Translations under genes and position numbers: made by a program
From: Halorussus salilacus
GTDB taxonomy: Archaea > Halobacteriota > Halobacteria > Halobacteriales > Haladaptataceae
DNA length: 64,000 nt
Direction: 5' to 3'
NCBI RefSeq assembly: GCF_024138125.1
Contig: NZ_CP099993.1
Location: forward strand, 2,170,001-2,234,000
Notes under the pieces: model-generated
What the model was told of the DNA's origin: nothing
The model's database searches: none
The model's input: the letters and a program-made list of their open reading frames with translations, nothing else
Shown here: piece by piece, positions 1 to 64,000 of the stretch
How the letters are laid out: each line of letters starts with the position of its first letter
Numbering within the stretch: position 1 is the stretch's first letter

Positions 1-227
1 GTGACTACCTCGACCATGGGTGGCGACTGCGGCGGCGATTTGCGAGCGACATACCCCCACGGTATGCACCCGCCCGTCAAAACGATGGTGGGTTCGGAGG
101 AGTCGGAGACGCTCGTTTTCGTCGGCGTTTCGGGTTTCGGCGTGGGTACTGGTGTGAGTGGTGCTCGGTTCGGGTCGTGGTGGACTCCGCGAAGCTAGCT
201 ACTCCCGTCACCTATGAGACCGCGACC

Positions 228-277
228 GCACCGCACTGCACCGCATCGCACCGCATCGCATCGCACCGCACCGCACC
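228..277. repeat. Pentanucleotide microsatellite (GCAYC)x10
   Basis: Ten uninterrupted five-base units, nearly all GCACC or GCATC (one GCACT), are read directly from the sequence. The length of 50 bp suggests slippage. It lies in non-coding DNA about 140 bp beyond the 3' end of the minus-strand DUF63 gene. Confidence 0.9.
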
Positions 278-298
278 GCGCCCCCGGCCTCCCCGCGT

Positions 299-329
299 GC
301 GAACTCGCTCGCGGTGCGAGCGAGTTCGC
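299..329. repeat. 14-bp inverted repeat, 3-nt loop
   Basis: The arms GCGAACTCGCTCGC and GCGAGCGAGTTCGC flank GGT. It lies downstream of the minus-strand gene ending at 421 and could act as its terminator, although there is no T-rich tail. Confidence 0.7.
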
Positions 330-420
330 GGCGCGTCCCGTGGTCGGTGGAGAATGGCACACCCGGCGGCCGATGAGGCAGGCCGATACCGCGAGGAAAG
401 CGTCGCTACCGAAACGGTCG

Positions 421-1227
421 TCACCCCGCGAGCGCGAACAGCAGGAGGTTGTGCGCGCCCGGACCCAGCCCGACCGCGGCGACCGCGCCCAGCAGGAGGT
501 AGCCCTCGGCCGGGTCCTCGCGGACGAGGTCGGCGAAGAGCACGACCACGAGCTCGGCGATAGCCAGTTTCACCAGCACGAACAGCCATCCCACGCCGAT
601 GACCTCCGCCGTCGGTAGCTCCGCGGCGACCTCGAGGACGAGCTGGGAGACGGGCGTGCGCTCGCCGAACCCCAGCACGTCGATGCCGACCGCGGTCGAG
701 ACGGCGTCGAGCGCGTGGCCGAACAGCGCCAGCACGCCGACCGCGCCGGTCGCGGCGGCCGCGCCGGGGTACACGCGCCGGGTGGCGGCCCAGAGCACCG
801 CGACGAGCCCGGACGCCACGACGACTCCGACCAGCGGCCAGAACAGCTCCAGTCCGTCTCCCGCCCCGCGAGCCAGCGCGTAGCCGACGACCGCGAGGGC
901 GGTCGTGAGACCGGTCGCACCCAGCGCGCGCTCGACGTTCGCGCCCGCTCGAATCGCTGCGAGCCACACCGTCCCGGCGACCGCGAAGGTGGTCAGGTAG
1001 ACCGCGGGCGTCCCGAACAGCGGTCGGAGGCCGGTCGGCACCCACCCGACCACGTAGAGGACGTGGAGGCTCGACCCGACGAGCACCCACGGGGCCAGCG
1101 CGAGTACGGTCGGCTCCGAGACCGCGAGCTCCGACCGCCAGAGTGCTCCGGCGACCAGCGCCACCGCCGCGAGCAGGGGGACGAGGTACGGCAACGGCGG
1201 GAGCGCGAACCCCTCGGGAAGTACCAT
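421..1227 (-). CDS. DUF63 family membrane protein
   Basis: A 268-residue, very hydrophobic protein with about eight predicted membrane helices. The pattern of a proline-rich start, a central GHALDAVSTAVG segment and a conserved ELPTAEVIG stretch fits the archaeal DUF63 integral membrane family, whose function is unknown. I chose the ATG at 1227 because the protein MVLPEGFALPPLP matches the usual start of the family, while the longer open frame adds 22 residues of low-complexity sequence. It stands alone, divergent from the SPW-repeat gene. Confidence 0.75.
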   Translation of the reverse strand: MVLPEGFALPPLPYLVPLLAAVALVAGALWRSELAVSEPTVLALAPWVLVGSSLHVLYVVGWVPTGLRPLFGTPAVYLTTFAVAGTVWLAAIRAGANVERALGATGLTTALAVVGYALARGAGDGLELFWPLVGVVVASGLVAVLWAATRRVYPGAAAATGAVGVLALFGHALDAVSTAVGIDVLGFGERTPVSQLVLEVAAELPTAEVIGVGWLFVLVKLAIAELVVVLFADLVREDPAEGYLLLGAVAAVGLGPGAHNLLLFALAG

Positions 1228-1413
1228 GCCCGAAACCGCGAAGCGCGGGGCCGAAAGGCTTGCGGTCGCGGCTGTCGGGGGAAGATTCGGCACCCGAGTC
1301 GGCCGCCGCCGACCGCCTGAAACGCCGCGATAGACCGCATTACGGCCGTTTCTCGATTCGGGCCGTTCGACTTAACCCTCTCAACGACCCACTCGTACAC
1401 GGGGGAAATAACG

Positions 1414-1830
1414 ATGAGCGAAACAACGACGACCAGTGATACGAGAGCGACCGACGACAACACCGGCTGGATCTCCGCGGTCATCGCGTTGCTCGGCGGG
1501 TGGCTGGTGGTGTCGGCGTTCCTGTTCGAGCCGCCCGCCGCCAACTTCTGGAACGACATCATCGTGGGGGCCGCCATCGGCATCATCGCGGGCTACAACG
1601 CCATCAGGACCGACGACTACGAGCCCGTCAGCACGGGCGCGGCCTCGCTGGTCGCCCTGCTCGGCCTCTGGATGGTCGTCGCACCGTTCGTATTCGAGGT
1701 GGTGACCGACGCGGCGCTCTGGAGCGACGTCGCGACCGGCGCACTCGTCGCCGCGCTCGGCGCGTACAACGCCTACCAGTCCCGGTCGGCCCCGCGGCGT
1801 AGCGCGACTGCCGAGCCCGAGGGCCGGTGA
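1414..1830 (+). CDS. SPW-repeat membrane protein
   Basis: 138 residues with four membrane helices in two homologous halves. Each half carries a pattern of the type GGWLVVSAFLFEP...WNDIIVGAAIGIIAGYNA and LGLWMVVAPFVFE...WSDVATGALVAALGAYNAY. This is the SPW repeat (Ser-Pro-Trp family), here in degenerate form. The role is unknown and it sits in the cytoplasmic membrane. The N-terminus is a short Thr/Asp-rich cytoplasmic tail and the C-terminus is basic. A possible promoter (GACTTAACC) lies near 1369, so a short leader is likely. Confidence 0.8.
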   Translation: MSETTTTSDTRATDDNTGWISAVIALLGGWLVVSAFLFEPPAANFWNDIIVGAAIGIIAGYNAIRTDDYEPVSTGAASLVALLGLWMVVAPFVFEVVTDAALWSDVATGALVAALGAYNAYQSRSAPRRSATAEPEGR

Positions 1831-2120
1831 ACCGACCGACCCGTGAACCGACCGACCCGCCCGCTTTTACCGAACTCCCGAGTCGACGACCTACGAGCGC
1901 GACGCGAGACTCCCGAACGAAACCGGATTCGATATCCCGGCATTCGATTTATGCTTGCCCGTCCGTCGTAGCGAACGCTCGTCTCGGTGCCTCGGCCACG
2001 ACTCTCGCGACCGTCGTTCGAGTTCCGGGCCGTGAGGAGAGTGTTCGGAGAAGCCAGTCAGGGGACGGGAGTTCCGGAGAGCCCTCGGCGCGCTCGCGTC
2101 GCTCGGCGTGACTCTAGCTG

Positions 2121-2146
2121 GCGTGCGCGCAGGACTGCGCGCACGC
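2121..2146. repeat. 10-bp inverted repeat, 6-nt loop
   Basis: GCGTGCGCGC and GCGCGCACGC flank AGGACT, in the intergenic region between the SPW and DUF302 genes. Confidence 0.75.
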
Positions 2147-2207
2147 CGGAATCCCGCTGACGACATCGCGCGTCGGCGCGTCGAACGTCGACGGGCTTCA
2201 TGGGGTG

Positions 2208-2245
2208 ACTCGCGCGAACGCGAGCGCGCTCGCGTTCGCGCGAGT
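2208..2245. repeat. Perfect 38-bp palindrome
   Basis: Both strands read identically over 38 bases, starting ACTCGCGCGAACGCGAGCG with no central loop. It is intergenic. A zero-loop palindrome of this size is not a typical terminator. Confidence 0.9.
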
Positions 2246-2401
2246 GTCGAGTCCGTCTCCATGCGCGCGCTGGTTCCGGACGGGAGACCCGGACCGAACG
2301 CGGAAACGAACGGTCTCATCCCTGCGGGGAGCGAACCGACGAGCGGTGCGTTCGCCGCGAACGAGTCGGGCTCGGTTCCGGCTCCGCCGCGGACCGGGGA
2401 G

Positions 2402-2431
2402 CGGCCGGTCGAACGGCCGTTCGACCGGCCG
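2402..2431. repeat. Perfect 30-bp palindrome
   Basis: CGGCCGGTCGAACGG followed by its exact reverse complement, with no loop. It is intergenic, 76 bp beyond the end of the minus-strand DUF302 gene. Confidence 0.9.
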
Positions 2432-2506
2432 AAAGCGGTCGGTTCTCCCTCCCCGCCCCCGATAAACCCCATTCCGATTTACCGAATACGGCTCGGTGGG
2501 GTTCGA

Positions 2507-3025
2507 CTACTCCGCGCCGGTCGCGAGCGACCGGAGGACGCTCGCGACCTGCTCGGCCACCATCCCCGGCGCGTCGATGCCGTGTCGCCCGGCGACCCAC
2601 GTCGGGTCGTTGTAGGTGACGTTGACCGCGTCGCCGTCCTCCCAGACCAGCATCTTCTGCGGGAGGTCCATGCCCGTGGTCTGACTCTGTTGCATCAGCT
2701 GGGTTCCGATCTGGGGGTTCCCGAACAGGAACAGGGTCGTCGGCGGGAGGTCCGTCCCCGCCGACTCGGCGTTCTCGGCGTGGTCGACCGTCGTCACCAG
2801 CGTCATGTCGGCGCTGTCCTCGATGTCCGACCGGATGCGTTCGACCGTCGCCTCGAAGTCCCCGTCGCTCTCGACCGTGACGAGTCCGGCGTCGTCGCCC
2901 TCGTCGGTGGTCGTCTCCTCGCTCGCGGTGGTCGTCTCGTCCTGCCCGGCCGCGACGCCCGCGAAGGCGAGGCCGCCCGCGAGGCCGGTCGCTCGAAGGA
3001 ACGCGCGTCGATTGGTATCGCTCAT
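2507..3025 (-). CDS. Tat-exported DUF302 domain protein
   Basis: 172 residues. It starts MSDTNRRAFLRATGLAGG, a twin-arginine signal with RR at 6-7 and a hydrophobic stretch ending near AAGQ, so it should be folded and then exported. A Thr/Glu spacer follows. Residues about 50-172 match the DUF302 fold (paired TLVTTVDHAENAE and TTLFLFGNPQIGT..LMQ segments, then DLPQKMLVW). This family of unknown function is often linked to sulfur or small-molecule handling in other bacteria. The longer upstream frame was rejected because the Tat signal must begin the protein. Confidence 0.8.
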   Translation of the reverse strand: MSDTNRRAFLRATGLAGGLAFAGVAAGQDETTTASEETTTDEGDDAGLVTVESDGDFEATVERIRSDIEDSADMTLVTTVDHAENAESAGTDLPPTTLFLFGNPQIGTQLMQQSQTTGMDLPQKMLVWEDGDAVNVTYNDPTWVAGRHGIDAPGMVAEQVASVLRSLATGAE

Positions 3026-3128
3026 GGCTCGTCGAGACGACGGCGTCCGGACGGGTAAGTATCGGGAGGCTAGACGGTCGGAACGGAAGTTTGGGTCGAC
3101 GAACGGAGCGGGCAATCGGTCGTTTCGG

Positions 3129-4109
3129 TCACTCCTCCCACGGCTCGCCGCCCTGCTGGTCGCCGAACAGTTCGCGCATCAGGGTCACGATGCTCTCGGG
3201 CGGGAACTGGCCGCGCTCGGTCACGATGGCGTCGACGTACCGCGGCGGGGTCACGTCGAACGCCGGGTTCTCGACGGTGAGACCGTCGCCGCCGTCGTCG
3301 CCGTTTATCTCGACCTCCTCGTCGAGCGCGAGGACCTCGCGCTCGTCGCGCATCTCGATCTCGACGGTGTGGCCGGTCATCGTGTCGGGGTGGAACTTGA
3401 GCGTCTGGGCCGCGACCATGACGGGGACGCCGCGCTCGCGGGCGTTGACCGCGAGCCCGGAGGTCCCGATCTTGTTGATGACCGACCCGTCGGCCGCGAT
3501 GGAGTCTGCGCCAACGAGGACGTGGTCGGTCTCGTCGAGGTACCGGCGGGCGGCGTTGTCGACGACGAGCGTGACGGGAACGTCCCACTCGCGCAACTCT
3601 CTGGCGGTGATGTGGCCCTGCTTTCGCGGGCGGGTCTCCTTGACGATGGCCGAGACGTCCTTGCCCTGGTCGAGCGCCGCCTCGACGCACGAGAGCGCGT
3701 CGGTCGAGTGGCAGTGGGTCATCACGGTGTCGCCGTCCCGGAGGCGGTTCGCGCCGATGCGGCCGAGGTTGTCCTGAGCTTGGTCGAGTCCGGTCCGGAA
3801 CTCCTCGGCCCCGTCGAGGACGCTCGCGCGCAACGCCTCGACCGACCCGCCCTCCATCCCGCGGAGGACGTACCGGATGGCGTTCGGCAGGCTGACCGCG
3901 GTCGGCCGGGTCTCGACGAGGCGGCGACCCGCCGCGCGCATCTCCGCCCGGAACGCCTCGGGCGCGTCGGCCGCGCTTTCGTCGGCCTGCACCGACAGCG
4001 CCTCGGCCGCGGCGTCGGCGATAGTCGCCGCACCCCGAATCTCCATCGTGGCGATGTCCTCCGCCGCCGCATCGACGGTCGGGTGGACCTCTGACTCGCT
4101 TGCTTCCAT
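3129..4109 (-). CDS. Ribose-1,5-bisphosphate isomerase
   Basis: 326 residues of the eIF2B-alpha/MtnA-like superfamily. It converts ribose 1,5-bisphosphate to ribulose 1,5-bisphosphate in the archaeal pentose-bisphosphate route of nucleoside degradation. The motif MTHCHSTDA puts Cys at 133 and VLVGADSI puts Asp at 202, the same numbers as the catalytic Cys133 and Asp202 known for the Thermococcus enzyme. NKIGTSGLAVNARERGVPV is also typical of the family. It is head-to-head with deoC, with 95 bp between the starts, which supports a role in recycling nucleoside sugars. Confidence 0.85.
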   Translation of the reverse strand: MEASESEVHPTVDAAAEDIATMEIRGAATIADAAAEALSVQADESAADAPEAFRAEMRAAGRRLVETRPTAVSLPNAIRYVLRGMEGGSVEALRASVLDGAEEFRTGLDQAQDNLGRIGANRLRDGDTVMTHCHSTDALSCVEAALDQGKDVSAIVKETRPRKQGHITARELREWDVPVTLVVDNAARRYLDETDHVLVGADSIAADGSVINKIGTSGLAVNARERGVPVMVAAQTLKFHPDTMTGHTVEIEMRDEREVLALDEEVEINGDDGGDGLTVENPAFDVTPPRYVDAIVTERGQFPPESIVTLMRELFGDQQGGEPWEE

Positions 4110-4173
4110 GCCCGCGAGTACGGGTCGGGAGGGGAAAAGCCAACGGGTGACGACGACCGAACGCGAAGACGAC

Positions 4174-4182
4174 CTTTTTATC
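4174..4182 (+). promoter_or_regulatory. TATA box of deoC
   Basis: CTTTTTATC lies 23-31 nt upstream of the deoC ATG, so the transcript is probably leaderless. Confidence 0.6.
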
Positions 4183-4204
4183 GCCCACGCGAGACACTCC
4201 GAGT

Positions 4205-4846
4205 ATGAACGAATCCGAACTCGCCGCCAAGATAGACCACACGGTCCTGGGACCGGAGACGACCCTCGGGGACGTAGAGCGGGTCCTCGACGAGGCCGCC
4301 GAGTACGGCATGAACGCCTGCATCCCGCCCTGCTACGTCGCCGAGGCTGAAGAATACGCCCCGGACGTGACCCTCGCCACGGTCGTCGGCTTCCCCCACG
4401 GCCAGCACGCCACCGCGGCCAAGCGCGAGGAGGCCGCCATCGCCGACGACGACGGCGCCGACGAGATAGACGTGGTGGTCAACGTCGGCCGCCTGAAGGC
4501 CGGAGAGCGCGAGGCGGTCCGCGAGGACATCGAGGAGGTCGTCGCCGCGGTCCCGATTCCGGTGAAGGTCATCATCGAGACCGCGCTCCTCACCGACGAG
4601 GAGAAGCGCGCGGCGTGCGAGGCCGCGAAGGCGGCCGACGCCGACTTCGTCAAGACATCGACCGGATTTGCCGACGGGGGCGCGAAGGTCCCGGACGTGG
4701 AACTCATGAGCGAGTACCTCCCCGTGAAGGCCAGCGGCGGTATCGGCGACTACGAGAAAGCGAAGGCGATGCTCGACGCCGGGGCCGAGCGCATCGGCGC
4801 GAGTTCGGGCGTCGAAATCGTCGAGGACTTCCGGCGGAACGGCTAG
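4205..4846 (+). CDS. deoC: Deoxyribose-phosphate aldolase
   Basis: 213 residues, the usual archaeal DeoC length. It cleaves 2-deoxyribose 5-phosphate to glyceraldehyde 3-phosphate and acetaldehyde. The Schiff-base lysine is in DFVKTSTGF (Lys150). The relay residues are in [10 protein letters not shown] (Asp89) and [10 protein letters not shown] (Lys175). The start at 4205 follows a TATA box at the distance expected for a leaderless transcript. It is divergent from the ribose-bisphosphate isomerase gene, so the two may share control. Confidence 0.95.
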
Positions 4847-4906
4847 GTCGCGGCCGGGCCCGCGGTCGACCGTCCGAGGTCTGGCGGTCGAGAGCGGTCT
4901 GACGGT

Positions 4907-4939
4907 CGAGAGCGGCCGGTCGCCGACCGGCCGCTCTCG
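4907..4939. terminator. 16-bp hairpin between convergent genes
   Basis: CGAGAGCGGCCGGTCG and its exact complement are separated by one base. It lies between the 3' ends of deoC and the exchanger gene and could terminate both. It belongs to the larger set of unrelated near-perfect palindromes in this window. Confidence 0.5.
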
Positions 4940-4986
4940 GGCGCACAACGATCTCGAATCGGACACGAGAAGCGAAGGGTTGGCGC

Positions 4987-5997
4987 TCAGAGCACGAGTC
5001 CCGTCACGCCGACGCTCTCCAGGAGCATCCAGCCGACGAAGACCGCGTAGGTCGCGAGCAGGGCGTAGGCCTCGGTGTCGGTGAGTTCGAGGTCGGTCCG
5101 CATGACCCCGAACAGCAGGACGGTCGCGAGCGTGAGCACGCCCATCATCGGCGCGGCGAGTTCGAAGTCGATGGCGGTCGCGCCCGCGAGCAGGACGCCG
5201 ACCGGGATGGCGACCAGCAGGTCGAAGACGTTGCTCCCGAGTGCGTTGGCGAGGCTGGTCACGTCTCCGCCCTTCCGGGCCGACCGGACGCTCACGAACG
5301 CGTCGGGGATGCTGGTGCCAGCCGCGACCACCGTCAGCCCCCAGAAGAAACTCGGCGTGTCGAACGCCTCGCCGAAGCCGATGGCCGCCCGGACCAGTCC
5401 CTCGACGCCGACGAGGATGACGAGGAGGCCGACCGCGAGCAGGCCCCACAGCCGGGGGGCGCTCACGCCCGCGGTCTCGCGCTCCTCGCGCAGGTCGCGG
5501 GCGTCCTGAATCTGGATGAACACGTACAGGCCGTAGAGCGCGATGGGGAGCAACGCGAGCGGGCGGGTGAGTTCCCCGACGAGGCGGTCGCCGCCGGTCG
5601 GGTGGTAGATGACCGCGAACGAGAAGGTAAGCAGGAGGACCGCGACCGAGATCATGTAGAACTGGGCCTCCTTGAACACGAGGTCGCGGTTCGACTGGAG
5701 CTGGCCCCGCCCGGCGAGCGCCGACGCGCCGGGGATGACGAGGATGTTGAAGATGGCCGACCCCACGATGGCCGCCACGCCGAGCTCGAAGTCGCCGTGG
5801 ACCAGCGCGGCCAGGACCACGCTCGAAAGCTCGGGGAAGCTCGACCCGATGGCGACGATGACCGCGCCCTGGACGACCGCCGGAATCCCGTAGTAGCCCG
5901 CCAGCCTCTCGGCCGAGCGTTCGAGGACCGCGCTGCCCTTCCAGACGACCGCGGTGGAGGCGGCGGCGAGCACGACGTACCAGACCAGAAGCCACAT
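4987..5997 (-). CDS. Sodium/calcium exchanger family (CaCA) protein
   Basis: 336 residues with about ten membrane helices in two inverted halves. Each half has the alpha-repeat signature of cation/Ca2+ antiporters: AIGSSFPELSSVV near residue 50 and VAAGTSIPDAFVSV plus ALGSNVFDLLVAIPVG in the second half. The acidic residues in SSFPE and TSIPD are the expected ion ligands. It probably exports Ca2+ or a similar ion against Na+ or H+. The open frame continues far upstream, but that part reads antisense to the next gene, so I start at the ATG at 5997. Confidence 0.85.
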   Translation of the reverse strand: MWLLVWYVVLAAASTAVVWKGSAVLERSAERLAGYYGIPAVVQGAVIVAIGSSFPELSSVVLAALVHGDFELGVAAIVGSAIFNILVIPGASALAGRGQLQSNRDLVFKEAQFYMISVAVLLLTFSFAVIYHPTGGDRLVGELTRPLALLPIALYGLYVFIQIQDARDLREERETAGVSAPRLWGLLAVGLLVILVGVEGLVRAAIGFGEAFDTPSFFWGLTVVAAGTSIPDAFVSVRSARKGGDVTSLANALGSNVFDLLVAIPVGVLLAGATAIDFELAAPMMGVLTLATVLLFGVMRTDLELTDTEAYALLATYAVFVGWMLLESVGVTGLVL

Positions 5998-6048
5998 GCC
6001 CCCCACTGCTCGCTGGCGGGTGTTGGTCGTTACGGAACCCGACCGTTC

Positions 6049-6085
6049 GGCGCGGAGGGCCGCGCGAGGCGCGGCCCTCCGCGCC
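6049..6085. repeat. 17-bp inverted repeat, 3-nt loop
   Basis: GGCGCGGAGGGCCGCGC and its exact complement flank GAG. It sits between divergent genes (exchanger and methylthiotransferase), so it is unlikely to be a terminator. Confidence 0.85.
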
Positions 6086-6148
6086 GTTGGGTGGTGGCGA
6101 TTCGCGCCGTTGGTGGTACCGATTCGCGCCGTTGGGTGGTACCAATCC
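6081..6148. repeat. Three tandem 22-23-bp repeats
   Basis: Three head-to-tail units begin GCGCCGTTGG at 6081, 6104 and 6126 and differ at a few positions. They lie just upstream of the methylthiotransferase start at 6190. They could be slippage products or regulator sites. Confidence 0.75.
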
Positions 6149-6189
6149 GTCGCGCTTTTGGCCGCGTAGCTGTAACGGACCCGTAGCGA

Positions 6190-7440
6190 ATGGCCCGCTA
6201 TCACATCGAGACCTACGGATGCACGTCCAACCGGGGCGAGAGCCGCCAGATAGAGCGGCGGTTGCGCGACGCGGGACACCACCCGGTAGACGGCCCCGAG
6301 GAGGCCGACGTCGCCATCCTCAACACCTGCACCGTGGTCGAGAAGACCGAGCGCAACATGCTCCGGCGGGCCGAGGAGTTGGGCGAGGAGACCGCCGACC
6401 TCATCGTGACCGGCTGCATGGCGCTCGCGCAGGGCGAGCAGTTCCGCGAGGCCGGGGTCGACGCCGACGTGCTCCACTGGGACGAGGTGCCGACCGCGGT
6501 CACGAACGGCGAGTGCCCGACGACGACCCCCGACGCCGAGCCGGTGCTGGACGGCGTCATCGGCATCCTCCCCATCGCGCGGGGGTGCATGTCCGACTGC
6601 TCGTACTGCATCACGAAGCGGGCGACCGGGAAGATAGACTCCCCGCCCGTCGAGGAGAACGTCGAGAAGGCCCGCGCGCTGGTCCACGCTGGCGCGAAGG
6701 AGATACGCATCACGGGTCAGGACACTGGCGTCTACGGCTGGGACGACGGCGAGCGCAAGCTCCACGAACTCCTCGAACGCATCTGCGCCATCGAGGGCGA
6801 CTTCCGGGTCCGGGTCGGGATGGCCAATCCCAAGGGCGTCCACGGCATCCGCGAGGAACTCGCGGAAGTGTTCGCCGAGAACGAGAAGCTCTACAACTTC
6901 ATCCACGCGCCGGTCCAGTCGGGGAGCGACGACGTGCTGGGCGACATGCGACGCCAGCATCAGGTCGAAGAATACGTCGAGATCGTCGAGACGTTCGACC
7001 GATTCCTCGACTACTGGACCCTCTCGACCGACTTCATCGTGGGCTTCCCGACCGAGACCGAGGAGGACCACGCCCAGAGCATGGCCCTGCTCCGGGAGAC
7101 CCGCCCGGAGAAAATAAACGTCACCCGGTTCTCGAAGCGCCCCGGCACCGACGCCGCCGACCTGAAGGGGCTGGGCGGGACCGCGAAGAAGGAGCGCTCG
7201 AAGGAGATGACCGACTGCAAGATGGAGGTCGTCGGCGAGGCCTACGACTCGATGGTCGGAGAGACCCACGAGGTGCTGGTCGTCGAGGAGGGCACCGGCG
7301 ACTCGGTGAAGTGCTACGACGAGGCCTACCGGCAGGTCGTGGTGCAGAACGCCACCGAGTACGGCCTCGAACCCGGCGACTTCGCCGACGTGGAGATTAC
7401 CGGTCACAGCACGGTGTACGCCTTCGGCGAACCGGTCTGA
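6190..7440 (+). CDS. tRNA t6A37 methylthiotransferase (archaeal MtaB/CDKAL1 type)
   Basis: 416 residues. This radical-SAM enzyme converts N6-threonylcarbamoyladenosine-37 of tRNA to its 2-methylthio form. The N-terminal UPF0004 domain carries the Cys ligands of the second iron-sulfur cluster (YGCTSN at Cys11, LNTCTV near 47, VTGCMA near 78). The radical-SAM triad CMSDCSYC has Cys at 133, 137 and 140. A C-terminal TRAM-like segment (about 350-416) should bind tRNA. It is a single gene, convergent with the CDF gene downstream. Confidence 0.9.
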   Translation: MARYHIETYGCTSNRGESRQIERRLRDAGHHPVDGPEEADVAILNTCTVVEKTERNMLRRAEELGEETADLIVTGCMALAQGEQFREAGVDADVLHWDEVPTAVTNGECPTTTPDAEPVLDGVIGILPIARGCMSDCSYCITKRATGKIDSPPVEENVEKARALVHAGAKEIRITGQDTGVYGWDDGERKLHELLERICAIEGDFRVRVGMANPKGVHGIREELAEVFAENEKLYNFIHAPVQSGSDDVLGDMRRQHQVEEYVEIVETFDRFLDYWTLSTDFIVGFPTETEEDHAQSMALLRETRPEKINVTRFSKRPGTDAADLKGLGGTAKKERSKEMTDCKMEVVGEAYDSMVGETHEVLVVEEGTGDSVKCYDEAYRQVVVQNATEYGLEPGDFADVEITGHSTVYAFGEPV

Positions 7441-7501
7441 CCGCTCGTCACTCCTCTGTCCCGCGTCGCTCCTTCGTCCGGCGTCACTTCTCCTCCCCGC
7501 G

Positions 7502-8422
7502 TCACTCCTCGGCGTTGCCGACCAGTCGCTCTATCTCCTCGTCGTCTTTCCACTCGCCGAGTTCCTTCGGGTCGACGTGGACGAACACGTCGTCGACCTG
7601 GTCGAGCGCCCGGATGGACTCCATCACCTCGGTCTCGATGTCGTGGGCCTCCATCAGGGTGCGGTCGCCCTCGACCTCGATGTGGAGGCTCACGTCGATC
7701 TCCGGGCCGACGTAGTGAGCGATCACGTCGTGTGCGCCCTCGACGTCCGGGTGGACGAGCGCGCGCCGGACGATTTCGACCCGGAGGTCCTCGGGCGGCG
7801 CGCTGCCGACGAGGTAATCGACGTTGTCCTCGACGATCTCGTAGCCGGTGTAGAGGATGCCGAGCGCGACCACGCCCGCCGCGGCGGGGTCGAGCGCGGG
7901 CACGCCGAGGTTTGCGCCGACCACGCCGACCAGCGCCGCGCTCGCGGTCAGGATGTCGATGCGGTTGTCGAGCGCGGTCGCGCGGAGCGCGGGCGAGTGG
8001 GTCTCGTCGGCGACCCGCAGGCAGTACCGATAGAGGCCGTACTTGACCGCGGCGGTGCCAGCGAGCACCGCGACCGCGGTCGGCGCGGTCGTGACCGCGA
8101 TGTCCCCGGACAGCACCGCGGTGGTCGCCTGCCACAGCACCGCGCCGCCCGCCGCGAACACCCCGAGCGCGACGAACAGCGAGACGAACGGCTCGATGCG
8201 CTCGTGGCCGTGGGGATGGCTGAAGTCGGGCGGTCGGGTCGTGAGGTACAGCCCCGCGACCACGACCGCGCTGTAGGCCACGTCGGCGAGGCTGTTGACC
8301 GCCTCTGACCCGACCGCGAGGCTCCCGGTCGTCGCCCACACCGCGGCCTTGGCGACGACCAGTCCGGCGTTGACCGCGAGCACGAGCGCGCCGACACGCC
8401 GGACGGCGTCCTTCCGGCTCAT
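7502..8422 (-). CDS. Cation diffusion facilitator family metal transporter
   Basis: 306 residues: six membrane helices (residues about 10-200), then a cytoplasmic beta-alpha-beta domain (200-295). The helix-5 site reads ALDNRID (D-x3-D). The helix-2 site reads GSEAVNSLAD, with Asn where zinc-type CDF proteins usually have His, which hints at a metal other than zinc. The sequence HPHGHERIEP is the usual His-rich loop. It ends with a HVDPKELGEWK motif shared with the paralogue at 31876-32790. The Cys-rich microprotein gene lies 77 bp upstream on the same strand, so the two may be cotranscribed. The start at 8422 was chosen by family length. Confidence 0.85.
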   Translation of the reverse strand: MSRKDAVRRVGALVLAVNAGLVVAKAAVWATTGSLAVGSEAVNSLADVAYSAVVVAGLYLTTRPPDFSHPHGHERIEPFVSLFVALGVFAAGGAVLWQATTAVLSGDIAVTTAPTAVAVLAGTAAVKYGLYRYCLRVADETHSPALRATALDNRIDILTASAALVGVVGANLGVPALDPAAAGVVALGILYTGYEIVEDNVDYLVGSAPPEDLRVEIVRRALVHPDVEGAHDVIAHYVGPEIDVSLHIEVEGDRTLMEAHDIETEVMESIRALDQVDDVFVHVDPKELGEWKDDEEIERLVGNAEE

Positions 8423-8499
8423 CGGGCGTTCGTTGCGCCCGCGGAAAGAAGGGTGTATCGCTCTCGGCCCCGATTCTTCGGGTGCGACCCGAGCGTCGG

Positions 8500-8592
8500 T
8501 CAGCAACAGCCCGTTCCGCAACAGCCACAGCAGACGACGAGCGTGCAGTCGGAGTCGGTGCGACGGTCGGTGGGACAGCGGTCGTCAGACAT
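8500..8592 (-). CDS. Cys-rich 30-residue microprotein
   Basis: A 30-residue protein too short for ordinary gene finding. It starts MSDDRCPTDRRTDSDC and ends in the cluster CCGCCGTGCC: eight Cys in all, six of them in the last ten residues. A TATA-like AGTTTATCC on the minus strand (8620-8629) sits at leaderless distance from the ATG, and the codons show high GC at third positions. The Cys cluster should bind metal (metallothionein-like) or be redox active. It lies between a CDF metal transporter and a divergent HxlR regulator that itself has a Cys-rich tail. Function is inferred only from this context. Confidence 0.6.
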   Translation of the reverse strand: MSDDRCPTDRRTDSDCTLVVCCGCCGTGCC

Positions 8593-8709
8593 CGCAGTTC
8601 TCCCTACGGCCCGAACGCGGATAAACTGGTCAGTGGGCCGCCAGAAACGGGGTTTCCCGGGAGAAACCGCTCGGGGGCGTTTATGTCCGTTCGGGTCCAA
8701 GCCCCGGCC
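8593..8709. promoter_or_regulatory. Divergent promoter region of the microprotein and HxlR genes
   Basis: The minus-strand TATA (AGTTTATCC, 8620-8629) faces the microprotein. The plus-strand TATA (GTTTATG, 8679-8685) is about 28 nt before the HxlR ATG at 8710. Between them is the dyad GGTTTC-CCGGGA-GAAACC (8651-8668), which is the best candidate operator for the winged-helix regulator. Confidence 0.5.
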
Positions 8710-9141
8710 ATGAACGGTCGCTCCGGCGGCGTCGACGCCGACGCCCCCCGAGACGACGACTGGCGGCGTACGTGGCACGCGATTCGAGACGTTCTGGGTT
8801 CGAAGTGGGCGTTCCACGTCGTCCGGGCGCTCGCGCGCGAGGAGCGGGGGTTCAACGACCTCAAGCGCGAACTCGACGGCGTCACCGCCAAGACGCTCTC
8901 CGGGCGGCTTCGGGAACTCCGGTGTCTGGGGTTCGTCGAGAAGGAGGTCCACGCGACCTCGCCCCCGACCACGACGTATCGACTGACCGACCACGGCGAG
9001 GACCTCGCCGCGATTCTGGCCGACGTGGAGTCGCTGGTCGAGGTGGTCGAGTGCGGAGACGGCGACTGTCCGGTTCCGGCCTCGGTCGGGGCGGCGTGCG
9101 AGACCGAGACGCCCCGCGATTCGTCGACCTGCGACTGTTAG
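8710..9141 (+). CDS. HxlR family regulator with Cys-rich tail
   Basis: 143 residues. Residues about 18-105 form a MarR/HxlR winged helix (WHAIRDVLGSKWAFHVVRAL, then FNDLKREL and TAKTLSGRLRELRCLGFVEKEV). The tail after residue 112 carries Cys at 115, 120, 130, 141 and 143 (CGDGDC ... CDC at the end), unusual for the family and suggesting sensing of metal or thiol stress. A frame opens further upstream, but the TATA box 25-31 nt before 8710 supports a leaderless start there. It overlaps the convergent HIT gene by 4 bp at its stop. Confidence 0.85.
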   Translation: MNGRSGGVDADAPRDDDWRRTWHAIRDVLGSKWAFHVVRALAREERGFNDLKRELDGVTAKTLSGRLRELRCLGFVEKEVHATSPPTTTYRLTDHGEDLAAILADVESLVEVVECGDGDCPVPASVGAACETETPRDSSTCDC

Positions 9142-9668
9142 AACTCGACCGCGCCGGTCTCGGAGACCGTCGCATCCTCCTGCTCGGCGAAGGCGTCGTG
9201 GAGTCGGTCGTAGGTGTCGTCGACCGCCTCCACGATGACCTTCGTGTCCGAGACGACGGGCATGAAGTTGGTGTCGCCCTCCCACCGCGGCACGACGTGG
9301 GTGTGGAGGTGGTCGCCGATTGACCCGCCCGCGCCCCGGCCGAGGTTGAGTCCGGCGTTGAATCCGTCGGGGTCGAGCGCCGCCTCCAGCGCGTCGAAGG
9401 TGCGTTGCTTGAGCCGCGCGTGGCCGAGCAGGACCTCCTCGGGGAGGTCGCGGTAGTCGCCGGTGTGGACGCGGGGGACGACCATCGCGTGACCGGGGTT
9501 GTAGGGGTAGTTGTTGAGCATCACGAACGCGTGGTCGCTCCGGGCGACCACGAGGTTCTCGCGGTCGTCCTCGCGCTCGGGGAACTCACAGAACACGCAC
9601 TCGACGTCGGGGTTCCCGTCGTCGCGTTCGACCCATTCGATGCGCCACGGTGCGAACACTTGGTCCAT
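9138..9668 (-). CDS. HIT family (histidine triad) nucleotide hydrolase or transferase
   Basis: 176 residues. The triad HLHTHVVPRW gives the catalytic His near residues 123-127, and CVFC at about 24-27 with a later His would bind zinc. FVMLNNYPYNPGHAMVVP is the typical early HIT block. Archaeal members hydrolyse or phosphorolyse dinucleoside polyphosphates or nucleoside phosphoramidates. The exact substrate is unknown. A TATA-like element (AAAGCTAAAG, about 9691-9700 on the minus strand) precedes the start at leaderless distance. Confidence 0.88.
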   Translation of the reverse strand: MDQVFAPWRIEWVERDDGNPDVECVFCEFPEREDDRENLVVARSDHAFVMLNNYPYNPGHAMVVPRVHTGDYRDLPEEVLLGHARLKQRTFDALEAALDPDGFNAGLNLGRGAGGSIGDHLHTHVVPRWEGDTNFMPVVSDTKVIVEAVDDTYDRLHDAFAEQEDATVSETGAVEF

Positions 9669-10083
9669 GTGGGGCGACTCGGACCCCGCGGCTTTAGCTT
9701 TCGGCGGTTCGTCGCCGACAGGACCGGCCGAAGTGCGACGTTACGACCGTCGCACGTCGAGTAATCCCCGATTAGCGACCGTTCAGCCGCGTTCCGCGCC
9801 CGCGACGGGGGCGGAACGCTCCGGAACCCGGGCGCTACCGGGGTCGCGGGACGGTTTCGCTGGTGTTCCGGACGACCCGTCTCGGTTCCGGCGGGTCCAC
9901 TACTGCCCGCCGGTCCGTCCGGTTCGAAACGCGTCTGCTCAGCGTTCGCTTCCCGTCGCCCGTCGGGCCTCTGGGACGTTCGTTTCCAGACCGGTATAAC
10001 TGGAACTACAGTACTAACCGAGGTGACACTGGTGGGACGGACCGCGGCCCGACGGGGCGGGTCCATCCGAGACGAACCGCCGA

Positions 10084-10117
10084 ACGCGGGCCGCTCGCGT
10101 TCGCGAGCGGCCCGCGT
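10084..10117. repeat. 16-bp inverted repeat, 2-nt loop
   Basis: ACGCGGGCCGCTCGCG and its exact complement flank TT, within the non-coding stretch upstream of the HIT gene. Confidence 0.85.
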
Positions 10118-10383
10118 CGGTCGCGAACTCGACCCTCCGGTTTCGTCGACGCGGTGGCGTAGACCCCTCGCTTCGCGCTCGACGCACCGAGAACCGGCCG
10201 GACCGTCCCGCTCGGACGTGTTATCGAACCGAGCGATGGGCCTCAGGCGGCCCGTCGGCCCGTTTCGGCCGGGTTCCCTCTCGAAACCCCCTGAGAACGT
10301 ATCATTGAAAATATAATTTATTACTATATAAAATCTTCGGCCGTTGTACGCCGTTTTTGTTTCATTACTTTCTCTAACGACTC

Positions 10384-10455
10384 TATAAACGGTTTGGATG
10401 GCTCTCGTCGTTTATCGGGGCAAAAACGCGTGACGTAACCGGGATAAACGGTTCG
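10384..10455 (+). promoter_or_regulatory. Three ATAAACG boxes
   Basis: TATAAACGGTTT (10384-10395), CGTTTATCGGGG (10409-10420, opposite strand) and GATAAACGGTTCG (10443-10455) share the core ATAAACG. Any could be a TATA element. The repetition in both orientations suggests sites for a regulator of the downstream zinc-ribbon gene. Confidence 0.35.
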
Positions 10456-10460
10456 AACGC

Positions 10461-10483
10461 CCCCCAACGGAAGGGGGTTTTTA
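10461..10483 (+). promoter_or_regulatory. C5/G5 stem followed by TTTTTA
   Basis: CCCCC-AACGGAA-GGGGG-TTTTTA has the form of an intrinsic terminator, but TTTTTAT can also serve as the TATA box for the gene starting at 10525. The two readings cannot be separated by eye. If it ends transcription, it would act as an attenuator of a transcript begun at the ATAAACG boxes. Confidence 0.35.
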
Positions 10484-10524
10484 TGCTCATATCAGCACAA
10501 GAAGAGACCGAGAGGAAAGTCATC

Positions 10525-10725
10525 ATGGCAACACAAAACCAGGGCTTCCAGGCAATCACGGAATCGTGCGACGAGTGCGAGCGCGAGACGCCACACGAGG
10601 TCTCCGTTCAGATCCGGACCGAGAGCCAGAAGCGCGAGAACGCGGAGTTCTCGCGCGAACCCTACCGGGTCACCGAATGCACGGTCTGCGGTGAGACGTC
10701 CAGCCAGCGGATGAACAACGCGTAA
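10525..10725 (+). CDS. Small zinc beta-ribbon protein
   Basis: 66 residues with two CxxC pairs, SCDECERE at 15-18 and TVCGE near 56-59 (preceded by Cys at 53). These are expected to hold one zinc ion in a small beta-ribbon; the rest is polar and acidic. Such proteins are widespread in haloarchaea and probably touch nucleic acid or a protein partner. An ATG 42 nt upstream is in frame, but I prefer 10525 because it lies shortly after a GAGAGGA ribosome-binding-like sequence and gives a compact domain. It is preceded by the AT-rich control region. Confidence 0.75.
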   Translation: MATQNQGFQAITESCDECERETPHEVSVQIRTESQKRENAEFSREPYRVTECTVCGETSSQRMNNA

Positions 10726-10890
10726 CGCCGCCGGAATCGGGAACAGGGGGACGGTCTCCGCGACGGGGAGGGGGGAGGGACCGCGGCCGCCGCGTCCGGT
10801 CTCCCGCTGTGCGCTTCGGAAGGGTCCCGCCCGCGACCGCTCGCTTCGAATCGCCGACTCGAACGACTGTTTGTTCAGGACTCGCGGTCT

Positions 10891-10923
10891 GCCGACCCGA
10901 GGCGCGCCGCGCCTCGGGTCGGC
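10891..10923. terminator. 15-bp hairpin between convergent genes
   Basis: GCCGACCCGAGGCGC and its exact complement flank GCC. It lies between the ends of the zinc-ribbon gene and map, where a bidirectional terminator would be expected. Confidence 0.5.
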
Positions 10924-10930
10924 CGCGGTA

Positions 10931-11827
10931 CTACTCCGTCGTCACTTCGCACCCGTCCTCGGTCACGATGACGGTGTGCTCTTTCTGGCTCACGAGGAAG
11001 CCGTCGTCCTCCTTGAGGACCGGGTAGCCGTGGACGATGTCGTTCATCTTGAGGCGTCGGAGCGCCATCTCCGCGCGCGAGGAGTCGAGCCACCGGGTGG
11101 CGAACGGGAGGGTCCGGAACTCCTCGGTGATCTGTTCGAGGACCTTCCGGGCCTGCCGGTCGCGGACCGACCCCTCGCGTTCGAGCGCGAATATCTCCTC
11201 GTCGCTGCCCTCCGAGACCTTGCCGGTGCCGTCGGTGGCGAACGGTTCGATGGCGACCACGTCGCCGACTTCGAGCTCGACGCCCTGCGAGACCGCCCGG
11301 TTCGGGATGTTGGGCGCGACGTGTTGCTGGTACTGGTCGAGGCCGTGGCCAGTGAGGTTCACCACTGGGTTGTAGCCGTAGCCGTCGATGACCGACTCGA
11401 TCTCCGCGCCGATGTCGCCGGTCTCGACGCCGGGTTCGACGAGGTCGAGCGCGGCGTCGAGCGCCTCCGCGCTGGCCTCCTCGAGTTCGGGGTTGCCCGA
11501 GAGGTCGACCGTGACGGCGGTGTCGGCGATCCAGCCGTCGACGTGGACGCCGATGTCGAGGTTCACCATCTCCTCGCCGAACTCGGTGTCGTCGTCGATG
11601 CTCGGCGTGGCGTGGGCGGCCTCCTCGTCGACGCTGATGTTGACCGGGAACGCGGGTTCGCCGCCGAGTTCGCGGATGCGGTCCTCGGCGTACTCGGCCA
11701 CGTCGAGGTGGCTCGCGCCGACTTCCACCCGGTCGGCGGCCTCCTCGCGCACCTGCGCGAGAATCTCGCCCGCCTCGCGGTGCTTCTCGTACTTCTCGGC
11801 TTCGAGGTCGACCTGGCTGTCGCTCAT
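10931..11827 (-). CDS. map: Methionine aminopeptidase, type II
   Basis: 298 residues, the length of archaeal type II MetAP. It removes the initiator methionine from new proteins in the cytoplasm. The metal ligands are visible in order: NLDIGVHVDGWIADTAVTVDL (two Asp), NLTGHGLDQYQQH (His), IEPFATDG (Glu) and EHTVIVTEDG (Glu). The start at 11827 gives the standard N-terminus. The longer upstream frame runs through a perfect palindrome and is not coding. Confidence 0.93.
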   Translation of the reverse strand: MSDSQVDLEAEKYEKHREAGEILAQVREEAADRVEVGASHLDVAEYAEDRIRELGGEPAFPVNISVDEEAAHATPSIDDDTEFGEEMVNLDIGVHVDGWIADTAVTVDLSGNPELEEASAEALDAALDLVEPGVETGDIGAEIESVIDGYGYNPVVNLTGHGLDQYQQHVAPNIPNRAVSQGVELEVGDVVAIEPFATDGTGKVSEGSDEEIFALEREGSVRDRQARKVLEQITEEFRTLPFATRWLDSSRAEMALRRLKMNDIVHGYPVLKEDDGFLVSQKEHTVIVTEDGCEVTTE

Positions 11828-11865
11828 GCCCGTCCGTTGGCCCGAACGCGGGAAAGAGTTTGCGT

Positions 11866-11905
11866 CTCGACCCGTCTCGCCGACCGGTCGGCGAGACGGG
11901 TCGAG
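11866..11905. repeat. Perfect 40-bp palindrome
   Basis: CTCGACCCGTCTCGCCGACC and its exact complement with no loop, 39 bp upstream of the map start, in the divergent region before the acidic secreted-protein gene. No transcript should end here. Confidence 0.9.
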
Positions 11906-12066
11906 CGCGCCGTTGGCGGTGGTGAAACCGGCCTGACGCGGCCGGACACGTCTCTGGGCGTCCACATGTCACCGATGCGGTTAAGGCCGTCGTACCTGTG
12001 ACGTAACTCCCCGGTAACGCCGGTAATAGGCCGTCAACGCCCCAAACGGTCCGAAACGGTTGGTCC

Positions 12067-12077
12067 GGTTTATTGGC
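12067..12077 (+). promoter_or_regulatory. TATA box of the acidic repeat protein gene
   Basis: GGTTTATTGGC lies 27-37 nt before the ATG at 12104, consistent with a leaderless or nearly leaderless transcript. Confidence 0.55.
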
Positions 12078-12103
12078 GCGTCTGCCGATATGACTGCCCG
12101 CCT

Positions 12104-14239
12104 ATGCAACGAGAGACTGGCGCAGTGTTGATGGCCGCACTCCTGATGCTCGCTGGCGTTCCACTGGCGGCGATGGGTGGGTCGTCGACGAGCGAGACGA
12201 CAGCGGAGAACGGCGTAACACTTCAAGACACGACCGTCGAGCGGCTCGAACTGGCGAACGCCACGGTCGAGAACGCGACCATCGAGGAGATGCAGGTCGA
12301 CACCGTGGAGCTCGAGAGCCGAAACGAGACGCTGGAGAACGGGACGCTCCAGAACGCCACGCTCGGGGGGATGTCCTTCGAGAACGTGACGATGGAGAGC
12401 CTCGACACCGACGACGAGACGCTCTCGGGGCAACTGAGCGGCAACGCCTCCGTCGAAGAGGCCACCGTTCAGGACCTGACCATCGAGCAGATGAACGTCT
12501 CCCAGCTCACCGTCGAGTCGCTCGAAGTCGCGGGTGAGGAGGGCGAACAGACGACGACCGCCGAGGAGGACGAAGAGACCACGACCGAGGAAGACGCTGA
12601 GGAAGAAGACGAGGAGACCACGACCGAGGAAGACGCTGAGGAAGAAGACGAGGAGACCACGACCGAGGAAGAGGACGACGGCCTCGGTGAGGACGAAGAG
12701 GAAGAGACCACGACCGAGGAGGAGAACGGCGACGAGCTCGGTGACGAAGAGGACGAGGAGACCACGACCGAAGAAGACGAGGCCGCGCTTCAGGACGAGG
12801 ACGAAGAGACGACCACCGAAGAAGAGGACGCTGAGGAAGACGAGGAGACCACTACGGAGGAAGAGGACGCTGAAGAGGACGAGGAGACGACCACCGAAGA
12901 AGAGGACGCTGAAGAGGACGAGACCACGACCGAGGAAGAAGACGAAGAGACGACCACCGAAGCGGACGCCGAGGCCGACCAGCAGATGGACTCGGTCGAG
13001 GTCGGTAGCGCGACCATCCAGAGCGTCGACGTTCAGGAGATGACCATCTCGAACCTGACGGTCGAGAACCTCGACACCGGTATCGAGGTCGAAGAGATGA
13101 CGCCCGAAGAGACGACGACCGCCGAAGACGAGGAGACCACGACCGAGGAAGAGGACGCTGAAGAGGACGAAGAGACCACGACTGAGGAAGAGGACGCTGA
13201 GGAAGACGAGGAGACGACCACCGAGGAAGAGGACGCTGAGGAGGACGAAGAGACGACGACCACAGAAGAGGACGCTGAGGAAGAAGACGAAGAGACCACG
13301 ACGACCGAAGAAGAAGCCGCGCTCCAGGACGAGGACGAAGAGACGACCACCGAAGAAGAGGACGCTGAGGAAGACGAAGAGACCACGACTGAGGAAGAGG
13401 ACGCTGAAGAAGACGAAGAGACCACGACTGAGGAAGAGGACGCTGAAGAAGACGAAGAGACGACCACCGAAGAAGAAGACGCTGAAGAAGACGAGCAGGA
13501 CGGCACGGTCGTCGAGAGCGTCTCCGTCGAGAACGTGACCATCGACGACGCGACGGTCGGCTCGGCGTCGGCCGAGGAGTCGAGCGTCGACGAGGGCGAG
13601 GTCGCGCTCGTCACGATACAGGACCTCTCCGCGCCGTCGGAGGTCCAGCAGGGCGAGAACTACACCGTCGAAGCCACCGTCGCCAATCAGGGCCCCGACC
13701 AGTCGGTCCAGCAGGTGTCCTACCGCATCGAGGGCAACGTGATCGACTCCGATCTGGTTCAGGTCCCCGGCGGTAGCTCGACCACGGTGTCGTTCAACAT
13801 CACCGAGGCCGACATCGGCTCGTTCCCCGACGGCACGTACGAGCACGGCGTGTACACCGTCGGAGCCAACCAGTCGGGCAATCTGACCATCGCGTCGGCC
13901 GAGGAGACGACCGAGGAAACCGAGACGACCGCGGAGGAGACCACCGAAGAGGAGACCACCGAAGAGGAGACCACCGAAGAGGAAACCCCTGAGGAAGAGA
14001 CCACGACCGAGGAAGACGAGGAGGGCGACGAAGCGGGTGAAGACGAGGAAGAGACCACGACCGAAGAGGACGACGAAGCGGGTGAAGACGAGGAAGAGAC
14101 CACGACCGAAGAGGACGACGAAGCGGGTGAAGACGAGGAAGAGACCACGACCGAAGAGGACGACGAAGCGGGTGAAGACGAGGAAGAGACCACGACCGAA
14201 GAGGACGAGGAATCCGCTTCGCTGGCCATCGAGGCCTGA
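12104..14239 (+). CDS. Secreted Glu/Asp/Thr-repeat protein with CARDB-like domain
   Basis: 711 residues. Residues 1-25 are a Sec-type signal (MQRETGAVLMAALLMLAGVPLAAMG). Residues about 40-143, 294-332 and 466-500 are short beta-strand repeats of the form VENxTIxxMxVxxLxVE. They are separated by three very acidic low-complexity blocks (144-290, 334-465, 601-705) built from EEDEETTTEE-like units. Residues about 500-597 look like a CARDB or bacterial-Ig adhesion domain (ENYTVEATVANQGPDQSVQQVSYRI). There is no visible membrane anchor or PGF-type sorting signal. It probably lies in or outside the cell envelope. The repeats come from tandem 24-36-bp DNA units, so length should vary between strains. 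Confidence 0.8.
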   Translation: MQRETGAVLMAALLMLAGVPLAAMGGSSTSETTAENGVTLQDTTVERLELANATVENATIEEMQVDTVELESRNETLENGTLQNATLGGMSFENVTMESLDTDDETLSGQLSGNASVEEATVQDLTIEQMNVSQLTVESLEVAGEEGEQTTTAEEDEETTTEEDAEEEDEETTTEEDAEEEDEETTTEEEDDGLGEDEEEETTTEEENGDELGDEEDEETTTEEDEAALQDEDEETTTEEEDAEEDEETTTEEEDAEEDEETTTEEEDAEEDETTTEEEDEETTTEADAEADQQMDSVEVGSATIQSVDVQEMTISNLTVENLDTGIEVEEMTPEETTTAEDEETTTEEEDAEEDEETTTEEEDAEEDEETTTEEEDAEEDEETTTTEEDAEEEDEETTTTEEEAALQDEDEETTTEEEDAEEDEETTTEEEDAEEDEETTTEEEDAEEDEETTTEEEDAEEDEQDGTVVESVSVENVTIDDATVGSASAEESSVDEGEVALVTIQDLSAPSEVQQGENYTVEATVANQGPDQSVQQVSYRIEGNVIDSDLVQVPGGSSTTVSFNITEADIGSFPDGTYEHGVYTVGANQSGNLTIASAEETTEETETTAEETTEEETTEEETTEEETPEEETTTEEDEEGDEAGEDEEETTTEEDDEAGEDEEETTTEEDDEAGEDEEETTTEEDDEAGEDEEETTTEEDEESASLAIEA
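12535..14220 (+). repeat. Tandem acidic-repeat DNA inside the secreted protein gene
   Basis: Three clusters (about 12535-12975, 13105-13500, 13905-14220) of degenerate GAGGAAGACGCTGAGGAAGA and GAGACCACGACCGAAGAG units. The last cluster contains four near-identical 42-bp copies of GACGACGAAGCGGGTGAAGA-type sequence. They encode the E/D/T blocks. Confidence 0.85.
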
Positions 14240-14308
14240 CGCGGCTTCCGGACGACCGACATTTCGCGCTATTTTTCACCGACCGCGCCCCGGAGTCGCG
14301 TCGCTCGA

Positions 14309-15160
14309 CTACTCGCCGACCGCGGTCTGCATCTCGTCGCTGTTGAACGCGCTTCCCGCCTCACCGTCGGTGTCGAGGACGATGACCCCGGCCGACGACC
14401 CCGTGAGCTCGCCGAACTCCGCGATGGCGCGGTCGGCGGCCTCCTGGGCGGAGTGGCCGGTTTCGAGGTGGCGGACCGCCCGCCGGGTGAGCGTCGCCTT
14501 CGCGATGTCCTCGCCCGCGCCGGTGGCGCTGGCCGCGCCCGCGGGGCCAGCGTAGAACCCGCTCCCGATCTGGGGCACGTCGCCGACTCGCCCCGCCAGC
14601 GCGAGCCACCGGCCGCCCGTGGAGGTCGCGGCCGCGAAGTCGTCGCCGTCGTAGGCGACTGCTCCTACGGTATCCGAACCACCGAACTTCTCGCGGAGCC
14701 AGTCGAGGTGGTCGCTGGGCGACCCCTCGGGCGTCGAGTCGAGGTCCTCCCAGCGCTCGCGGGTCTTCTCCGTCCAGAGGTCGACGCCCGTCTCGACCCC
14801 CAAATCCGCGGCGAGGTCGACCGCGTGGTCACCCGAGACGAGAACGTGGGGGGTCTCTTCCATCACGACCCTGGCGGCGCGTATCGCGTGCTCGACGCCC
14901 TCCATCGAGCAGGCCGCCCCGGCGTCGCGGTCGCTGGTCATCACGCCCGCGTCGGTCCGGACCGCGCCGTCGCTCTGGACCGCGCCGCCGACCCCGGCGT
15001 TGAATCTGGGCGAGGATTCGAGGACGCAGACCGCGTCCTCGACCGCGTCGACGACCGACGAGGCCGCCGCGCCGGTCGCGGCGGCCTCGTCGAGGACCGC
15101 CTGTCTGGGTTCCGGTTCGTCGGGAGCGCTCCCGGCCCCGCCGTGGACGATGACCTTCAT
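14309..15160 (-). CDS. Isoaspartyl peptidase/plant-type L-asparaginase (Ntn hydrolase)
   Basis: 283 residues. The N-terminus MKVIVHGGAGS and the block RFNAGVGGAVQSDGAVRTDAGVM are typical of the family. Autoproteolysis is expected before the Thr of GSDTVGAVAYD (near residue 163), which becomes the nucleophile of the small subunit; GSGFYAGPAGAASATGAGE is the substrate loop. The enzyme cleaves beta-aspartyl dipeptides and often asparagine. It is a single gene on the minus strand, 69 bp from the end of the acidic-protein gene. Confidence 0.88.
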   Translation of the reverse strand: MKVIVHGGAGSAPDEPEPRQAVLDEAAATGAAASSVVDAVEDAVCVLESSPRFNAGVGGAVQSDGAVRTDAGVMTSDRDAGAACSMEGVEHAIRAARVVMEETPHVLVSGDHAVDLAADLGVETGVDLWTEKTRERWEDLDSTPEGSPSDHLDWLREKFGGSDTVGAVAYDGDDFAAATSTGGRWLALAGRVGDVPQIGSGFYAGPAGAASATGAGEDIAKATLTRRAVRHLETGHSAQEAADRAIAEFGELTGSSAGVIVLDTDGEAGSAFNSDEMQTAVGE

Positions 15161-15212
15161 GCGAGTGGGTGGTTCGAGCGAGGCCTTAAATTCCGGCCAA
15201 TCGGCAGTCCGG

Positions 15213-15249
15213 GCGGTCGAGCGCGCGCCGTCGGCGCGCGCTCGACCGC
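15213..15249. repeat. 18-bp inverted repeat, 1-nt loop
   Basis: GCGGTCGAGCGCGCGCCG and its exact complement are separated by one T. It lies after the end of the 3-helix membrane protein gene (15315, minus) and 53 bp upstream of the isoaspartyl peptidase start, so it may serve as a terminator. Confidence 0.85.
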
Positions 15250-15314
15250 GGTGGGTCGGGCGATGGGTCCGGCGGGTCGCCGACCGCGGGCGTCGCGAGG
15301 AGTCCCGACCGCGG

Positions 15315-15632
15315 TCACTGCGCCCGCTCTATCTCGACCTCGTCGGGCGCTGGCATCCAGAAGATGTCGAGCGACAGCGCAAGCATGAACGGGAGGACCC
15401 ACACGAGGATGAGTGCGGTCCCGCGGTCGGTTCCGGCCCCGCCGAAGCCGACGACCCCCGACAGCACGAGGGTAGTCACCATGTAGATGAGCGGGACGAA
15501 TATCGCGGTGTATATCGCCGCACCCCACGTCGTCGTGAGTCGCAGGCGGAAGAATCGGATGGCGACCGCCGCGACGACGGTGTTGACGACGATGAGTATC
15601 AGGAAGCCGATTGCGGTCGCGGCCGAGGGCAT
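15315..15632 (-). CDS. Small membrane protein, three helices
   Basis: 105 residues with membrane segments at about 5-25, 38-62 and 74-95 and a short acidic C-terminal tail (DEVEIERAQ). I do not recognise a family. Codon use and the short spacing to neighbours on the same strand indicate a real gene. Nothing in the sequence shows its role. Confidence 0.65.
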   Translation of the reverse strand: MPSAATAIGFLILIVVNTVVAAVAIRFFRLRLTTTWGAAIYTAIFVPLIYMVTTLVLSGVVGFGGAGTDRGTALILVWVLPFMLALSLDIFWMPAPDEVEIERAQ

Positions 15633-15687
15633 TGCTACCCGAGTCTTGGGGTCGGGCGCTCTTGTGACTACCGGATTCGAGACACCC

Positions 15688-16380
15688 TCAGAAGGTGACG
15701 TCGTCGTACTCGACCCCGGGAATCAGCGTCGAGATGCCGCGTTCGGCCGAATCGAACTGGTCTCTGGTGACGACCCACTCGTGGTGGGCGACCACCGCTC
15801 TCTCATCGCGCTTTCGGCTCGGAACCGTGGGTGGCGAACCGTAGTATGCGCCGCCGTATCGAGCGACGAACCGTTCGAGCGCGCGCCGCGACCGTTCGTT
15901 CGACGGCAAACACCCCACGGCGATGTAGGGAGCCGTCAACGACTCGAAGGCGACGTGGGTGAGTGCGTCGGTCACCTCCCTGCTGAATCCGCGACCCCAG
16001 TGGGACTTGCAGAGCCAGAGACCGAACTCGGCTTCGCCGTCGTCACCGATTTCGAGACAGGTCGTGCCGACGTATTCGCCGTCTACGTCCACGACGTACT
16101 CGAAGAACTCCCCGCGCTCCCACTGCTCGACCTTCTCGTCGAGGTACGCCCGCGTCTCGGCCTCGTCGGCGTGGGCGTCCCAGCCGCACAGCTCGAACAC
16201 CTCGTCGGCGTGGGCCCCGTCCCTGAACAGGTCGTGGACTCGACCGAACTCGACGGTGTCCGGATGGGCGCGGTGCAGAACGAGCCTATCGGTCGACAGC
16301 CGGGTCGGGGGTCCCGGGTCGTCGCTTCGGAGGCCGTCGGCATCGAGAGTGTCCACTTCCGCGTTCGGATGCGGTTCCAT
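15688..16380 (-). CDS. GNAT acetyltransferase, RimJ/RimL-like
   Basis: 230 residues. It opens with the substrate-side motif LSTDRLVLHRA, characteristic of ribosomal-protein or spermidine-type acetyltransferases, and contains the acetyl-CoA loop WLCKSHWGRGFSREVTDAL followed by VGCLPSNERSRRALERF. The substrate is unknown. I start at the ATG at 16380 rather than an in-frame one 24 nt earlier, because the RimJ-type proteins begin shortly before the LSTDRL block. Confidence 0.8.
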   Translation of the reverse strand: MEPHPNAEVDTLDADGLRSDDPGPPTRLSTDRLVLHRAHPDTVEFGRVHDLFRDGAHADEVFELCGWDAHADEAETRAYLDEKVEQWERGEFFEYVVDVDGEYVGTTCLEIGDDGEAEFGLWLCKSHWGRGFSREVTDALTHVAFESLTAPYIAVGCLPSNERSRRALERFVARYGGAYYGSPPTVPSRKRDERAVVAHHEWVVTRDQFDSAERGISTLIPGVEYDDVTF

Positions 16381-16426
16381 GCGTGGCGTTCTCACCGAGG
16401 GCACAAGAAACGTCGGGCGACTGACC

Positions 16427-17566
16427 TCACCGCTCGAACCGCCCGACGCCGAACGCCGAGAGGTCGGTCTCGGGGTCGCGACCCCGGACCAGCTGTGCGA
16501 CCAGCTTTCCGCTGTAGGGGCCCAGTTGCAACCCGGTCGCCCCGTGGCCGGTGGCGACGTACGCGCCCTCGACCGACGGGACCGCGCCCAACACCGGCAG
16601 TCGGTCGGCCGAGACCGGCCGGAGGCCGACCCGGACCTCCTCGACCCGCGCGTCGTCGAGTCCCGGCGCGACTCGCAGACACTCGCCGAGAACCTCCCGG
16701 ACGCCGCCCGCGGTGAGACGCGGCGCGAACCCCGACCCGGTCTCGCGGGTCGCGCCCGCGACGACCCGGTCGTCGCCCCACGGGACCACGTAGTGACCCC
16801 GGAACGGGCTGACGATGGGCCAGTCGCTGGTGTCGCGGTCGCCCGCGTCGAGGTGGGCGATCTGGCCGCGCTGGGGGTCGACCGGCACCGCGACGCCGAG
16901 CTGGTCGCCGAACTCGGGCGACCACGCCCCGCCCGCGACCACCACGCGCTCGGCGTCGATTCCCCCTCCGTCGGTCTCGACGCCGGTGACGCTCCCGTCG
17001 CGGACTCGGACTCGCTCGGCGTCGGCTCGCCGAACGTCGAGGCCGTGGGCTTCGCCCGCCCGCCGCATCGCTCGCGTCAGGAGTCGCCCGTCGACGCGCC
17101 CGGCGTTCTCGTAGTAGGCCGCGCGCCGAACGTCGTCGGCGAGGGGCGGGAACCGCTCGCGGGCCTCGGCGGGCGAGACCTCCTCGAAGGAGCCCGGTTC
17201 CGGACGACCGAGGTCGGACTCGCGGCGCTCGATTCGTGCCATCGCCTCCTCGAAGGCCGCGACCTCGGCGTCGGCCGCGGCGACGCTGAGCAACCCGGGT
17301 TCGGCGTAGCCGGGGTCGCCGTCCTGCTCGGCTCCGAGGCGCTCGACGAGGTCGGGGTAGTAGTCCACCCCCTCGACCGCGAACTCGAACCACGCGTCGT
17401 CGCCGGTCCGACTGCTGGTCGCGGGCGAGAGGATGCCAGCGCCCGCGTCGGTGGCGCGGCCCTCGTCCTCGCGGTCCACGAGGACGACGTCCGCCCCTTC
17501 TTTCGCGAGGTGGTAGGCGACCGAGGAGCCGACGATTCCGCCGCCGATGACCACGGCTTCGTGCAT
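16427..17566 (-). CDS. FAD-dependent amino-acid oxidase or dehydrogenase (DAO family)
   Basis: 379 residues. The N-terminal FAD site is MHEAVVIGGGIVGSSVAYHL with the GxGxxG-type pattern at 8-13 and the acidic VLVDRED end of the second strand. The C-terminal block VGLRPVSADRLPVLG...YVATGHGATGLQLGPYSGKLVAQ is typical of glycine/sarcosine oxidase and D-amino-acid dehydrogenase relatives. It likely oxidises an amino acid with FAD. The longer frame upstream is rejected because the FAD fold starts at once. It is divergent from a cupin gene. Confidence 0.85.
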   Translation of the reverse strand: MHEAVVIGGGIVGSSVAYHLAKEGADVVLVDREDEGRATDAGAGILSPATSSRTGDDAWFEFAVEGVDYYPDLVERLGAEQDGDPGYAEPGLLSVAAADAEVAAFEEAMARIERRESDLGRPEPGSFEEVSPAEARERFPPLADDVRRAAYYENAGRVDGRLLTRAMRRAGEAHGLDVRRADAERVRVRDGSVTGVETDGGGIDAERVVVAGGAWSPEFGDQLGVAVPVDPQRGQIAHLDAGDRDTSDWPIVSPFRGHYVVPWGDDRVVAGATRETGSGFAPRLTAGGVREVLGECLRVAPGLDDARVEEVRVGLRPVSADRLPVLGAVPSVEGAYVATGHGATGLQLGPYSGKLVAQLVRGRDPETDLSAFGVGRFER

Positions 17567-17619
17567 GCCCCGGAGTAGCGCGCGATGGGGCAAAACGGTG
17601 GGGTTCGCGGCAGTCGTCT

Positions 17620-17645
17620 CGGGCGGCCGCGACCGCGGCCGCCCG
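17620..17645. repeat. 12-bp inverted repeat in a divergent promoter
   Basis: CGGGCGGCCGCG and CGCGGCCGCCCG flank AC, between the starts of the oxidase and cupin genes, just upstream of the cupin TATA-like GCTATTTGCG (17657-17666). It could be an operator rather than a terminator. Confidence 0.6.
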
Positions 17646-17688
17646 CGACGACCTGAAGCTATTTGCGGGCGACGGTTCACCTGCCGAC

Positions 17689-18384
17689 ATGGAGCGCGTC
17701 ACCATCGGAAACGCGGACTCCGGCGGTTCCGGAGGCGGAATCGACCGCCGAGACCTCTCGGCGTCCCTCGGGACGACCGGGCTCGCGCTCGTCCGCTATC
17801 GGCTCGCGCCCGGCGGGGGGTTCCCGAGCGGCCTCCACGCCCACGCCGACCAGGAGGAGGTGTTCGTCGTCATCGAGGGCGAAGCCACCTTCGAGACGCT
17901 CGCCGCGCCGCGGGGCGGCGCGGCGAGCGACTCCGGCGACGAGAACTTCGCTCCGGAGACCGAGCGCGACGAGAACTTCGCTCGGGACTCGGGAACCGAA
18001 GGCGACGACGACTTCGCGCCCGTCGGGCGCGAAGTCGTCGTCGGCGAGGGCGAGGCGATCCGGTTCGCGCCCGGCGAGTTCCAGTCGGGCAGGAACGCCG
18101 CCGACCGCGACCTCGTGGCGCTCGCGGTCGGCGCACCGCGAGACACCGAGGACGTGCGGCTTCCCGTCGCGTGTCCGGAGTGCGACCGCGCCGACGTGCG
18201 TCTGGAGACCGGCGACGAGGGGGTTCGGTTCGTCTGCCCGGACTGCGGGGCCGAGCGCGTTCCCGCGCCGTGTCCGGACTGCGAGTGCGAGGAGATGCGT
18301 CTCGCGCTCGACGACACCGGGCGGGTCGTCGCGACCTGCGAGGACTGCGAGACCGAGTTCGACGACCCGCCGGTCCGGGACTGA
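17689..18384 (+). CDS. Cupin protein with C-terminal zinc ribbons and an internal repeat insertion
   Basis: 231 residues. Residues about 40-150 form a cupin barrel with the metal motif HAHADQEEVFVVIEGEATF. Residues 160-225 hold three CxxC-type pairs (ACPECDRAD, VCPDCGAE, PCPDCECEE, TCEDCETE), likely two zinc ribbons. Between two barrel strands is an insertion (about residues 83-110) of repeats like GDENFAPETE, RDENFARDSG and GDDDFAPVG. Its DNA ends in a 41-bp inverted repeat. The insertion falls in a loop, so the protein probably still folds. A TATA-like box about 25-30 nt upstream supports the start. Confidence 0.75.
   Translation: MERVTIGNADSGGSGGGIDRRDLSASLGTTGLALVRYRLAPGGGFPSGLHAHADQEEVFVVIEGEATFETLAAPRGGAASDSGDENFAPETERDENFARDSGTEGDDDFAPVGREVVVGEGEAIRFAPGEFQSGRNAADRDLVALAVGAPRDTEDVRLPVACPECDRADVRLETGDEGVRFVCPDCGAERVPAPCPDCECEEMRLALDDTGRVVATCEDCETEFDDPPVRD
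18003..18043. repeat. 20-bp inverted repeat (1-nt loop) inside the cupin gene
   Basis: CGACGACGACTTCGCGCCCG and its exact complement are separated by one T, inside coding DNA and in frame. It coincides with the low-complexity insertion of the cupin protein. Confidence 0.9.
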
Positions 18385-18393
18385 GGCGGCGAC

Positions 18394-19626
18394 CTACCGC
18401 CCGAGGTCCTCGTGGGCCGACGAGAGGTGTCGGGACGCCAGCGCCGCCAGAAGCGAGAGCTCACCGGCGAGAGCGCCCACCGCGATTATCTCGGCGAGCG
18501 CGTCGGCGTTGCTCCCGGCGGGGTCGCCGCCGCCGCGCAGTCCCAGCACGTCGAGGGCCTCCGACTGGGTCGAGAGCTTGGTGCCGCCGCCGACCGTGCC
18601 GACTTCGAGGCTCGCGAGGCTCACGCTGGCGTAGAGACAGTCTTCGCGCGCTTCTATCGTGGTGATGGCGTTCGACCCCTCCACGACCTGCGCGGCGTCC
18701 TGTCCGGTCGCGAGGAACGCGGCGGCGACCACGTTCGCCGCGTGGGCGTTGAAGCCGAGGCTCCCGGCCTTCGCGCTCCCCACGAGGTTCTTGCGGGTGT
18801 TGGCCTCCTCGATGGCCTCGGGCGTGGTGTGGAGGCGCTCCTCGACCGTCTCGCGGGGTACTTCCACGTCGGCGGTCACGCTCCGACCCCGCCCCTCGAC
18901 GGCGTTGATGGCGGCGGGTTTCTTGTCGGTGCAGAGGTTGCCCGACAGCGCCACGAGCGACGCGGGGGTCTCGTCCTCGACCAGTTCGGCCGCCTCACGC
19001 GTGGCGATGGTCGCCATGTTCATCCCCATCGCGTCCTTGGTGTCGTAGACGAACCGCAGGAACACCGAGTCGCCGACGACGTAGGGCGAGACTTCGAGGA
19101 GTTCGCCGTGGCTCGTCGTCGACTCGGCGGCCTCCCGGAGGTCGTCGGCGTGGTCGCCGACCCACGAGACGACTTCCTCGGCCTCGGCGACGCCGGACAC
19201 GCGGAAGACGGGCGCGCGGGTCATCCCCGACTTGGTGACGCGGGCGTCGGCACCGCCAGTGCCGGTGATGACCGACAGGCCGCGGTTCACGCTGGCGACC
19301 AGCGCGCCCTCGGTCGTCGCGAGCGGGAGGTAGTACTCGCCGTCGGCCGCGCCGCCCGCGACCTCGACTGGTCCGGCCACGCCCATCGGAATCTGGGCCG
19401 CCCCGACCATGTTCTCGATGCTCGCGTCGGCGGCGCGCTCGGCGTCGAGCGCGTAGTCGCCGACGGCGTCGAGGTCGGCGTCGGTCTCGGCTTCGAGCAG
19501 GCGGCGGCGCGCTTCCGCGGCGGTCGCCGCGGAAGCGCGGTCGTCGAGTTCGTGGAGTCGCAGTTCGCCCTCGCGGACCTGCTCGGCGAGCGCGTCCGGG
19601 TCGCCGGAGACGGAATCGTCGGTCAT
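18394..19626 (-). CDS. hmgA: HMG-CoA reductase (class I)
   Basis: 410 residues, typical for archaea. It reduces HMG-CoA to mevalonate with NADPH, the committed step to isoprenoid membrane lipids, and is the target of statin-type inhibitors. Visible motifs are ENMVGAAQIPMGVAGP, TTEGALVASVNRG (catalytic Glu), DAMGMNMAT (NADPH loop), SGNLCTDKKPAAIN (catalytic Lys) and GTVGGGTKL; the catalytic His near the C-terminus is in ASRHLSSAH. The start at 19626 gives the standard N-terminus. The gene converges with the cupin gene, with 9 bp between their ends. Confidence 0.95.
   Translation of the reverse strand: MTDDSVSGDPDALAEQVREGELRLHELDDRASAATAAEARRRLLEAETDADLDAVGDYALDAERAADASIENMVGAAQIPMGVAGPVEVAGGAADGEYYLPLATTEGALVASVNRGLSVITGTGGADARVTKSGMTRAPVFRVSGVAEAEEVVSWVGDHADDLREAAESTTSHGELLEVSPYVVGDSVFLRFVYDTKDAMGMNMATIATREAAELVEDETPASLVALSGNLCTDKKPAAINAVEGRGRSVTADVEVPRETVEERLHTTPEAIEEANTRKNLVGSAKAGSLGFNAHAANVVAAAFLATGQDAAQVVEGSNAITTIEAREDCLYASVSLASLEVGTVGGGTKLSTQSEALDVLGLRGGGDPAGSNADALAEIIAVGALAGELSLLAALASRHLSSAHEDLGR
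19509..19538. repeat. 14-bp inverted repeat inside hmgA
   Basis: GCGCTTCCGCGGCG and its complement flank GT in the N-terminal coding part of hmgA, at an Ala-rich stretch (ASAATAAEAR) before the catalytic domain. Confidence 0.75.
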
Positions 19627-20041
19627 GTCCGGGCGATGGCGGGCGCGGCCCCTAACAGTTCTCATTCCCGGCGGGGCGACCGCTCGGACTCGGCCCGGTC
19701 GACGACCCCGATTCCGCCGAGAGGACCACTTTTACTTTCACCGCGCGGATGGCCGAGGTTTATCCCCCTCGGGTTCCTCTCTCCCATTGGTTCCCGAGTG
19801 GCCGCGTCCTCGTCCGGTGGACGTTCCTGCTCGCGGGCCGGACGCGGCGACCGAGTCGCCGCGCCCGGCCCGCTCCCGAGGTGTGGTGGTCCGCCCTCGT
19901 TCGATTCGGTCTCCATTCCCGTCGGCGAACGGGCCAGCGCGACCCCGCGGTCGGTGGATGAACCGCGGGGTCGCTCCGCGGCGCTCGGGAACCGGCCCTG
20001 TCATCCTTCGATACGCGATGCTCGTCGAGGCGTTCTGCACT
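19627..20041. other. 415-bp intergenic region
   Basis: No convincing gene is present. A 70-residue frame at 19749-19961 has a possible upstream TATA (CTTTTACTTTC, 19729-19739) but poor codon bias. A 13-bp inverted repeat with a 10-nt loop (19939-19974, GCGACCCCGCGGT) lies near the end of the downstream minus-strand gene. Confidence 0.45.
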
Positions 20042-20572
20042 TCAGAGTAGCCTGTAGCGTCCCCGGCTCTCGCTGACCTCCCCCCGCCGAGCCAGCTTTT
20101 CGAGCGACTTCCGGACGTAGTCGGCCGGGACCCCGCGCTCGTCGGCGAACGCGACCACCTCGTCTTCCGTCGGCCGGTCGAGTTCGCGCAGGGCCTCCCT
20201 GACCGTCTCCTTGCGCGAGGTCCCCCGCGTGCTGGCCGACCGGCTCTCGGCGCGCTCGGCCGCCTCCGCGACCGCCTCGCTGTCGATGCCCGACGCTTCG
20301 AGGTACTCCTCGTCGCTCGGCCCGGCCTCGTCCACCCGGGCCTCCATCTCGGTGAACGAGTCGAGTTCCGCGAAGGCCTCGCCCTCGCCCTGCCGATTGG
20401 CGAGCATCGACGACCTGACCTCGCGGGCGTGGTCCTCGTCGTCGGTCTCGACGAACTTCTTCAATTTCTCGAACTTCCGGCGCTTCCCGCACCGCGGGCA
20501 CTGTGTCGTCTCGGGGCGTCCCTCGACTATCTTGAGCGCCCCGCAGTCGCTACACCCCACGACGGCGTACAT
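20042..20572 (-). CDS. DUF5817-like protein: zinc ribbon plus winged helix
   Basis: 176 residues. The N-terminus has a zinc ribbon (CSDCGALKIVEG...TQCPRCGKRRKFEKLKKF), with a basic stretch after it. The middle is an acidic linker (60-110), and the C-terminal 60 residues form a winged helix (TVREALRELDRPTEDEVVAFADERG...VRKSLEKLARRGEV). The combination fits a nucleic-acid-binding protein seen across haloarchaea (DUF5817). Its biological role is unknown. Confidence 0.75.
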   Translation of the reverse strand: MYAVVGCSDCGALKIVEGRPETTQCPRCGKRRKFEKLKKFVETDDEDHAREVRSSMLANRQGEGEAFAELDSFTEMEARVDEAGPSDEEYLEASGIDSEAVAEAAERAESRSASTRGTSRKETVREALRELDRPTEDEVVAFADERGVPADYVRKSLEKLARRGEVSESRGRYRLL

Positions 20573-20671
20573 GCGACTCCCTCGGGCCTCTTCGTACGTG
20601 AACGTTCGGACTCACTCGTGATTTCGGAGCGGTATCGTGGTCGACGACAGCCTCATCGCTTTTCGGTCCCA

Positions 20672-20788
20672 GAAAGCCCCCGGACGCTCGCGGTCGCTCC
20701 GGCGGATATTCGCGGCTCTCCGCAACGCCCGCCGCGAATAGGGCCGCCGGAGACGACTAAAACAAGCGCGAGCGCCCGGCCCCTTTCA
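20672..20788 (+). repeat. Structured repeat A, copy 1
   Basis: 117 nt. The left end is GAAAGCCCCCGGACGCTCGCG and the right end CGCGAGCGCCCGGCCCCTTTC, so GAAAG pairs with CTTTC and the inner arms pair over an internal C-rich loop. A second stem flanks the internal loop ATA / TAGGG (around GGCGGATATTCGCGG and CCGCGAATAGGGCCGCC). The right flank continues ATTCCTGCCCGCGG, as in other copies. Confidence 0.75.
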
Positions 20789-20853
20789 TTCCTGCCCGCG
20801 GTGGTCTGGTTCGCCTGCTGGTTACCGATGGAACGTTCCACGGGGCGCGCGCT

Positions 20854-20882
20854 GGCGTGACGCCGCGGTTTGGCGTCACGCC
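20854..20882. repeat. 11-bp inverted repeat, 7-nt loop
   Basis: GGCGTGACGCC and GGCGTCACGCC flank GCGGTTT, between repeat A copy 1 and repeat B. Confidence 0.8.
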
Positions 20883-20884
20883 CT

Positions 20885-21041
20885 CATGCGCGAGGTCGTC
20901 GGGAGCGAAGCGACCGACGGCTCGGGAGAGCTTGCCTCTCCCGGTGGATGAGTATCGCAGGCGACGAGTGAAACGAGTCGCCGAGAAACGCAGTCGGTTG
21001 GGGAGGAATGTGGCTCGCGGTCGCGGTGCTGTCGGTCGGAC
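20885..21041 (+). repeat. Structured repeat B, copy 1
   Basis: Hairpins are joined by conserved linkers: GGGAGAG-CTTG-CCTCTCCC, then GATGAGTATCGCAG, then the stem GGCGAC...GTCGCC, then GAGAAACGCAG and TTGGGGAGGAATGTGGC. The core 20947-20993 aligns with the copy at 53767-53811, and its stem has changed on both sides. It directly abuts repeat A copy 2. Confidence 0.6.
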
Positions 21042-21042
21042 T

Positions 21043-21167
21043 GAAAGGGCCTGCGCGCTCGCGGCCGGAGGCCGTGGTCGCCTGCGCGGGCCACTATTTC
21101 GAGGCGCGAGCGGAGCGAGCGCCGACGAAATATCCCGCGGAGCGACCGCGAGCGCGCAGGGGCTTTC
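21043..21167 (-). repeat. Structured repeat A, copy 2
   Basis: 125 nt in the opposite orientation: GAAAGGGCCTGCGCGCTCGCGG at the left and CCGCGAGCGCGCAGGGGCTTTC at the right. The stem sequence CTGCGCGCTCGCGG is unique to this copy yet present on both arms. Internally, on the minus strand, ATA faces TAGTG between long stems. An extra right arm, GCGAGCGCGCAGGGGCTTTC, follows at 21202-21221. Confidence 0.75.
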
Positions 21168-21329
21168 GAGGACTCATGCGTGGTGTTGGTATCGATTCGT
21201 AGCGAGCGCGCAGGGGCTTTCTACGTCGTCAACGCGGTACAATCTCCGACCGTCTTGCTACGTTCATCCCCTAGCGGTCAGTTTGCCCGGAGTCGAAGCT
21301 TTAGGTACACAGACGTACTACCACATCGA

Positions 21330-21668
21330 ATGGAAGTCGTTCCCACAGAAGGCGTCGAGTCGACCGAAGCCGTCGAGGGCGTCCACCTCTCGTTGCTCGC
21401 TGGCGGCGAGGAGATGAACGTCCAGCACTTCTCCATCGAACCCGGCGCGGAGGTGCCCGAGCACAGCCACCACCACGAGCAGACCGGCTACATCACGGGC
21501 GGTACCCTCACGTTCCTCGTCGACGGCGAGGAGTTCGAGGTCGGCGAGGGCGACTCGTACGTCCTCGAAGGCGACGAACCCCACGCCGCCGAGAACCGCG
21601 GCGACGTGCCGGTGACGGGTATCGACGTGTTCAGCCCGCCCCGCGACGACCCCGACTGGAAGGACTAG
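21330..21668 (+). CDS. Small single-domain cupin
   Basis: 112 residues. The protein is essentially one cupin barrel: FSIEPGAEVPEHSHHHEQTGYITGG (metal ligands His, His, and Glu or Gln) and EFEVGEGDSYVLEGDEPHAAEN (His). Such proteins bind a divalent metal and may be dioxygenases, isomerases or sensors; the substrate cannot be read. The ATG at 21330 is about 28 nt after the TATA-like GCTTTAGGT (21297-21305). The stop overlaps the convergent TPR gene by 4 bp. Confidence 0.85.
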   Translation: MEVVPTEGVESTEAVEGVHLSLLAGGEEMNVQHFSIEPGAEVPEHSHHHEQTGYITGGTLTFLVDGEEFEVGEGDSYVLEGDEPHAAENRGDVPVTGIDVFSPPRDDPDWKD

Positions 21669-22573
21669 AGTTCTTCGAGCAAGCGCCCGAACACCTCGGC
21701 TTCGAGCGTCCGGAGGTCCGGCGGGTCGGCGCGGTCGAACTCCTCGTCGGCGCGCAGGTCCTCGGGGTCGGCGTCGGTCTCGCCCTCGGACAGTCGCTCG
21801 AACAGCGCGGTCGCGGCCGCAGAGAGCTTCTCGCGGTGGTCGGCCACGAAGTCGAGTGTCTCCTCGCGGTCGGTGTCCTCGCCCGAGAGCTCCGCGCGGG
21901 CGACTCGGCCGACCCCCGCCGCGAGCACGACCCGGAACACCCCCACTTCCGGCCGAACGACCTCGCGGCGCTCCCATGTGGCGTCGAGTAGCGTCTCGCC
22001 GACCGCCTCGTCGCCGGTGACGAGCTTCTCCAGCGCGAAGCCGTAGAGCCGCGCGGCGCTGTCCTCGGAGTAGATCTGGTCGGCGTAATCGAGGACGAGT
22101 TCGTCGCGGCGCTCCTCGTCGATCTCGCCCGGTTCGGCCTTGCCCAGCACCACCAGCGCGTTGGCCCACCACTCCGAGAGGGCGTCGTCCTCGCCCTCTC
22201 GGTTGGCGATGTCGATGCGCTGTTCTATCGCGGCCAGCGCCTCGGACGCGTTCTCGCGGCGGGAGTGGAGTTCGGCCACGCGCTCGAACTGCTCGCGGGC
22301 GGTCGCGAGGTCGCCGGTCTTGCGCGCGAGCTCCCCGAGTTCCGTCCCGAGTTCGGTAACGGTCTCCCGGTCGCCGAGCCGACCCCGGAGCGTGACCGCG
22401 CGCTCGTAGTGGTCGGCCGCCGTCGAGAGGTCGCCCCGTGCGCGCGCTCGCTCGGCGCGCTTCTCGCGGTACATCGCTTCGAGTCGGTACTTCCGCAGGA
22501 GGACCCTGTCGAGTTGCGCGCCGAGCCACCTGTCGAGTCGGCGCGCCGTCCCCGTGATGTCGCTCGTTCCCAT
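21665..22573 (-). CDS. Tetratricopeptide-like helical repeat protein
   Basis: 302 residues, highly acidic and almost entirely alpha-helical. Residues about 25-130 show TPR-like repeats (RARGDLSTAADHYERAVTLRGRLGD, RKTGDLATAREQFERVAELHSR). The C-terminal half has no motif I recognise. It has no signal or membrane segment, so it is probably a cytoplasmic scaffold. The minus-strand TATA (TTTATAAAAC, about 22594-22603) is 22-30 nt before the ATG at 22573, supporting a leaderless start. Confidence 0.75.
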   Translation of the reverse strand: MGTSDITGTARRLDRWLGAQLDRVLLRKYRLEAMYREKRAERARARGDLSTAADHYERAVTLRGRLGDRETVTELGTELGELARKTGDLATAREQFERVAELHSRRENASEALAAIEQRIDIANREGEDDALSEWWANALVVLGKAEPGEIDEERRDELVLDYADQIYSEDSAARLYGFALEKLVTGDEAVGETLLDATWERREVVRPEVGVFRVVLAAGVGRVARAELSGEDTDREETLDFVADHREKLSAAATALFERLSEGETDADPEDLRADEEFDRADPPDLRTLEAEVFGRLLEEL

Positions 22574-22711
22574 GTGAGAACCACGCACGCGATGTTTTAT
22601 AAACTTCTCTATCGAGGAATTTAACCCCGGGGCTGGCGAATCGATGTTCCGGTCGAAAGAAGCGAAACGCGGAGAACCGCGGAAATCCGCGGAAATCTGC
22701 GGAGCGACGGC

Positions 22712-23974
<1,263 letters not shown>

Positions 23975-24064
23975 GAACGTGTGAAACTGCGACCGAGGGG
24001 AATAAAAGGCCTGCCGTTTGGTCGCGTGTGGTCCATAAACGCCCTTAGATTCCTAGTAGTCGGG

Positions 24065-24616
24065 TCACCGGCCGACGACCGCCCGCGCCACCAAGAGCGC
24101 GCTCGCGGTCGGCGCGAGCGCGAGCCAGCCGACCCCCGACAGGACCGCCACCAGTTCCCACGCGTACAGCAGGCCGGGAAGTCCGACGAACAGCACCGAG
24201 ACGACCGTCCCGGCGACCGCCCGCGCCCACGGGAGGGTCTCGGGTCCGAACAGGGCGACCGTCGCGGCGTCGAGCGCGTCCACCGTGACCGCGGCCAGCA
24301 GGACGTTCGCGGTTCGAACGCGCGTCGGACGTTGCTTCTCCGGGGGGTCGGGCACCGGGAAGACGAGCCGAATCCGCTCGGGGAGGCGAACCTCGGGGAG
24401 CGAGACGGGCGGGAGCGAGAGGCCGAAGCCCTCGTCGCGCTTGTCGTCTCGCGCGGGCGACCGGGGGACCGACGCGTCGGTCCCCCGGTCGCCGGACGAG
24501 TCTCCGCGGTCGCCGGACGAGGCTTCGCGGTCGCCGGACGAGGCTTCGCGGTCGCCGGACGAGGCTCCGCGGTCGCGCTCGCTTCGCTCGCGCGACCGCC
24601 CGGTGTCGTCGTCCAT
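24065..24616 (-). CDS. Membrane protein with a repeat-expanded N-terminus
   Basis: 183 residues. The first 50 are tandem GDREASS-type repeats (SERDRGASSGDREASSGDRE and onward) encoded by 24-bp DNA repeats and bounded by a 38-bp palindrome. The C-terminal 90 residues have three hydrophobic helices (TANVLLAAVTVDALDAATVALF, AGTVVSVLFVGLPGLLYAWELVAVL, GWLALAPTASALLVARAVV). I do not recognise the family. The N-terminal part looks like inserted or expanded low-complexity sequence. Confidence 0.6.
   Translation of the reverse strand: MDDDTGRSRERSERDRGASSGDREASSGDREASSGDRGDSSGDRGTDASVPRSPARDDKRDEGFGLSLPPVSLPEVRLPERIRLVFPVPDPPEKQRPTRVRTANVLLAAVTVDALDAATVALFGPETLPWARAVAGTVVSVLFVGLPGLLYAWELVAVLSGVGWLALAPTASALLVARAVVGR
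24456..24493. repeat. Perfect 38-bp palindrome inside a gene
   Basis: GGCGACCGGGGGACCGACG and its exact complement with no loop, in the N-terminal coding part of the membrane protein gene. Three or four 24-bp tandem units (GGTCGCCGGACGAG type, 24488-24571) follow it. Confidence 0.9.
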
Positions 24617-24647
24617 GAGTCGGTCTACGCCTCCGGGATTCAAAGAG

Positions 24648-25244
24648 CTACTCGTCGTTCCACTCGTCCACCAGTCGCTCGACCACGTCCACCACCGCGT
24701 CGAGCACCTCCTCGGGCGACCGGGTCGCGTCGACCCGGACGAACCGCTCGGGCTCGGCGTCCATCAGGCGCTCGTAGTTGCGCTGGACCTGACTCAGGAA
24801 CGCCGCCTGCTCGAACTTGTTGGTCGCGCCGCTCCGTGCCGCGCCGGTCTCGGGGTCCACGTCGAGGTAGATTGTGGCGTCGGGCGGTCGGGTCCACGGC
24901 TGGTGGACCCCGCGGATGTACTCCAGCGGGCGCTTGACCTGCCCCTCGATGCTGACCGCCTGATAGGCGTACCGCGAGTCCGAGTAGCGGTCGGAGACGA
25001 CGACCTCCCCCTCCCGCAGGGCTGGCCGGACCGTCTCGGCGAGGTGGGCGGCGTGGTCGGCGGTGTAGAGGAACAGCTCGGCCACGGGGTCGGCGTCGTC
25101 GTCGGCGACCGACCGGTCGACCGCCTCGCCGTACCACGTCTCGGTCGGTTCGCGGGTGTAGACGAACGCCGGGAACTCCTCGCGGAGCACCTCCCAGACC
25201 GTGGTCTTGCCGCTCCCGTCGAGTCCCTCCAGCGTGATGAGCAT
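24648..25244 (-). CDS. tmk: Thymidylate kinase
   Basis: 198 residues. It phosphorylates dTMP to dTDP. The P-loop is [11 protein letters not shown] at 5-15, the dTMP-binding DR motif is [16 protein letters not shown], and the lid region contains [13 protein letters not shown]. The ATG at 25244 puts the P-loop at the usual distance from the start, and a minus-strand TATA (CTTTATACC, about 25266-25274) supports a leaderless transcript. The longer frame runs through palindromic intergenic DNA. Confidence 0.93.
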
Positions 25245-25302
25245 GTCCGGACCTGCGCCCGGGCCGGTATAAAGTCCTGCGAGTCGGGTCGAGACTCGTT
25301 CT

Positions 25303-25344
25303 GCGAGTCGGGTCGAGACGCTCGGGCGTCTCGACCCGACTCGC
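25303..25344. repeat. 19-bp inverted repeat, 4-nt loop
   Basis: GCGAGTCGGGTCGAGACGC and its exact complement flank TCGG in the divergent region between tmk and the epimerase gene. An extra direct copy of the left arm (GCGAGTCGGGTCGAGAC) lies 24 bp to the left at 25279. Confidence 0.85.
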
Positions 25345-25346
25345 GC

Positions 25347-25381
25347 GGCCAGCGACCCGGTCGCCGACCGGGTCGCTGGCC
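25347..25381. repeat. 17-bp inverted repeat, 1-nt loop
   Basis: GGCCAGCGACCCGGTCG and its exact complement are separated by one C. It lies two bases after the previous palindrome and just upstream of the epimerase-family promoter. Confidence 0.85.
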
Positions 25382-25416
25382 CGTACATTTACGTTCCATG
25401 GATACTTATCCCAGAT

Positions 25417-26307
25417 ATGAACATTCTCGTCGCCGGAGGAACCGGCTTCATCGGGACGAACCTCGTGCGCGAACTCGACGACCGCGGTCACGACGTGACC
25501 GTCCTTGCACGCGACCCCGCGGGGGCCGACCTCCCCGACGGCGTCGAAGGCGCGCGAGGCGACGTGACCGCGCTCGACTCCATCGAGAACGCGTTCGAGG
25601 GGCAGGACGCGGTCGTGAACCTCGTCGCGCTCTCGCCGCTGTTCAAGCCGCCCGCCGGGACCTCCCACACGGAGGTCCACCTCGGCGGGACGAAGAACGT
25701 CGTCGAGGCCGCCGAGGACCACGACGTGCGCAAAATCGTCCAGATGAGCGCGCTCGGGGCCGACCCCGACGGGACGACCGAGTACATCCGGGCGAAGGGG
25801 CAGGCCGAGGAGGTGGTCGCCGAGTCGGACCTCGCGTCAACCGTCGTCCGGCCCTCGGTCGTGTTCGGCGAGGGCGGGGAGTTCGTCTCGTTCACGAAGA
25901 AGCTCACGACGCCGTACGTGACCGCGCTCCCCGGCGGCGGGCGCACCCGCTTTCAGCCCATCTGGGTCGGCGACCTCGCCCCGATGCTCGCCGACTGCGT
26001 CGAGTCCGACCACGACGGCGAGACCTACGAACTCGGCGGTCCGGAGGTGCTGACGCTCGCCGACGTGACCGAACTCGTCTACCGGGCGGAGGGACGGTCG
26101 GTGACCGTCCTGCCTCTGCCGATGGCGCTGGCGAAGATCGGTATGACGGCGATCGGTCCGGTGCCGTTCGCGCCCTTCGGCCCCGACCAGTACCGGTCGC
26201 TGAAGTTCGACAACACGGTCTCGCACAACGACGTCGACGCGTTCGGCGTGTCCGACGAGGACCTCACCACGCTCGGGTCGTACCTCGGCGTCGAATCCGG
26301 GCGCTGA
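25417..26307 (+). CDS. NAD(P)-binding NDUFA9/atypical SDR family protein
   Basis: 296 residues. The nucleotide site is MNILVAGGTGFIGTNLVREL (GxxGxxG at 7-13). The middle has YIRAKGQAEEVV in place of the classical YxxxK, as in the complex I NDUFA9 subunit family and other atypical short-chain dehydrogenases. RTRFQPIWVGDLAPML is a conserved family block. It may act on quinone- or isoprenoid-related substrates or be structural; the reaction cannot be inferred. CATTTACG (25385-25392) is a suitable TATA about 28 nt upstream. Confidence 0.8.
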   Translation: MNILVAGGTGFIGTNLVRELDDRGHDVTVLARDPAGADLPDGVEGARGDVTALDSIENAFEGQDAVVNLVALSPLFKPPAGTSHTEVHLGGTKNVVEAAEDHDVRKIVQMSALGADPDGTTEYIRAKGQAEEVVAESDLASTVVRPSVVFGEGGEFVSFTKKLTTPYVTALPGGGRTRFQPIWVGDLAPMLADCVESDHDGETYELGGPEVLTLADVTELVYRAEGRSVTVLPLPMALAKIGMTAIGPVPFAPFGPDQYRSLKFDNTVSHNDVDAFGVSDEDLTTLGSYLGVESGR

Positions 26308-26480
26308 GGCGCGTCAGACGCCCGTCAGACTCCTGTCGTCCCAGATAGGTCTTAATTCCGATAAACTTAAAAGGACATGTCCATAAACTGTTGGTGACAG
26401 ACGCGCCTGAGTAACGACCCCTTACCGTCGTGCGATTTTCCGTAACGTCACCTTTCGACCCATCGGGGAACGGACCAAAA

Positions 26481-26490
26481 GGCTTATCCA
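26481..26490 (+). promoter_or_regulatory. Probable cetZ promoter
   Basis: AAAAGGCTTATCCA has a TATA-like CTTATCC about 45-50 nt before the cetZ ATG, implying a leader of about 20 nt. The preceding 26345-26400 is unusually AT-rich for this window. Confidence 0.4.
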
Positions 26491-26533
26491 CCCATCAACG
26501 CTGTGTTTCTCCCAACGGAGTACGGTACGGAAA

Positions 26534-27715
26534 ATGAAGCTCGCAATGATTGGTTTCGGGCAGGCCGGTGGGAAGATAGTCGACAGGTTCCTGGAGCACG
26601 ACCAGCGAACCGGAAGCAACATCGTCAGGTCGGCGGTCGCGGTCAACTCCGCGAAGGCAGACCTGATGGGTCTCGACAGGGTTCCTCAGGACCAACGGGT
26701 CCTCATCGGACAGTCCCGAGTGAAAGGTCACGGAGTAGGCGCGGACAACGAGCTCGGCGCGGAAATCGCCGAGGAGGACATCGACGAGATACAGGGAGCC
26801 ATCGACAACATCCCCGTTCACGAGGTCGACGCCTTCCTCATCGTCGCGGGGATGGGCGGGGGAACCGGGTCGGGGGGTGCGCCAGTGCTTGCAAAGCACC
26901 TCAAGCGCATCTACACCGAACCCGTCTACGGCCTCGGCATCCTGCCCGGTAGCGACGAAGGGGGTATCTACACGCTCAACGCCGCCCGTTCCTTCCAGAC
27001 GTTCGTCCGCGAAGTGGACAACCTGATGGTGTTCGACAACGACGCGTGGCGCCAGTCGGGCGAGTCCATCGAGAGCGGCTACGCCGAGATAAACGAGGAG
27101 ATCGTCCGGCGATTCGGCATCCTGTTCGGCGCGGGCGAGGTCTCGGGCGACGGCGAGGTCGCAGAGAGCGTGGTGGACTCCAGCGAGATCATCAACACCC
27201 TCGCCGGGGGCGGCGTCTCGACCATCGGCTACGCCGCCGAGGAGGTCGAGAACAGCAACTCCGGGAGCGGCCTGCTCTCGCGGTTCACCGGCGGCGAGGA
27301 CGACGGCACGACCGATACCGCCAACACCACCAACCGCATCACCAGCCTCGTCCGGAAGGCGGCACTCGGGCGACTCACCCTGCCCTGCGAGATCGAAGGC
27401 ACCGAGCGCGCCCTGCTCGTCATGAGCGGCCCGCCCCAGCACCTGAATCGGAAAGGGATAGAGCGCGGGCGCAAGTGGCTGGAGGAGCAGACCGGTTCGA
27501 TGGAGGTCCGGGGCGGCGACTACCCCGTGGGCGACTCGAACTACGTCGCTGGCGTCATCCTCCTGTCGGGCGTGAACAACGTCCCGCGCATCAAGGAGCT
27601 ACAGGAGGTCGCCATCGAGGCCCAAGACAACATCGAGGACATTCGCGAGGAGAGCGAGGACAACCTAGAAGAACTCGTCGAGGACGATGATGATGAACTC
27701 GAACCACTGTTCTAA
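26534..27715 (+). CDS. cetZ: CetZ tubulin/FtsZ-family cytoskeletal GTPase
   Basis: 393 residues. The GTP-binding tubulin signature is GMGGGTGSGGAP (about 107-117), after FGQAGGKIVDRFL (8-20) and the T3-like GHGVGADNELG. The start MKLAMIGFGQAGGKI and the acidic C-terminal tail (DDDDELEPLF) fit haloarchaeal CetZ rather than FtsZ1 or FtsZ2. CetZ proteins control cell shape and motility at the inner membrane. The tail-coding DNA overlaps the next gene by 29 bp, so the two are translationally linked. Confidence 0.93.
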   Translation: MKLAMIGFGQAGGKIVDRFLEHDQRTGSNIVRSAVAVNSAKADLMGLDRVPQDQRVLIGQSRVKGHGVGADNELGAEIAEEDIDEIQGAIDNIPVHEVDAFLIVAGMGGGTGSGGAPVLAKHLKRIYTEPVYGLGILPGSDEGGIYTLNAARSFQTFVREVDNLMVFDNDAWRQSGESIESGYAEINEEIVRRFGILFGAGEVSGDGEVAESVVDSSEIINTLAGGGVSTIGYAAEEVENSNSGSGLLSRFTGGEDDGTTDTANTTNRITSLVRKAALGRLTLPCEIEGTERALLVMSGPPQHLNRKGIERGRKWLEEQTGSMEVRGGDYPVGDSNYVAGVILLSGVNNVPRIKELQEVAIEAQDNIEDIREESEDNLEELVEDDDDELEPLF

Positions 27716-28484
27716 GCTACTGACGCTGTTGGTCGCGATTGCACTGGTCGCCTCCGCGGCGACCCCCGCCGCGGCGGCGGTCTCGGCGTCGGCGAGCGGC
27801 GCGCCCGACTCCGCGGAGGTCGGCGAGGAAGTCACCTCGACGTTCACGCTCGACCGACCGTTCAGCGAGTACGACGAGTGGACGCTCAACGGCGAGACCG
27901 AACTCGAAGGCGTGACCTGGACCGTCAAGCTCTACGACCAGGGTGGCGACAAGATCGGTCAGGAGTCCTACGACGGCGAGTCGTTCAACCACACGCTACA
28001 GAGCGAGGACAACGCGGCCGAGGTCGAGGTGACCATCGAAGGCACCGTGGCCGAGGTCGAGGACTTCACCTACGACCCGGCCCAGCAACACCTCCTCGCC
28101 GAACTGAATCAGGTCCGCGAGGGCGGGTCCAGCGACACCATCGACAGCTGGGAGTTCCGGCCCTACACCGCGGATAGCGACGAGGCGCGCTCGGCAATCG
28201 AAGACGCCGAGACCGCCATCGCCGACGCCGAGGACAGCGGCGCGGGCGTCTCGGACGCCGAGGACAAGCTCGACGACGCCGTCTCGGCGTACGACGGCGA
28301 GAACTTCGACCTCGCCGTCGAACTCGCGGGCGAGGCGACCGACAGCGCCGATTCGGCCGAGCAGTCGAACCAGCAGACCCAGATGCTACTGTACGGCGGC
28401 GTCGGACTCGTCGTGCTGGTCGCCATCATCGGCGGCGTCCTCTGGTACCGCTCCCAGCAGGACGACTACGACAAACTGCGCTGA
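27687..28484 (+). CDS. Membrane-anchored exported protein overlapping cetZ
   Basis: 265 residues. It starts with three consecutive ATG codons and a Sec-type signal (KLLTLLVAIALVASAATPAAAA). Residues about 35-150 look like an extracytoplasmic beta domain (VGEEVTSTFTLDRPFSEYDEWTL...). Residues 165-225 are a coiled-coil-like Ala/Asp/Glu repeat (AIEDAETAIADAEDSGAGVSDAEDKL), and residues 232-255 are a membrane helix followed by a short basic tail. No known family is recognised. The overlap with cetZ suggests it works with CetZ at the envelope. Confidence 0.75.
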   Translation: MMMNSNHCSKLLTLLVAIALVASAATPAAAAVSASASGAPDSAEVGEEVTSTFTLDRPFSEYDEWTLNGETELEGVTWTVKLYDQGGDKIGQESYDGESFNHTLQSEDNAAEVEVTIEGTVAEVEDFTYDPAQQHLLAELNQVREGGSSDTIDSWEFRPYTADSDEARSAIEDAETAIADAEDSGAGVSDAEDKLDDAVSAYDGENFDLAVELAGEATDSADSAEQSNQQTQMLLYGGVGLVVLVAIIGGVLWYRSQQDDYDKLR

Positions 28485-28532
28485 GTCGGGCGGCCCCCTC
28501 TGCGAGCTTCGTTTTCCGACCGAATTCGACCC

Positions 28533-28571
28533 GGCCGCTCGGGGCGGGTCACCGACCCGCCCCGAGCGGCC
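28533..28571. repeat. 18-bp inverted repeat, 3-nt loop
   Basis: GGCCGCTCGGGGCGGGTC and its exact complement flank ACC, between the cetZ partner gene and cofC, which run in the same direction. A terminator role is possible. Confidence 0.85.
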
Positions 28572-28614
28572 ATTCCGCAAGCCATTAACCGCGGGCACCG
28601 AACTATCGAGGGAG

Positions 28615-29244
28615 ATGCGAGTCGTCGTCCCGTTCGCCGCCCGCGAGCCCAAGACCCGGTTAGCCGACGTGCTCTCGCCCGACGAGCGGTCGGCGTTCGC
28701 CGCCGCGATGCTCGACGACGTGCTCGCGGCGGTGCGGGCGACCGGCCGCGAACCCGAGGTCCTCGCCACCGGCCCGGTCGGGGTCGACGCCCCCGTGACC
28801 GTCGACGACCGCCCGCTGACCGAGGCGGTCAACGCCGTGCTGGCCGAGACCGACCGCCGGGTCGCGGTCGTGATGGCCGACCTCGCGCTGGCGACCCCCG
28901 ACGCGCTCGACCGACTGTTCGAGGCCGAGAGCGCGGTCGCGATAGCGCCGGGGCGGGGCGGCGGGACGAACGCGCTCGCGGTCGCCCACCCCGAGTTCCG
29001 GGTGGACTACCACGGCACCTCGTACCTCGACCACCTCGGAATCGCGCGGGAGGTCGGCGCGTCGGTGTCGGTGGTCGACTCCCACCGGCTGGCGACCGAC
29101 GTCGACGAGCGCGCCGACCTCGCGGAGGTGCTGATTCACGGCGGGGGAGAGGGACGGAGCCGAGGACGGTCGGCCGAATGGCTCCGGTCGGCGGGCTTTT
29201 CGCTGGCTGGCGACGAGAGCCGGGTGGGCGTCGTTCGGGAGTGA
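28615..29244 (+). CDS. cofC: 2-phospho-L-lactate guanylyltransferase
   Basis: 209 residues. It activates 2-phospholactate (or phosphoenolpyruvate) with GTP for coenzyme F420 assembly. The N-terminus MRVVVPFAAREPKTRLADVLSPDER is the nucleotide-binding motif of the family, and ALATPDALDRLF and APGRGGGTNALAV are further family blocks. cofG and cofH lie 20-23 kb away in the same window. CATTAACC (28579-28586) about 30 nt upstream can serve as TATA. Confidence 0.88.
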   Translation: MRVVVPFAAREPKTRLADVLSPDERSAFAAAMLDDVLAAVRATGREPEVLATGPVGVDAPVTVDDRPLTEAVNAVLAETDRRVAVVMADLALATPDALDRLFEAESAVAIAPGRGGGTNALAVAHPEFRVDYHGTSYLDHLGIAREVGASVSVVDSHRLATDVDERADLAEVLIHGGGEGRSRGRSAEWLRSAGFSLAGDESRVGVVRE

Positions 29245-29323
29245 GACCGCCGCGGAAGTCGCCCCATAACCCGGCCGTACCCGGTCAATAACCTTGGGGG
29301 CGGCCCCCGGATTTCCGCACGAC

Positions 29324-30157
29324 ATGGCGACACCCCAACTGGAGTTCGACAGCGACGTGGAGGGTCGCATCTACGAGTACGTCGAGCGCCGCGGGTCGGC
29401 CGCCCGCGAGGAGGTGCGGGACGCGGTCCGGGTCGAGCGGACCCACGGGGCCAAACCGCCCCGGTCGGGCACCGAGTCGGCGGCCCGGCTCTCGGTCCCG
29501 GAGTGCAACGAGTACATCGACGGCCTCCTCGACGACGGCCTGTTGACCGAGCGCGACGGGACCCTCTACGTCCGTCCCGACGCCGACGCCGAGACCCACG
29601 ACGCCACCGACTTCGAGTACGTCGTCCGTCCCGCCGACGAGGACGACCGGCGGGCGGTCGCGGGGCTCATCCGGGAGGTGGCCGGGGAGGGGGCCATCGT
29701 CGTCGACGAGCGCGTCGCGGATGCCATCGAGCGCGAGGGCGCGCTGGTCCGACTCAACGACCGCGAGTCGCGGATGTTCTTCGTCGCCGAGATCGAGGAC
29801 GACGGTGAACGCGGCGAAGACGACGCTGAACGCGGCGAAGCCGAGATAATCGGATGGGTCCACGTCCACGGCTTCGAACTCCCGGCCCGCGACCACACCG
29901 CCGAACTCACCGTGGGGGTCGCCCCGAGTACCGCGAGCAGGGGTCGGGGCACCCTGTTGGAGCGCGGGATGGCGTGGGCCGCCGAGGCCGACTGCATCAA
30001 GGTGTACCAGAGCCTCCCGGCGACCAACGAGGAGGCGCTCGAACTCCTCGAAGAGCACGACTGGGAGCGCGAGGCGACTAGGGCCGACCACTACCGGGTC
30101 GACGGCGAACTCGTCGACGAGGTGCAGCTGGCAACGCGCCTCGACGGCGGCCGTTAG
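29324..30157 (+). CDS. Winged-helix plus GNAT acetyltransferase
   Basis: 277 residues. Residues 1-100 look like a winged-helix domain (EGRIYEYVERRGSAAREEVRDAV...CNEYIDGLLDDGLL), and residues 110-277 form a GNAT domain (ELTVGVAPSTASRGRGTLLERGMAWA for acetyl-CoA). The fusion suggests acetylation linked to DNA or RNA binding, but no target is visible. A 21-bp tandem duplication (29798-29839) encodes DDGERGEDDAERGE inside the GNAT domain. The stop overlaps the convergent gene by 4 bp. Confidence 0.75.
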   Translation: MATPQLEFDSDVEGRIYEYVERRGSAAREEVRDAVRVERTHGAKPPRSGTESAARLSVPECNEYIDGLLDDGLLTERDGTLYVRPDADAETHDATDFEYVVRPADEDDRRAVAGLIREVAGEGAIVVDERVADAIEREGALVRLNDRESRMFFVAEIEDDGERGEDDAERGEAEIIGWVHVHGFELPARDHTAELTVGVAPSTASRGRGTLLERGMAWAAEADCIKVYQSLPATNEEALELLEEHDWEREATRADHYRVDGELVDEVQLATRLDGGR

Positions 30158-31380
30158 CGTTCGAGGAACACTCCGAGCACGAGGCCAGCGAACACCGCGG
30201 TGCCGACCAGCGCGCCGCCCCGTCCCGCGAGGACCGCCATTTCCGACCCGGCGAGCGCGCCGCCGACCTCCGCGAGGAGCCCCGCGCCGACCAGCAGGAC
30301 CGACGCCAGCGCGGTCCGGTCGGACGCGCCGCGGAAGGTCCCGACCGAGGGCGGGTAGAACTGGTAGGTCGCGCCGATAATCGTCAGCCCCAGAAATCCG
30401 AGGACGTTGAGCCGGAAGTGAACCGCGAGCAGTTCCCCGGCGACGCCGACGAACGCGAAGTGCAGGCCGAGCGTGACCCCGAGAACGCCGCATCCGACCC
30501 CGACCAGCACGGCGTAGAAGCCGACTCGGCGGCGCTCGGACCGGGCGAACAGCGCGGCGTAGGCCAGCGCGAACCCGACGACTGCGACCGCCTGCAACGT
30601 CGCGCCGACCCGGAATCCCGTCGCGCCGTAGAAGTCCCACGCGAGGAGCGCGGGCGCGATTGCGCCCGCGGGCAAGACGGCCGCGACCAGCGCGCGGGGC
30701 GGCGACGCGACCAGGAACCGCGGGAAGAGTCGGAATCCGACCGCGAATATCAGCAGCGCGGCGGTCCCCGCGGCCAGCAGGTGGGCGGTCTGCGCGATCC
30801 CGAGCGCAGGGAGCGCTCCGGCGTTCGGGGCGCTTCCGGTCGCCGGAAGCGCCGCGACCGCCGCTGTGAGCCCCCCGAACGCCCCAAGCGTCCCGTAGGC
30901 CCCCGCGAGGAGGTAGGCCAGCACCACCGGAACGAAGGCGTTGGCGTACCGGTCGACTCCCCGCCGGTGGGCGTTCGGACCGCCCGTCCCCGTCTCGCGG
31001 CCGGTGGGATTGCCCCGGACGGTCCACGCCAGCGTAGCGACGAAGACGACGACGCCAGCCGTCCAGAGGGCCGCGGCGAGGGGACCGACCGCACTCGGAG
31101 TCCCCGGAAGGGGGGCGACCGCGAGGCCGACGACGCCGACCGCGGTCAGCGGGAAGTGGACCGCGGGCGCGCGAACGAACGCGAGCGAGCGGTCGAAGTA
31201 CGACGGGACCAGCGAGTAGGCCTTCCCGAACACGGCGTGGAGGACGAAGCCGTGGACCGCGAGGACCACCCGGGTCTGTCGGGGAACGTCGGCGAGCGCG
31301 GCGGCCTGCCACGCCACGAGGAAGACGGCGCTGGCCGCGACGAACCACCGCGCCCACCGCGTCACGGCCTGTGCGACCAT
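30154..31380 (-). CDS. Polytopic membrane protein with conserved histidines
   Basis: 408 residues with about 12 hydrophobic helices. Histidines recur inside helices (VLAVHGFVLHAVFGKAYSLVP, IAQTAHLLAAG, TLGLHFAFVGVAGELLAVHFRLNVLG), the last resembling the histidine-bearing helices of haem-copper oxidase subunit I relatives and NnrS-like proteins. I call it only a candidate haem-binding membrane protein. An 11-bp inverted repeat lies within the gene (30829-30853). The C-terminus overlaps the convergent GNAT gene. Confidence 0.65.
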   Translation of the reverse strand: MVAQAVTRWARWFVAASAVFLVAWQAAALADVPRQTRVVLAVHGFVLHAVFGKAYSLVPSYFDRSLAFVRAPAVHFPLTAVGVVGLAVAPLPGTPSAVGPLAAALWTAGVVVFVATLAWTVRGNPTGRETGTGGPNAHRRGVDRYANAFVPVVLAYLLAGAYGTLGAFGGLTAAVAALPATGSAPNAGALPALGIAQTAHLLAAGTAALLIFAVGFRLFPRFLVASPPRALVAAVLPAGAIAPALLAWDFYGATGFRVGATLQAVAVVGFALAYAALFARSERRRVGFYAVLVGVGCGVLGVTLGLHFAFVGVAGELLAVHFRLNVLGFLGLTIIGATYQFYPPSVGTFRGASDRTALASVLLVGAGLLAEVGGALAGSEMAVLAGRGGALVGTAVFAGLVLGVFLER

Positions 31381-31381
31381 C

Positions 31382-31795
31382 CTAACAGCAGAAGATGAAC
31401 GGGTACATCAAAGAGATTCGGTCGCCGTCGCTCAGTTCGGTGTCGAGCCCGTCGAGGTGTTCGTTGAACTGGCCGTCGACCGCCACCCGGGCGTACCGGC
31501 GGGTCTGCTCGCCCTCGGGGTTCTTCTTCCACGTCCCCGGGAGGTCCTCGGGCGCGTCGGCCCACCCGTCGGTGGTCGCCTCGTCCTCGGTCTCGGCGAT
31601 GAGGAGGTCCTTCACGTCGTACTCCGCGAAGAAGGCGTCGAGGAACGCCCGGAGGGTGGTCCCCTCGAAGGCGAACGTCAGGCTCGGGGCCCCGACCGCG
31701 TCCCGGACGTGGCCGGTACACCGCACCTCGACGGTGGTCTCGCGGGCGTCCGGGCCGGTCGCCGAGCGCTCGACTGGTCGGTCTGCTGTCTCCAT
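31382..31795 (-). CDS. MoaD/ThiS-like beta-grasp protein ending in Cys-Cys
   Basis: 137 residues. The fold is suggested by VRCTGHVRDAVGAPSLTFAFEGTTLRAFLDAFFAEY, a central loop, and ARVAVDGQFNEHLDGLDTELSDGDRISLMYPF, the usual ThiS/MoaD/SAMP pattern. Normal members end in Gly-Gly, which is activated for sulfur transfer or conjugation; this one ends FIFCC. It lies 80 bp after the CDF transporter gene on the same strand. An alternative ATG at 31840 would add 15 residues. Function is unknown. A metal or persulfide role of the CC end is speculation. Confidence 0.65.
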   Translation of the reverse strand: METADRPVERSATGPDARETTVEVRCTGHVRDAVGAPSLTFAFEGTTLRAFLDAFFAEYDVKDLLIAETEDEATTDGWADAPEDLPGTWKKNPEGEQTRRYARVAVDGQFNEHLDGLDTELSDGDRISLMYPFIFCC

Positions 31796-31875
31796 GTTCC
31801 CCACTAGGGTCGCCTCCCCGTAGTAGTTCTCTCCGAACATGTTCGGGTCGTTTCGGGGGCCGACCGGTGGTCGAG

Positions 31876-32790
31876 TCACCCGGAGGGGTGGGACAGACCC
31901 CGCTCGTCGGCGTCCTTCCACTCGCCGAGTCCGGCGGGGTCGAGGTGGATGTGCACGTCCTCGACGGCCTCGACTTCGCGGACCCGACTGCGGAGTTCGG
32001 TCTCTATCTCGTGGGCCTCGACGAGCGAGTGGCCCCTGCCGATCTCGGCGTGGAACTCCACCTCGACGACGTTCCCGGTGTAGTAGGCCGCGAAGTCGTG
32101 GATTCCGTGGACCTCGGGGTGGTCTCGAATCGCCGACCGGATGCGCTCCTGATGGGCCTCCGGAGGTGCCCGGTCGACGAGGTAGTCGATGTTCTCCCGC
32201 GAGATCTCGACGCCTTGCCGGACGACGAGCGCGCTCACGAGGCCGCCCGCGACCGGGTCGAGGACGGGGTATCCCAGCGCCATCCCGGCGACCCCCGCGA
32301 ACGCCGCGAGGGTCGTGTACACGTCGTTGAGACTGTCGGCGGCCAGTGCCCGGAGGCCCGGCGAATCGAGGTCCCGGTTCGTCCGCTTCGTGTACCAGTA
32401 GCAGGCCACGCGGTTCGCGAGCGCGAACCCCAGACCGACGACGAGGAGCGCGCCGTACCGCGCCTCGGACCCCTCGGCCAGCGACCGGCCAGCGTCGTAG
32501 AGGAGTTTGAACCCGAGCAGGACGAGCACGCCGCCGACGAACAGCGCGGTCAGGGGTTCGAACCGGTGGTGGCCGTGCGGGTGAGTCTCGTCAGGGCCGT
32601 CGAACGACGACCGGCCCCAGACGAGGACGACCGCGCTCGCGAGCAGGTCCGCCAGCGAGTGGGCCGCGTCGGCCACGAGAGCGAGACTGCCCGAGAAGAC
32701 GCCCAGCGCGCCCTCGACCGCGATTTTGAGGACGTTCGAGACGACGTTCACCCACGAGGCTCGGACGAAGGACGCGCGGTCGTCGGTCAT
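31876..32790 (-). CDS. Cation diffusion facilitator family metal transporter
   Basis: 304 residues, a paralogue of the protein at 7502-8422. Metal-site motifs are LVADAAHSLADLL (helix 2, with Asp and His) and ALAADSLNDVY (helix 5, D-x3-D), plus HPHGHHRFEP. The His in helix 2 is the usual zinc-type arrangement, unlike the paralogue. The cytoplasmic domain ends with VHIHLDPAGLGEWKDADE. A minus-strand TATA (CTTAAGCC, about 32815-32823) is about 25-33 nt upstream. The MoaD-like gene follows it. Confidence 0.88.
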   Translation of the reverse strand: MTDDRASFVRASWVNVVSNVLKIAVEGALGVFSGSLALVADAAHSLADLLASAVVLVWGRSSFDGPDETHPHGHHRFEPLTALFVGGVLVLLGFKLLYDAGRSLAEGSEARYGALLVVGLGFALANRVACYWYTKRTNRDLDSPGLRALAADSLNDVYTTLAAFAGVAGMALGYPVLDPVAGGLVSALVVRQGVEISRENIDYLVDRAPPEAHQERIRSAIRDHPEVHGIHDFAAYYTGNVVEVEFHAEIGRGHSLVEAHEIETELRSRVREVEAVEDVHIHLDPAGLGEWKDADERGLSHPSG

Positions 32791-32957
32791 CCGGGTTGTT
32801 CGAGCGACTCTGTCGGCTTAAGAGTGTCTGTTAGACGCGTAAAAGCCATTTTTAGATTCTATCTAATACTGCGGGGGAGGAGGAACGATTCGAGTCCATC
32901 CGCTCCGACCGTTCCGTCTGCCGTAGGTATTTGAGCGATGAGGGCTAAGGTCCGGGC

Positions 32958-33341
32958 ATGGAAGACGTTTCGCTGACGGTACCCGACGCCATCGTCGAGT
33001 CGCTTCCGGCCGACGGCGACGACGCCGCCCGCGACATGCAGACGGCGGTCGCCGGGTGGGAGTCCAGACTCAACCGCGCCATCGAGGAGGCCGAGGACGA
33101 CGACGAGGCCGCGGGCGCGGTCGTGGACGCGCTCGAACGGTTCGAGGACCGCTGGGAGCAGTACGACGACTTCGTGGTCGAACTGCGCGCGTGGGGCCAG
33201 TCGCCCATCTACGCGATGGCGTGGCGCGACCTGCAGGCCGCGCTGATTCGACAGCTCCACGACCACGAGGACCTCGCCGACCGCATCGACCGCGAGCGCC
33301 ACGCGCGACTCGTCAGCGACGGCATCCGGCCGGGGCGATAG
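32958..33341 (+). CDS. Haloarchaeal protein of unknown function upstream of the SAMP gene
   Basis: 127 residues, helical and very acidic (AIEEAEDDDEAAGAVVDALERFEDRWEQYDDF), with a Trp-rich middle (LRAWGQSPIYAMAWRDLQAAL). No known family is recognised. GGTATTTGAG (32926-32935) is a TATA at leaderless distance. The stop is one base before the SAMP start, so it heads a tight three- or four-gene operon and probably acts with the sulfur-carrier or modifier proteins. Confidence 0.75.
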   Translation: MEDVSLTVPDAIVESLPADGDDAARDMQTAVAGWESRLNRAIEEAEDDDEAAGAVVDALERFEDRWEQYDDFVVELRAWGQSPIYAMAWRDLQAALIRQLHDHEDLADRIDRERHARLVSDGIRPGR

Positions 33342-33342
33342 C

Positions 33343-33612
33343 ATGGCGGTGGAACTGCGTTTTTTCGCCACGTTCCGCGAGGCGGTCGGCCAGAAGGTCC
33401 TCGAACGCGAGGTCGCCGAGGGCGCGACCGTCGGCGACGTGCTCGACGACCTCGTGGCGGAGTACGGCATCGATGTCTACGAGGACGGTGAGATTCGCAC
33501 TCAGGTGTCGGTGATGAAGAACGGCAAGGACGTTTACCACCTCGACGGGAAGGACACCCCGCTGGCGGACGGCGACACCCTCAGCGTGTTCCCGCCGGTC
33601 GCGGGGGGATAG
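33343..33612 (+). CDS. Ubiquitin-like small archaeal modifier protein (SAMP/MoaD)
   Basis: 89 residues of beta-grasp fold. It starts VELRFFATFREAVGQKVLEREV, contains VMKNGKDVYHLDGKDTPLADGDTLSVFPP and ends in the diglycine VAGG. The C-terminal Gly-Gly is activated by the E1-like UbaA and is used for protein conjugation and as sulfur carrier for molybdopterin or tungstopterin (known for Haloferax SAMPs). The next gene begins immediately after its stop. Confidence 0.9.
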   Translation: MAVELRFFATFREAVGQKVLEREVAEGATVGDVLDDLVAEYGIDVYEDGEIRTQVSVMKNGKDVYHLDGKDTPLADGDTLSVFPPVAGG

Positions 33613-33882
33613 ATGCGGGTCGAGAAGTCCTACCGGGGCATCTCCGAGCGCCTCGCGCGGCGGTACCTCTCGAACCTCGGCGGCGACATCGAGGGCGGTG
33701 ACACCGAGGGCGACGGCGACGTGGTCGCCGACGACTGGCGCGCCAGTATCTCCTCGGAGAAGGTGAGTATCGGGCCGTCGGTCAAACTGACGGAGGTCAC
33801 CGTCGTCTTCGAGGGCGAGGAGGCAGTCCTCGACGACCTCGTCGAGGACTTCTCGCAGAAGGCGATGCGGGCGGGCGGCTGA
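33613..33882 (+). CDS. MoaD-related C-terminal-domain protein (DUF1952-like) with GG end
   Basis: 89 residues starting on the base after the SAMP stop codon. MRVEKSYRGISERLARRYLSNLGG and SVKLTEVTVVFEGEEAVLDDLVEDF resemble the small domain that follows the beta-grasp part in MoaD-related proteins (DUF1952). Here the two parts are separate genes. It also ends in Gly-Gly (MRAGG), so it might itself be adenylated or conjugated; that is inference. Confidence 0.65.
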   Translation: MRVEKSYRGISERLARRYLSNLGGDIEGGDTEGDGDVVADDWRASISSEKVSIGPSVKLTEVTVVFEGEEAVLDDLVEDFSQKAMRAGG

Positions 33883-33902
33883 GGGGGACGAGGAGGGAAA
33901 TC

Positions 33903-34274
33903 GTGACCGAGGACAATCCCATCGAAGGACAGGTGCTGGTGCTCACCGCCGCGAAGGCGAGCGTCGGCGGAAAGCGTCTGCCCGACCTCGTGGCCGAGGC
34001 CCGCCGGGCGGTCGAACCCCGGGCCGACGAACTCCGGCGGTCCTACGAGTGCGTCCACGAGGACGACGTGCGCGTCGTCTTCCTCGCGCCCGAGGACTTC
34101 TGGGTCGACGTGGGCGAGGACCTCGGGTGGTCCCGGCGGGAGTACGAGGCGGTCGCGCGCGCCCACGCCGAGCAACTCCTCCGGGTCGGCAGGCGCGAGG
34201 ACCGACTCGCGGAGTTCGAGACCGCGCTGGACCTCCGGGAGGCGGTCGTGGTCGGTGCGGGCTCGCTGGAATAG
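33903..34274 (+). CDS. Haloarchaeal protein of unknown function, SAMP operon
   Basis: 123 residues, starting with GTG. Sequence features are GKRLPDLVAEARRAVEPRADELRRSYECVHEDDVRVVFLAPEDFWVDVGEDLGW. It is acidic, without signal or membrane helices. No known family is recognised. It lies 20 bp after the DUF1952-like gene in the same direction and is likely cotranscribed. Confidence 0.7.
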   Translation: MTEDNPIEGQVLVLTAAKASVGGKRLPDLVAEARRAVEPRADELRRSYECVHEDDVRVVFLAPEDFWVDVGEDLGWSRREYEAVARAHAEQLLRVGRREDRLAEFETALDLREAVVVGAGSLE

Positions 34275-34328
34275 ACGATTCTCGGTTCTGATTCGCCCCG
34301 ACTTCCAATCGGATCGAATTTCGACCCA

Positions 34329-34380
34329 CGCAGTCGATTGAGGAGGGATGTGGCCCGCGGTTGCGTGCAGTTGCGGTACT
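34329..34380 (+). repeat. Fragment resembling the end of repeat B
   Basis: ACGCAGTCGATTGAGGAGGG followed by ATGTGGCCCGCGGTTGCG matches the tail of repeat B copy 1 (20988-21028) at most positions. It appears to be a truncated copy. Confidence 0.45.
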
Positions 34381-34547
34381 CAGTGGTGACGCGAGTCGCT
34401 AGCTCTGGCTCTCGCGGTTCGGTCTACCCGAGGCCAGTGGCTACCACTCACGTTCGACTCTCTCAGTTTCCCACCGAGTAACAACCGCGAGCAGACGGAG
34501 TGTTCTTCCATCGGAGGATTCACGGCCCGAGACGCCAACCACGACGT

Positions 34548-35420
34548 ATGACACCGACCCTCGAACGAATCGCCGTCCACCCGGTCAAGTCGCTCGACCC
34601 CGAGCCCCGCGAGCGCGTCCGGATCGCCGAGCGCGGCGCGCTCGCAGGCGACCGCGAGTACGCCATCGTCGACTCGCCCGCCGGGGAATCCCACGACCCC
34701 GAGCGCGCCTCCGTCGGCGGAGACGGCGACTACGTCAACGGCAAGCGCACCGACGCGGTCCACCGCCTGCGGTCGTCGTTCGACCCCGACGAGCGGACCC
34801 TGACGCTTCGCCTGCAGGGCGAAGACGAGCGCCGAGTGTTCGACCTCGACGACTGCGCCGAGTTGAACGACTGGCTGAGCGACTACTTCGACCGGCCCGT
34901 GAGCGTCCGGCGCGAACCCGCGGGCGGCTACCCGGACGACCGCGAGGCGTCGGGGCCGACGGTCGTCTCCACCGCGACGCTCCGGGAGGTGGCGTCGTGG
35001 TTCCCGGACGTGGACCTTGCCGGAGCGCGCAGACGCTTCAGGGCGAGCCTCGAAATCGGGGGCGTCCCGGCGTTCTGGGAGGACCGGCTCTTCGGCCACC
35101 CCGGCGAGGTCGTCGCGTTCGAGGTCGGCGACGTGCGCTTCGAGGGCGTCAGACCCTGCTCGCGCTGTGTCGTCCCGGCGCGCGACCCCGATACGGGCGA
35201 GCCGACCGAGGGGTTCCGCGAGACGTTCCTCGAAGGGCGCGAAGCGACCCTCCCCGAGTGGGCCGACTCCGGGCGACTCGACCACTACTACCAGCTGATG
35301 GTCAACACCCGCGTGCCCGAATCCGAGTGGGGCGAGGAGATCGCGGTCGGCGACGAAGTCCGGGTCGTCGGGGTCCGACCCGAGGATTCCTCCGAGGAGG
35401 CGGGCGCTTCCGAGAGTTAG
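34548..35420 (+). CDS. MOSC domain protein (mARC-like)
   Basis: 290 residues. The N-terminal MOSC beta-barrel part starts LERIAVHPVKSLDPEPRERV. The C-terminal MOSC domain has the Mo-cofactor Cys in FEGVRPCSRCVVPARDPDTGEP. Relatives carry molybdenum cofactor in amidoxime-reducing enzymes or transfer sulfur. The position between SAMP/MoaD genes and an aldehyde ferredoxin oxidoreductase fits a Mo/W cofactor neighbourhood. The last codons lie in a tandem duplication shared with the convergent gene. Confidence 0.85.
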   Translation: MTPTLERIAVHPVKSLDPEPRERVRIAERGALAGDREYAIVDSPAGESHDPERASVGGDGDYVNGKRTDAVHRLRSSFDPDERTLTLRLQGEDERRVFDLDDCAELNDWLSDYFDRPVSVRREPAGGYPDDREASGPTVVSTATLREVASWFPDVDLAGARRRFRASLEIGGVPAFWEDRLFGHPGEVVAFEVGDVRFEGVRPCSRCVVPARDPDTGEPTEGFRETFLEGREATLPEWADSGRLDHYYQLMVNTRVPESEWGEEIAVGDEVRVVGVRPEDSSEEAGASES

Positions 35421-35444
35421 TCCGAGGAGGCGGGCGCTTCCGAG
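35391..35444. repeat. 24-bp tandem duplication across two convergent gene ends
   Basis: TCCGAGGAGGCGGGCGCTTC plus CGAG occurs at 35391-35414 and again at 35421-35444. The first copy encodes the MOSC C-terminus (SEEAGASES), and the second, on the other strand, encodes the end of the trans-sulfuration protein (SEAPASSD). Confidence 0.9.
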
Positions 35445-36736
35445 GCGTCGGTCGTCTCGGCGGTCTCCGACGCGTCGGAGACCGCCGAGTCCTCTGGCGC
35501 GTCGGCCCGACCGGCCTCCATCGCGTCGAAGCCGCGTTCGAGGTCTTCGAGCAGGTCCTTGGGGTGTTCGACGCCCACCGACACCCGCAGAAGCGTATCG
35601 GTAATCCCGAGATCCGCGCGCTCCTCGGCGGGGAGCGGCGAGTGAGTCATGCTCGCGGGATGCTCGATGAGGCTCTCGACGCCGCCGAGGCTGACCGCGA
35701 GGGTGAACTCCTCTAAGGCGGCGACGAACCGCTCGACGTCGGCGAGGTCGCCGTCGAGTTCGAACGAGAGGACGCCGCCGTGGCCGTCCATCTGGTCGTC
35801 GGCGAGGTCGTGCTGGGGGTGAGACTCCAGTCCGGGGTAGTGGACGGCCGCGACCGCGTCGTGGGAGTCGAGGTACGCGGCGACCTCCGCGGCGTTGGTC
35901 TCGTGCTGGCGCATTCGGAGGGGAAGGGTCTTGAGCCCCCGGAGGACCAGATACGAGTCGAACGGCGCGAGGACGTTGCCCATCCCGACCTGCTGGAGGA
36001 AGCCGACGGCCTCGGCGTAGTCGTCGTCAGACGTGACCGCCACGCCGCCCAGCGAGTCGCTGTGGCCGTTGATGTACTTGGTGGTACTGTGGACCACCAC
36101 GTCGGCACCGAGTTCGAGCGGGCGCTGGAAGTACGGTCCCATGAAGGTGTTGTCGACTCCCAGGAGGGCGTCGTGGTCGTCGGCGATGGCGGCCATCTCC
36201 TCGATGTCGCAGAGTCGCAGGAGCGGATTGGTCGGCGTCTCCATCCAGAGCAGGGCGGTCTCGTCGGTGGTCGCGGCCCGGACCGCGTCGGGGTCGGTGG
36301 CGTCGACGAAGTCGACCGCGACGTTCAGCTTCTCGCCGAAGAGCTCCTTGAGCATCGTGTTGGTCCCGCCGTAGAGGTCCTCGAAGGCGACGACGTGGTC
36401 GCCCGGTTCGACCGCGGCCATCACGCTCGCGACGATGGCGCTGGTGCCCGAGGCGAAGGCCATGGCGTGGTCGCCGCCCTCCAGCGCGGCGAGTCGCTTC
36501 TCGACCGCGTGGCGGGTCGGGTTCGACAGCCGCGAGTAGAGGAACTGGTCGGCGTCGGGGTCGAGGTCTTCGAGGGCGGTGTCCATGTCGATGCCCTCGA
36601 CCGCGTAGGTGGACGTGAGATGTACGGGAGAGGTCACGTCCCCCACGCCGTTCGAGAGGTCCGGTTCCTCGCCGTGGGTGACCGCGAGGGTTTCGAAGCG
36701 CTTGTCGCCGGTCCGGGACAGGTCTTCCGAGGACAT
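35417..36736 (-). CDS. PLP-dependent trans-sulfuration enzyme (cystathionine gamma-synthase/lyase family)
   Basis: 439 residues. The PLP lysine is in VVHSTTKYINGHSDSLGG. Other blocks are PVHLTSTYAVEG, YSRLSNPTRHAVEKRLAALEGG and GGVESLIEHPASMTHSPLP. It acts in cysteine/methionine interconversion; synthase, lyase or O-acylhomoserine sulfhydrylase cannot be separated by eye. A Ser/Glu/Thr/Ala-rich tail of about 30 residues is unusual and is partly encoded by a tandem duplication. Confidence 0.88.
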   Translation of the reverse strand: MSSEDLSRTGDKRFETLAVTHGEEPDLSNGVGDVTSPVHLTSTYAVEGIDMDTALEDLDPDADQFLYSRLSNPTRHAVEKRLAALEGGDHAMAFASGTSAIVASVMAAVEPGDHVVAFEDLYGGTNTMLKELFGEKLNVAVDFVDATDPDAVRAATTDETALLWMETPTNPLLRLCDIEEMAAIADDHDALLGVDNTFMGPYFQRPLELGADVVVHSTTKYINGHSDSLGGVAVTSDDDYAEAVGFLQQVGMGNVLAPFDSYLVLRGLKTLPLRMRQHETNAAEVAAYLDSHDAVAAVHYPGLESHPQHDLADDQMDGHGGVLSFELDGDLADVERFVAALEEFTLAVSLGGVESLIEHPASMTHSPLPAEERADLGITDTLLRVSVGVEHPKDLLEDLERGFDAMEAGRADAPEDSAVSDASETAETTDASEAPASSD

Positions 36737-36919
36737 TGGGAACGGGAGAATCCGCGACGCTCAGCCATATCATTCCTTCGACTGCGTAATGCACCGAAAG
36801 AATGAGCCCGTGCGAAACATTACCTCGGCGAATATCGCCGATACGTGCCGGACGTTCGTGGGAAAATTCAAGCCGGGAGCGTCCCGGGCGCAGTCGGTGC
36901 GCGGTCGGGTCGCGCCGGG

Positions 36920-37408
36920 TCAGGCCGCGCGGGCGTAGACGTTCTCGGTCCGGGTCGTCCCGTCGAGTTGGGTTTCGGCTTCCCCGGTCTTCTCGAAGCC
37001 GTGGGACTCGTAGAACGCGTTGCCCATCTCGTTGTCGGCCAGCACCATCGCCTGCATCCGCTCGGCACCCATCTCCCGGAGTCGCTCCTCCATCGCCGCC
37101 AGCAGGTCGGTTCCGATGCCCTCGTTCCAGCGGTCGGGGTGGACGTAGAGGCGGAGCACGTCGCCGTCTCCGTTATCGGTTGCGCCGTGCGAGAAACCGA
37201 TGACAGCGCCGTCGTCGTCCACCGCGACCAGACACACCTGCTCGTCGTCGCCGATGATGCGGGTCATCGTCTCCTCGGCGTACCACTCCGAGACGGCGTC
37301 GTCGATGACCGATTCGGGAACTGCGTCGGCGTACGCTCGCTTCCACGATTCGCGGGCGACCGAGCGAATGGTCGAGATGTCGTCCTCGGTTGCTTCTCGG
37401 ATATCCAT
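36920..37408 (-). CDS. GNAT family acetyltransferase
   Basis: 162 residues. It starts MDIREATEDDISTIRSVARESWKRAY. The acetyl-CoA motif is LRLYVHPDRWNEGIGTDLLAAMEERLR, followed by VLADNEMGNAFYESHGFEKTGE. The substrate is unknown. The upstream extension of five residues in the open frame is not needed. Confidence 0.85.
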   Translation of the reverse strand: MDIREATEDDISTIRSVARESWKRAYADAVPESVIDDAVSEWYAEETMTRIIGDDEQVCLVAVDDDGAVIGFSHGATDNGDGDVLRLYVHPDRWNEGIGTDLLAAMEERLREMGAERMQAMVLADNEMGNAFYESHGFEKTGEAETQLDGTTRTENVYARAA

Positions 37409-37523
37409 GCAGGTGAGTGCCACGGACGAGTGGTTAGCCGTGCCGGTCGGTTTCGTCGGAAGTCGTGGCTGAGGGATGAGAAGTGCGGGATTCGATAAGA
37501 GGCGGAAGGTCCGAGGAAAGTCG

Positions 37524-39449
37524 TTAGTCGTCGCCCGAGGCCGCCGCGCCGCCGCTACTGACGCCCGTGCCCGGTCCCACGTCGATGCCTAGCTCGTCGA
37601 GTTTCTCGTCGGGAACCACGCCGTCCTCCCAGTCGCGGACCTCGTAGTACTCCTCTTTGAGCTGGTCGAGTTCCACGAGCGACCCCTCGGAGCCGCCCTG
37701 ACCCGGAATCGCCTTGGGTTCGCCCTCCACGAATCGGACCGGCAGGTCGTCGTCGCTGCCGTCGAAGCCGACGAGGTTGTTGTAGTAGCGTTCGAGGTTG
37801 TAGATGCGCTCGCCCGCCTCCAGCAGGTCGTCCTCGGTCACGTCGAGGCCGGTCATGCCAGCGTACTGGAGGACGTACTCCTCGATGCCCTCCGCGAAGG
37901 CGTTGAACTTGCAGATGTCGAAGCTGTCCGAGATGGCGTGGAGGTCCTGGAAGGTCGCGCAGAGTTCGCCCTTCCCCTCGGCCTCGCCCGGGTCGACCTT
38001 CTCGGGAATCCCGAGAAGCTCCGCCGCGGGGGTGTACCCCCGGAGGTGGCAGGCACCGCGGTTCGAGGTGGCGTAGCCGATTGCCATCCCCTTCATCGCG
38101 CGGGGGTCGTAGGCCGCCATGGTCTGGCCCTTCACGTCGAGGCTCATGTCCCCGTCGCCCAGCTCCTCGGCGGCGCGCTTCGCGCCTTCGGCGAGCAGGT
38201 CGGCGAGTTCGTCCTCGCGGTGGGCCACGCGCTCTATCATCTCGATCATGGTGTCGGCGTCGCCCCAGTCCAATCCTTCGTCGAGCAGGCCCTCCTCGGT
38301 GGCCTCCATCGCCATCGCCATGGTGTTGCCCATCTCGATGGTGTCGACCGCCATGTCGTTACACCGGTCTATCATCATCGCGACCTTGTCGCGGTCGTCC
38401 GACCCGGAGTTGGGCCCCAGCGCCCACGCCGACTCGTACTCGTAGGACTCCATCCGGACGTTGTGGTCCTCGCCCTTGTGGTGGACGTCGACCTCGACCT
38501 CCTTCTTGCAGGCGACGGGACACGAGTGGCAGGTGGGCTCGTCGACGAGGATGTTCTCGCGGACGTTCTCGCCCGAGACGTTCTCGGCGTCGATGTCGGG
38601 GTCCTCGGCCTCCGAGTAGCTGGTCGTGGAGGTGAACTGGGCGTTCTTCGTCGGCAGGCCGTCCATCTCGTTGGTGACGTTCATCAGAACGTTGGTGCCG
38701 TACAGCGACAGGCCGCCCTCGTTCGGGGCGGTCACGTCCGACTCCTGGATGACCCGCATCGCCTGCTTGTGGCCCTCCTGGAACGTCTCCTGATCGGCGG
38801 GCTTGGGCATCTTGGTCGAGGACTTGATAACGACCGCCTTGAGGTTCTTCGACCCCATCACCGCGCCGGTGCCGCCCCGACCGCTCGCGCGGTCGTCCTC
38901 GTTGATGATGCAGGCGTACCGGACCCCGTTCTCGCCCCCGGGTCCGATGGCCATCGCCGAGAGGTTCTTGCCGAACTGGCCCTCTACCTCGTCTTCGAGT
39001 TCGTCGAGCGTGCCGTGGACGCCACGGCCCCAGAGGTGGGAGGCGTCCCGGAGCTCGACCTCGCCGTCCTCGACGACGGCGTAGACGGGCTCGTCGGCCT
39101 TGCCCTCGAACAGCAGGCCGTCGAAGCCAGCCCACTTGAGGCGCGCGCCCGACCAGCCGCCGTGGTGGCTGTCGGTGACGGTGTTCGTGAGCGGCGACTT
39201 GGTGCACACCGCGATTCGGCCGCTCATCACGGTCTGGGTGCCGGTGAGCGGGCCGTTCATGAACGCGAGCAGGTTGTCGGGGCCGAGCGGGTCGACCTCG
39301 GGTCCGTTGTCGAACACGTACTTCACGCCGAGTCCGCGCGCGCCGATGTACTTCTCGGCGTCCTCGTCGTCGATACCTTCGTACCCTACCCCCTCCTCTG
39401 TCAGGTCCACGCGGGCGACGTGGTCGTGGAATCCGCCTAAGTCAGTCAT
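37524..39449 (-). CDS. Tungsten-type aldehyde ferredoxin oxidoreductase
   Basis: 641 residues, full length. It oxidises aldehydes to acids with a tungstopterin and one 4Fe-4S cluster. Cluster ligands are in PTCHSCPVACKK (about 305-312) and the distal Cys in SFDICKFNAF (about 511). Pterin-binding blocks include GARGLGVKYVFDNGPEVDPL, AIGPGGENGVRYACI, RASGRGGTGAVMGSKNLKAV and YATSNRGACHLRGY. The C-terminus is a low-complexity Gly/Ser/Ala tail. It is a single gene; the nearby SAMP/MoaD and MOSC genes could supply cofactor sulfur. Confidence 0.93.
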   Translation of the reverse strand: MTDLGGFHDHVARVDLTEEGVGYEGIDDEDAEKYIGARGLGVKYVFDNGPEVDPLGPDNLLAFMNGPLTGTQTVMSGRIAVCTKSPLTNTVTDSHHGGWSGARLKWAGFDGLLFEGKADEPVYAVVEDGEVELRDASHLWGRGVHGTLDELEDEVEGQFGKNLSAMAIGPGGENGVRYACIINEDDRASGRGGTGAVMGSKNLKAVVIKSSTKMPKPADQETFQEGHKQAMRVIQESDVTAPNEGGLSLYGTNVLMNVTNEMDGLPTKNAQFTSTTSYSEAEDPDIDAENVSGENVRENILVDEPTCHSCPVACKKEVEVDVHHKGEDHNVRMESYEYESAWALGPNSGSDDRDKVAMMIDRCNDMAVDTIEMGNTMAMAMEATEEGLLDEGLDWGDADTMIEMIERVAHREDELADLLAEGAKRAAEELGDGDMSLDVKGQTMAAYDPRAMKGMAIGYATSNRGACHLRGYTPAAELLGIPEKVDPGEAEGKGELCATFQDLHAISDSFDICKFNAFAEGIEEYVLQYAGMTGLDVTEDDLLEAGERIYNLERYYNNLVGFDGSDDDLPVRFVEGEPKAIPGQGGSEGSLVELDQLKEEYYEVRDWEDGVVPDEKLDELGIDVGPGTGVSSGGAAASGDD

Positions 39450-39629
39450 GGTAACGTCGTATCCTTATTATGGGCCGCAAACGGGTTAGTCATTGCCGTA
39501 CCGGCGTAACCGATTCGGGTTACGTCACCCGCGTCCGACAGGCCAAAATTCGAGTCGCGGACACGGGCGAGGGCCTTGGCCGCCCGCCGACCGCCGCCTT
39601 TTACGGCCGGGGGTGCGAAGGCCCGACCG

Positions 39630-40058
39630 ATGAACGTCGACGGGTTCGAACCGCCCGGATGGGTCCGCTGGCTCGGCGTCGCGGTCGTCGCGGGCGTCAT
39701 CTGCTACAGTTCGCTGATAGAGCCGCCCTCGGCCGGAATCCCCTCGACCGGCCCCTTCGGACTCGTCGGCATCGACAAGTGGCTCCACCTGCTCGCGTAC
39801 GCCGGACTCGTCGGGTCGCTCGCGTACGCGCTCGCGACCCGGCGCGACCCCGCCAGCGCGGCGACCGCCGCGCTGGCGGTCCTGCTCGCGTTCGCGTACG
39901 GAATCGGCATCGAGTTCGGACAGGCAGTGGTTCCGACGCGCGCGTTCTCGACGGGCGACATCGCGGCGAACGCGGTCGGCGTGGCGCTCGGGGCGGTCTG
40001 CTGGCATCTCCTCGTCGGGGTGGCCGAACGAGTCGGCGTGGACCTCTCGGCGACGTAG
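39630..40058 (+). CDS. VanZ-like membrane protein
   Basis: 142 residues with four membrane helices. The VanZ signature is visible as GIDKWLHLLAYAGL and GIGIEFGQ...RAFSTGDIAANAVGVALG. The family function is unclear, with roles in lipid-like envelope processes in bacteria. CCTTTTACGG (39597-39606) is a TATA at leaderless distance from the ATG at 39630, which supports this start over longer frames. Confidence 0.85.
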   Translation: MNVDGFEPPGWVRWLGVAVVAGVICYSSLIEPPSAGIPSTGPFGLVGIDKWLHLLAYAGLVGSLAYALATRRDPASAATAALAVLLAFAYGIGIEFGQAVVPTRAFSTGDIAANAVGVALGAVCWHLLVGVAERVGVDLSAT

Positions 40059-40413
40059 TTCGTGGGTATTCAGGGTGTATCGGAGGCGAACCGTTCCACC
40101 GAGGGTGGGAATGAAAGGGGCCGCCCGGTCGATCCCTCCCGGACGAAGCAAGCACCGCAGGGAGCGAAGCGACCGAGGAGCACAGCGAGTCCCGGAGGGT
40201 CGAGCGGGCGGGGGCTTTCGAGGACCGACTCACGGTGGACTGGCCAGCGTGTCGACTCGTATCCTCTCCTCTAACGATTCGTAGCGAGCGGGCGGAGGCT
40301 TTCGGGACGTTTGTTGTCCTTCCACCTGACGGGGAAGCGCAGATACAGGGGGACTCTCGTAACGAAACTCGTCTCCGAAGCCGATTTACGCGACCGACCG
40401 CTATCCACCCCCA
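40059..40413. other. Intergenic region holding structured repeat A
   Basis: 355 bp. It contains repeat A copy 3 and an additional right arm at 40281-40304. The last 30 bp carry the TATA-like GATTTACGC (40381-40389) of the RaSEA gene. No protein gene is seen. Confidence 0.6.
40113..40219 (-). repeat. Structured repeat A, copy 3
   Basis: 107 nt. The left end is GAAAGGGGCCGCCCGGTCGA and the right end GTCGAGCGGGCGGGGGCTTTC, with a long inner stem (ATCCCTCCCGGAC / GTCCCGGAGGGT). The centre (about 40147-40189) is a copy of the repeat B linker-hairpin core. An extra right arm, GCGAGCGGGCGGAGGCTTTC, lies at 40285-40304. Confidence 0.7.
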
Positions 40414-41499
40414 ATGAGCAAGCCGAGCCCGGACGTCTACGAGCAGGGGCGGGGGATGGACGCGCACAACAAGGTGATGCGCGAGATTCGCGCCCGGAAG
40501 GACGAGACCTACGACCCCCACGAGCCCACCCGGGTCTGGATAGACGAGGACCGCACCCCCGGCGGCGTCTACCAGAGTCTCACCATCATCCTCAACACCG
40601 GCGGGTGTCGGTGGGCGCGTGCCGGAGGGTGCACCATGTGCGGGTACGTCGCCGAATCGGTCGAGGGCGGCTCCGTGGCCCACGACGCGCTGATGGACCA
40701 GATAGAGGCGTGTCTCGAACACGAGCGCGAGCAGATAGAGGCGGGCGAGGCCGACGGCGAATCGGGCCTCGTCAAAATCTACACCTCCGGGTCGTTCCTC
40801 GACGAGCGCGAGGTCGGCGGGGAAACGCGGCGGGCCATCGCCGAGACGTTCGCCGACCGCGAGCGCATCGTGGTCGAGAGCCTCCCGGACTTCGTCGAGC
40901 GCGAGAAGATCGAGGACTTCACCGAGCAGGGACTGGAAACCGACGTGGCAATCGGCCTCGAAACCGCCACCGACCGGGTGCGCCACGACTGCGTGAACAA
41001 GTACTTCGACTTCGAGGACTTCGTCGCGGCGAGCGAGCACGCCGAGGAGGCGGGCGCGGGCATCAAGGCCTACCTCCTGATGAAGCCGCCGTTCCTCAGC
41101 GAAGCGGAGGCCGTCGAGGACATGAAATACTCGGTCCGCAAGTGCGCCGAGTACGCCCACACCGTCTCGATGAACCCGACCAACGTCCAGCGCTACACCA
41201 TGGTCGACGAACTCTACTTCCGGGACGGCTACCGGCCGCCGTGGCTCTGGTCGGTCGCCGAGGTGCTCGAAGACACCGCCGACGCCGACGCCATCGTGGT
41301 CTCGGACCCCGTGGGCCACGGGAGCGACCGCGGCCCGCACAACTGCGGGGAGTGCGACGACCGGGTCCAGAAGGCCATCAAGGATTTCGACATCCGCCAA
41401 GACCCCTCGGTGTTCTCGGAGGTCACCTGCGAGTGCGAGGCGACGTGGGAGGCCGTGATCGAGCGCGAGCGGAGCTACAGCCTGCCGCTGGCGCGGTAG
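40414..41499 (+). CDS. raSEA: Archaeosine biosynthesis radical SAM protein RaSEA
   Basis: 361 residues. It works with ArcS to turn the lysine-bearing preQ0 base at tRNA position 15 into archaeosine. The unusual radical-SAM triad is CRWARAGGCTMC (Cys65, Cys73, Cys76, spacing C-x7-C-x2-C), typical of this family. IGLETATDRVRHDCVNKYF and AYLLMKPPFLSEAEA are further conserved blocks, and a C-terminal Cys cluster (HNCGECDD, TCECEA) may bind zinc or a second cluster. TATA about 28 nt upstream. arcS and tgtA are 5 and 12 kb away. Confidence 0.9.
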   Translation: MSKPSPDVYEQGRGMDAHNKVMREIRARKDETYDPHEPTRVWIDEDRTPGGVYQSLTIILNTGGCRWARAGGCTMCGYVAESVEGGSVAHDALMDQIEACLEHEREQIEAGEADGESGLVKIYTSGSFLDEREVGGETRRAIAETFADRERIVVESLPDFVEREKIEDFTEQGLETDVAIGLETATDRVRHDCVNKYFDFEDFVAASEHAEEAGAGIKAYLLMKPPFLSEAEAVEDMKYSVRKCAEYAHTVSMNPTNVQRYTMVDELYFRDGYRPPWLWSVAEVLEDTADADAIVVSDPVGHGSDRGPHNCGECDDRVQKAIKDFDIRQDPSVFSEVTCECEATWEAVIERERSYSLPLAR

Positions 41500-41644
41500 G
41501 ACCCCGTTTCCCGGTCCGACGCGCTCGATTCGGGCCCGACGGAGTCCCGGGTCGGGCGAACGGTTTCCGCCCTCGTTTCCCCGGTTCAGACCAGCTTTCC
41601 CGGACGTAGGACCACCCTACCACGCGGATACGGCCCGGATAACA

Positions 41645-41750
41645 AAGTCCTCGCCCGGCCTCCGAACCAACCGGGGGTGGCACATCGAGGGCGACGCGTC
41701 CGGCGACCGGGGGAGTTCGCCGGACGCCGCCGACCCGATGTGCGGACACG
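41645..41750 (+). promoter_or_regulatory. Structured leader before a 41-codon gene
   Basis: A TATA-like GGATAACAAAG lies at 41637-41647. Downstream, GCACATCG (41680-41687) pairs with CGATGTGC (41736-41743), enclosing a second stem GCGTCCGGCGA (41696-41706) with TCGCCGGACGC (41717-41727). The outer stem ends 7 nt before the ATG at 41751, so folding could control translation. Confidence 0.4.
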
Positions 41751-41876
41751 ATGTCCGAGGGATGGGGCGACTTCGAAACGATCTTCTGCTCGAACGGGTG
41801 GATAGAGATACGCAACCGCCAGGAGAGCGACGACCAGTGGATAGCGACCGACGAGCCGGTCGAGATAGAGCGATGA
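41751..41876 (+). CDS. 41-residue small protein
   Basis: The protein starts MSEGWGDFETIFCSNGWIEI and continues to a C-terminal PVEIER. The Trp/Phe-rich start, a NGWIEIRNR strand and an acidic WIATDEPVEI strand look like a tiny beta protein of a kind common in haloarchaea (DUF7331-like, from memory). Codon use is typical. The stop codon overlaps the ATG of the next small gene (ATGA), indicating coupled translation. It was found by reading the frame, not by length. Confidence 0.6.
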   Translation: MSEGWGDFETIFCSNGWIEIRNRQESDDQWIATDEPVEIER

Positions 41877-41992
41877 CGGTCACCGCGGGACCGTTCTCGA
41901 CGTGGTCGCTACTCGTCGTCGTGGGGTGGATGGTCGTCTTGACGGTCGTCTGGCTCCTGCTCGTCGCCCACGGGCGGCGGTCGCCGGGTTAG
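41873..41992 (+). CDS. 39-residue single-helix membrane protein
   Basis: It starts MTVTAGPFSTWSLLVVVGW and has one membrane helix (about 10-33), followed by a basic end (HGRRSPG), so the C-terminus is probably inside. Its ATG overlaps the stop of the preceding 41-residue gene. Its own stop overlaps the convergent purQ gene. Role unknown. Confidence 0.5.
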   Translation: MTVTAGPFSTWSLLVVVGWMVVLTVVWLLLVAHGRRSPG

Positions 41993-42666
41993 TTCTCGAA
42001 CCCGTGCAAAATGCCCTGCCCGTCGGTCTCTCCGATGTCGGGCAGGGTGATGCGCTCGGGGTGGGGCATTAGCACCGCCACGTTCTCGTTCTCGCCAGCG
42101 ACGCCAGCGACGTTCTCCTTCGAGCCGTTGGGATTCGCTTCGGGCGTCACGTCGCCGTCCTCGTCGCAGTACCGAAAGAGGACGCGGTCCTCGTCGTTCA
42201 GTTCCGCGAGGCGGTCGTCGGTGACCTCGAACCGGCCCTCGCCGTGGGCGATGGGGAGTTCGACGACCTCGCCCTCGTCGTACGCGCTGGTCCACGGGGT
42301 GTCTGCGTTCTCGACCCGGACGTGGACGCGCTCGCACTGGAACCGCGCGGAGGCGTTCGTGGTGAACGCGCCGGGCGTGAGCCGGGACTCGCTGCCGATC
42401 TGCGCGCCGTTGCAGACGCCGAGGACGGGCACGCCCTCGGCGGCGGCCTCCCGGACCTCCGCCAGTATGGGGCTATTCGCGGCGATTGCCCCCGCGCGGA
42501 GGTAGTCGCCGTACGAGAACCCGCCCGGGAGCATCACGCCCGAGACGCCCTCGGGAAGGCCCTCCTCGTGCCAGACGAGTTCGGCGTCGATGCCGAGGTG
42601 GGAGAGCGCGCGCTCGGCGTCCCGGTCGCAGTTGCTCCCGCCGAACTGGACGATGGCGACCGTCAT
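41989..42666 (-). CDS. purQ: Phosphoribosylformylglycinamidine synthase, glutaminase subunit
   Basis: 225 residues. It supplies ammonia from glutamine for FGAM formation in purine synthesis. The nucleophile is Cys85 in VLGVCNGAQIG, and the His/Glu pair is in LMPHPERITLPD. The start codon overlaps the stop of purS by 4 bp, so the two are cotranscribed. The complex partner PurL is not in the window. Confidence 0.95.
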   Translation of the reverse strand: MTVAIVQFGGSNCDRDAERALSHLGIDAELVWHEEGLPEGVSGVMLPGGFSYGDYLRAGAIAANSPILAEVREAAAEGVPVLGVCNGAQIGSESRLTPGAFTTNASARFQCERVHVRVENADTPWTSAYDEGEVVELPIAHGEGRFEVTDDRLAELNDEDRVLFRYCDEDGDVTPEANPNGSKENVAGVAGENENVAVLMPHPERITLPDIGETDGQGILHGFEN

Positions 42667-42914
42667 CGCTCCTCGACCGCGACCTCGTAGTCGTGGATGG
42701 TCGGGTTCGCCAGCAGGCGCTCGGCCATCTCCTCGGCGCGCTCGGACGCCGAATCCGCGGATTCGGCGTCCAGATCGAGTTCGAACTGGTCGGCCGAGCG
42801 CAGGCTCTCCAGATCGAATCCGAGCCGTTCGAGCGCCCGCTTGGTCGTCTCGGCCTCGGGGTCGAGGACGCCCTCCTTCAGGCGCACGGTGACCGTGGCG
42901 GTGTAGGCAGTCAT
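42663..42914 (-). CDS. purS: Phosphoribosylformylglycinamidine synthase, PurS subunit
   Basis: 83 residues, starting MTAYTATVTVRLKEGVLDPE, the standard PurS N-terminus, with TKRALERLGF and IHDYEVAVEE near the end. It bridges PurQ and PurL. ATGs further upstream are in frame, but the family start is at 42914. Confidence 0.93.
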   Translation of the reverse strand: MTAYTATVTVRLKEGVLDPEAETTKRALERLGFDLESLRSADQFELDLDAESADSASERAEEMAERLLANPTIHDYEVAVEER

Positions 42915-43113
42915 CACTCGGAGGTGGTCGTCCATGCTCAAAAGCTCTTTTGGAATCCGAATTCGTTGCACGAACGTGGATATGAGCGCGGTCGGGAGCG
43001 GCGGTGGCGGCTTCCGCCGTCCCCGCGGTCGCGGGAACCCCGCCCGCGGTAAGCCGACGATTCCCGGGCTAATCGGCGGATAACAAAGCTCCCGCCCCCC
43101 AAACGGGCACCAA

Positions 43114-44505
43114 ATGCGTTCTCGGGATGTCGTTCGGTTGCTGTTCGTCGGTCTCGTCGTCGCCGCCGGATTCGTCGTCGCCGCGGGCTACCTCTCTTCG
43201 GCCGACGAGTCCGGGTCGGACGGCCGACCCGAATTCGACGCCGGACCCCGCGACGGCGTCACCGTGGTCGCCACCGACTCGAATACGTGGCTCGGCGAGT
43301 CGAGCGAGGGACCGCGGGCGCGGGCCGAACTCGTCGCGTTCGCGCCGAACGGGAGCGTCCTCTACTACAACGACAGCCACACGCGCTACTGGGACGTCGA
43401 CCCCGTGCCGAACACCACCCGGTCGGTGATGTACGTCGCCGCCGACCACCTCAGCGCCTCGGAGTGTCACTCCGAGGAGGCCTGCACCCGGAACGTGGTC
43501 GAGCGGGCCAACCTCACCACGGGCGAGGTCGAGCGAATCTACTCGCGGGTCACGCCCGGCAAGTCCTCGACCCGGTGGCACGACGCCGACCGCCTCGACG
43601 ACGAGCGCCTCGTGGTCGCCGACATCGCCCGCGACCGGGTGTACGTCGTCAACACCACGACCGACATGATCGAGTGGGAGTGGGACGCCCAGCGGGACTT
43701 CTCGCTGGACAGCGGCGGGCCCTTCCCGGAGGACTGGACGCACCTCAACGACGTGGAGGTGCTCGACGACGGCACCGTCATGGTCAGCATGCGCAATCAG
43801 GACCAAGTCGTGTTCCTCGACCGCGAGGAGGGCGTCGTCGAGAACCGAACCCTCGGCGCAGAGGACGACTACGAGGTCCTCTACGAGCAGCACAACCCCG
43901 ACTACATCCCCGCCGAGGAGGGCGGTCCCGCCGTCCTCGTCGGCGACAGCGAGAACGACCGCGTGGTCGAGTACCAGCGCGATGGCGATTCGTGGGAGCG
44001 GACGTGGACGTGGTCGGACGCCCGGATGCAGTGGCCCCGGGACGCCGACCGCCTGCCGAACGCCCACACCCTCGTCACCGACTCGAACGGCAACCGGGTC
44101 TTCGAGGTCGACGAGGACGGCGAGGTGGCCTGGAGCGTCGACATCGCGTTCCCCTACGAGGCAGAACGCCTCGGCACCGGCGACGAGAGCGCGGGCGGGC
44201 CCGCAGCCAGCGAGGCGGGCATCGAGTCGAACCGTGGCGGTGGCGACGACGGCGACACCGACGCGGAGGTGGCCACCGCGGATTCGGGCGTCCTCGACCG
44301 GGCGTGGCTGGTCGTCGAGGACCTGCTCCCCGGCCGGACCGCGAACGCGCTGATGTACGTCACGCCGGTCTGGATGGGCGGCCCCGAGGTGCTCGCGGCG
44401 GGCGCGCTCGCGGTCGTCCTCCTGCTCTGGCTCCTCGCGGAGGCCTACTGGTCGAGGTGGTCGCTGTCGGTCCGCTCCCCGGTGTCGCTCTCCCGGCGGC
44501 GGTGA
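43114..44505 (+). CDS. Membrane-anchored arylsulfotransferase-like beta-propeller
   Basis: 463 residues. One N-terminal helix (about 7-28), an extracytoplasmic region of repeated beta-propeller strands (GVTVVATDSNTWLG, KSSTRWHDADRLDDERLVVADIARDRVYVVN, WTHLNDVEVLDDGTVMVSMRNQDQV, WPRDADRLPNAHTLVTDSNGNRVFEVD) and a C-terminal helix near 425-448. The His and Asp repeats match the ASST/arylsulfotransferase family in haloarchaea. The sulfate-transfer role is unproven. GGATAACAAAG (43078-43088) is a TATA at leaderless distance. Confidence 0.78.
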   Translation: MRSRDVVRLLFVGLVVAAGFVVAAGYLSSADESGSDGRPEFDAGPRDGVTVVATDSNTWLGESSEGPRARAELVAFAPNGSVLYYNDSHTRYWDVDPVPNTTRSVMYVAADHLSASECHSEEACTRNVVERANLTTGEVERIYSRVTPGKSSTRWHDADRLDDERLVVADIARDRVYVVNTTTDMIEWEWDAQRDFSLDSGGPFPEDWTHLNDVEVLDDGTVMVSMRNQDQVVFLDREEGVVENRTLGAEDDYEVLYEQHNPDYIPAEEGGPAVLVGDSENDRVVEYQRDGDSWERTWTWSDARMQWPRDADRLPNAHTLVTDSNGNRVFEVDEDGEVAWSVDIAFPYEAERLGTGDESAGGPAASEAGIESNRGGGDDGDTDAEVATADSGVLDRAWLVVEDLLPGRTANALMYVTPVWMGGPEVLAAGALAVVLLLWLLAEAYWSRWSLSVRSPVSLSRRR

Positions 44506-44811
44506 GGGGCCGTTTCGGCCGGTGAACCAACCGCCGGGAATCGGCCGGTGAACCAACCGCCGGGTGGGACTGAAAGGGGCCGCCCGCTCGCGTTTATGTA
44601 GTCGCCTCAGCGACCCCTATCGCGGGCCGGGCTGTGCGGAGAGGCCCGCGATATGTCGCTGAGCGACCGCGAGCGGGCGGGGGCTTTCTGGCGGTTCGTC
44701 GCCCCGTCTTCTGGGAGGGTGCGTAGCGAGCGGGCGGGGGCTTTCGGGCGGTTCGACGCCCTGCCTTCTGGGAGGGTGGACGACCTCGAAGCCTGTGGTC
44801 ACGAACGCGTG
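44506..44811. other. Intergenic region holding structured repeat A
   Basis: 306 bp between convergent genes. It starts with a 26-bp direct repeat (CCGGTGAACCAACCGCCGGG at 44520 and 44546), then repeat A copy 4, then an extra right arm (44722-44745) inside a roughly 57-bp tandem duplication. No protein gene is seen. Confidence 0.6.
44572..44688 (-). repeat. Structured repeat A, copy 4
   Basis: 117 nt. GAAAGGGGCCGCCCGCTCGCG at the left, CCGCGAGCGGGCGGGGGCTTTC at the right. On the minus strand, GTCGCTCAGCGAC is followed by ATA and then a GC stem, and the facing side reads CGCGA-TAGGGG-TCGCTGAGG, the same internal loop as in copies 1 and 5. The flank GGGTGGGACT before the left end matches other copies. 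Confidence 0.75.
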
Positions 44812-45339
44812 CTACCCGGTCTCGGTGGTCTCGCCCGCGTCGCGCTCGGAGACCATTTTGGGGTCGCCCCGGACCACCGCGAGGCCGCCGACGAGGAACG
44901 CCGCGCCCCAGACGAGAAAGAGCACGTCCCACAGCAGGACCCCGCCCGGTCCCTCGGGCCAGACGTGGTGGATACCGAGCAGGAAGTGGTTCACCGTCCC
45001 CTCCACGAGGTTGAACACGCCCCACCCGGCGACCGTGGCTCCGAGGAGGGCGCGACCCGACGGGGGGACGCCCGGAGCGCGCCACGCCCGCAGGACCAGC
45101 GCGACCCGGCCGACCGTGAACAGGTACGTCCCGGCGTGGAACAGGCCGTCCCAGAACACGTTCAGCCGCAGGTCGCTCGCGACGGCGGGGTCGGGGTGGG
45201 CGCTGAGCATGTGATGCCACTGGAGCAACTGGTGGAACACGATGCCGTCGAAGAACCCGCCGAATCCGACCCCGAGGACGATGCCCGCGCGCACGAGCGG
45301 CCTCGCGCGGTCGCTGACGTCGGTCAACCCCCCCAACAT
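44812..45339 (-). CDS. DUF2243 membrane protein
   Basis: 175 residues with four membrane helices. The DUF2243 pattern is clear: GGFFDGIVFHQLLQWHHMLS, DGLFHAGTYLFTVGRVALVL, FNLVEGTVNHFLLGIHHV. The many His, Asp and Glu residues at helix ends suggest metal or haem binding. The function is unknown in the literature I recall. Confidence 0.85.
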   Translation of the reverse strand: MLGGLTDVSDRARPLVRAGIVLGVGFGGFFDGIVFHQLLQWHHMLSAHPDPAVASDLRLNVFWDGLFHAGTYLFTVGRVALVLRAWRAPGVPPSGRALLGATVAGWGVFNLVEGTVNHFLLGIHHVWPEGPGGVLLWDVLFLVWGAAFLVGGLAVVRGDPKMVSERDAGETTETG

Positions 45340-45439
45340 GGCCCGAACGAGGACTCGCGCGTGGTTAGGCGTTGTGCCCGCTAGGAGACGTTGGACGGAA
45401 GATAGCCGTCACCGGTGGAATGGACTCCATGACGACCTC

Positions 45440-45525
45440 GAAAGCCCTCGCGCGCTCGCGGTCGCTCAGCGACATATCCTCCGCTCACTTCGTTCGCTCC
45501 GGATAGGGGTCGCGCGACCCCTTTC
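45440..45525 (+). repeat. Structured repeat A, copy 5 (short)
   Basis: 86 nt. GAAAGCCCTCGCGCGCTCGCGG at the left; the right end is GGTCGCGCGACCCCTTTC. The internal loop is GCGAC-ATA-TCC facing GGA-TAGGGG-TCGC. The right flank AGTCCCACCCGG matches copies 4 and 6. It lies between convergently oriented spacer ends, downstream of purC (minus) and upstream of the DUF2243 gene. Confidence 0.75.
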
Positions 45526-45623
45526 AGTCCCACCCGGCAGATGCGTCACCGGGCGCTTCGCGTGGCGTGTTTCACCGAGCGCGGCTGGTTCGAAAATCGG
45601 TCCGTCCGAAACGAGTCCCGAAC

Positions 45624-46649
45624 TCAGTAGTCGCGGACGGCCGCCACGGCGTCCTCCAGCGAAGGCGCGTCGAACAGGTCGCGGTCGACGTAGGCGTTCG
45701 TTCCGGCGGCGTAGAGGTCTCGCGCGGCCGAAATCAGCTCGTCGGGGAGGGGTTCGGGGTCTACGTCGCACAGCGATTTCCAGTCGGCGAGCCCCCGCGA
45801 CTTGGCGGTCGCCTTGGCCTCCGCCACCGCCTCGACCCACTCGGGCTGGGTGCGCTTGTGGTACTGGCGGAGGAACTCCTTGCTGACCTGCTGGCCGTGG
45901 AACGTGAAGCGGTTCTCGTCGAACGTGCCGACCACGTCGGCGACCCGAATCTCGCCGCCGACGTAGAGGCACTCGATCTTGCCGTCCTCGTGGGTGAGGT
46001 CGGCGGTTGCGGCGCGCTCGGTCACGACCCGGTTGACCTCGCGCGCGAGGGCTTCGAGGTCGGCCACGTCGGCCTTCCCGGCGATGCGGTCGGCCTCCTC
46101 GCGGGCGAGGTAGCGGTCGCTCTCCTCGTACTTCGTGGAGAACTCCACGATGGGCTGCTCCAGCTGGACCACGCCCTCGGGCCACTCGGGGAAGTCGAGT
46201 CCCACGTCAGCGGGGTCGGCGCGCTCGCGGAGGCTCGACCCTACGGGGACGCTGTTGCGGAACACGACCTCCAGCGGGACGAGGTAGTTGTCGCCCGCGG
46301 CGGCGTGGTAGGCGTCGTAGTCGTACTCCCGGCCCGACCGCGGCAGGTCGGGGACCTGCGTCAGGTCGATGGCCATCTCGGTCGGCGGGGAGTCGGCGTC
46401 GGCGAGGGCGACCGGCCCCGCCGACCCCTCCGGAACGACCCCCCGGTAGTGGGTCGGGACGCCCTCCTCCTCCAACAGCTCGAAGTTGAACGCGCCCATC
46501 GAACAGAGGCTCGCGCCCTTGTCGGGAATCTCGTCGGGCATCTTGCCCCAGTCGAACACCGAGTAGTCGTCGGTGAAGACGAACGACCCGCGCCCCAAGG
46601 CGCTCGGTGCCGGTTCCTCCTCGACGCGGAACTCCTTGACGCTCGTCAC
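45624..46649 (-). CDS. purC: Phosphoribosylaminoimidazole-succinocarboxamide synthase
   Basis: 341 residues. It ligates aspartate to CAIR with ATP in purine synthesis. The start [15 protein letters not shown] is read from a GTG at 46649 preceded by GCGGAGGCGG, a strong ribosome-binding site about 8 nt upstream; no ATG fits. Key blocks are [38 protein letters not shown] and the acidic DGKIECLY. It is divergent from arcS. Confidence 0.9.
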
Positions 46650-46956
46650 CGCGACCGCCTCCGCGCAGTTTGCATGTACGAGGAGTGACCGCCGCCGGAC
46701 TAAGGCGTTTCCATTCCCGTGTGTATGTTTCCCCGAGGAGCCTCCGGAAGTATGCACGTCTGCGCATCAGAACTGGCGGGGGCGACCCGGCCGGACGGCC
46801 GGGTCGCCCCCGCCAGTTCCGGACTGCCCCCGCCAGTTCCGGACCGCTCCGGACCACTTTGGGCCGCTCCGGCCCGCTGTAACACCGGGACTGGACCCAA
46901 CGGAGCCGGAGCCGAATCTCGCAAGATAATTGCGTCTCCCGCCCCGACCGGAGGGT
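46650..46956. other. Divergent purC-arcS intergenic region
   Basis: 307 bp with no gene. It contains a 50-bp inverted repeat (46770-46819), two further direct copies of its right arm, and at the right end the arcS TATA-like AAGATAATTG (46923-46932). Confidence 0.55.
46770..46819. repeat. 23-bp inverted repeat, 4-nt loop, with extra arm copies
   Basis: GAACTGGCGGGGGCGACCCG GCC and its exact complement flank GGAC. GCCCCCGCCAGTTCCGGA then repeats directly (46806-46823 and 46825-46842). It lies between divergent promoters. Confidence 0.9.
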
Positions 46957-48708
46957 ATGACCGACTACTTCGAGGTCCACCACCGCGACGGCCCGGCCCG
47001 GGTCGCGGAGGTGCGCCTCTCCGAGCCGGTGACGACCCCGGCCATCGTCGACGATTTCATTTCTGACGCCGGAAGCCTCTGGGTCGATGACCGCGAACTC
47101 CCGGAGGGGAGCGACGACGAACTCACGGTCCTGCCCCATCGGGCGTTCCCGAGCGGGACCGACGAGGAGGTGATGGACTCCTTCGCGGTCGAGTACCCCG
47201 ACGTGGACTACCCGAGCGCGGCCGTCGTCGCGCCCGAGACCGCCGCCGACTGCGGCACCGACGCCTACGTCCTCTCGGGCGCGCAGGGGGTCGTGGGCCA
47301 CGGCGCGGGGTTCCGGGAGGCCATCGTCGAGACCCGGGAGGCGATTCCGGCCGACAGCGCGCTCTACCTGCCGGGCGTCGCCACGCCCGCGAACGTCGCC
47401 ACGCTCGTCTACGCGGGCGTCGACCTCGTGGACGCCGACCGCGCGGTCGTTGCGGGGTTGGAAGGGAGGTACCTCACGACCGAGGGCACCCACTTCTTGG
47501 AGGACCTCTCGGAACTCCCGTGTGCCTGCCCGGCGTGCCGAAAGCCCCTCTCGGAGTTCACCCGCGAGGACTGCGCCGAGCACAACGAGAACGCCCTGCG
47601 CGCCGAACTCGGCATCGTCCGCGAGCGCATCCGCGCGGGCCGACTCCGCGACTACATCGAAGGGCAGGCCCGCCACGACCAGTGGCTGACCGCCGCGTTC
47701 CGGGAGTTCGACCAGCAGTGGAGCTACGTCGAGGAGCGCGCGCCCGTCATCCGGGACGCCGAACTCTCGGCCGCGACCGAGGACACCCTGCGCAGAGTCG
47801 AGATTCAGCGGTTCGCCGACCGGGTGACCACGCGGTACACGAATCGGTTCGACAACCCCCTCGTGCTGGTGCCCTGCTCGGCGAAGAAGCCCTACAGCGA
47901 GTCCCAGAGCCACGGCCAGTTCCACGACGCCGTCCAGTTCCGGGGCCACACCGTCTCGATGACCTCGCCCATCGGGGTCGTCCCGCAGGAACTCGAACTC
48001 ACCTACCCGGCCCAGCACTACGACTCGGTGGTGACGGGTCGGTGGTCCGAGGACGAGAAGGAGTTCGTTGCCGCGGTCCTCCGGCGGTACCTCGAACGCA
48101 ACGACTATCCGCGAGTCATCGCCCACGTCCCGCCGGAGGGCTACCGCGAGGTCTGCGAGCGCGTCGAGGAGGCGCTGGGAATGGACTTTACGTACACCGT
48201 CTCGGACCACCCCACGACGACCGAATCCCTCGGAAATCTCATGCGCGCGCTCGACGGCGAACTCAAGTACGGCAAGCGCGAGCGCCAGCACAACACCGTG
48301 AAGGCCATCGCCGACTACCAGTTCGGTGACGGCGCGGGCGACGCCCTCTTCGAGGACATCCAGACCGAGAGCCGGTATCCCAAGCTCCGGGTTCGCGACC
48401 GCGAGGGCACCCAGCTCGCCGCGATGGTGCCCCAGTACGGCGTGCTCTCGTTCACCCTCGCGGGCGCTCGCCGGTGGGTCGAGAGCGAGGCCCCGACCAA
48501 GCGGGTCGAGATAGACGCCTTCGCGCCCCACGGCAGCGTGCTCGCGCCGGGCGTCGTCGACGCCGACGACGACGTTCGGGTCGGCGACGAGGTGGTCATC
48601 GAGGGCCCGAAGGCGTTCGCGGTCGGCCGCGCCGAGATGTCCGGTCCCGAGATGGCCGAGAGCACGCGGGGCATCGCCGCGAGCGTCCGACACGTCGAGG
48701 AGAAGTGA
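46957..48708 (+). CDS. arcS: Archaeosine synthase alpha subunit
   Basis: 583 residues. ArcS attaches lysine to preQ0-15 of tRNA, and RaSEA then completes archaeosine. The first half resembles an inactive TGT fold (SSEPVTTPAIV-type strands, CACPACRKPLSEF zinc-like site). The conserved core PCSAKKPYSESQSHGQFH lies at about 309-326. The C-terminal 75 residues form a PUA RNA-binding domain (TKRVEIDAFAPHGSVLAPGVVDADDDV...VIEGPKAFAVGRAEMSG). TATA about 28 nt upstream and a GGAGGG just before the ATG both support the start. Confidence 0.92.
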   Translation: MTDYFEVHHRDGPARVAEVRLSEPVTTPAIVDDFISDAGSLWVDDRELPEGSDDELTVLPHRAFPSGTDEEVMDSFAVEYPDVDYPSAAVVAPETAADCGTDAYVLSGAQGVVGHGAGFREAIVETREAIPADSALYLPGVATPANVATLVYAGVDLVDADRAVVAGLEGRYLTTEGTHFLEDLSELPCACPACRKPLSEFTREDCAEHNENALRAELGIVRERIRAGRLRDYIEGQARHDQWLTAAFREFDQQWSYVEERAPVIRDAELSAATEDTLRRVEIQRFADRVTTRYTNRFDNPLVLVPCSAKKPYSESQSHGQFHDAVQFRGHTVSMTSPIGVVPQELELTYPAQHYDSVVTGRWSEDEKEFVAAVLRRYLERNDYPRVIAHVPPEGYREVCERVEEALGMDFTYTVSDHPTTTESLGNLMRALDGELKYGKRERQHNTVKAIADYQFGDGAGDALFEDIQTESRYPKLRVRDREGTQLAAMVPQYGVLSFTLAGARRWVESEAPTKRVEIDAFAPHGSVLAPGVVDADDDVRVGDEVVIEGPKAFAVGRAEMSGPEMAESTRGIAASVRHVEEK

Positions 48709-48714
48709 CGGGCA

Positions 48715-48755
48715 CCCTCGCGGCCGGACGGTCGGCGACCGTCCGGCCGCGAGGG
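48715..48755. terminator. 19-bp hairpin after arcS
   Basis: CCCTCGCGGCCGGACGGTC and its exact complement flank GGC, 6 nt after the arcS stop. It would separate arcS from cofG, which has its own TATA-like CATTTTCCC. No T-tract follows directly. Confidence 0.5.
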
Positions 48756-48790
48756 CAAGCATTTTCCCGACGAGGCGACAATCCCGGACG

Positions 48791-49933
48791 ATGGCAGGTG
48801 CCGAGATTCCGGGGGCCGACGAGTACGGGGTGCACATCGCGTTCGACGACCGCGAGGTCGAGCGATTGCTCGGCATCGGTCCCGGGGACGTCGACCCCGC
48901 CGACGAGCTCACCTTCGCGAAGAACGTCTTCGTCCCGCTGACCACGGCCTGCCGGTACACCTGCACCTACTGCACCTACTTCGACCCGCCCGGGGAGGCG
49001 TCACTGCTCTCGCCCGAGGAGGTCGGCGACATCCTCGAAACCGGCGTCGACGCGGGCTGTACGGAGGCCCTGTTCACCTTCGGCGACGACCCCGACGACC
49101 GCTACGGCCGGATTCACGACCAACTGGAGTCGTGGGGCCACGACTCCATTCACTCGTACCTCCGGGAGGTCTGCGAACTCGCGCTCGACGCGGGCCTGCT
49201 GCCCCACAGCAACCCCGGCGACCAGACCCGCGAGCAGATGGAACTGGTCGCCGACGTCAACGCCTCGATGGGCGTCATGCTCGAAACCACGGCCGACGTG
49301 GGCGCGCACGCCGGACCGCGCCGGAAGTCGCCGGGCCAGCGGTTGAACACCATCCGGAACGCGGGCGAACTCGGGATTCCGTTCACCACCGGCATCCTCG
49401 TCGGCATCGGCGAGGACTGGCGCGACCGGGCCGAGAGCCTGCTCGCCATCCGCGAGCTACACGAGCGCTACGGCCACGTCCAGGAGGTCATCGTCCAGAA
49501 CGTCGTCCCGAACGAGCGCTCGACCTTCGAGCGCCCCTCCGTCGAGACCATGCGCCGGGTCGTCGCGATGGCCCGCTACTGCCTGCCCGAGGAGGTCTCG
49601 GTGCAGGTCCCCCCGAATCTCTCGCCGACGCGCGACCTGCTCGACTGCGGCGTCGACGACCTCGGCGGCGTCTCGCCCGTCACGGACGACCACATCAACC
49701 CCGACTACGCGTGGCCCGCGCTCCGGGAGTTAGAGGACATCGCCGACGAGGCGGGAGTCCCCCTGCGCGAGCGACTGCCGGTGTACCGGCGATATCTCCC
49801 GGCGGGGCTGGGCGGGGCGGGGGACGACGGGGAAGGAGACGACGAGGAGTGGGTCTCGGAGACGATTCGGGATGCCATCGCGGCCGACGACAGAGCAGGC
49901 AGGCGGTATCGCGCGGTTCTCGGCGCTCGGTAG
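48791..49933 (+). CDS. cofG: FO synthase subunit CofG (radical SAM)
   Basis: 380 residues. Together with CofH it makes 7,8-didemethyl-8-hydroxy-5-deazariboflavin, the chromophore of F420. The radical-SAM triad is CRYTCTYC (Cys54, 58, 61). HSNPGDQTREQMELVADVN, PFTTGILVGIGEDWRDR and VQVPPNLSP are family blocks. It is full length, in the same direction as arcS and convergent with the hydrolase and cofH. Confidence 0.94.
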   Translation: MAGAEIPGADEYGVHIAFDDREVERLLGIGPGDVDPADELTFAKNVFVPLTTACRYTCTYCTYFDPPGEASLLSPEEVGDILETGVDAGCTEALFTFGDDPDDRYGRIHDQLESWGHDSIHSYLREVCELALDAGLLPHSNPGDQTREQMELVADVNASMGVMLETTADVGAHAGPRRKSPGQRLNTIRNAGELGIPFTTGILVGIGEDWRDRAESLLAIRELHERYGHVQEVIVQNVVPNERSTFERPSVETMRRVVAMARYCLPEEVSVQVPPNLSPTRDLLDCGVDDLGGVSPVTDDHINPDYAWPALRELEDIADEAGVPLRERLPVYRRYLPAGLGGAGDDGEGDDEEWVSETIRDAIAADDRAGRRYRAVLGAR

Positions 49934-49950
49934 CCACTTGCCTCGACCGG

Positions 49951-50508
49951 TCACCGCAGGTACCGCATCTCGATTCCCGGCAACCGCTTGCGGACCGCGA
50001 CGTACACCACCGAGACGACGAGCCCCGCGACCGTCAGCCGCCGGACCCACCCGTCGAACAGCACCAGCCCCGGCACCGAGAGGACGGCCGCGGCCAGCAG
50101 GTCCTCGGGCGCGCCGTCGTAGCGAATCCAGCGCCGCGGGGCGACCCACCGCCCGGCGGGGTGGACGTACACCCCGCGGTCGTCGGTGGCCTCCCACGGC
50201 CGGAGTTCGAGGCCGCCGCCCGCGGCGTCGGCGACGCAGTGGACCGCGGCCGAGACGAGGAAGAACGCGACCGCGACCGTGGCTGGCGCGGGCGCGAGCA
50301 GGGCGGCCGCGGCCGTCGCGGCCGCGGCCGCCGAGTAGTAGACCGGGAAGTGCAGCGTCCGGCGGTGCTGGCCCGAGAGGAGGTCGAGGTCGGGGAAGAC
50401 GCCGCCCGCCATCCCCGCGAGCGCCGCGACTGGGGCCAACTCCGGCGCGAGCGCGACCAGCGGCGCGGCCAGCGTCACCCCCGCCGCGGCGTGGGTGGTT
50501 CCCATCAT
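49951..50508 (-). CDS. Metal-dependent membrane hydrolase (YdjM/DUF457 family)
   Basis: 185 residues, several hydrophobic helices. The family motif is MGTTHAAAGVTLAAPL at the start, with GGVFPDLDLLSGQHRRTLHFP and AVHCVADAAGGG, giving the His/Asp residues that bind metal. It begins one or two bases after the cofH stop, so it is in the cofH operon. Its substrate is unknown. Confidence 0.85.
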   Translation of the reverse strand: MMGTTHAAAGVTLAAPLVALAPELAPVAALAGMAGGVFPDLDLLSGQHRRTLHFPVYYSAAAAATAAAALLAPAPATVAVAFFLVSAAVHCVADAAGGGLELRPWEATDDRGVYVHPAGRWVAPRRWIRYDGAPEDLLAAAVLSVPGLVLFDGWVRRLTVAGLVVSVVYVAVRKRLPGIEMRYLR

Positions 50509-50509
50509 G

Positions 50510-51901
50510 TCAGTCGTCGGCGACAGAGGGGTCCGGAGCCGTCCGGTCGGGGTTCGGTGCCATCGGCGTGCCGTCGGCCGCGGGGCCGAGTTCCGGGCCG
50601 AACGGCGGGTCGTCGGGGTCGATTCTGCGCGTCTGGCGGTAGTCGGTCGAGCGCTCGACCGGGACCTTCCCCACCGCGGTTATCATCTCGACGTACTCCG
50701 CGAAGCTGCGGAACTCGCCGAACTCCCCGCCAGCGCGCTTGGTGATCTCCTCGGAGAGGATGGTGCCCATGAAGTCGTTCGCGCCGCAGGACAGCATCTT
50801 GAGTCCCTGCTCGTCGCCGTACTTGACCCACGACGACTGGATGTTCTCGACGTTGTCGAGGAAGAGCCGCGAGACCGCGATCATGAGTTCGTCCTCGTGG
50901 GTGGTCGCGCCCGCGTCGATGATTCCGCGCTCGGCGAGGGGCGTGTTGGGGTGGACGAAGGATAGGGGCACGAACTCCGTGATGTTGTCGGTCCGGTCCT
51001 GCAAATCGCGGATGCGCTTGAGGTGCATCACCCGGTGGGCCTCGTTCTCGACGTGGCCGTACATGATGGTCGCGGTGGTGTCGAGGCCGACCGCCGCGGC
51101 GGCCTCCATCGCCTCTATCCACTCGTCGCTCCCGATCTTTCCGGGGCAGATGACCGACCGGACCTCGTCGACCAGAATCTCGGCCGCGGTGCCCGGCACG
51201 CTGTCGAGGCCCGCGTCCTTCAGCCTGCGGTAGACCTCCTCGTAGGACCAGTCGGTGCCCCGGCGGGCGTGGTAGGCCTCCTCGGGCGTCATCGAGTGGA
51301 GGTGGAGGCCCTCGACGTCCATCGCCTCTACCTGCTCGACGTAGGTGCCGGGGTCGGTCTCGTACGCTTCGGGGGACTTGTAGTTGAGGTCCCCGCGGTC
51401 GCTCGATTCGAGGATTTCGAGGTGGTCGTCGTCGAGCGCCATCCCGGGGTGGAGGCCGCTGACCGACGTCACCTCGTAGATGCCCAGCTCGCGGGCCGCT
51501 TCGACGATTTCCCGGGATTCCTCGGGCGTCTTGGTGAACCCGCCGTGGTCGGCCTCGCTTCCCTGTTCAAAATTCTGTGCGGTGTCCTTGAAGTTACAGA
51601 ACAGACAGCCGGTGTTGCACGCGGTGGTGACGTTGTTGTTGAGGTTGGCGACGAACGTGACCTCCTCGCCGACCACCTCGGCCCGGCGGCGGTCGGCGGC
51701 CTCCAGCACCGCCTCCTTGCGCGCGAGGTCGATGCCCTCGCGGTCGGTGCCGGTCGTCAGGAGTTCGATGCCGTCGGCGACCGAGAGGCGCTCGCCGTCC
51801 CTGGCGGCCGCCAGCGCCGACTCGAACGACCGGTCGGTCTCGGGCACATGCTCGAAGTCGAATCGCCCGCGCGGGACGTTCGTCCGGGCCTCGTCTGCCA
51901 T
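50510..51901 (-). CDS. cofH: FO synthase subunit CofH (radical SAM)
   Basis: 463 residues. It condenses a tyrosine-derived radical with the 5-amino-uracil intermediate, upstream of CofG. The triad is CNTGCLFC (Cys95, 99, 102). VTSVSGLHPGMALDDDHLEI, GLHLHSMTPEEA, TATIMYGHVENEAHRV and EFVPLSFVHPNTPLAERG are family blocks. The ATG at 51901 has a TATA-like TTTTTACC at leaderless distance on the minus strand. The C-terminus carries a Pro/Asp-rich extension. Confidence 0.94.
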   Translation of the reverse strand: MADEARTNVPRGRFDFEHVPETDRSFESALAAARDGERLSVADGIELLTTGTDREGIDLARKEAVLEAADRRRAEVVGEEVTFVANLNNNVTTACNTGCLFCNFKDTAQNFEQGSEADHGGFTKTPEESREIVEAARELGIYEVTSVSGLHPGMALDDDHLEILESSDRGDLNYKSPEAYETDPGTYVEQVEAMDVEGLHLHSMTPEEAYHARRGTDWSYEEVYRRLKDAGLDSVPGTAAEILVDEVRSVICPGKIGSDEWIEAMEAAAAVGLDTTATIMYGHVENEAHRVMHLKRIRDLQDRTDNITEFVPLSFVHPNTPLAERGIIDAGATTHEDELMIAVSRLFLDNVENIQSSWVKYGDEQGLKMLSCGANDFMGTILSEEITKRAGGEFGEFRSFAEYVEMITAVGKVPVERSTDYRQTRRIDPDDPPFGPELGPAADGTPMAPNPDRTAPDPSVADD

Positions 51902-52060
51902 CACTCGCTACGTGGGTTGGGAGGGGTAAAAACCGCGGGGGTTGCGGCATGGCGACGCAGTCGGGTGTCTTCGTCCGTCTGGTGAATCCGTAGCTGGTCG
52001 CTCAGTCGTGTCTCTCCCGAACTCAGTCGTGTCCCTCCCGAATTCTGGTACGAGCGCTTA

Positions 52061-52111
52061 GAAAGCCCCCGGGCGCTCGCGGCCTGCGGCCGCGAGCGCC
52101 CGGGGGCTTTC
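52061..52111. repeat. Structured repeat A, minimal copy 7
   Basis: A perfect 24-bp inverted repeat with a 3-nt loop. GAAAGCCCCCGGGCGCTCGC plus GGCC, then TGC, then the exact complement ending GGGGGCTTTC. Here both arms carry the GAAAGCCCCC end, unlike other copies. It lies 49 bp after the end of tgtA and could terminate it. Confidence 0.85.
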
Positions 52112-52159
52112 GGTCCTCCCCGTGGTCGGTGACGGATTCGACACCGGGCGACGACCGAC

Positions 52160-53638
52160 TCACTCTCCGCTCAGGTCCGCCAGTTCGACGCGCTCGGGCA
52201 CGACCGCCAGCGCGCGCTCGGGCCACCCGCGGTGGGCGAGGGTGAACTCCACCTCGGGGTTGAGTTCCGCGAGTCGAGCCACCCCCTCGGCGGCAGACCG
52301 ATACCCCTCGGGGTCCATCCGGTCGGGAACCTCGGCGGTCAGGGGGTAGGTCTCCGAGAGGTCCCGCGGGAAGGGACCGAAAGGGGCGAGGACCCGCCAC
52401 GACTCGTCGTAGCGGTCGCTCGGACCGCCCTCCGTGAGGAGGACCCGGTCTCCCGGGTCGAGCGCGAGTCGGTCGAGTCGCTCGCGGTGGCGCAGAACCT
52501 CGGGTCTGCGGGCGCTCTCGCCCGAGAGGTAGAAGAACGCGCCCTTCGACACCGCGTCCTCGCGTTCGAGTTGCTCGGCGTGGGCCGTGAGCGCCCGGTA
52601 GCCGTCGAGCATCGCGGGGTGAGCGCGGGCGCGGGTCTCGACCAGTTCGAGGAGGTCGCCAGACCGCAGGGCCTGCTTGATGGTCCGAATCTCGCGGAAC
52701 GTGACGTGGAGGTTGTGCTCGGCGAGCAGTTCCTCGCGGTCGCGGTCGCCCAGCCTCCGGACCTCGGCGGGCGCGTGGTCGGTACAGACCGGACACGAGC
52801 AGGGGAAGTACTCGAGGTCGTCGAGGTGCTCGGTCCCCCGCACGGTGAGGTAGCGGTCGTCGCGGGCGTAGAGGGCGTACGCGGCCGAGTCGAACAGGTC
52901 ACACCCCATCGCGACCGCGAGGGCGAACATCATCGGGTGGCCCGCGCCGAACAGGTGGACAGGCGCGTCCCGGCCGAGACCGCGCTTGGCGGCCGCGACC
53001 ACGTCGACCACGTCGCCGTACCGGTAGTCGTTCATCAGCGGGACCACCGCGCCGACCGGGAACACGTCGAGGTCGGTCGCGCTGGCGTGTCTGCCCGCCT
53101 CCTCGCGGAGGTCGGGGTAGGTCGAGCCCTGCACCGGCGCGTTGACCAGCATCTCGCCCACGTCGACGCCCTCCGCGATTCCGAGTCGCTCTTGGGTGGT
53201 CGCGAGCTCCTCCTCGGCGCGCTCGCGGGCCACGTCCGGCGGCGTCGGGATGTCGACGGGCGTCCCGATGTCGCTGCCGATGTCGCGCTGGAACTCGAGG
53301 ATTTCGGGCGTGGTCACGTCTATCTCGCCGTACTCCGCGAGCTGGAAGGAACCGGAGTCGGTCATGATGGCCCCGTCGAAGTCGAGCACGTCGTGGAGGC
53401 CCCGCTCGACGGCCGCCTCGCGATACTCGTCGCTCCCGTAGAAGACGTAGGAGTTGGTGATGAGAATCTCCGCGCCGAACTCCGACCGGAGCCGCGAGGG
53501 CTCGACGGTCCGGACGTGGGGGTTGATGACGGGAAGGAGCGCGGGCGTCTCGACGGTGATACCTGCTCGGGGCACCGACAGCTCCCCGATGCGACCCAGC
53601 CCGTCTTGGTCGCGTATCTCGAAGTGCTCTCTGGTCAT
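52160..53638 (-). CDS. tgtA: Archaeal tRNA-guanine transglycosylase (ArcTGT, tgtA)
   Basis: 492 residues. It exchanges guanine-15 of tRNA for preQ0, the first step toward archaeosine. The catalytic Asp is in [14 protein letters not shown] (near residue 93). The zinc site is [13 protein letters not shown] (about 279-290). The nucleophile-side block [15 protein letters not shown] is present. The last 150 residues form the C1-C2 linker of the split form that lacks the PUA domain, which haloarchaea have elsewhere. The start at 53638 has a TATA-like CCTTACCC at leaderless distance. Confidence 0.93.
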
Positions 53639-53766
53639 TACCGTTGGATAGCGGAATCGAGAGGGTAAGGGTTCCGTTACGAGACGTTCGGCCTACTTTC
53701 CGCTCGGTATTTGACTTCCGACACGGTACTTCTGACCTCCGGCGCGCGCGAGCAACGCGCGCGAGG

Positions 53767-53811
53767 GACGAGCATCGCAGGCCGGAGCGAAGCGGAGGCC
53801 GAGAAGCGCAG
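53767..53811 (+). repeat. Structured repeat B, copy 2
   Basis: GACGAGCATCGCAG, then the stem GGCC-GGAGCGAAGCGGA-GGCC, then GAGAAGCGCAG, followed by GAGGCTGGGGAGGA. It aligns with 20947-20993 while the stem bases differ on both sides. A GC hairpin (CGCGCGCGAGCAACGCGCGCG, 53741-53761) precedes it, as a hairpin precedes copy 1. Confidence 0.55.
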
Positions 53812-53903
53812 GAGGCTGGGGAGGATCGAGGTGCGGTCTCCTTGGCTCAAGTGGTAGCTAGCGTTCCCGGCCGTTTCTTCTCCGAGTCACGCGAAGTCAC
53901 ACG

Positions 53904-54482
53904 CTAATTTCCCCGCGACTCCGATTCCTCGGTCCCGAACGCCTCGTAGTAGAGCAGACCCAGAGTGGTCCGGCCGTCCCGAACCTCGCGCGCCGCGACG
54001 TGGTCCCGAAGCGCCGCCACCGTCGTCGTGTCCACGCGAATCGACTCGTCGTGGTCGAGTTCCTGCTCGGCGGTCGGGGTACACCCCCGCGCCACGAAGA
54101 AGTGGAGGACCGAGTTCGCCACCCCGTTCGCTGGCTCGACGCTGGTCAGGAACTCCACCTCGTCGGCCTCGTGGCCGGTCTCCTCGCGGAGCTCCCGGCG
54201 GGCGGCCGCCGCCCGGCTCTCGTCGTCGGGTTCCATCCCGCCCACGGGGAGGCTCCGGTTCACCCGCCGGACGGCTTGGCGCCACTCCTCGATGACCACG
54301 ACCTCGCCCTCGGGCGTGAACGGGAGGACGACCACGCTCGGGGGCTCGTCGAGGTAGTCGTAGTCGGTCTCGGTGCCGTCGGGCAGGCGCACGTCCTCGC
54401 GTCGCACGTCGAACCCCGGACACGAGTAGGCGATCTCGTCGTCGAGGGTCTCCCACGCGAGTGGGTCGTCGGAATCGGACAT
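53904..54482 (-). CDS. Nudix hydrolase (ADP-ribose pyrophosphatase-like)
   Basis: 192 residues. The Nudix box is GGMEPDDESRAAAARRELREETGHEADEV, with the G-x5-E-x7-REUXEE pattern. The preceding VVVLPFTPEGEVVVIEEWRQAVRRVNRSLPVG is typical of ADP-sugar or ADP-ribose hydrolases. The start at 54482 has a TATA-like element about 25-30 nt upstream on the minus strand. It is a single gene. Confidence 0.88.
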   Translation of the reverse strand: MSDSDDPLAWETLDDEIAYSCPGFDVRREDVRLPDGTETDYDYLDEPPSVVVLPFTPEGEVVVIEEWRQAVRRVNRSLPVGGMEPDDESRAAAARRELREETGHEADEVEFLTSVEPANGVANSVLHFFVARGCTPTAEQELDHDESIRVDTTTVAALRDHVAAREVRDGRTTLGLLYYEAFGTEESESRGN

Positions 54483-54521
54483 GTCCGGGAGGTGGACCGC
54501 GGCCGTCAAAGAGCCACCGCT

Positions 54522-54558
54522 CGCGGTCGCGTCCGGCAGACCGCCGGACGCGACCGCG
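54522..54558. repeat. 16-bp inverted repeat in a divergent region
   Basis: CGCGGTCGCGTCCGGC and its exact complement flank AGACC, between the divergent Nudix gene and the Tat protein gene. Confidence 0.85.
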
Positions 54559-54667
54559 TTATCCCGGGCTTACCCGACCCGATTCGAGACCGTCCGGCGG
54601 TAATCCCGGCTTATGTCCCCGAACGATGACGAGCGTTCATGTCCCTCGGGTGCAGTTCGCGGAGGTA

Positions 54668-55909
54668 ATGCGTCTTACCAGACGAGAACTGATCGGATAC
54701 GGGGTCGCTGGCGCGACGGGCATGGGCGTCACCGCCGCTGGGCGGCAGTATCGACCCGACGACCCCGAAGACGCGGGAGTCGACCAGACGTGGGAACTCG
54801 GCGGCGTGCGAGCCCGCCCCGCCACCGTCGAGGAGTCGGCGATCACGTTCCGCGCGTCGGTGTGGTCGCAGTTCGAGACCGACTACGACGTGCGGGTGGT
54901 CCTCCGCTACGGTCCGAAGGACGGCGACGCCGACGACTGGCGGACGCTCGCCGAGGAGGAGGGGCCGCTCTCGGAGGGCCTCTATCTGGAAGCCACCGCG
55001 AGCGACCTCGAATCGGGCGCGACCTACCGGTATCAGGCCGAGGCCTTCCTCACCAACTTCGACGAGGGGCCCTCGCGCCGCGTCAGCCGGGTCCGGGAGG
55101 TGACCGCGGGCGAACCCTGCTCGGGTCCCTCGACCAACTGCCTGCGCGTCGAGACCCTCGCGCCCGAGACGAGCGACGGCGACGGCGAGGTGACCCTCCG
55201 GGGTCGCGCGAGGGGGTTGGACGCCTACGACGAGGTGACCGGCCACTTCTTCTACCGCCGGGAGGGCGGGAGCGAGGCGTGGACCGGCTACGAACCCATC
55301 GAAGGCGACGGGAGCGACGGGAGCGACGAGGCCGAGTTCTCCGCGACGCTCTCGGACCTCCCCGAGGGCACCTACACCTACTACGCCGAGGCCCGCGGCG
55401 AGGGCGACGACTGGAAGAACATGTACGGCGAGGGCGGAGAGCGAAGCTTCGCGGTCGGCGCGGACGGCGAGGTGACCGAGACGCCCGAGGGGACCGAAAC
55501 TCCTGCCGACGACGAGACGACTGAATCGGCTCCCGAGGAGACCACCGAATCGGCTACTGAGGAGACCACCGACACCGGCGACCCCGAAACCACCGACTCG
55601 GAACCGCCCGAGACCGAGACCGCCGACGCCTCCCTCCCGAACCGCGTCGTCATCTTCGGCGGCGGCGGGAGTAGCCGAATCTCCTACGAACTCGCCGTCT
55701 CGGGCCGAATCGAGAAGGACGACAGCGCGGGCGACGCGCCCATCGCCGACCGCTACGTCTCCGTGGATTCGGAGGACGCCATCAGCGGGTCGACCGCGAG
55801 CGGGGTGGTCGCGGGCGGCGGCGACGCCTACCTGTTCTCGGGGTCGGTCCGGGAGTTCACCGCCGACGGGAACGCGCAGGTGTACGTGAACGGCCAGCGT
55901 CGCCGGTAG
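54668..55909 (+). CDS. Tat-exported protein with Thr/Glu linker
   Basis: 413 residues. It starts MRLTRRELIGYGVAGATGMG, a twin-arginine signal with RR at 5-6. Residues about 30-170 and 170-270 look like two Ig/fibronectin-like beta domains (EGLYLEATASDLESGATYRYQAEAFL, SDLPEGTYTYYAEARGEG). Then comes a Thr/Glu/Asp-rich linker (about 280-325, ETTESAPEETTESATEETTD) and a C-terminal beta domain (VVIFGGGGSSRISYELAVSGRI) found in many haloarchaeal secreted proteins. In-frame ATG codons upstream (54626) would precede the signal, so I start at 54668, which follows a GGAGGTA. Confidence 0.72.
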   Translation: MRLTRRELIGYGVAGATGMGVTAAGRQYRPDDPEDAGVDQTWELGGVRARPATVEESAITFRASVWSQFETDYDVRVVLRYGPKDGDADDWRTLAEEEGPLSEGLYLEATASDLESGATYRYQAEAFLTNFDEGPSRRVSRVREVTAGEPCSGPSTNCLRVETLAPETSDGDGEVTLRGRARGLDAYDEVTGHFFYRREGGSEAWTGYEPIEGDGSDGSDEAEFSATLSDLPEGTYTYYAEARGEGDDWKNMYGEGGERSFAVGADGEVTETPEGTETPADDETTESAPEETTESATEETTDTGDPETTDSEPPETETADASLPNRVVIFGGGGSSRISYELAVSGRIEKDDSAGDAPIADRYVSVDSEDAISGSTASGVVAGGGDAYLFSGSVREFTADGNAQVYVNGQRRR

Positions 55910-55931
55910 TTCGGGGGCCCGTCGGCACCAC

Positions 55932-56717
55932 TCACTCCGTCAGCCCGTAGCCCCGCCGGAACAGCGCCACGTCGAGCGCGATGACGGCCGCGGTCAGCCC
56001 CGACAGCACCGCGAGCGAGACCGCGGGGTCGACCTCCGAGACGCCGAGGAAGCCGTGTCTGACGCCGTTGACCATGTACACCATCGGATTGAGGTACGAG
56101 AGCTCCTGATAGGGCGAGGGGAGGTCCCGGACCGCGTAGAAGACGCCGCCGAAGAACACCAGCGGCCGAACGATGAACTGGTTCATCATCGTGAGGTTGT
56201 CCCAGTCGTCGGCCCACAGGCCGACGACGACGCCGAACCCGGCGAACAGCAGGGTGATGACCAGCGCGAACGCCACGAGGTAGAAGGGCCGGGCGACCCC
56301 GACCGACGTGAAGAACGCGCCGATGGCCGCGATGAGCGCGCCGACCAGCAGGCCGCGGGTCGCGCCCGCGACGACGTACGCCGCGACCATCCGAGAGTAG
56401 CCCATCGGCGAGGTCAGCGTCTCCTCGATGTACTCGTTCCACCGACCGTGGAAGATGGAGAACGACGCGTTCTCGAAGGCGTTCGAGATGGCCCCCAGCA
56501 CCACGAGGCCGGGCAGGATGAACAGGATGTAGGGAATCGCGTCCCCGCCGAGTTCGATGCCGCCCACCCGGTCGCCGAGGATGACCCCGAACACCGCGAA
56601 GTAGAGGACGTTGGTGACGAACGGCGGGACGAAGGTGTTCTTGGGCCGCCGGAGGAACCGGAGTATCTCGCGCTTCGTCAGGGTGCGAACCGCCGTGAGG
56701 TCCCCGAGGACGTTCAC
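55932..56717 (-). CDS. ABC-2 type transporter permease
   Basis: 261 residues with six membrane helices, and an ABC-2 permease pattern (REILRFLRRPKNTFVPPFVTNVLYFAVFG, FENASFSIFHGRWNEYIEETLTSPMGYSRMVAAYVVAGATRG, LSYLNPMVYMVNGVRHG). The start overlaps the stop of the ATPase gene by 4 bp, so the two form one exporter. The substrate is unknown, possibly a drug or envelope lipid. Confidence 0.88.
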   Translation of the reverse strand: MNVLGDLTAVRTLTKREILRFLRRPKNTFVPPFVTNVLYFAVFGVILGDRVGGIELGGDAIPYILFILPGLVVLGAISNAFENASFSIFHGRWNEYIEETLTSPMGYSRMVAAYVVAGATRGLLVGALIAAIGAFFTSVGVARPFYLVAFALVITLLFAGFGVVVGLWADDWDNLTMMNQFIVRPLVFFGGVFYAVRDLPSPYQELSYLNPMVYMVNGVRHGFLGVSEVDPAVSLAVLSGLTAAVIALDVALFRRGYGLTE

Positions 56718-57802
56718 CGCGGGTCACCTCCGGGGGCGTCGGCGTTCCCGCCGCAGTCGGCGGCGGGAACGCCGTGGGTCGCGTCCTCGCCCCCGTCGGT
56801 CGCGGCGGCGACGCGGTCGGCGTCGGACTCGTCCCCGTCGTCGGAGTCGCCCCCCTGCTCGCTGGCGCCCTCGCGTGTCATCTCGACGAACACCTCTTCG
56901 AGCGAGGTCCGGGAGATGTCGAGGTCCACGATCTCGTGGCCCGCGCGGTCGAGTTCGCGAACGAGGTCGGGTGCGACCAGCCCGCCCTTCCTCGCGGTCA
57001 CGACCAGCCGGTCGCCCTCCACCTCGACGGCCTCGACGCGACCCTCGTGGTCGCCGTCGCCGAGCCCGGAGAGGTCGGGCGCTCGCGCGGGCGGGTCGCG
57101 CAAGGTGACCGTGATGCGGTCGGGACCGCGGTCCATCAGCTCCTCGGGGGTCGCGACCGTGAGGAGGTTCCCCGAGTCGAGGATGGCGACCTCGTCGCAG
57201 AGGCGCTCTGCCTCCTCGATGTAGTGTGTCGTGAGCAGGACGGTGGTCCCCGACTCGTTGAGTTCGGTGATGAGGTCCCAGAGGTCGTGGCGCAACTGGA
57301 CGTCCACGCCCGCGGTGGGTTCGTCGAGGATGAGGAGGTCGGGGTCGGTGATGAGCGCCCGCGCGAGCATGAACCGGCGCTTCATCCCGCCCGACAGCCA
57401 GTTGAAGCGGGTGTCGCGCTTGTCGTAGATGCCCACGCGCCGGAGGACCTCGTCGGCGCGCGCTTCGGCCTCGGACTCGGGGATGCCGTGATACCCCGCC
57501 TTGTGAGTCAGGACTTCGCGGATGGGGAAGAACCGGTCGACGTTGAACTCCTGGGGCGCGAGGCCGATGAGGTCGCGCGCTCGCTGGTAGTCGTCTCGCA
57601 CGTCGTAGCCGAACACCTCGGCCCGGCCGCCGGTCCGACGGACCAGCCCCACGAGGATGTTGATGAAGGTGGTCTTGCCCGCGCCGTTCGGCCCGAGCAG
57701 GCCGAAGAAACTCCCCTCCGGGACCGTCAGCGACACCCCGTCCAACGCCTGCACTCCGTCGTATCGCTTCCGGAGATTCTCGACTTCGATGGCGGCGGTC
57801 AT
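56714..57802 (-). CDS. ABC transporter ATP-binding protein
   Basis: 362 residues. Walker A is GLLGPNGAGKTTFINIL (about 36-45), the signature is LSGGMKRRFMLARALI, and Walker B is LLILDEPTAGVDVQ. DrrA/Nod-type ATPases of this kind pair with ABC-2 permeases. The C-terminus has a long acidic, Gly/Ala-rich tail (about 310-362) whose DNA contains a 15-bp inverted repeat (56740-56774), probably an insertion in non-essential sequence. Confidence 0.9.
   Translation of the reverse strand: MTAAIEVENLRKRYDGVQALDGVSLTVPEGSFFGLLGPNGAGKTTFINILVGLVRRTGGRAEVFGYDVRDDYQRARDLIGLAPQEFNVDRFFPIREVLTHKAGYHGIPESEAEARADEVLRRVGIYDKRDTRFNWLSGGMKRRFMLARALITDPDLLILDEPTAGVDVQLRHDLWDLITELNESGTTVLLTTHYIEEAERLCDEVAILDSGNLLTVATPEELMDRGPDRITVTLRDPPARAPDLSGLGDGDHEGRVEAVEVEGDRLVVTARKGGLVAPDLVRELDRAGHEIVDLDISRTSLEEVFVEMTREGASEQGGDSDDGDESDADRVAAATDGGEDATHGVPAADCGGNADAPGGDPR
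56740..56774. repeat. 15-bp inverted repeat inside the ABC ATPase gene
   Basis: CGGCGTTCCCGCCGC and its complement flank AGTCG within the coding tail of the ATPase gene, in the low-complexity C-terminus. Confidence 0.85.
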
Positions 57803-57852
57803 TCGGTCAGGGGTAGGCGAGTGGTGGCGAAAAGCGCGTTGGTGTCGAGCGC

Positions 57853-59508
57853 TCACGCGAGTTCGCGCTCGAACTCCCGGACGGTCTCGTCGGTCCCGGC
57901 GACGACCAGCCTGTCGCCGTCGGCGATTTCGGTCGTCGGGTGGGTCAGGACCGTCTCGTCGCGCTGGACGCCCACGAAGGCGTAGCCCTCCTCTCCACGG
58001 TCTCGAAGGTCGCCGAGCGTTCGGCCAGCGAAGTCGGCGGCCGGAACCCGGACGAGTCTGAGCTGACTGACCGGCGTGAGCACGTCCTCGCCGCGAATCT
58101 CGCGGGCCAGCAGGCGGGCGCTGACGCGCTGGACCGACAGGACGTAGTCGCCCCCGGCGTCGAACGCGCTCGGGGTCTTCTCGGTGTCGTTGACCCGCAC
58201 CAGGATGTCGATATCGTCGGTGAGGGTTCGGACGACCGCCACCGCCAGCAACGCGCTCGCGTCGTCACCGACGGTGACGATGAGGCCGCTGGCCTCCTCG
58301 ACGTCTGCGGTCTCGAACGTCTCGGCGTCCTTGACGTCGCCGACGACATCCACGTTCGGCTTCTCCTCCGCGTCGATGGTCGTCACGTCCACCTCGTCGG
58401 CCAGCGCGTCCGTGGCCGCCCGTCCGCCCGCGCCCATCCCGGCGACGACGACGTTCGAGTGTCTGCGGGGCGGCCGGAGTCCGGAGGCCTGCTTCTGCAC
58501 GTCGTCGATAGCGTCGCGAGGTCCGGCCACGAGCAGGACCGAGTTCGGGGTGACGTACTCGTCGGGGTCGGGCGGGAGTCGGAGGTCGCCGTCGAGCCAC
58601 GCCGCGACGAGCGTGAGGTCCGGGTGGTCGGCGACCGCGGTGTCGGCGAGCCGAACGCCCGCCATCTGGCTGTCGCGTCGCACCAGCATCTCCCGGATGC
58701 GGAGGTCGCCGACCGCGGCGTCGTCGAGATGGGGCGCGCCGGTCCACGCGCTCGCCTTCTGGCCCAGCCGACGCCCGATGAGCGCGTGCGGGGAGATGAC
58801 CCTGTCGACCCCGACCTCCCGGAGCGCGGCCTCGCGGTCCGGGTCGTCGGTGAGCGCGACGATGTCGAGGTCGGGGTTGTGTCGCCGGGCGGTCAGGGCG
58901 ACGCTCGCGTTGTCGTCGCCCGCGTCGGTGACGAGCATGCTCGCGTCTTCGACCATCGCGCGGTCGAGTTCCTCGCCGCGCTCGGGGTTGCCGTGGATGA
59001 CCTGATAGCCGTCGTCCGAGAGCCGCTTTGCCTCCTCCGGGTCGGACTCGATGAGCACGTAGTCGACGCTCAATCGCTTGAGTTCGTCGAGCAGGACGCC
59101 GGTGTCCCGGCGGTACTCGGCGATGACGACGTGGTCGTCCTTCGCGGTCAGCCGGTCGCTGAGGTCCATCGGCGCGCGCTCGAACAGCGGGATGATGAGT
59201 ATCCGGAGCGTCGCCAGCCCGATTCCGATGCCCGTCACCTGCATGAAGACCACGTACACGTTCATCACCGGCGACGACCACGGCGAGTCGGCGCCGTACC
59301 CGGTCGTCGTCATCGTCTCGATGACGGTCTGGAACGACCGGAACAGCGAGTGGTCGTGGCCCTCCAGCGTCCGCATCCCGTAGTTGTAGAGCAGCGTGTA
59401 CAGGAGGATGACCGCGCCGAGGACCACGGCGTACAGCACGATGAGGCGCTGTCGGCGGGTCAGCCACGGGAGAAACGAGTCGTACTTCCGGAGCCAGTCG
59501 GTGTTCAT
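57853..59508 (-). CDS. Potassium channel with tandem TrkA/RCK domains
   Basis: 551 residues. Two membrane helices (about 22-45 and 80-105) bracket the pore loop VIETMTTTGYGAD (TTGYG selectivity filter). A first RCK-N domain (DHVVIAEYRRDTGVLLDELKRL) and a second RCK-N (SNVVVAGMGAGGRAATDALADEVDV, GxGxxG) are followed by RCK-C-like parts (MLVRRDSQMAGVRLADTAV and QLRLVRVPAADFAGRTLGDLRDRG). The channel should gate K+ in response to a ligand or NAD-type nucleotide. It is a typical haloarchaeal K+ channel of the MthK/Kch class, with two filters of regulation in one chain. Confidence 0.9.
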   Translation of the reverse strand: MNTDWLRKYDSFLPWLTRRQRLIVLYAVVLGAVILLYTLLYNYGMRTLEGHDHSLFRSFQTVIETMTTTGYGADSPWSSPVMNVYVVFMQVTGIGIGLATLRILIIPLFERAPMDLSDRLTAKDDHVVIAEYRRDTGVLLDELKRLSVDYVLIESDPEEAKRLSDDGYQVIHGNPERGEELDRAMVEDASMLVTDAGDDNASVALTARRHNPDLDIVALTDDPDREAALREVGVDRVISPHALIGRRLGQKASAWTGAPHLDDAAVGDLRIREMLVRRDSQMAGVRLADTAVADHPDLTLVAAWLDGDLRLPPDPDEYVTPNSVLLVAGPRDAIDDVQKQASGLRPPRRHSNVVVAGMGAGGRAATDALADEVDVTTIDAEEKPNVDVVGDVKDAETFETADVEEASGLIVTVGDDASALLAVAVVRTLTDDIDILVRVNDTEKTPSAFDAGGDYVLSVQRVSARLLAREIRGEDVLTPVSQLRLVRVPAADFAGRTLGDLRDRGEEGYAFVGVQRDETVLTHPTTEIADGDRLVVAGTDETVREFERELA

Positions 59509-59667
59509 GGGTGGGGTGGGTCGGCCGGGAAGGGGTCTTCGGTCGGACTGTCGGACATCTCTTGGCGGTGATACGCGTTCGAATCCCAAGAGTCGTGTGA
59601 CTGAACCGACTGAGAATCTAAAATGTCGGACGAATATTTATAGCCGAGAGCGGGACGAACCGATACC

Positions 59668-60276
59668 GTGCTGGTGCGTACGTTACTTCGCGTCGTCGCG
59701 TTCGCTTCCGCCGTCGTCGACGTCGTCTTGCTCGGCGGTTCCGTCCCGGAACCCGAGACACAACGAGAGCCGTCGTTCGGTGAACTCCAGATAGTCAACG
59801 GCCCGACGACGAAGACCGAATCGCTCGAACGGACGCTCGATAGAGCCGAATCGATCTTGGGAAAGCAACTGACGATTTTGGCGGATACACACGATAGAGC
59901 CGTGCGAACGGTACGGGTAGAGGTCGTCCTGGTGGGTGCTATCGCCTCAGTGGCGCAGATAACGCCGGACCGGGTCCCGATGAACGGCTGGCTGGAAGCA
60001 GGCGGCGTACTCCTCATCGGGTCGATAGCCGTCGGGATTTTCACGTCCGGCTCCGCCTCGCCCGACTTCGGTCCCGGTCCGAACTACGTTCGTTCGAATC
60101 TCGATGCCGGAGACCCGAACACCGACGTGTATCTTCGATTGTTGCAGGGATACAGCGAGGCGATATCTTACAACAACGACGTCGTGAGCAACAGCGCGAC
60201 GTACCTGTTCGTTGCGCAGGGATTGCTCATCGGGAGCGTCACTCTCGGAAGTATCGGCGTGTTCGTCGGTCTCTGA
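59668..60276 (+). CDS. Membrane protein of unknown function
   Basis: 202 residues, starting with GTG. TTTATAGCC (59637-59645) is a TATA at leaderless distance. Helices lie near 5-25, 85-100 (VEVVLVGAIASV), 110-130 and 180-202. The middle has a polar helical segment (GPTTKTESLERTLDRAESILGKQLTILADTHDRAV). GC content and codon bias are lower than in the neighbours, so it may be a recent arrival. I recognise no family. Confidence 0.6.
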   Translation: MLVRTLLRVVAFASAVVDVVLLGGSVPEPETQREPSFGELQIVNGPTTKTESLERTLDRAESILGKQLTILADTHDRAVRTVRVEVVLVGAIASVAQITPDRVPMNGWLEAGGVLLIGSIAVGIFTSGSASPDFGPGPNYVRSNLDAGDPNTDVYLRLLQGYSEAISYNNDVVSNSATYLFVAQGLLIGSVTLGSIGVFVGL

Positions 60277-60335
60277 GGAGCAAGCGCGTGAGAACAACTA
60301 TAAGTCAAAGCGCCGTACCTGCGACCGAGGCGACC

Positions 60336-60437
60336 ATGCCAGAGACCGAACGCGTGTATTTGGGTCCGAAGTGGCTCATCCGGTACTTCACTCACCACGG
60401 ACGGAAGGAAGCACGACAGACAGAAGACACCGACTAG
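60336..60437 (+). CDS. 33-residue basic small protein
   Basis: MPETERVYLGPKWLIRYFTH, then HGRKEARQTEDTD. A TATA-like ACTATAAGTC (60297-60306) lies about 30 nt upstream. The middle is an aromatic, cationic amphipathic stretch flanked by acidic ends. It sits between the lower-GC membrane gene and nucS. It could also be a chance frame. Confidence 0.4.
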   Translation: MPETERVYLGPKWLIRYFTHHGRKEARQTEDTD

Positions 60438-60467
60438 TATTCTGACGCACGTCTGGCCCGAGAACAC

Positions 60468-61304
60468 CTAGAAGTCGGTCAGCTTCGCCTCGGTCGACCC
60501 CTTCGCGTCGGTCCCGAACTCCGAGAGGCCGACGAACTCCAGACCGCTGTCCCGGCACGCGCGCTTGACGCGCTCGGACGCCGAGGGCGCGACGAGCATG
60601 CCCCGAACGTCCTCTCCGGCGGTTACACCGCCTCCGGGGGACTCCTCCGGAGTCTCGCTCTCTTCGTAGAGGGAGACGTACCGCCGTAACTGGTCGAAGT
60701 GGCTCAGCGTCGCTTGGATGCGCTTGACCTCCACGACCACCGGGACGCCGTCCTCGTCGCGCGCGAAGAAGTCGATGAAGCCGTACTTGGTCTCGCGCTC
60801 GTGTTCCACGATTCGCAGGCCCGCCTCCAGCACCTCGGGGTTGGCCTCGATGTACTCGTGCATCTCGGCTTCGGTGCCCGACTCCTCGTAGGTCGCGCCG
60901 TCGGTGGCGTCGAACCGCGTCAGGCCGTACGCCTCGCTGATGCGGACCTCCACGCGCTCGTTGGGGTTCGTCCGGCGCGCGAGCAGGACGGCCACTCGGG
61001 GTTCGTCACCGCTCGCGGCTTCCGCGGCGCCGTGCGCCGCGCCCTCGCTCACCCGCGCGGAGACGCTCCCGCCGCCGGGCATCCAGTTGACCGGCTTGTG
61101 ACCGGTCGGCTGGTGGACGAGGAACGTCCCGTCGGGCTTGGCGACCAGCAGTCGGTCGCCCGGCCCGAGGTAGCCGCTGGTGCGGCCCTCGTACTCGACT
61201 TCACAGCGAGCCTCCACGGTCAGCACCGCGCCGTCCCGGACCGCCGCCTTCGCCTCGCTGACGAGGGTCTCGGGGTCGGGCGCGTCGAGTCTCTCGACCA
61301 CCAT
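60468..61304 (-). CDS. nucS: Mismatch-specific endonuclease NucS (EndoMS)
   Basis: 278 residues. The N-terminal half is a DNA-binding domain (VLTVEARCEVEYEGRTSGYLGPGDRLLVAKPDGTFLVHQPTGHKPVNWMPGG). The C-terminal half is a RecB-like nuclease with EANPEVLEAGLRIVEHERETKYGFIDFFARD and VPVVVEVKR (Asp, Glu-x-Lys). It cuts both strands at mismatches or flap DNA. A minus-strand TATA (about 61331-61339) supports the ATG at 61304. The long upstream frame runs through repeat A and is not coding. Confidence 0.88.
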   Translation of the reverse strand: MVVERLDAPDPETLVSEAKAAVRDGAVLTVEARCEVEYEGRTSGYLGPGDRLLVAKPDGTFLVHQPTGHKPVNWMPGGGSVSARVSEGAAHGAAEAASGDEPRVAVLLARRTNPNERVEVRISEAYGLTRFDATDGATYEESGTEAEMHEYIEANPEVLEAGLRIVEHERETKYGFIDFFARDEDGVPVVVEVKRIQATLSHFDQLRRYVSLYEESETPEESPGGGVTAGEDVRGMLVAPSASERVKRACRDSGLEFVGLSEFGTDAKGSTEAKLTDF

Positions 61305-61841
61305 TCGTCGTTGCCCGGTGGTCGCGTGGGGGGCAAAAATGGCGGGGATTCTCGCTGGGTCGGTTTTTGGAAAAGTACTGTTGTTCCGAAGTCTGTGAAT
61401 CGGAGTGCATCTGTCATGAATGGATAGAAAGCCCCCGCCCGCTCGCCACCGGAGGACAAACGGCGTCCTCCGAGGTCTTGTTCGCACCGTCGGAGCACGC
61501 GCCGACGAGCCTGTCCTCGCTTCGCTCGCACAGACTTCGCTCGCACAGACTTCGCTCACGAGACGGTCGCTCTGCGGGATATTTCGTCGGCGCTCGCTTC
61601 GCTCGCACCTCGAAATACTGGCCCGCAGAGACGACCACGTAAACGCCGGGAGACAAACCGCGTCTCCCGAGGTCACACTCGCTTCGCTCGCGTGACCGCG
61701 AGCGGGCGGCCCCTTTCAGTCTCACCCTCCGGTGGAATATCGAACCTGCTACAGAACGTCCGAAAATACAGTTTCCGAAACACGTCGAATCCCCGACCAG
61801 CCGTTGTGACTTTCACGATTCGCCCCGTATCGAGGACAACC
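61305..61841. other. Intergenic region holding the longest repeat A
   Basis: 537 bp between the divergent nucS and glycosyltransferase genes. Repeat A copy 6 (61427-61717) occupies most of it. Long frames on both strands across it are products of its GC-rich stems and have no plausible protein content. Confidence 0.6.
61427..61717 (+). repeat. Structured repeat A, copy 6 (long)
   Basis: 291 nt. GAAAGCCCCCGCCCGCTCGC at the left, GCGAGCGGGCGGCCCCTTTC at the right, followed by the flank AGTCTCACCCTCCGG. A nested piece (61575-61630) reads CTGCGGG-ATA-TTTCGTC...CTCGAAA-TACTG-GCCCGCAG, the same internal loop and apical stem as the minus-strand reading of copy 2. Several extra hairpins with CGCTTCGCTCG loops are inserted. 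Confidence 0.75.
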
Positions 61842-62747
61842 ATGAGTCCGGACGCCCGCGAGGAGGGTCTCGTCTCGGTCGTGATTCCGACCTTCTACCG
61901 CAACGACCGCCTGCGCGAGGCGCTCGACAGCGTCGTCGGTCAGGAGTACGCCCCCATCGAGACCGTCGTGGTCGATAGCTCCGCAGACGCCACCGCGCGG
62001 TCGGTGGTCGAGGAGTTCGAGGGGGTCGAGTACGTGCCGACCGAGCGCGACGAGGGGCCGCAGGCCGCCAGAAGCCTCGGCGCGGAGCGCGCGAGCGGGG
62101 CGTACGTCCAGTTCCTCGACGACGACGACCGGCTCGCGCCCGACAAGCTTCGCAAGCAGGTCCCCCTGCTCGACCCCCCCGTCGGGGTGGTCTACTCCGG
62201 GATGGTGGACGAGGACCGGGGCGAACTCCTCCCGAACCCCGAGGTCCGGGGCGACGTGCTGGAGTACGCGCTGGAGATGCGGACGTTCCCCTGCATCAAC
62301 TCCACGATGCTGATCGACGCCGACGTGCTGGCGAAGATTCTCCCGCTCGGCCACCGCCACGGGGCCGACGACACGGGCACGAAGATCGAACTCGCGCTCC
62401 ACACGGAGTTCGACTTCGTGAACGAACCCCTCGTCCACCGCGGCCGGACCGACTCGTCGTTGTCGGACTCGTGGGCGTATCTGGAGGGTCGCAAGCGAGT
62501 GATAGAGACCTTCGCCGACGTGTATCGCCGATTTCCGCCGCGGGTCCGGCGGCGCGCGCTCCGGGAGACCCACTATCAGGCCGGGCGGAAGCTCATCGAC
62601 GAACAGGGCTGGTCGCCGAGGGCGACCGCCGAGTTCGCCCGCGCGGCGTACTACACCCCCGACCGCCGGGCCGACTACGTCGGCGAGTGCCTCGGGTCGG
62701 TGCTGGGTCGGCCGGGCGTGCGCGCGGCCGACCGACTGCTGTCTTGA
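61842..62747 (+). CDS. Family 2 glycosyltransferase
   Basis: 301 residues. GT-A fold: LVSVVIPTFYRNDRLREALDSVVGQEY at the start, VVVDSSADATARSVVEEF, and the metal-binding acidic motif VQFLDDDDRLAPDKL. The second half is helical and Arg-rich. It probably transfers a sugar to a protein, lipid or polysaccharide of the envelope. The upstream frame is not coding. No other glycosylation gene is seen in the window. Confidence 0.82.
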   Translation: MSPDAREEGLVSVVIPTFYRNDRLREALDSVVGQEYAPIETVVVDSSADATARSVVEEFEGVEYVPTERDEGPQAARSLGAERASGAYVQFLDDDDRLAPDKLRKQVPLLDPPVGVVYSGMVDEDRGELLPNPEVRGDVLEYALEMRTFPCINSTMLIDADVLAKILPLGHRHGADDTGTKIELALHTEFDFVNEPLVHRGRTDSSLSDSWAYLEGRKRVIETFADVYRRFPPRVRRRALRETHYQAGRKLIDEQGWSPRATAEFARAAYYTPDRRADYVGECLGSVLGRPGVRAADRLLS

Positions 62748-62790
62748 ATCGCTGTCCTGAATCTGCTGTCCTGAATCGACGCTCGGCGTC

Positions 62791-63321
62791 TCAGACGCTG
62801 GCGTCGCCCACAGCGGTCGCCGACGTCGGGAAGTGTTCGTCGACCTGCCGGAGGGTCGATTCGAGGCCGTCGGAGTTGTCGACCGTGACGTGGTCGCGCG
62901 CGAGCGGGTCGAACGTCTCGCGGTACATCTCGTGGACCTCGAAGTCGGCGTCGCTCTCGTCGCCCTCGCGGCTCCGGATGCGCTTTTTCACGACGCCCAC
63001 GTCGCACTCGACCTTGACCAGTCGGAACTCCGCGTCGAGGACCTCCGAGAGGGACGCCGCCTTCTCTCGGCGTTCCTCGTCCTGGAACGTGCCGTCGAGG
63101 ACGACGCTGTCACCGCCCTCGATGGTCGCACGCGCGCGGCCGAACAGTTCGTCGTACACCATCCGGGACTCCTCCTCGGTGTAGTCGGGGTCGGTGAGTA
63201 TCTCCTTGCGGACCACGTCGGTCCGGAGGAGTCGGCCGTCGACGCGGTCGGCGATGGTCTCGGCGACGGTGGTCTTGCCGACGCCGGGCAGCCCGCACAC
63301 CACGACCAGCGAGTCGGTCAT
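62791..63321 (-). CDS. P-loop kinase-like ATPase
   Basis: 176 residues. The P-loop is VVCGLPGVGKTTVAETIAD (near 6-16). LLRTDVVRKEIL, YTEEESRMVYDELFGRA and SVVLDGTFQDEERREKA resemble AAA_33/zeta-toxin-like or gluconate/shikimate-like small-molecule kinases. The substrate is unknown. The start at 63321 gives the P-loop near the N-terminus. Confidence 0.8.
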   Translation of the reverse strand: MTDSLVVVCGLPGVGKTTVAETIADRVDGRLLRTDVVRKEILTDPDYTEEESRMVYDELFGRARATIEGGDSVVLDGTFQDEERREKAASLSEVLDAEFRLVKVECDVGVVKKRIRSREGDESDADFEVHEMYRETFDPLARDHVTVDNSDGLESTLRQVDEHFPTSATAVGDASV

Positions 63322-63575
63322 CGGTACCACCGTCCGGCGTTCGGACGCCTCGTGCCAGCGACTGGGGGTCCCCGGGTCATCCTGATTACCGTTATTCTGG
63401 CGAGGGACCCCTAATGAATGTGTGGTACTCGATTCGCCACTTGCGGTTCGGAAACACGTTTCGATGCTCGGGACGCGAGTGACCGTCCTTCGGTCGCGGG
63501 AGAAGGGACTCTGGTTTTTCGAATCACTACCCCGGATTTCGAAACGAATTCGAAGTGTCATTGGTTCGATGACCG

Positions 63576-63586
63576 GAATTTATCAC
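63576..63586 (+). promoter_or_regulatory. TATA box of the last gene
   Basis: GGAATTTATCA lies 23-33 nt before the ATG at 63609, so the transcript should be leaderless. Confidence 0.6.
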
Positions 63587-63608
63587 GGCGGTGTTCCCAG
63601 TCGTATCC

Positions 63609-64000
63609 ATGGACGACCACCACCGGTTCGAGACCAAAGAGGTCCACGCGGGCGGGAACGACGACCAGCACGGCGCGCTCAACACGCCCATCTACGCGAC
63701 CTCGACCTACGAGTACGAGACGCCGACCGAACTGGAGGGCGACCACCGATACTCTAGGATGTCGGAACCGACCCGCGACGACCTCGAAGCCGCGTTCGCC
63801 GACCTCGAAGGCGGCGAGCACGCCTCGGCGTTCGCCAGCGGCATGGCCGCCATCGACGCCGTGTTCTCGTTGCTCTCGGCGGGCGACCACGTAGTCGCGG
63901 GCCGGAACCTCTACGCCGAGACCCACGAACTCCTGACGAAGGTCTACGCCGACTACGGGGTCGAACTGACGACCGTGGACGTGACCGACGCCGACGCCGT
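63609..64000 (+). CDS. PLP-dependent trans-sulfuration enzyme, 5' part
   Basis: The gene runs off the window after about 130 codons. The N-terminus MDDHHRFETKEVHAGG, then TPIYATSTYEYETPTELEGDHRYSRMSEPTRDDLEAAFADLEGGEHASAFASGMAAIDAVFSLL, matches cystathionine gamma-synthase/lyase enzymes. It is a paralogue of the gene at 35417-36736, with lower similarity. The PLP lysine lies outside the window. Confidence 0.85.
   Translation, partial: MDDHHRFETKEVHAGGNDDQHGALNTPIYATSTYEYETPTELEGDHRYSRMSEPTRDDLEAAFADLEGGEHASAFASGMAAIDAVFSLLSAGDHVVAGRNLYAETHELLTKVYADYGVELTTVDVTDADA

Follow-up and report, generated by a model that had tools for sequence, protein, structure and literature searches.

Background

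The smt locus of Synechococcus is divergent, and its product SmtA is a peptide of 56 aa. The SmtB/SmtA system brings together a small winged-helix regulator, an operator dyad at the metallothionein promoter and a short Cys-rich peptide as output (PMC8790569). A second group of winged-helix regulators, the HxlR (DUF24) family, includes YodB, QsrR and HypR, which have palindromic operators, that of YodB being TACT-N7-AGTA (PMC8063818). Haloarchaeal ars operons encode the halo-CC-star proteins HcsL (NF041416) and HcsS (NF041415), a name used in no paper found by our literature search, and a DUF2703 gene of Rhodococcus lies within an ars cluster and is induced by arsenate (PMC6514093). Finally, leaderless polycysteine small ORFs are found upstream of genes in mycobacteria (PMC4633059).

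Here, we analyze a locus in a 64-kb stretch of DNA from Halorussus salilacus, called the window below, to which all coordinates refer. A sequence-only reading had proposed a metal- or thiol-responsive module made of a CDF transporter, a Cys-rich microprotein and a Cys-tailed HxlR regulator. Our main finding is that the regulator and the microprotein almost certainly form a two-gene unit, divergently arranged, conserved and equipped with a candidate operator, to which the CDF transporter does not belong. The pair resembles SmtB/SmtA in combining a winged-helix regulator, a dyad and a Cys-rich peptide, and it would work like the cyanobacterial system without being a member of that family: it is built on an HxlR and not on an ArsR/SmtB protein, and its peptides are unrelated to SmtA in sequence, CC-rich and mostly shorter.

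Results and discussion

The regulator and its polycysteine partner

The features of the locus are collected in Table 1. Two descriptions made earlier from the letters alone hold: the microprotein has eight Cys in 30 residues, six of them among the final ten, and the regulator ends in a tail of five Cys (115, 120, 130, 141 and 143), its only other Cys, C72, being at the end of the recognition helix. The leaderless spacing of the TATA boxes was equally well read, with TTTAT 27-30 nt before both ATGs, and the TTTATC of the microprotein promoter is kept in relatives. At its other end, the HxlR gene overlaps by 4 bp (9138-9141) the stop end of a HIT-family gene on the minus strand, so the cassette is packed tightly against HIT.

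Table 1. Coordinates of the pair, its candidate control elements and the neighboring transporter gene
Feature	Position	Strand	Basis and remarks
Polycysteine microprotein gene MSDDRCPTDRRTDSDCTLVVCCGCCGTGCC	8500..8592	-	30 aa, 8 Cys, CC-stop end; 19 genomes have a counterpart that is divergent to HxlR
HxlR-family regulator with Cys tail	8710..9141	+	143 aa; PF01638, alignment, structure model
Candidate HxlR operator, dyad CGGGGTTTC-CCGGGA-GAAACCGCT	8648..8671 (core 8652-8667)	none	sequence pattern
TATA-like box (TTTAT) of HxlR	8680..8685	+	center about 27 nt 5' of ATG, leaderless; from sequence
TATA-like box (TTTAT) of microprotein	8620..8625	-	about 30 nt 5' of ATG, leaderless or nearly so; from sequence
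CDF-family transporter, N-D/D-D metal site	7502..8422	-	PF01545; neighbor, judged not to be a module member
CDF promoter-like element GATACACCCTTCTTT	8445..8459	-	conserved; retained at sites without the cassette

The regulator belongs to a known family (PF01638, E 2.6e-18, 66.1 bits against a gathering score of 20.8), and its predicted structure is a winged helix, with the tail modeled at a confidence too low for a metal site to be read. It scores below the ArsR/SmtB cut-offs (13.7 bits against 22 for PF01022, 14.9 against 55 for NF033788), and its best NCBIfam matches, also below cut-off, are the redox factors RrpB/RrpA. Profile alignment to 5hs7 places its tail Cys opposite the C101...C108 tail of Bacillus subtilis YodB; C-terminal Cys, described earlier as unusual for the family, are not without precedent in it. 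The likeness to YodB, QsrR and HypR extends to fold, family and palindromic operator. Unlike them, however, the window HxlR has no Cys6, as the alignment shows no conserved Cys before C72, and its partner is a polycysteine peptide instead of an azoreductase or quinone enzyme.

A search with the microprotein alone missed most of its relatives (length change, low complexity), which were found by synteny and an HxlR profile. Conservation of the frame, on which the earlier proposal depended, was borne out by counterparts in 19 genomes. The peptides of these 19 module loci are 27-67 aa long with 16-34% Cys and runs up to CCCCC, and 16 of them end in CC-stop; length and middle part differ widely between loci. 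Pooled, they contain 24% Cys, approximately 1% F/Y and 0.6% His, Lys, His and aromatics being nearly absent, and thus have the composition of metallothioneins (small, Cys-rich, almost without aromatics or His). Their constant presence opposite the regulator is far above chance, as 300 kb of background contained three comparable polycysteine ORFs, including two genuine Rdx tails. No Pfam or NCBIfam family includes the peptides tested: the window peptide had no Pfam match, five peptides had no NCBIfam match, the HcsL and HcsS models matched none of those tested, and we found no family model or paper that describes them. Their TGC/TGT codon use does not differ from that of other genes. A peptide profile search, whose sensitivity was low enough to miss the window peptide itself, returned no orphan peptides without HxlR.

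The pair is inherited as a unit

Among 27 loci of the Haladaptataceae, seven carry HxlR and microprotein, divergently oriented, between CDF and HIT and the other 20 carry neither, so that the two genes always behave as a unit. On a tree derived from CDF and HIT, supported branches force at least four gains or losses, each involving both genes together, and sister genomes differ in this respect (G002 with the pair, G004 without). Searching 392 Halobacteriales genomes with a profile of the Cys-tailed HxlRs returned 18 top matches (E <= 1.6e-55) and one lower match (G281); all 19 of these best-scoring regulators, from five families, have a divergent polycysteine ORF near their start. Outside the Haladaptataceae, the pair thus resides in four more haloarchaeal families, beside unrelated genes. 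No case outside the order was present in a phylum sample of 345 genomes.

A dyad between the divergent promoters

The intergenic dyad, GTTTC-N6-GAAAC, has no other exact copy in the window, where 0.03 would be expected. With at most one mismatch it is found in 16 of the 19 module loci (0.18 expected), mostly 57-59 nt 5' of the HxlR start, and practically no spacing other than 6 is seen in module upstream regions; half-sites are 11 bp apart both here and in the YodB operator. It abuts the HxlR promoter and sits further upstream of the peptide promoter, near which some module loci have a second, weaker dyad. HxlR very probably binds the dyad; its absence from three module loci (G358, G281 and G357) speaks against the switch proposed below. 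A search for the operator in seven genomes yielded only scattered further sites and no conserved second target, the two next-best sites of genome G000 being located where an ABC transporter and a phytoene-desaturase-like protein are encoded. In the window, a weak operator-like site with two mismatches (10268-10291), probably due to chance, precedes by about 200 bp a small Cys-containing ORF (10483-10725, plus strand). The start of tail-less HxlR relatives is preceded by a different dyad with this geometry (about GGTACC-N6-GGTACC), which provides a natural control for operator specificity.

Sister regulators in arsenic and DUF2703 loci

All 37 Cys-tailed HxlRs are accompanied by one of three Cys-tailed partners, namely polycysteine peptides (19), ars/Rdx (7) or DUF2703 (11), while none of six tail-less HxlRs has any of the three. 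Partner classes are strongly clustered on the HxlR tree (6 changes versus 21 in shuffles), the polycysteine class not being a single clade.

The seven regulators of the ars class close an arsenic operon, ArsD-ArsA-HcsL-HcsS-Rdx-(90 aa)-HxlR, of which the short loci of G169 and G333 show the Rdx and 90-aa genes only. Annotated examples are on Halorubrum lacusprofundi pHLAC01 and on a Halorussus limi plasmid, with acr3 and arsR upstream; in the latter, arsM adjoins the operon. The same dyad, here in the invariant form GGTGGTTTC-AGCGCT-GAAAG, lies 82 nt 5' of Rdx in 9/9 ars loci examined. These operons share with our locus a sister HxlR at their end, the dyad before Rdx-HxlR and CC-stop proteins; they differ in that HcsL and HcsS contain few Cys, and no ars genes were seen beside the polycysteine modules. 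The link proposed here between the polycysteine pair and arsenic would run only through kinship and the common operator. The SelW-like Rdx ending in PGCC and the Cys-tailed HxlR are outside the classical ars set, and a 90-aa protein is also encoded beside them in several ars operons.

In eleven genomes, HxlR is divergent to a gene for a DUF2703 thioredoxin-like protein. Four of these loci have the dyad with at most one mismatch, and in two an adjacent gene is of the low-molecular-weight phosphatase/ArsC type. Those DUF2703 proteins that were read out terminate in Cys motifs (DCGCGC, CGCGC, CGCDC, GCDC, DCGC).

A candidate thiol-ligand switch

The best reading of the pair, to which we give about an even chance, is a self-contained two-gene stress switch responding to a thiol ligand (arsenite or a soft metal). 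An HxlR dimer on GTTTC-N6-GAAAC, between the divergent leaderless promoters, would control its own gene and that of the microprotein. A ligand with affinity for thiols, for which arsenite, antimonite or some other soft metal ion is the most likely candidate, would be bound by the tail Cys, perhaps together with C72, and the altered DNA binding would allow the microprotein to be made; with up to one third Cys, arranged in clusters, the latter would sequester this ligand and thus be a small buffer akin to metallothionein. The pair would probably both sense and mop up arsenic-like or other thiol-binding poisons. The conserved pair, the gain and loss of its genes together, the shared dyad and the ars kinship of the regulators are seen in the sequences themselves; DNA binding, ligand and the binding role of the peptide are all parts that we infer, and they differ in strength. 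A thiol-reactive ligand is likely. Both the kinship of the regulator and its surroundings indicate a metal(loid) or oxidant that reacts with thiols, and to this extent the earlier reading was right. Arsenite in particular is a tentative choice; the ars operons, where sister regulators follow the same dyad, support a ligand of the arsenic type, but those operons also have ordinary ArsR regulators, and HxlR may respond to another signal in them. The chances that the peptide is a metal(loid) buffer seem evenly balanced; against this role, its clusters are mostly CC where classical metallothioneins have CxC, and no metallothionein family matches it.

The nearest characterized relative, YodB, senses quinones and diamide and not metals, which argues against a metal ligand and leads to the foremost alternative, a YodB-like switch for thiol oxidation or electrophiles. 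Disulfides or adducts would form on the tail of HxlR, with the peptide acting as a disulfide buffer or sacrificial thiol and not as a binder of metal. YodB is also the closest solved relative, with its C101/C108 tail aligned to C115 and beyond, and the RrpB/RrpA matches as well as the thioredoxin-like nature of the DUF2703 and Rdx partners are in keeping with such a switch. We nevertheless consider it unlikely, as the N-terminal Cys6, essential in YodB, is missing and sister regulators reside in ArsA/ArsD arsenic operons. It is improbable that the microprotein serves as a co-regulator, carrying a metal or disulfide to the Cys tail instead of acting as a bulk buffer: strict gene pairing and the Cys-richness of both tail and peptide would fit, but the sequence gives no sign of contact, and the peptides are highly variable in length and middle part.

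Were the thiol-ligand switch to be correct, haloarchaea would possess a buffer akin to metallothionein together with a metalloregulator of the HxlR type, and a single sensor family with one DNA site would connect the halo-CC-star, Rdx and DUF2703 proteins that arsenic loci encode and that have so far lacked an explanation. We raise, with some reserve, the possibility that the peptides are the first archaeal family of genetically encoded metallothionein-like peptides, that these HxlRs are a lineage of arsenite or soft-metal sensors independent of ArsR/SmtB, and that a single operator serves three Cys-tailed output modules (polycysteine, Rdx/ars and DUF2703). The pair offers a clear candidate operator, a peptide of 30 residues, and sister strains that naturally possess or lack it.

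Downstream genes and the CDF transporter

Leaderless polycysteine frames have been proposed in mycobacteria to act in cis as Cys-responsive attenuators of the downstream gene, and the ORFs described there are, like ours, leaderless and short with a C-terminal Cys cluster (PMC4633059). The CDF gene of the window follows 77 nt 3' of the microprotein ORF, which would fit such a role. An attenuator is nevertheless very improbable here: the ORF has its own divergent regulator and no constant co-directional downstream gene lacking a promoter, the downstream gene varying by group and facing the peptide gene in at least 8 of 12 loci outside the family. Moreover, most Halorussus sites empty of the cassette retain GATACRCCCTT, exact or almost so, 37-39 nt 5' of the CDF ATG, which suggests that CDF is transcribed from a promoter of its own.

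That the pair controls or serves the CDF metal exporter is suggested by same-strand adjacency of CDF and microprotein in all seven family genomes with the pair, and has an equally slight chance of being correct. CDF is found in 28/28 Haladaptataceae genomes, and elsewhere the pair occurs without it; we therefore rejected it as a part of the module. The three-gene order expected to be conserved across haloarchaea is not, only the HxlR-microprotein pair being constant. The standing order in the family is MtaB-CDF-HIT, in which CDF and HIT (usually also MtaB) adjoin with or without the pair, and the CDF-HIT gap is approximately 50-130 bp in the 20 loci devoid of it. As for the transporter itself (PF01545, E 4.4e-43), the Asn read in helix 2 is present, but the residue that it replaces, the first helix-2 ligand, is Asp in FieF and not His; compared with FieF/YiiP, the helix-5 His is also changed, to Asp, giving an N-D/D-D site. 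Such a site may mark Mn transporters; the protein scores 101.9 bits, below the cut-off of 500 for the MntE manganese-efflux equivalog (NF052621).

Lastly, a RiPP precursor with HxlR as its regulator, which a short peptide rich in Cys and variable in its middle might bring to mind, is scarcely credible, as neighbors vary by family and no modifying enzyme is retained with the pair. Further along the window, positions 12104-14239 (plus strand) encode a large, secreted-looking protein built of acidic EEDEETTTEE repeats.
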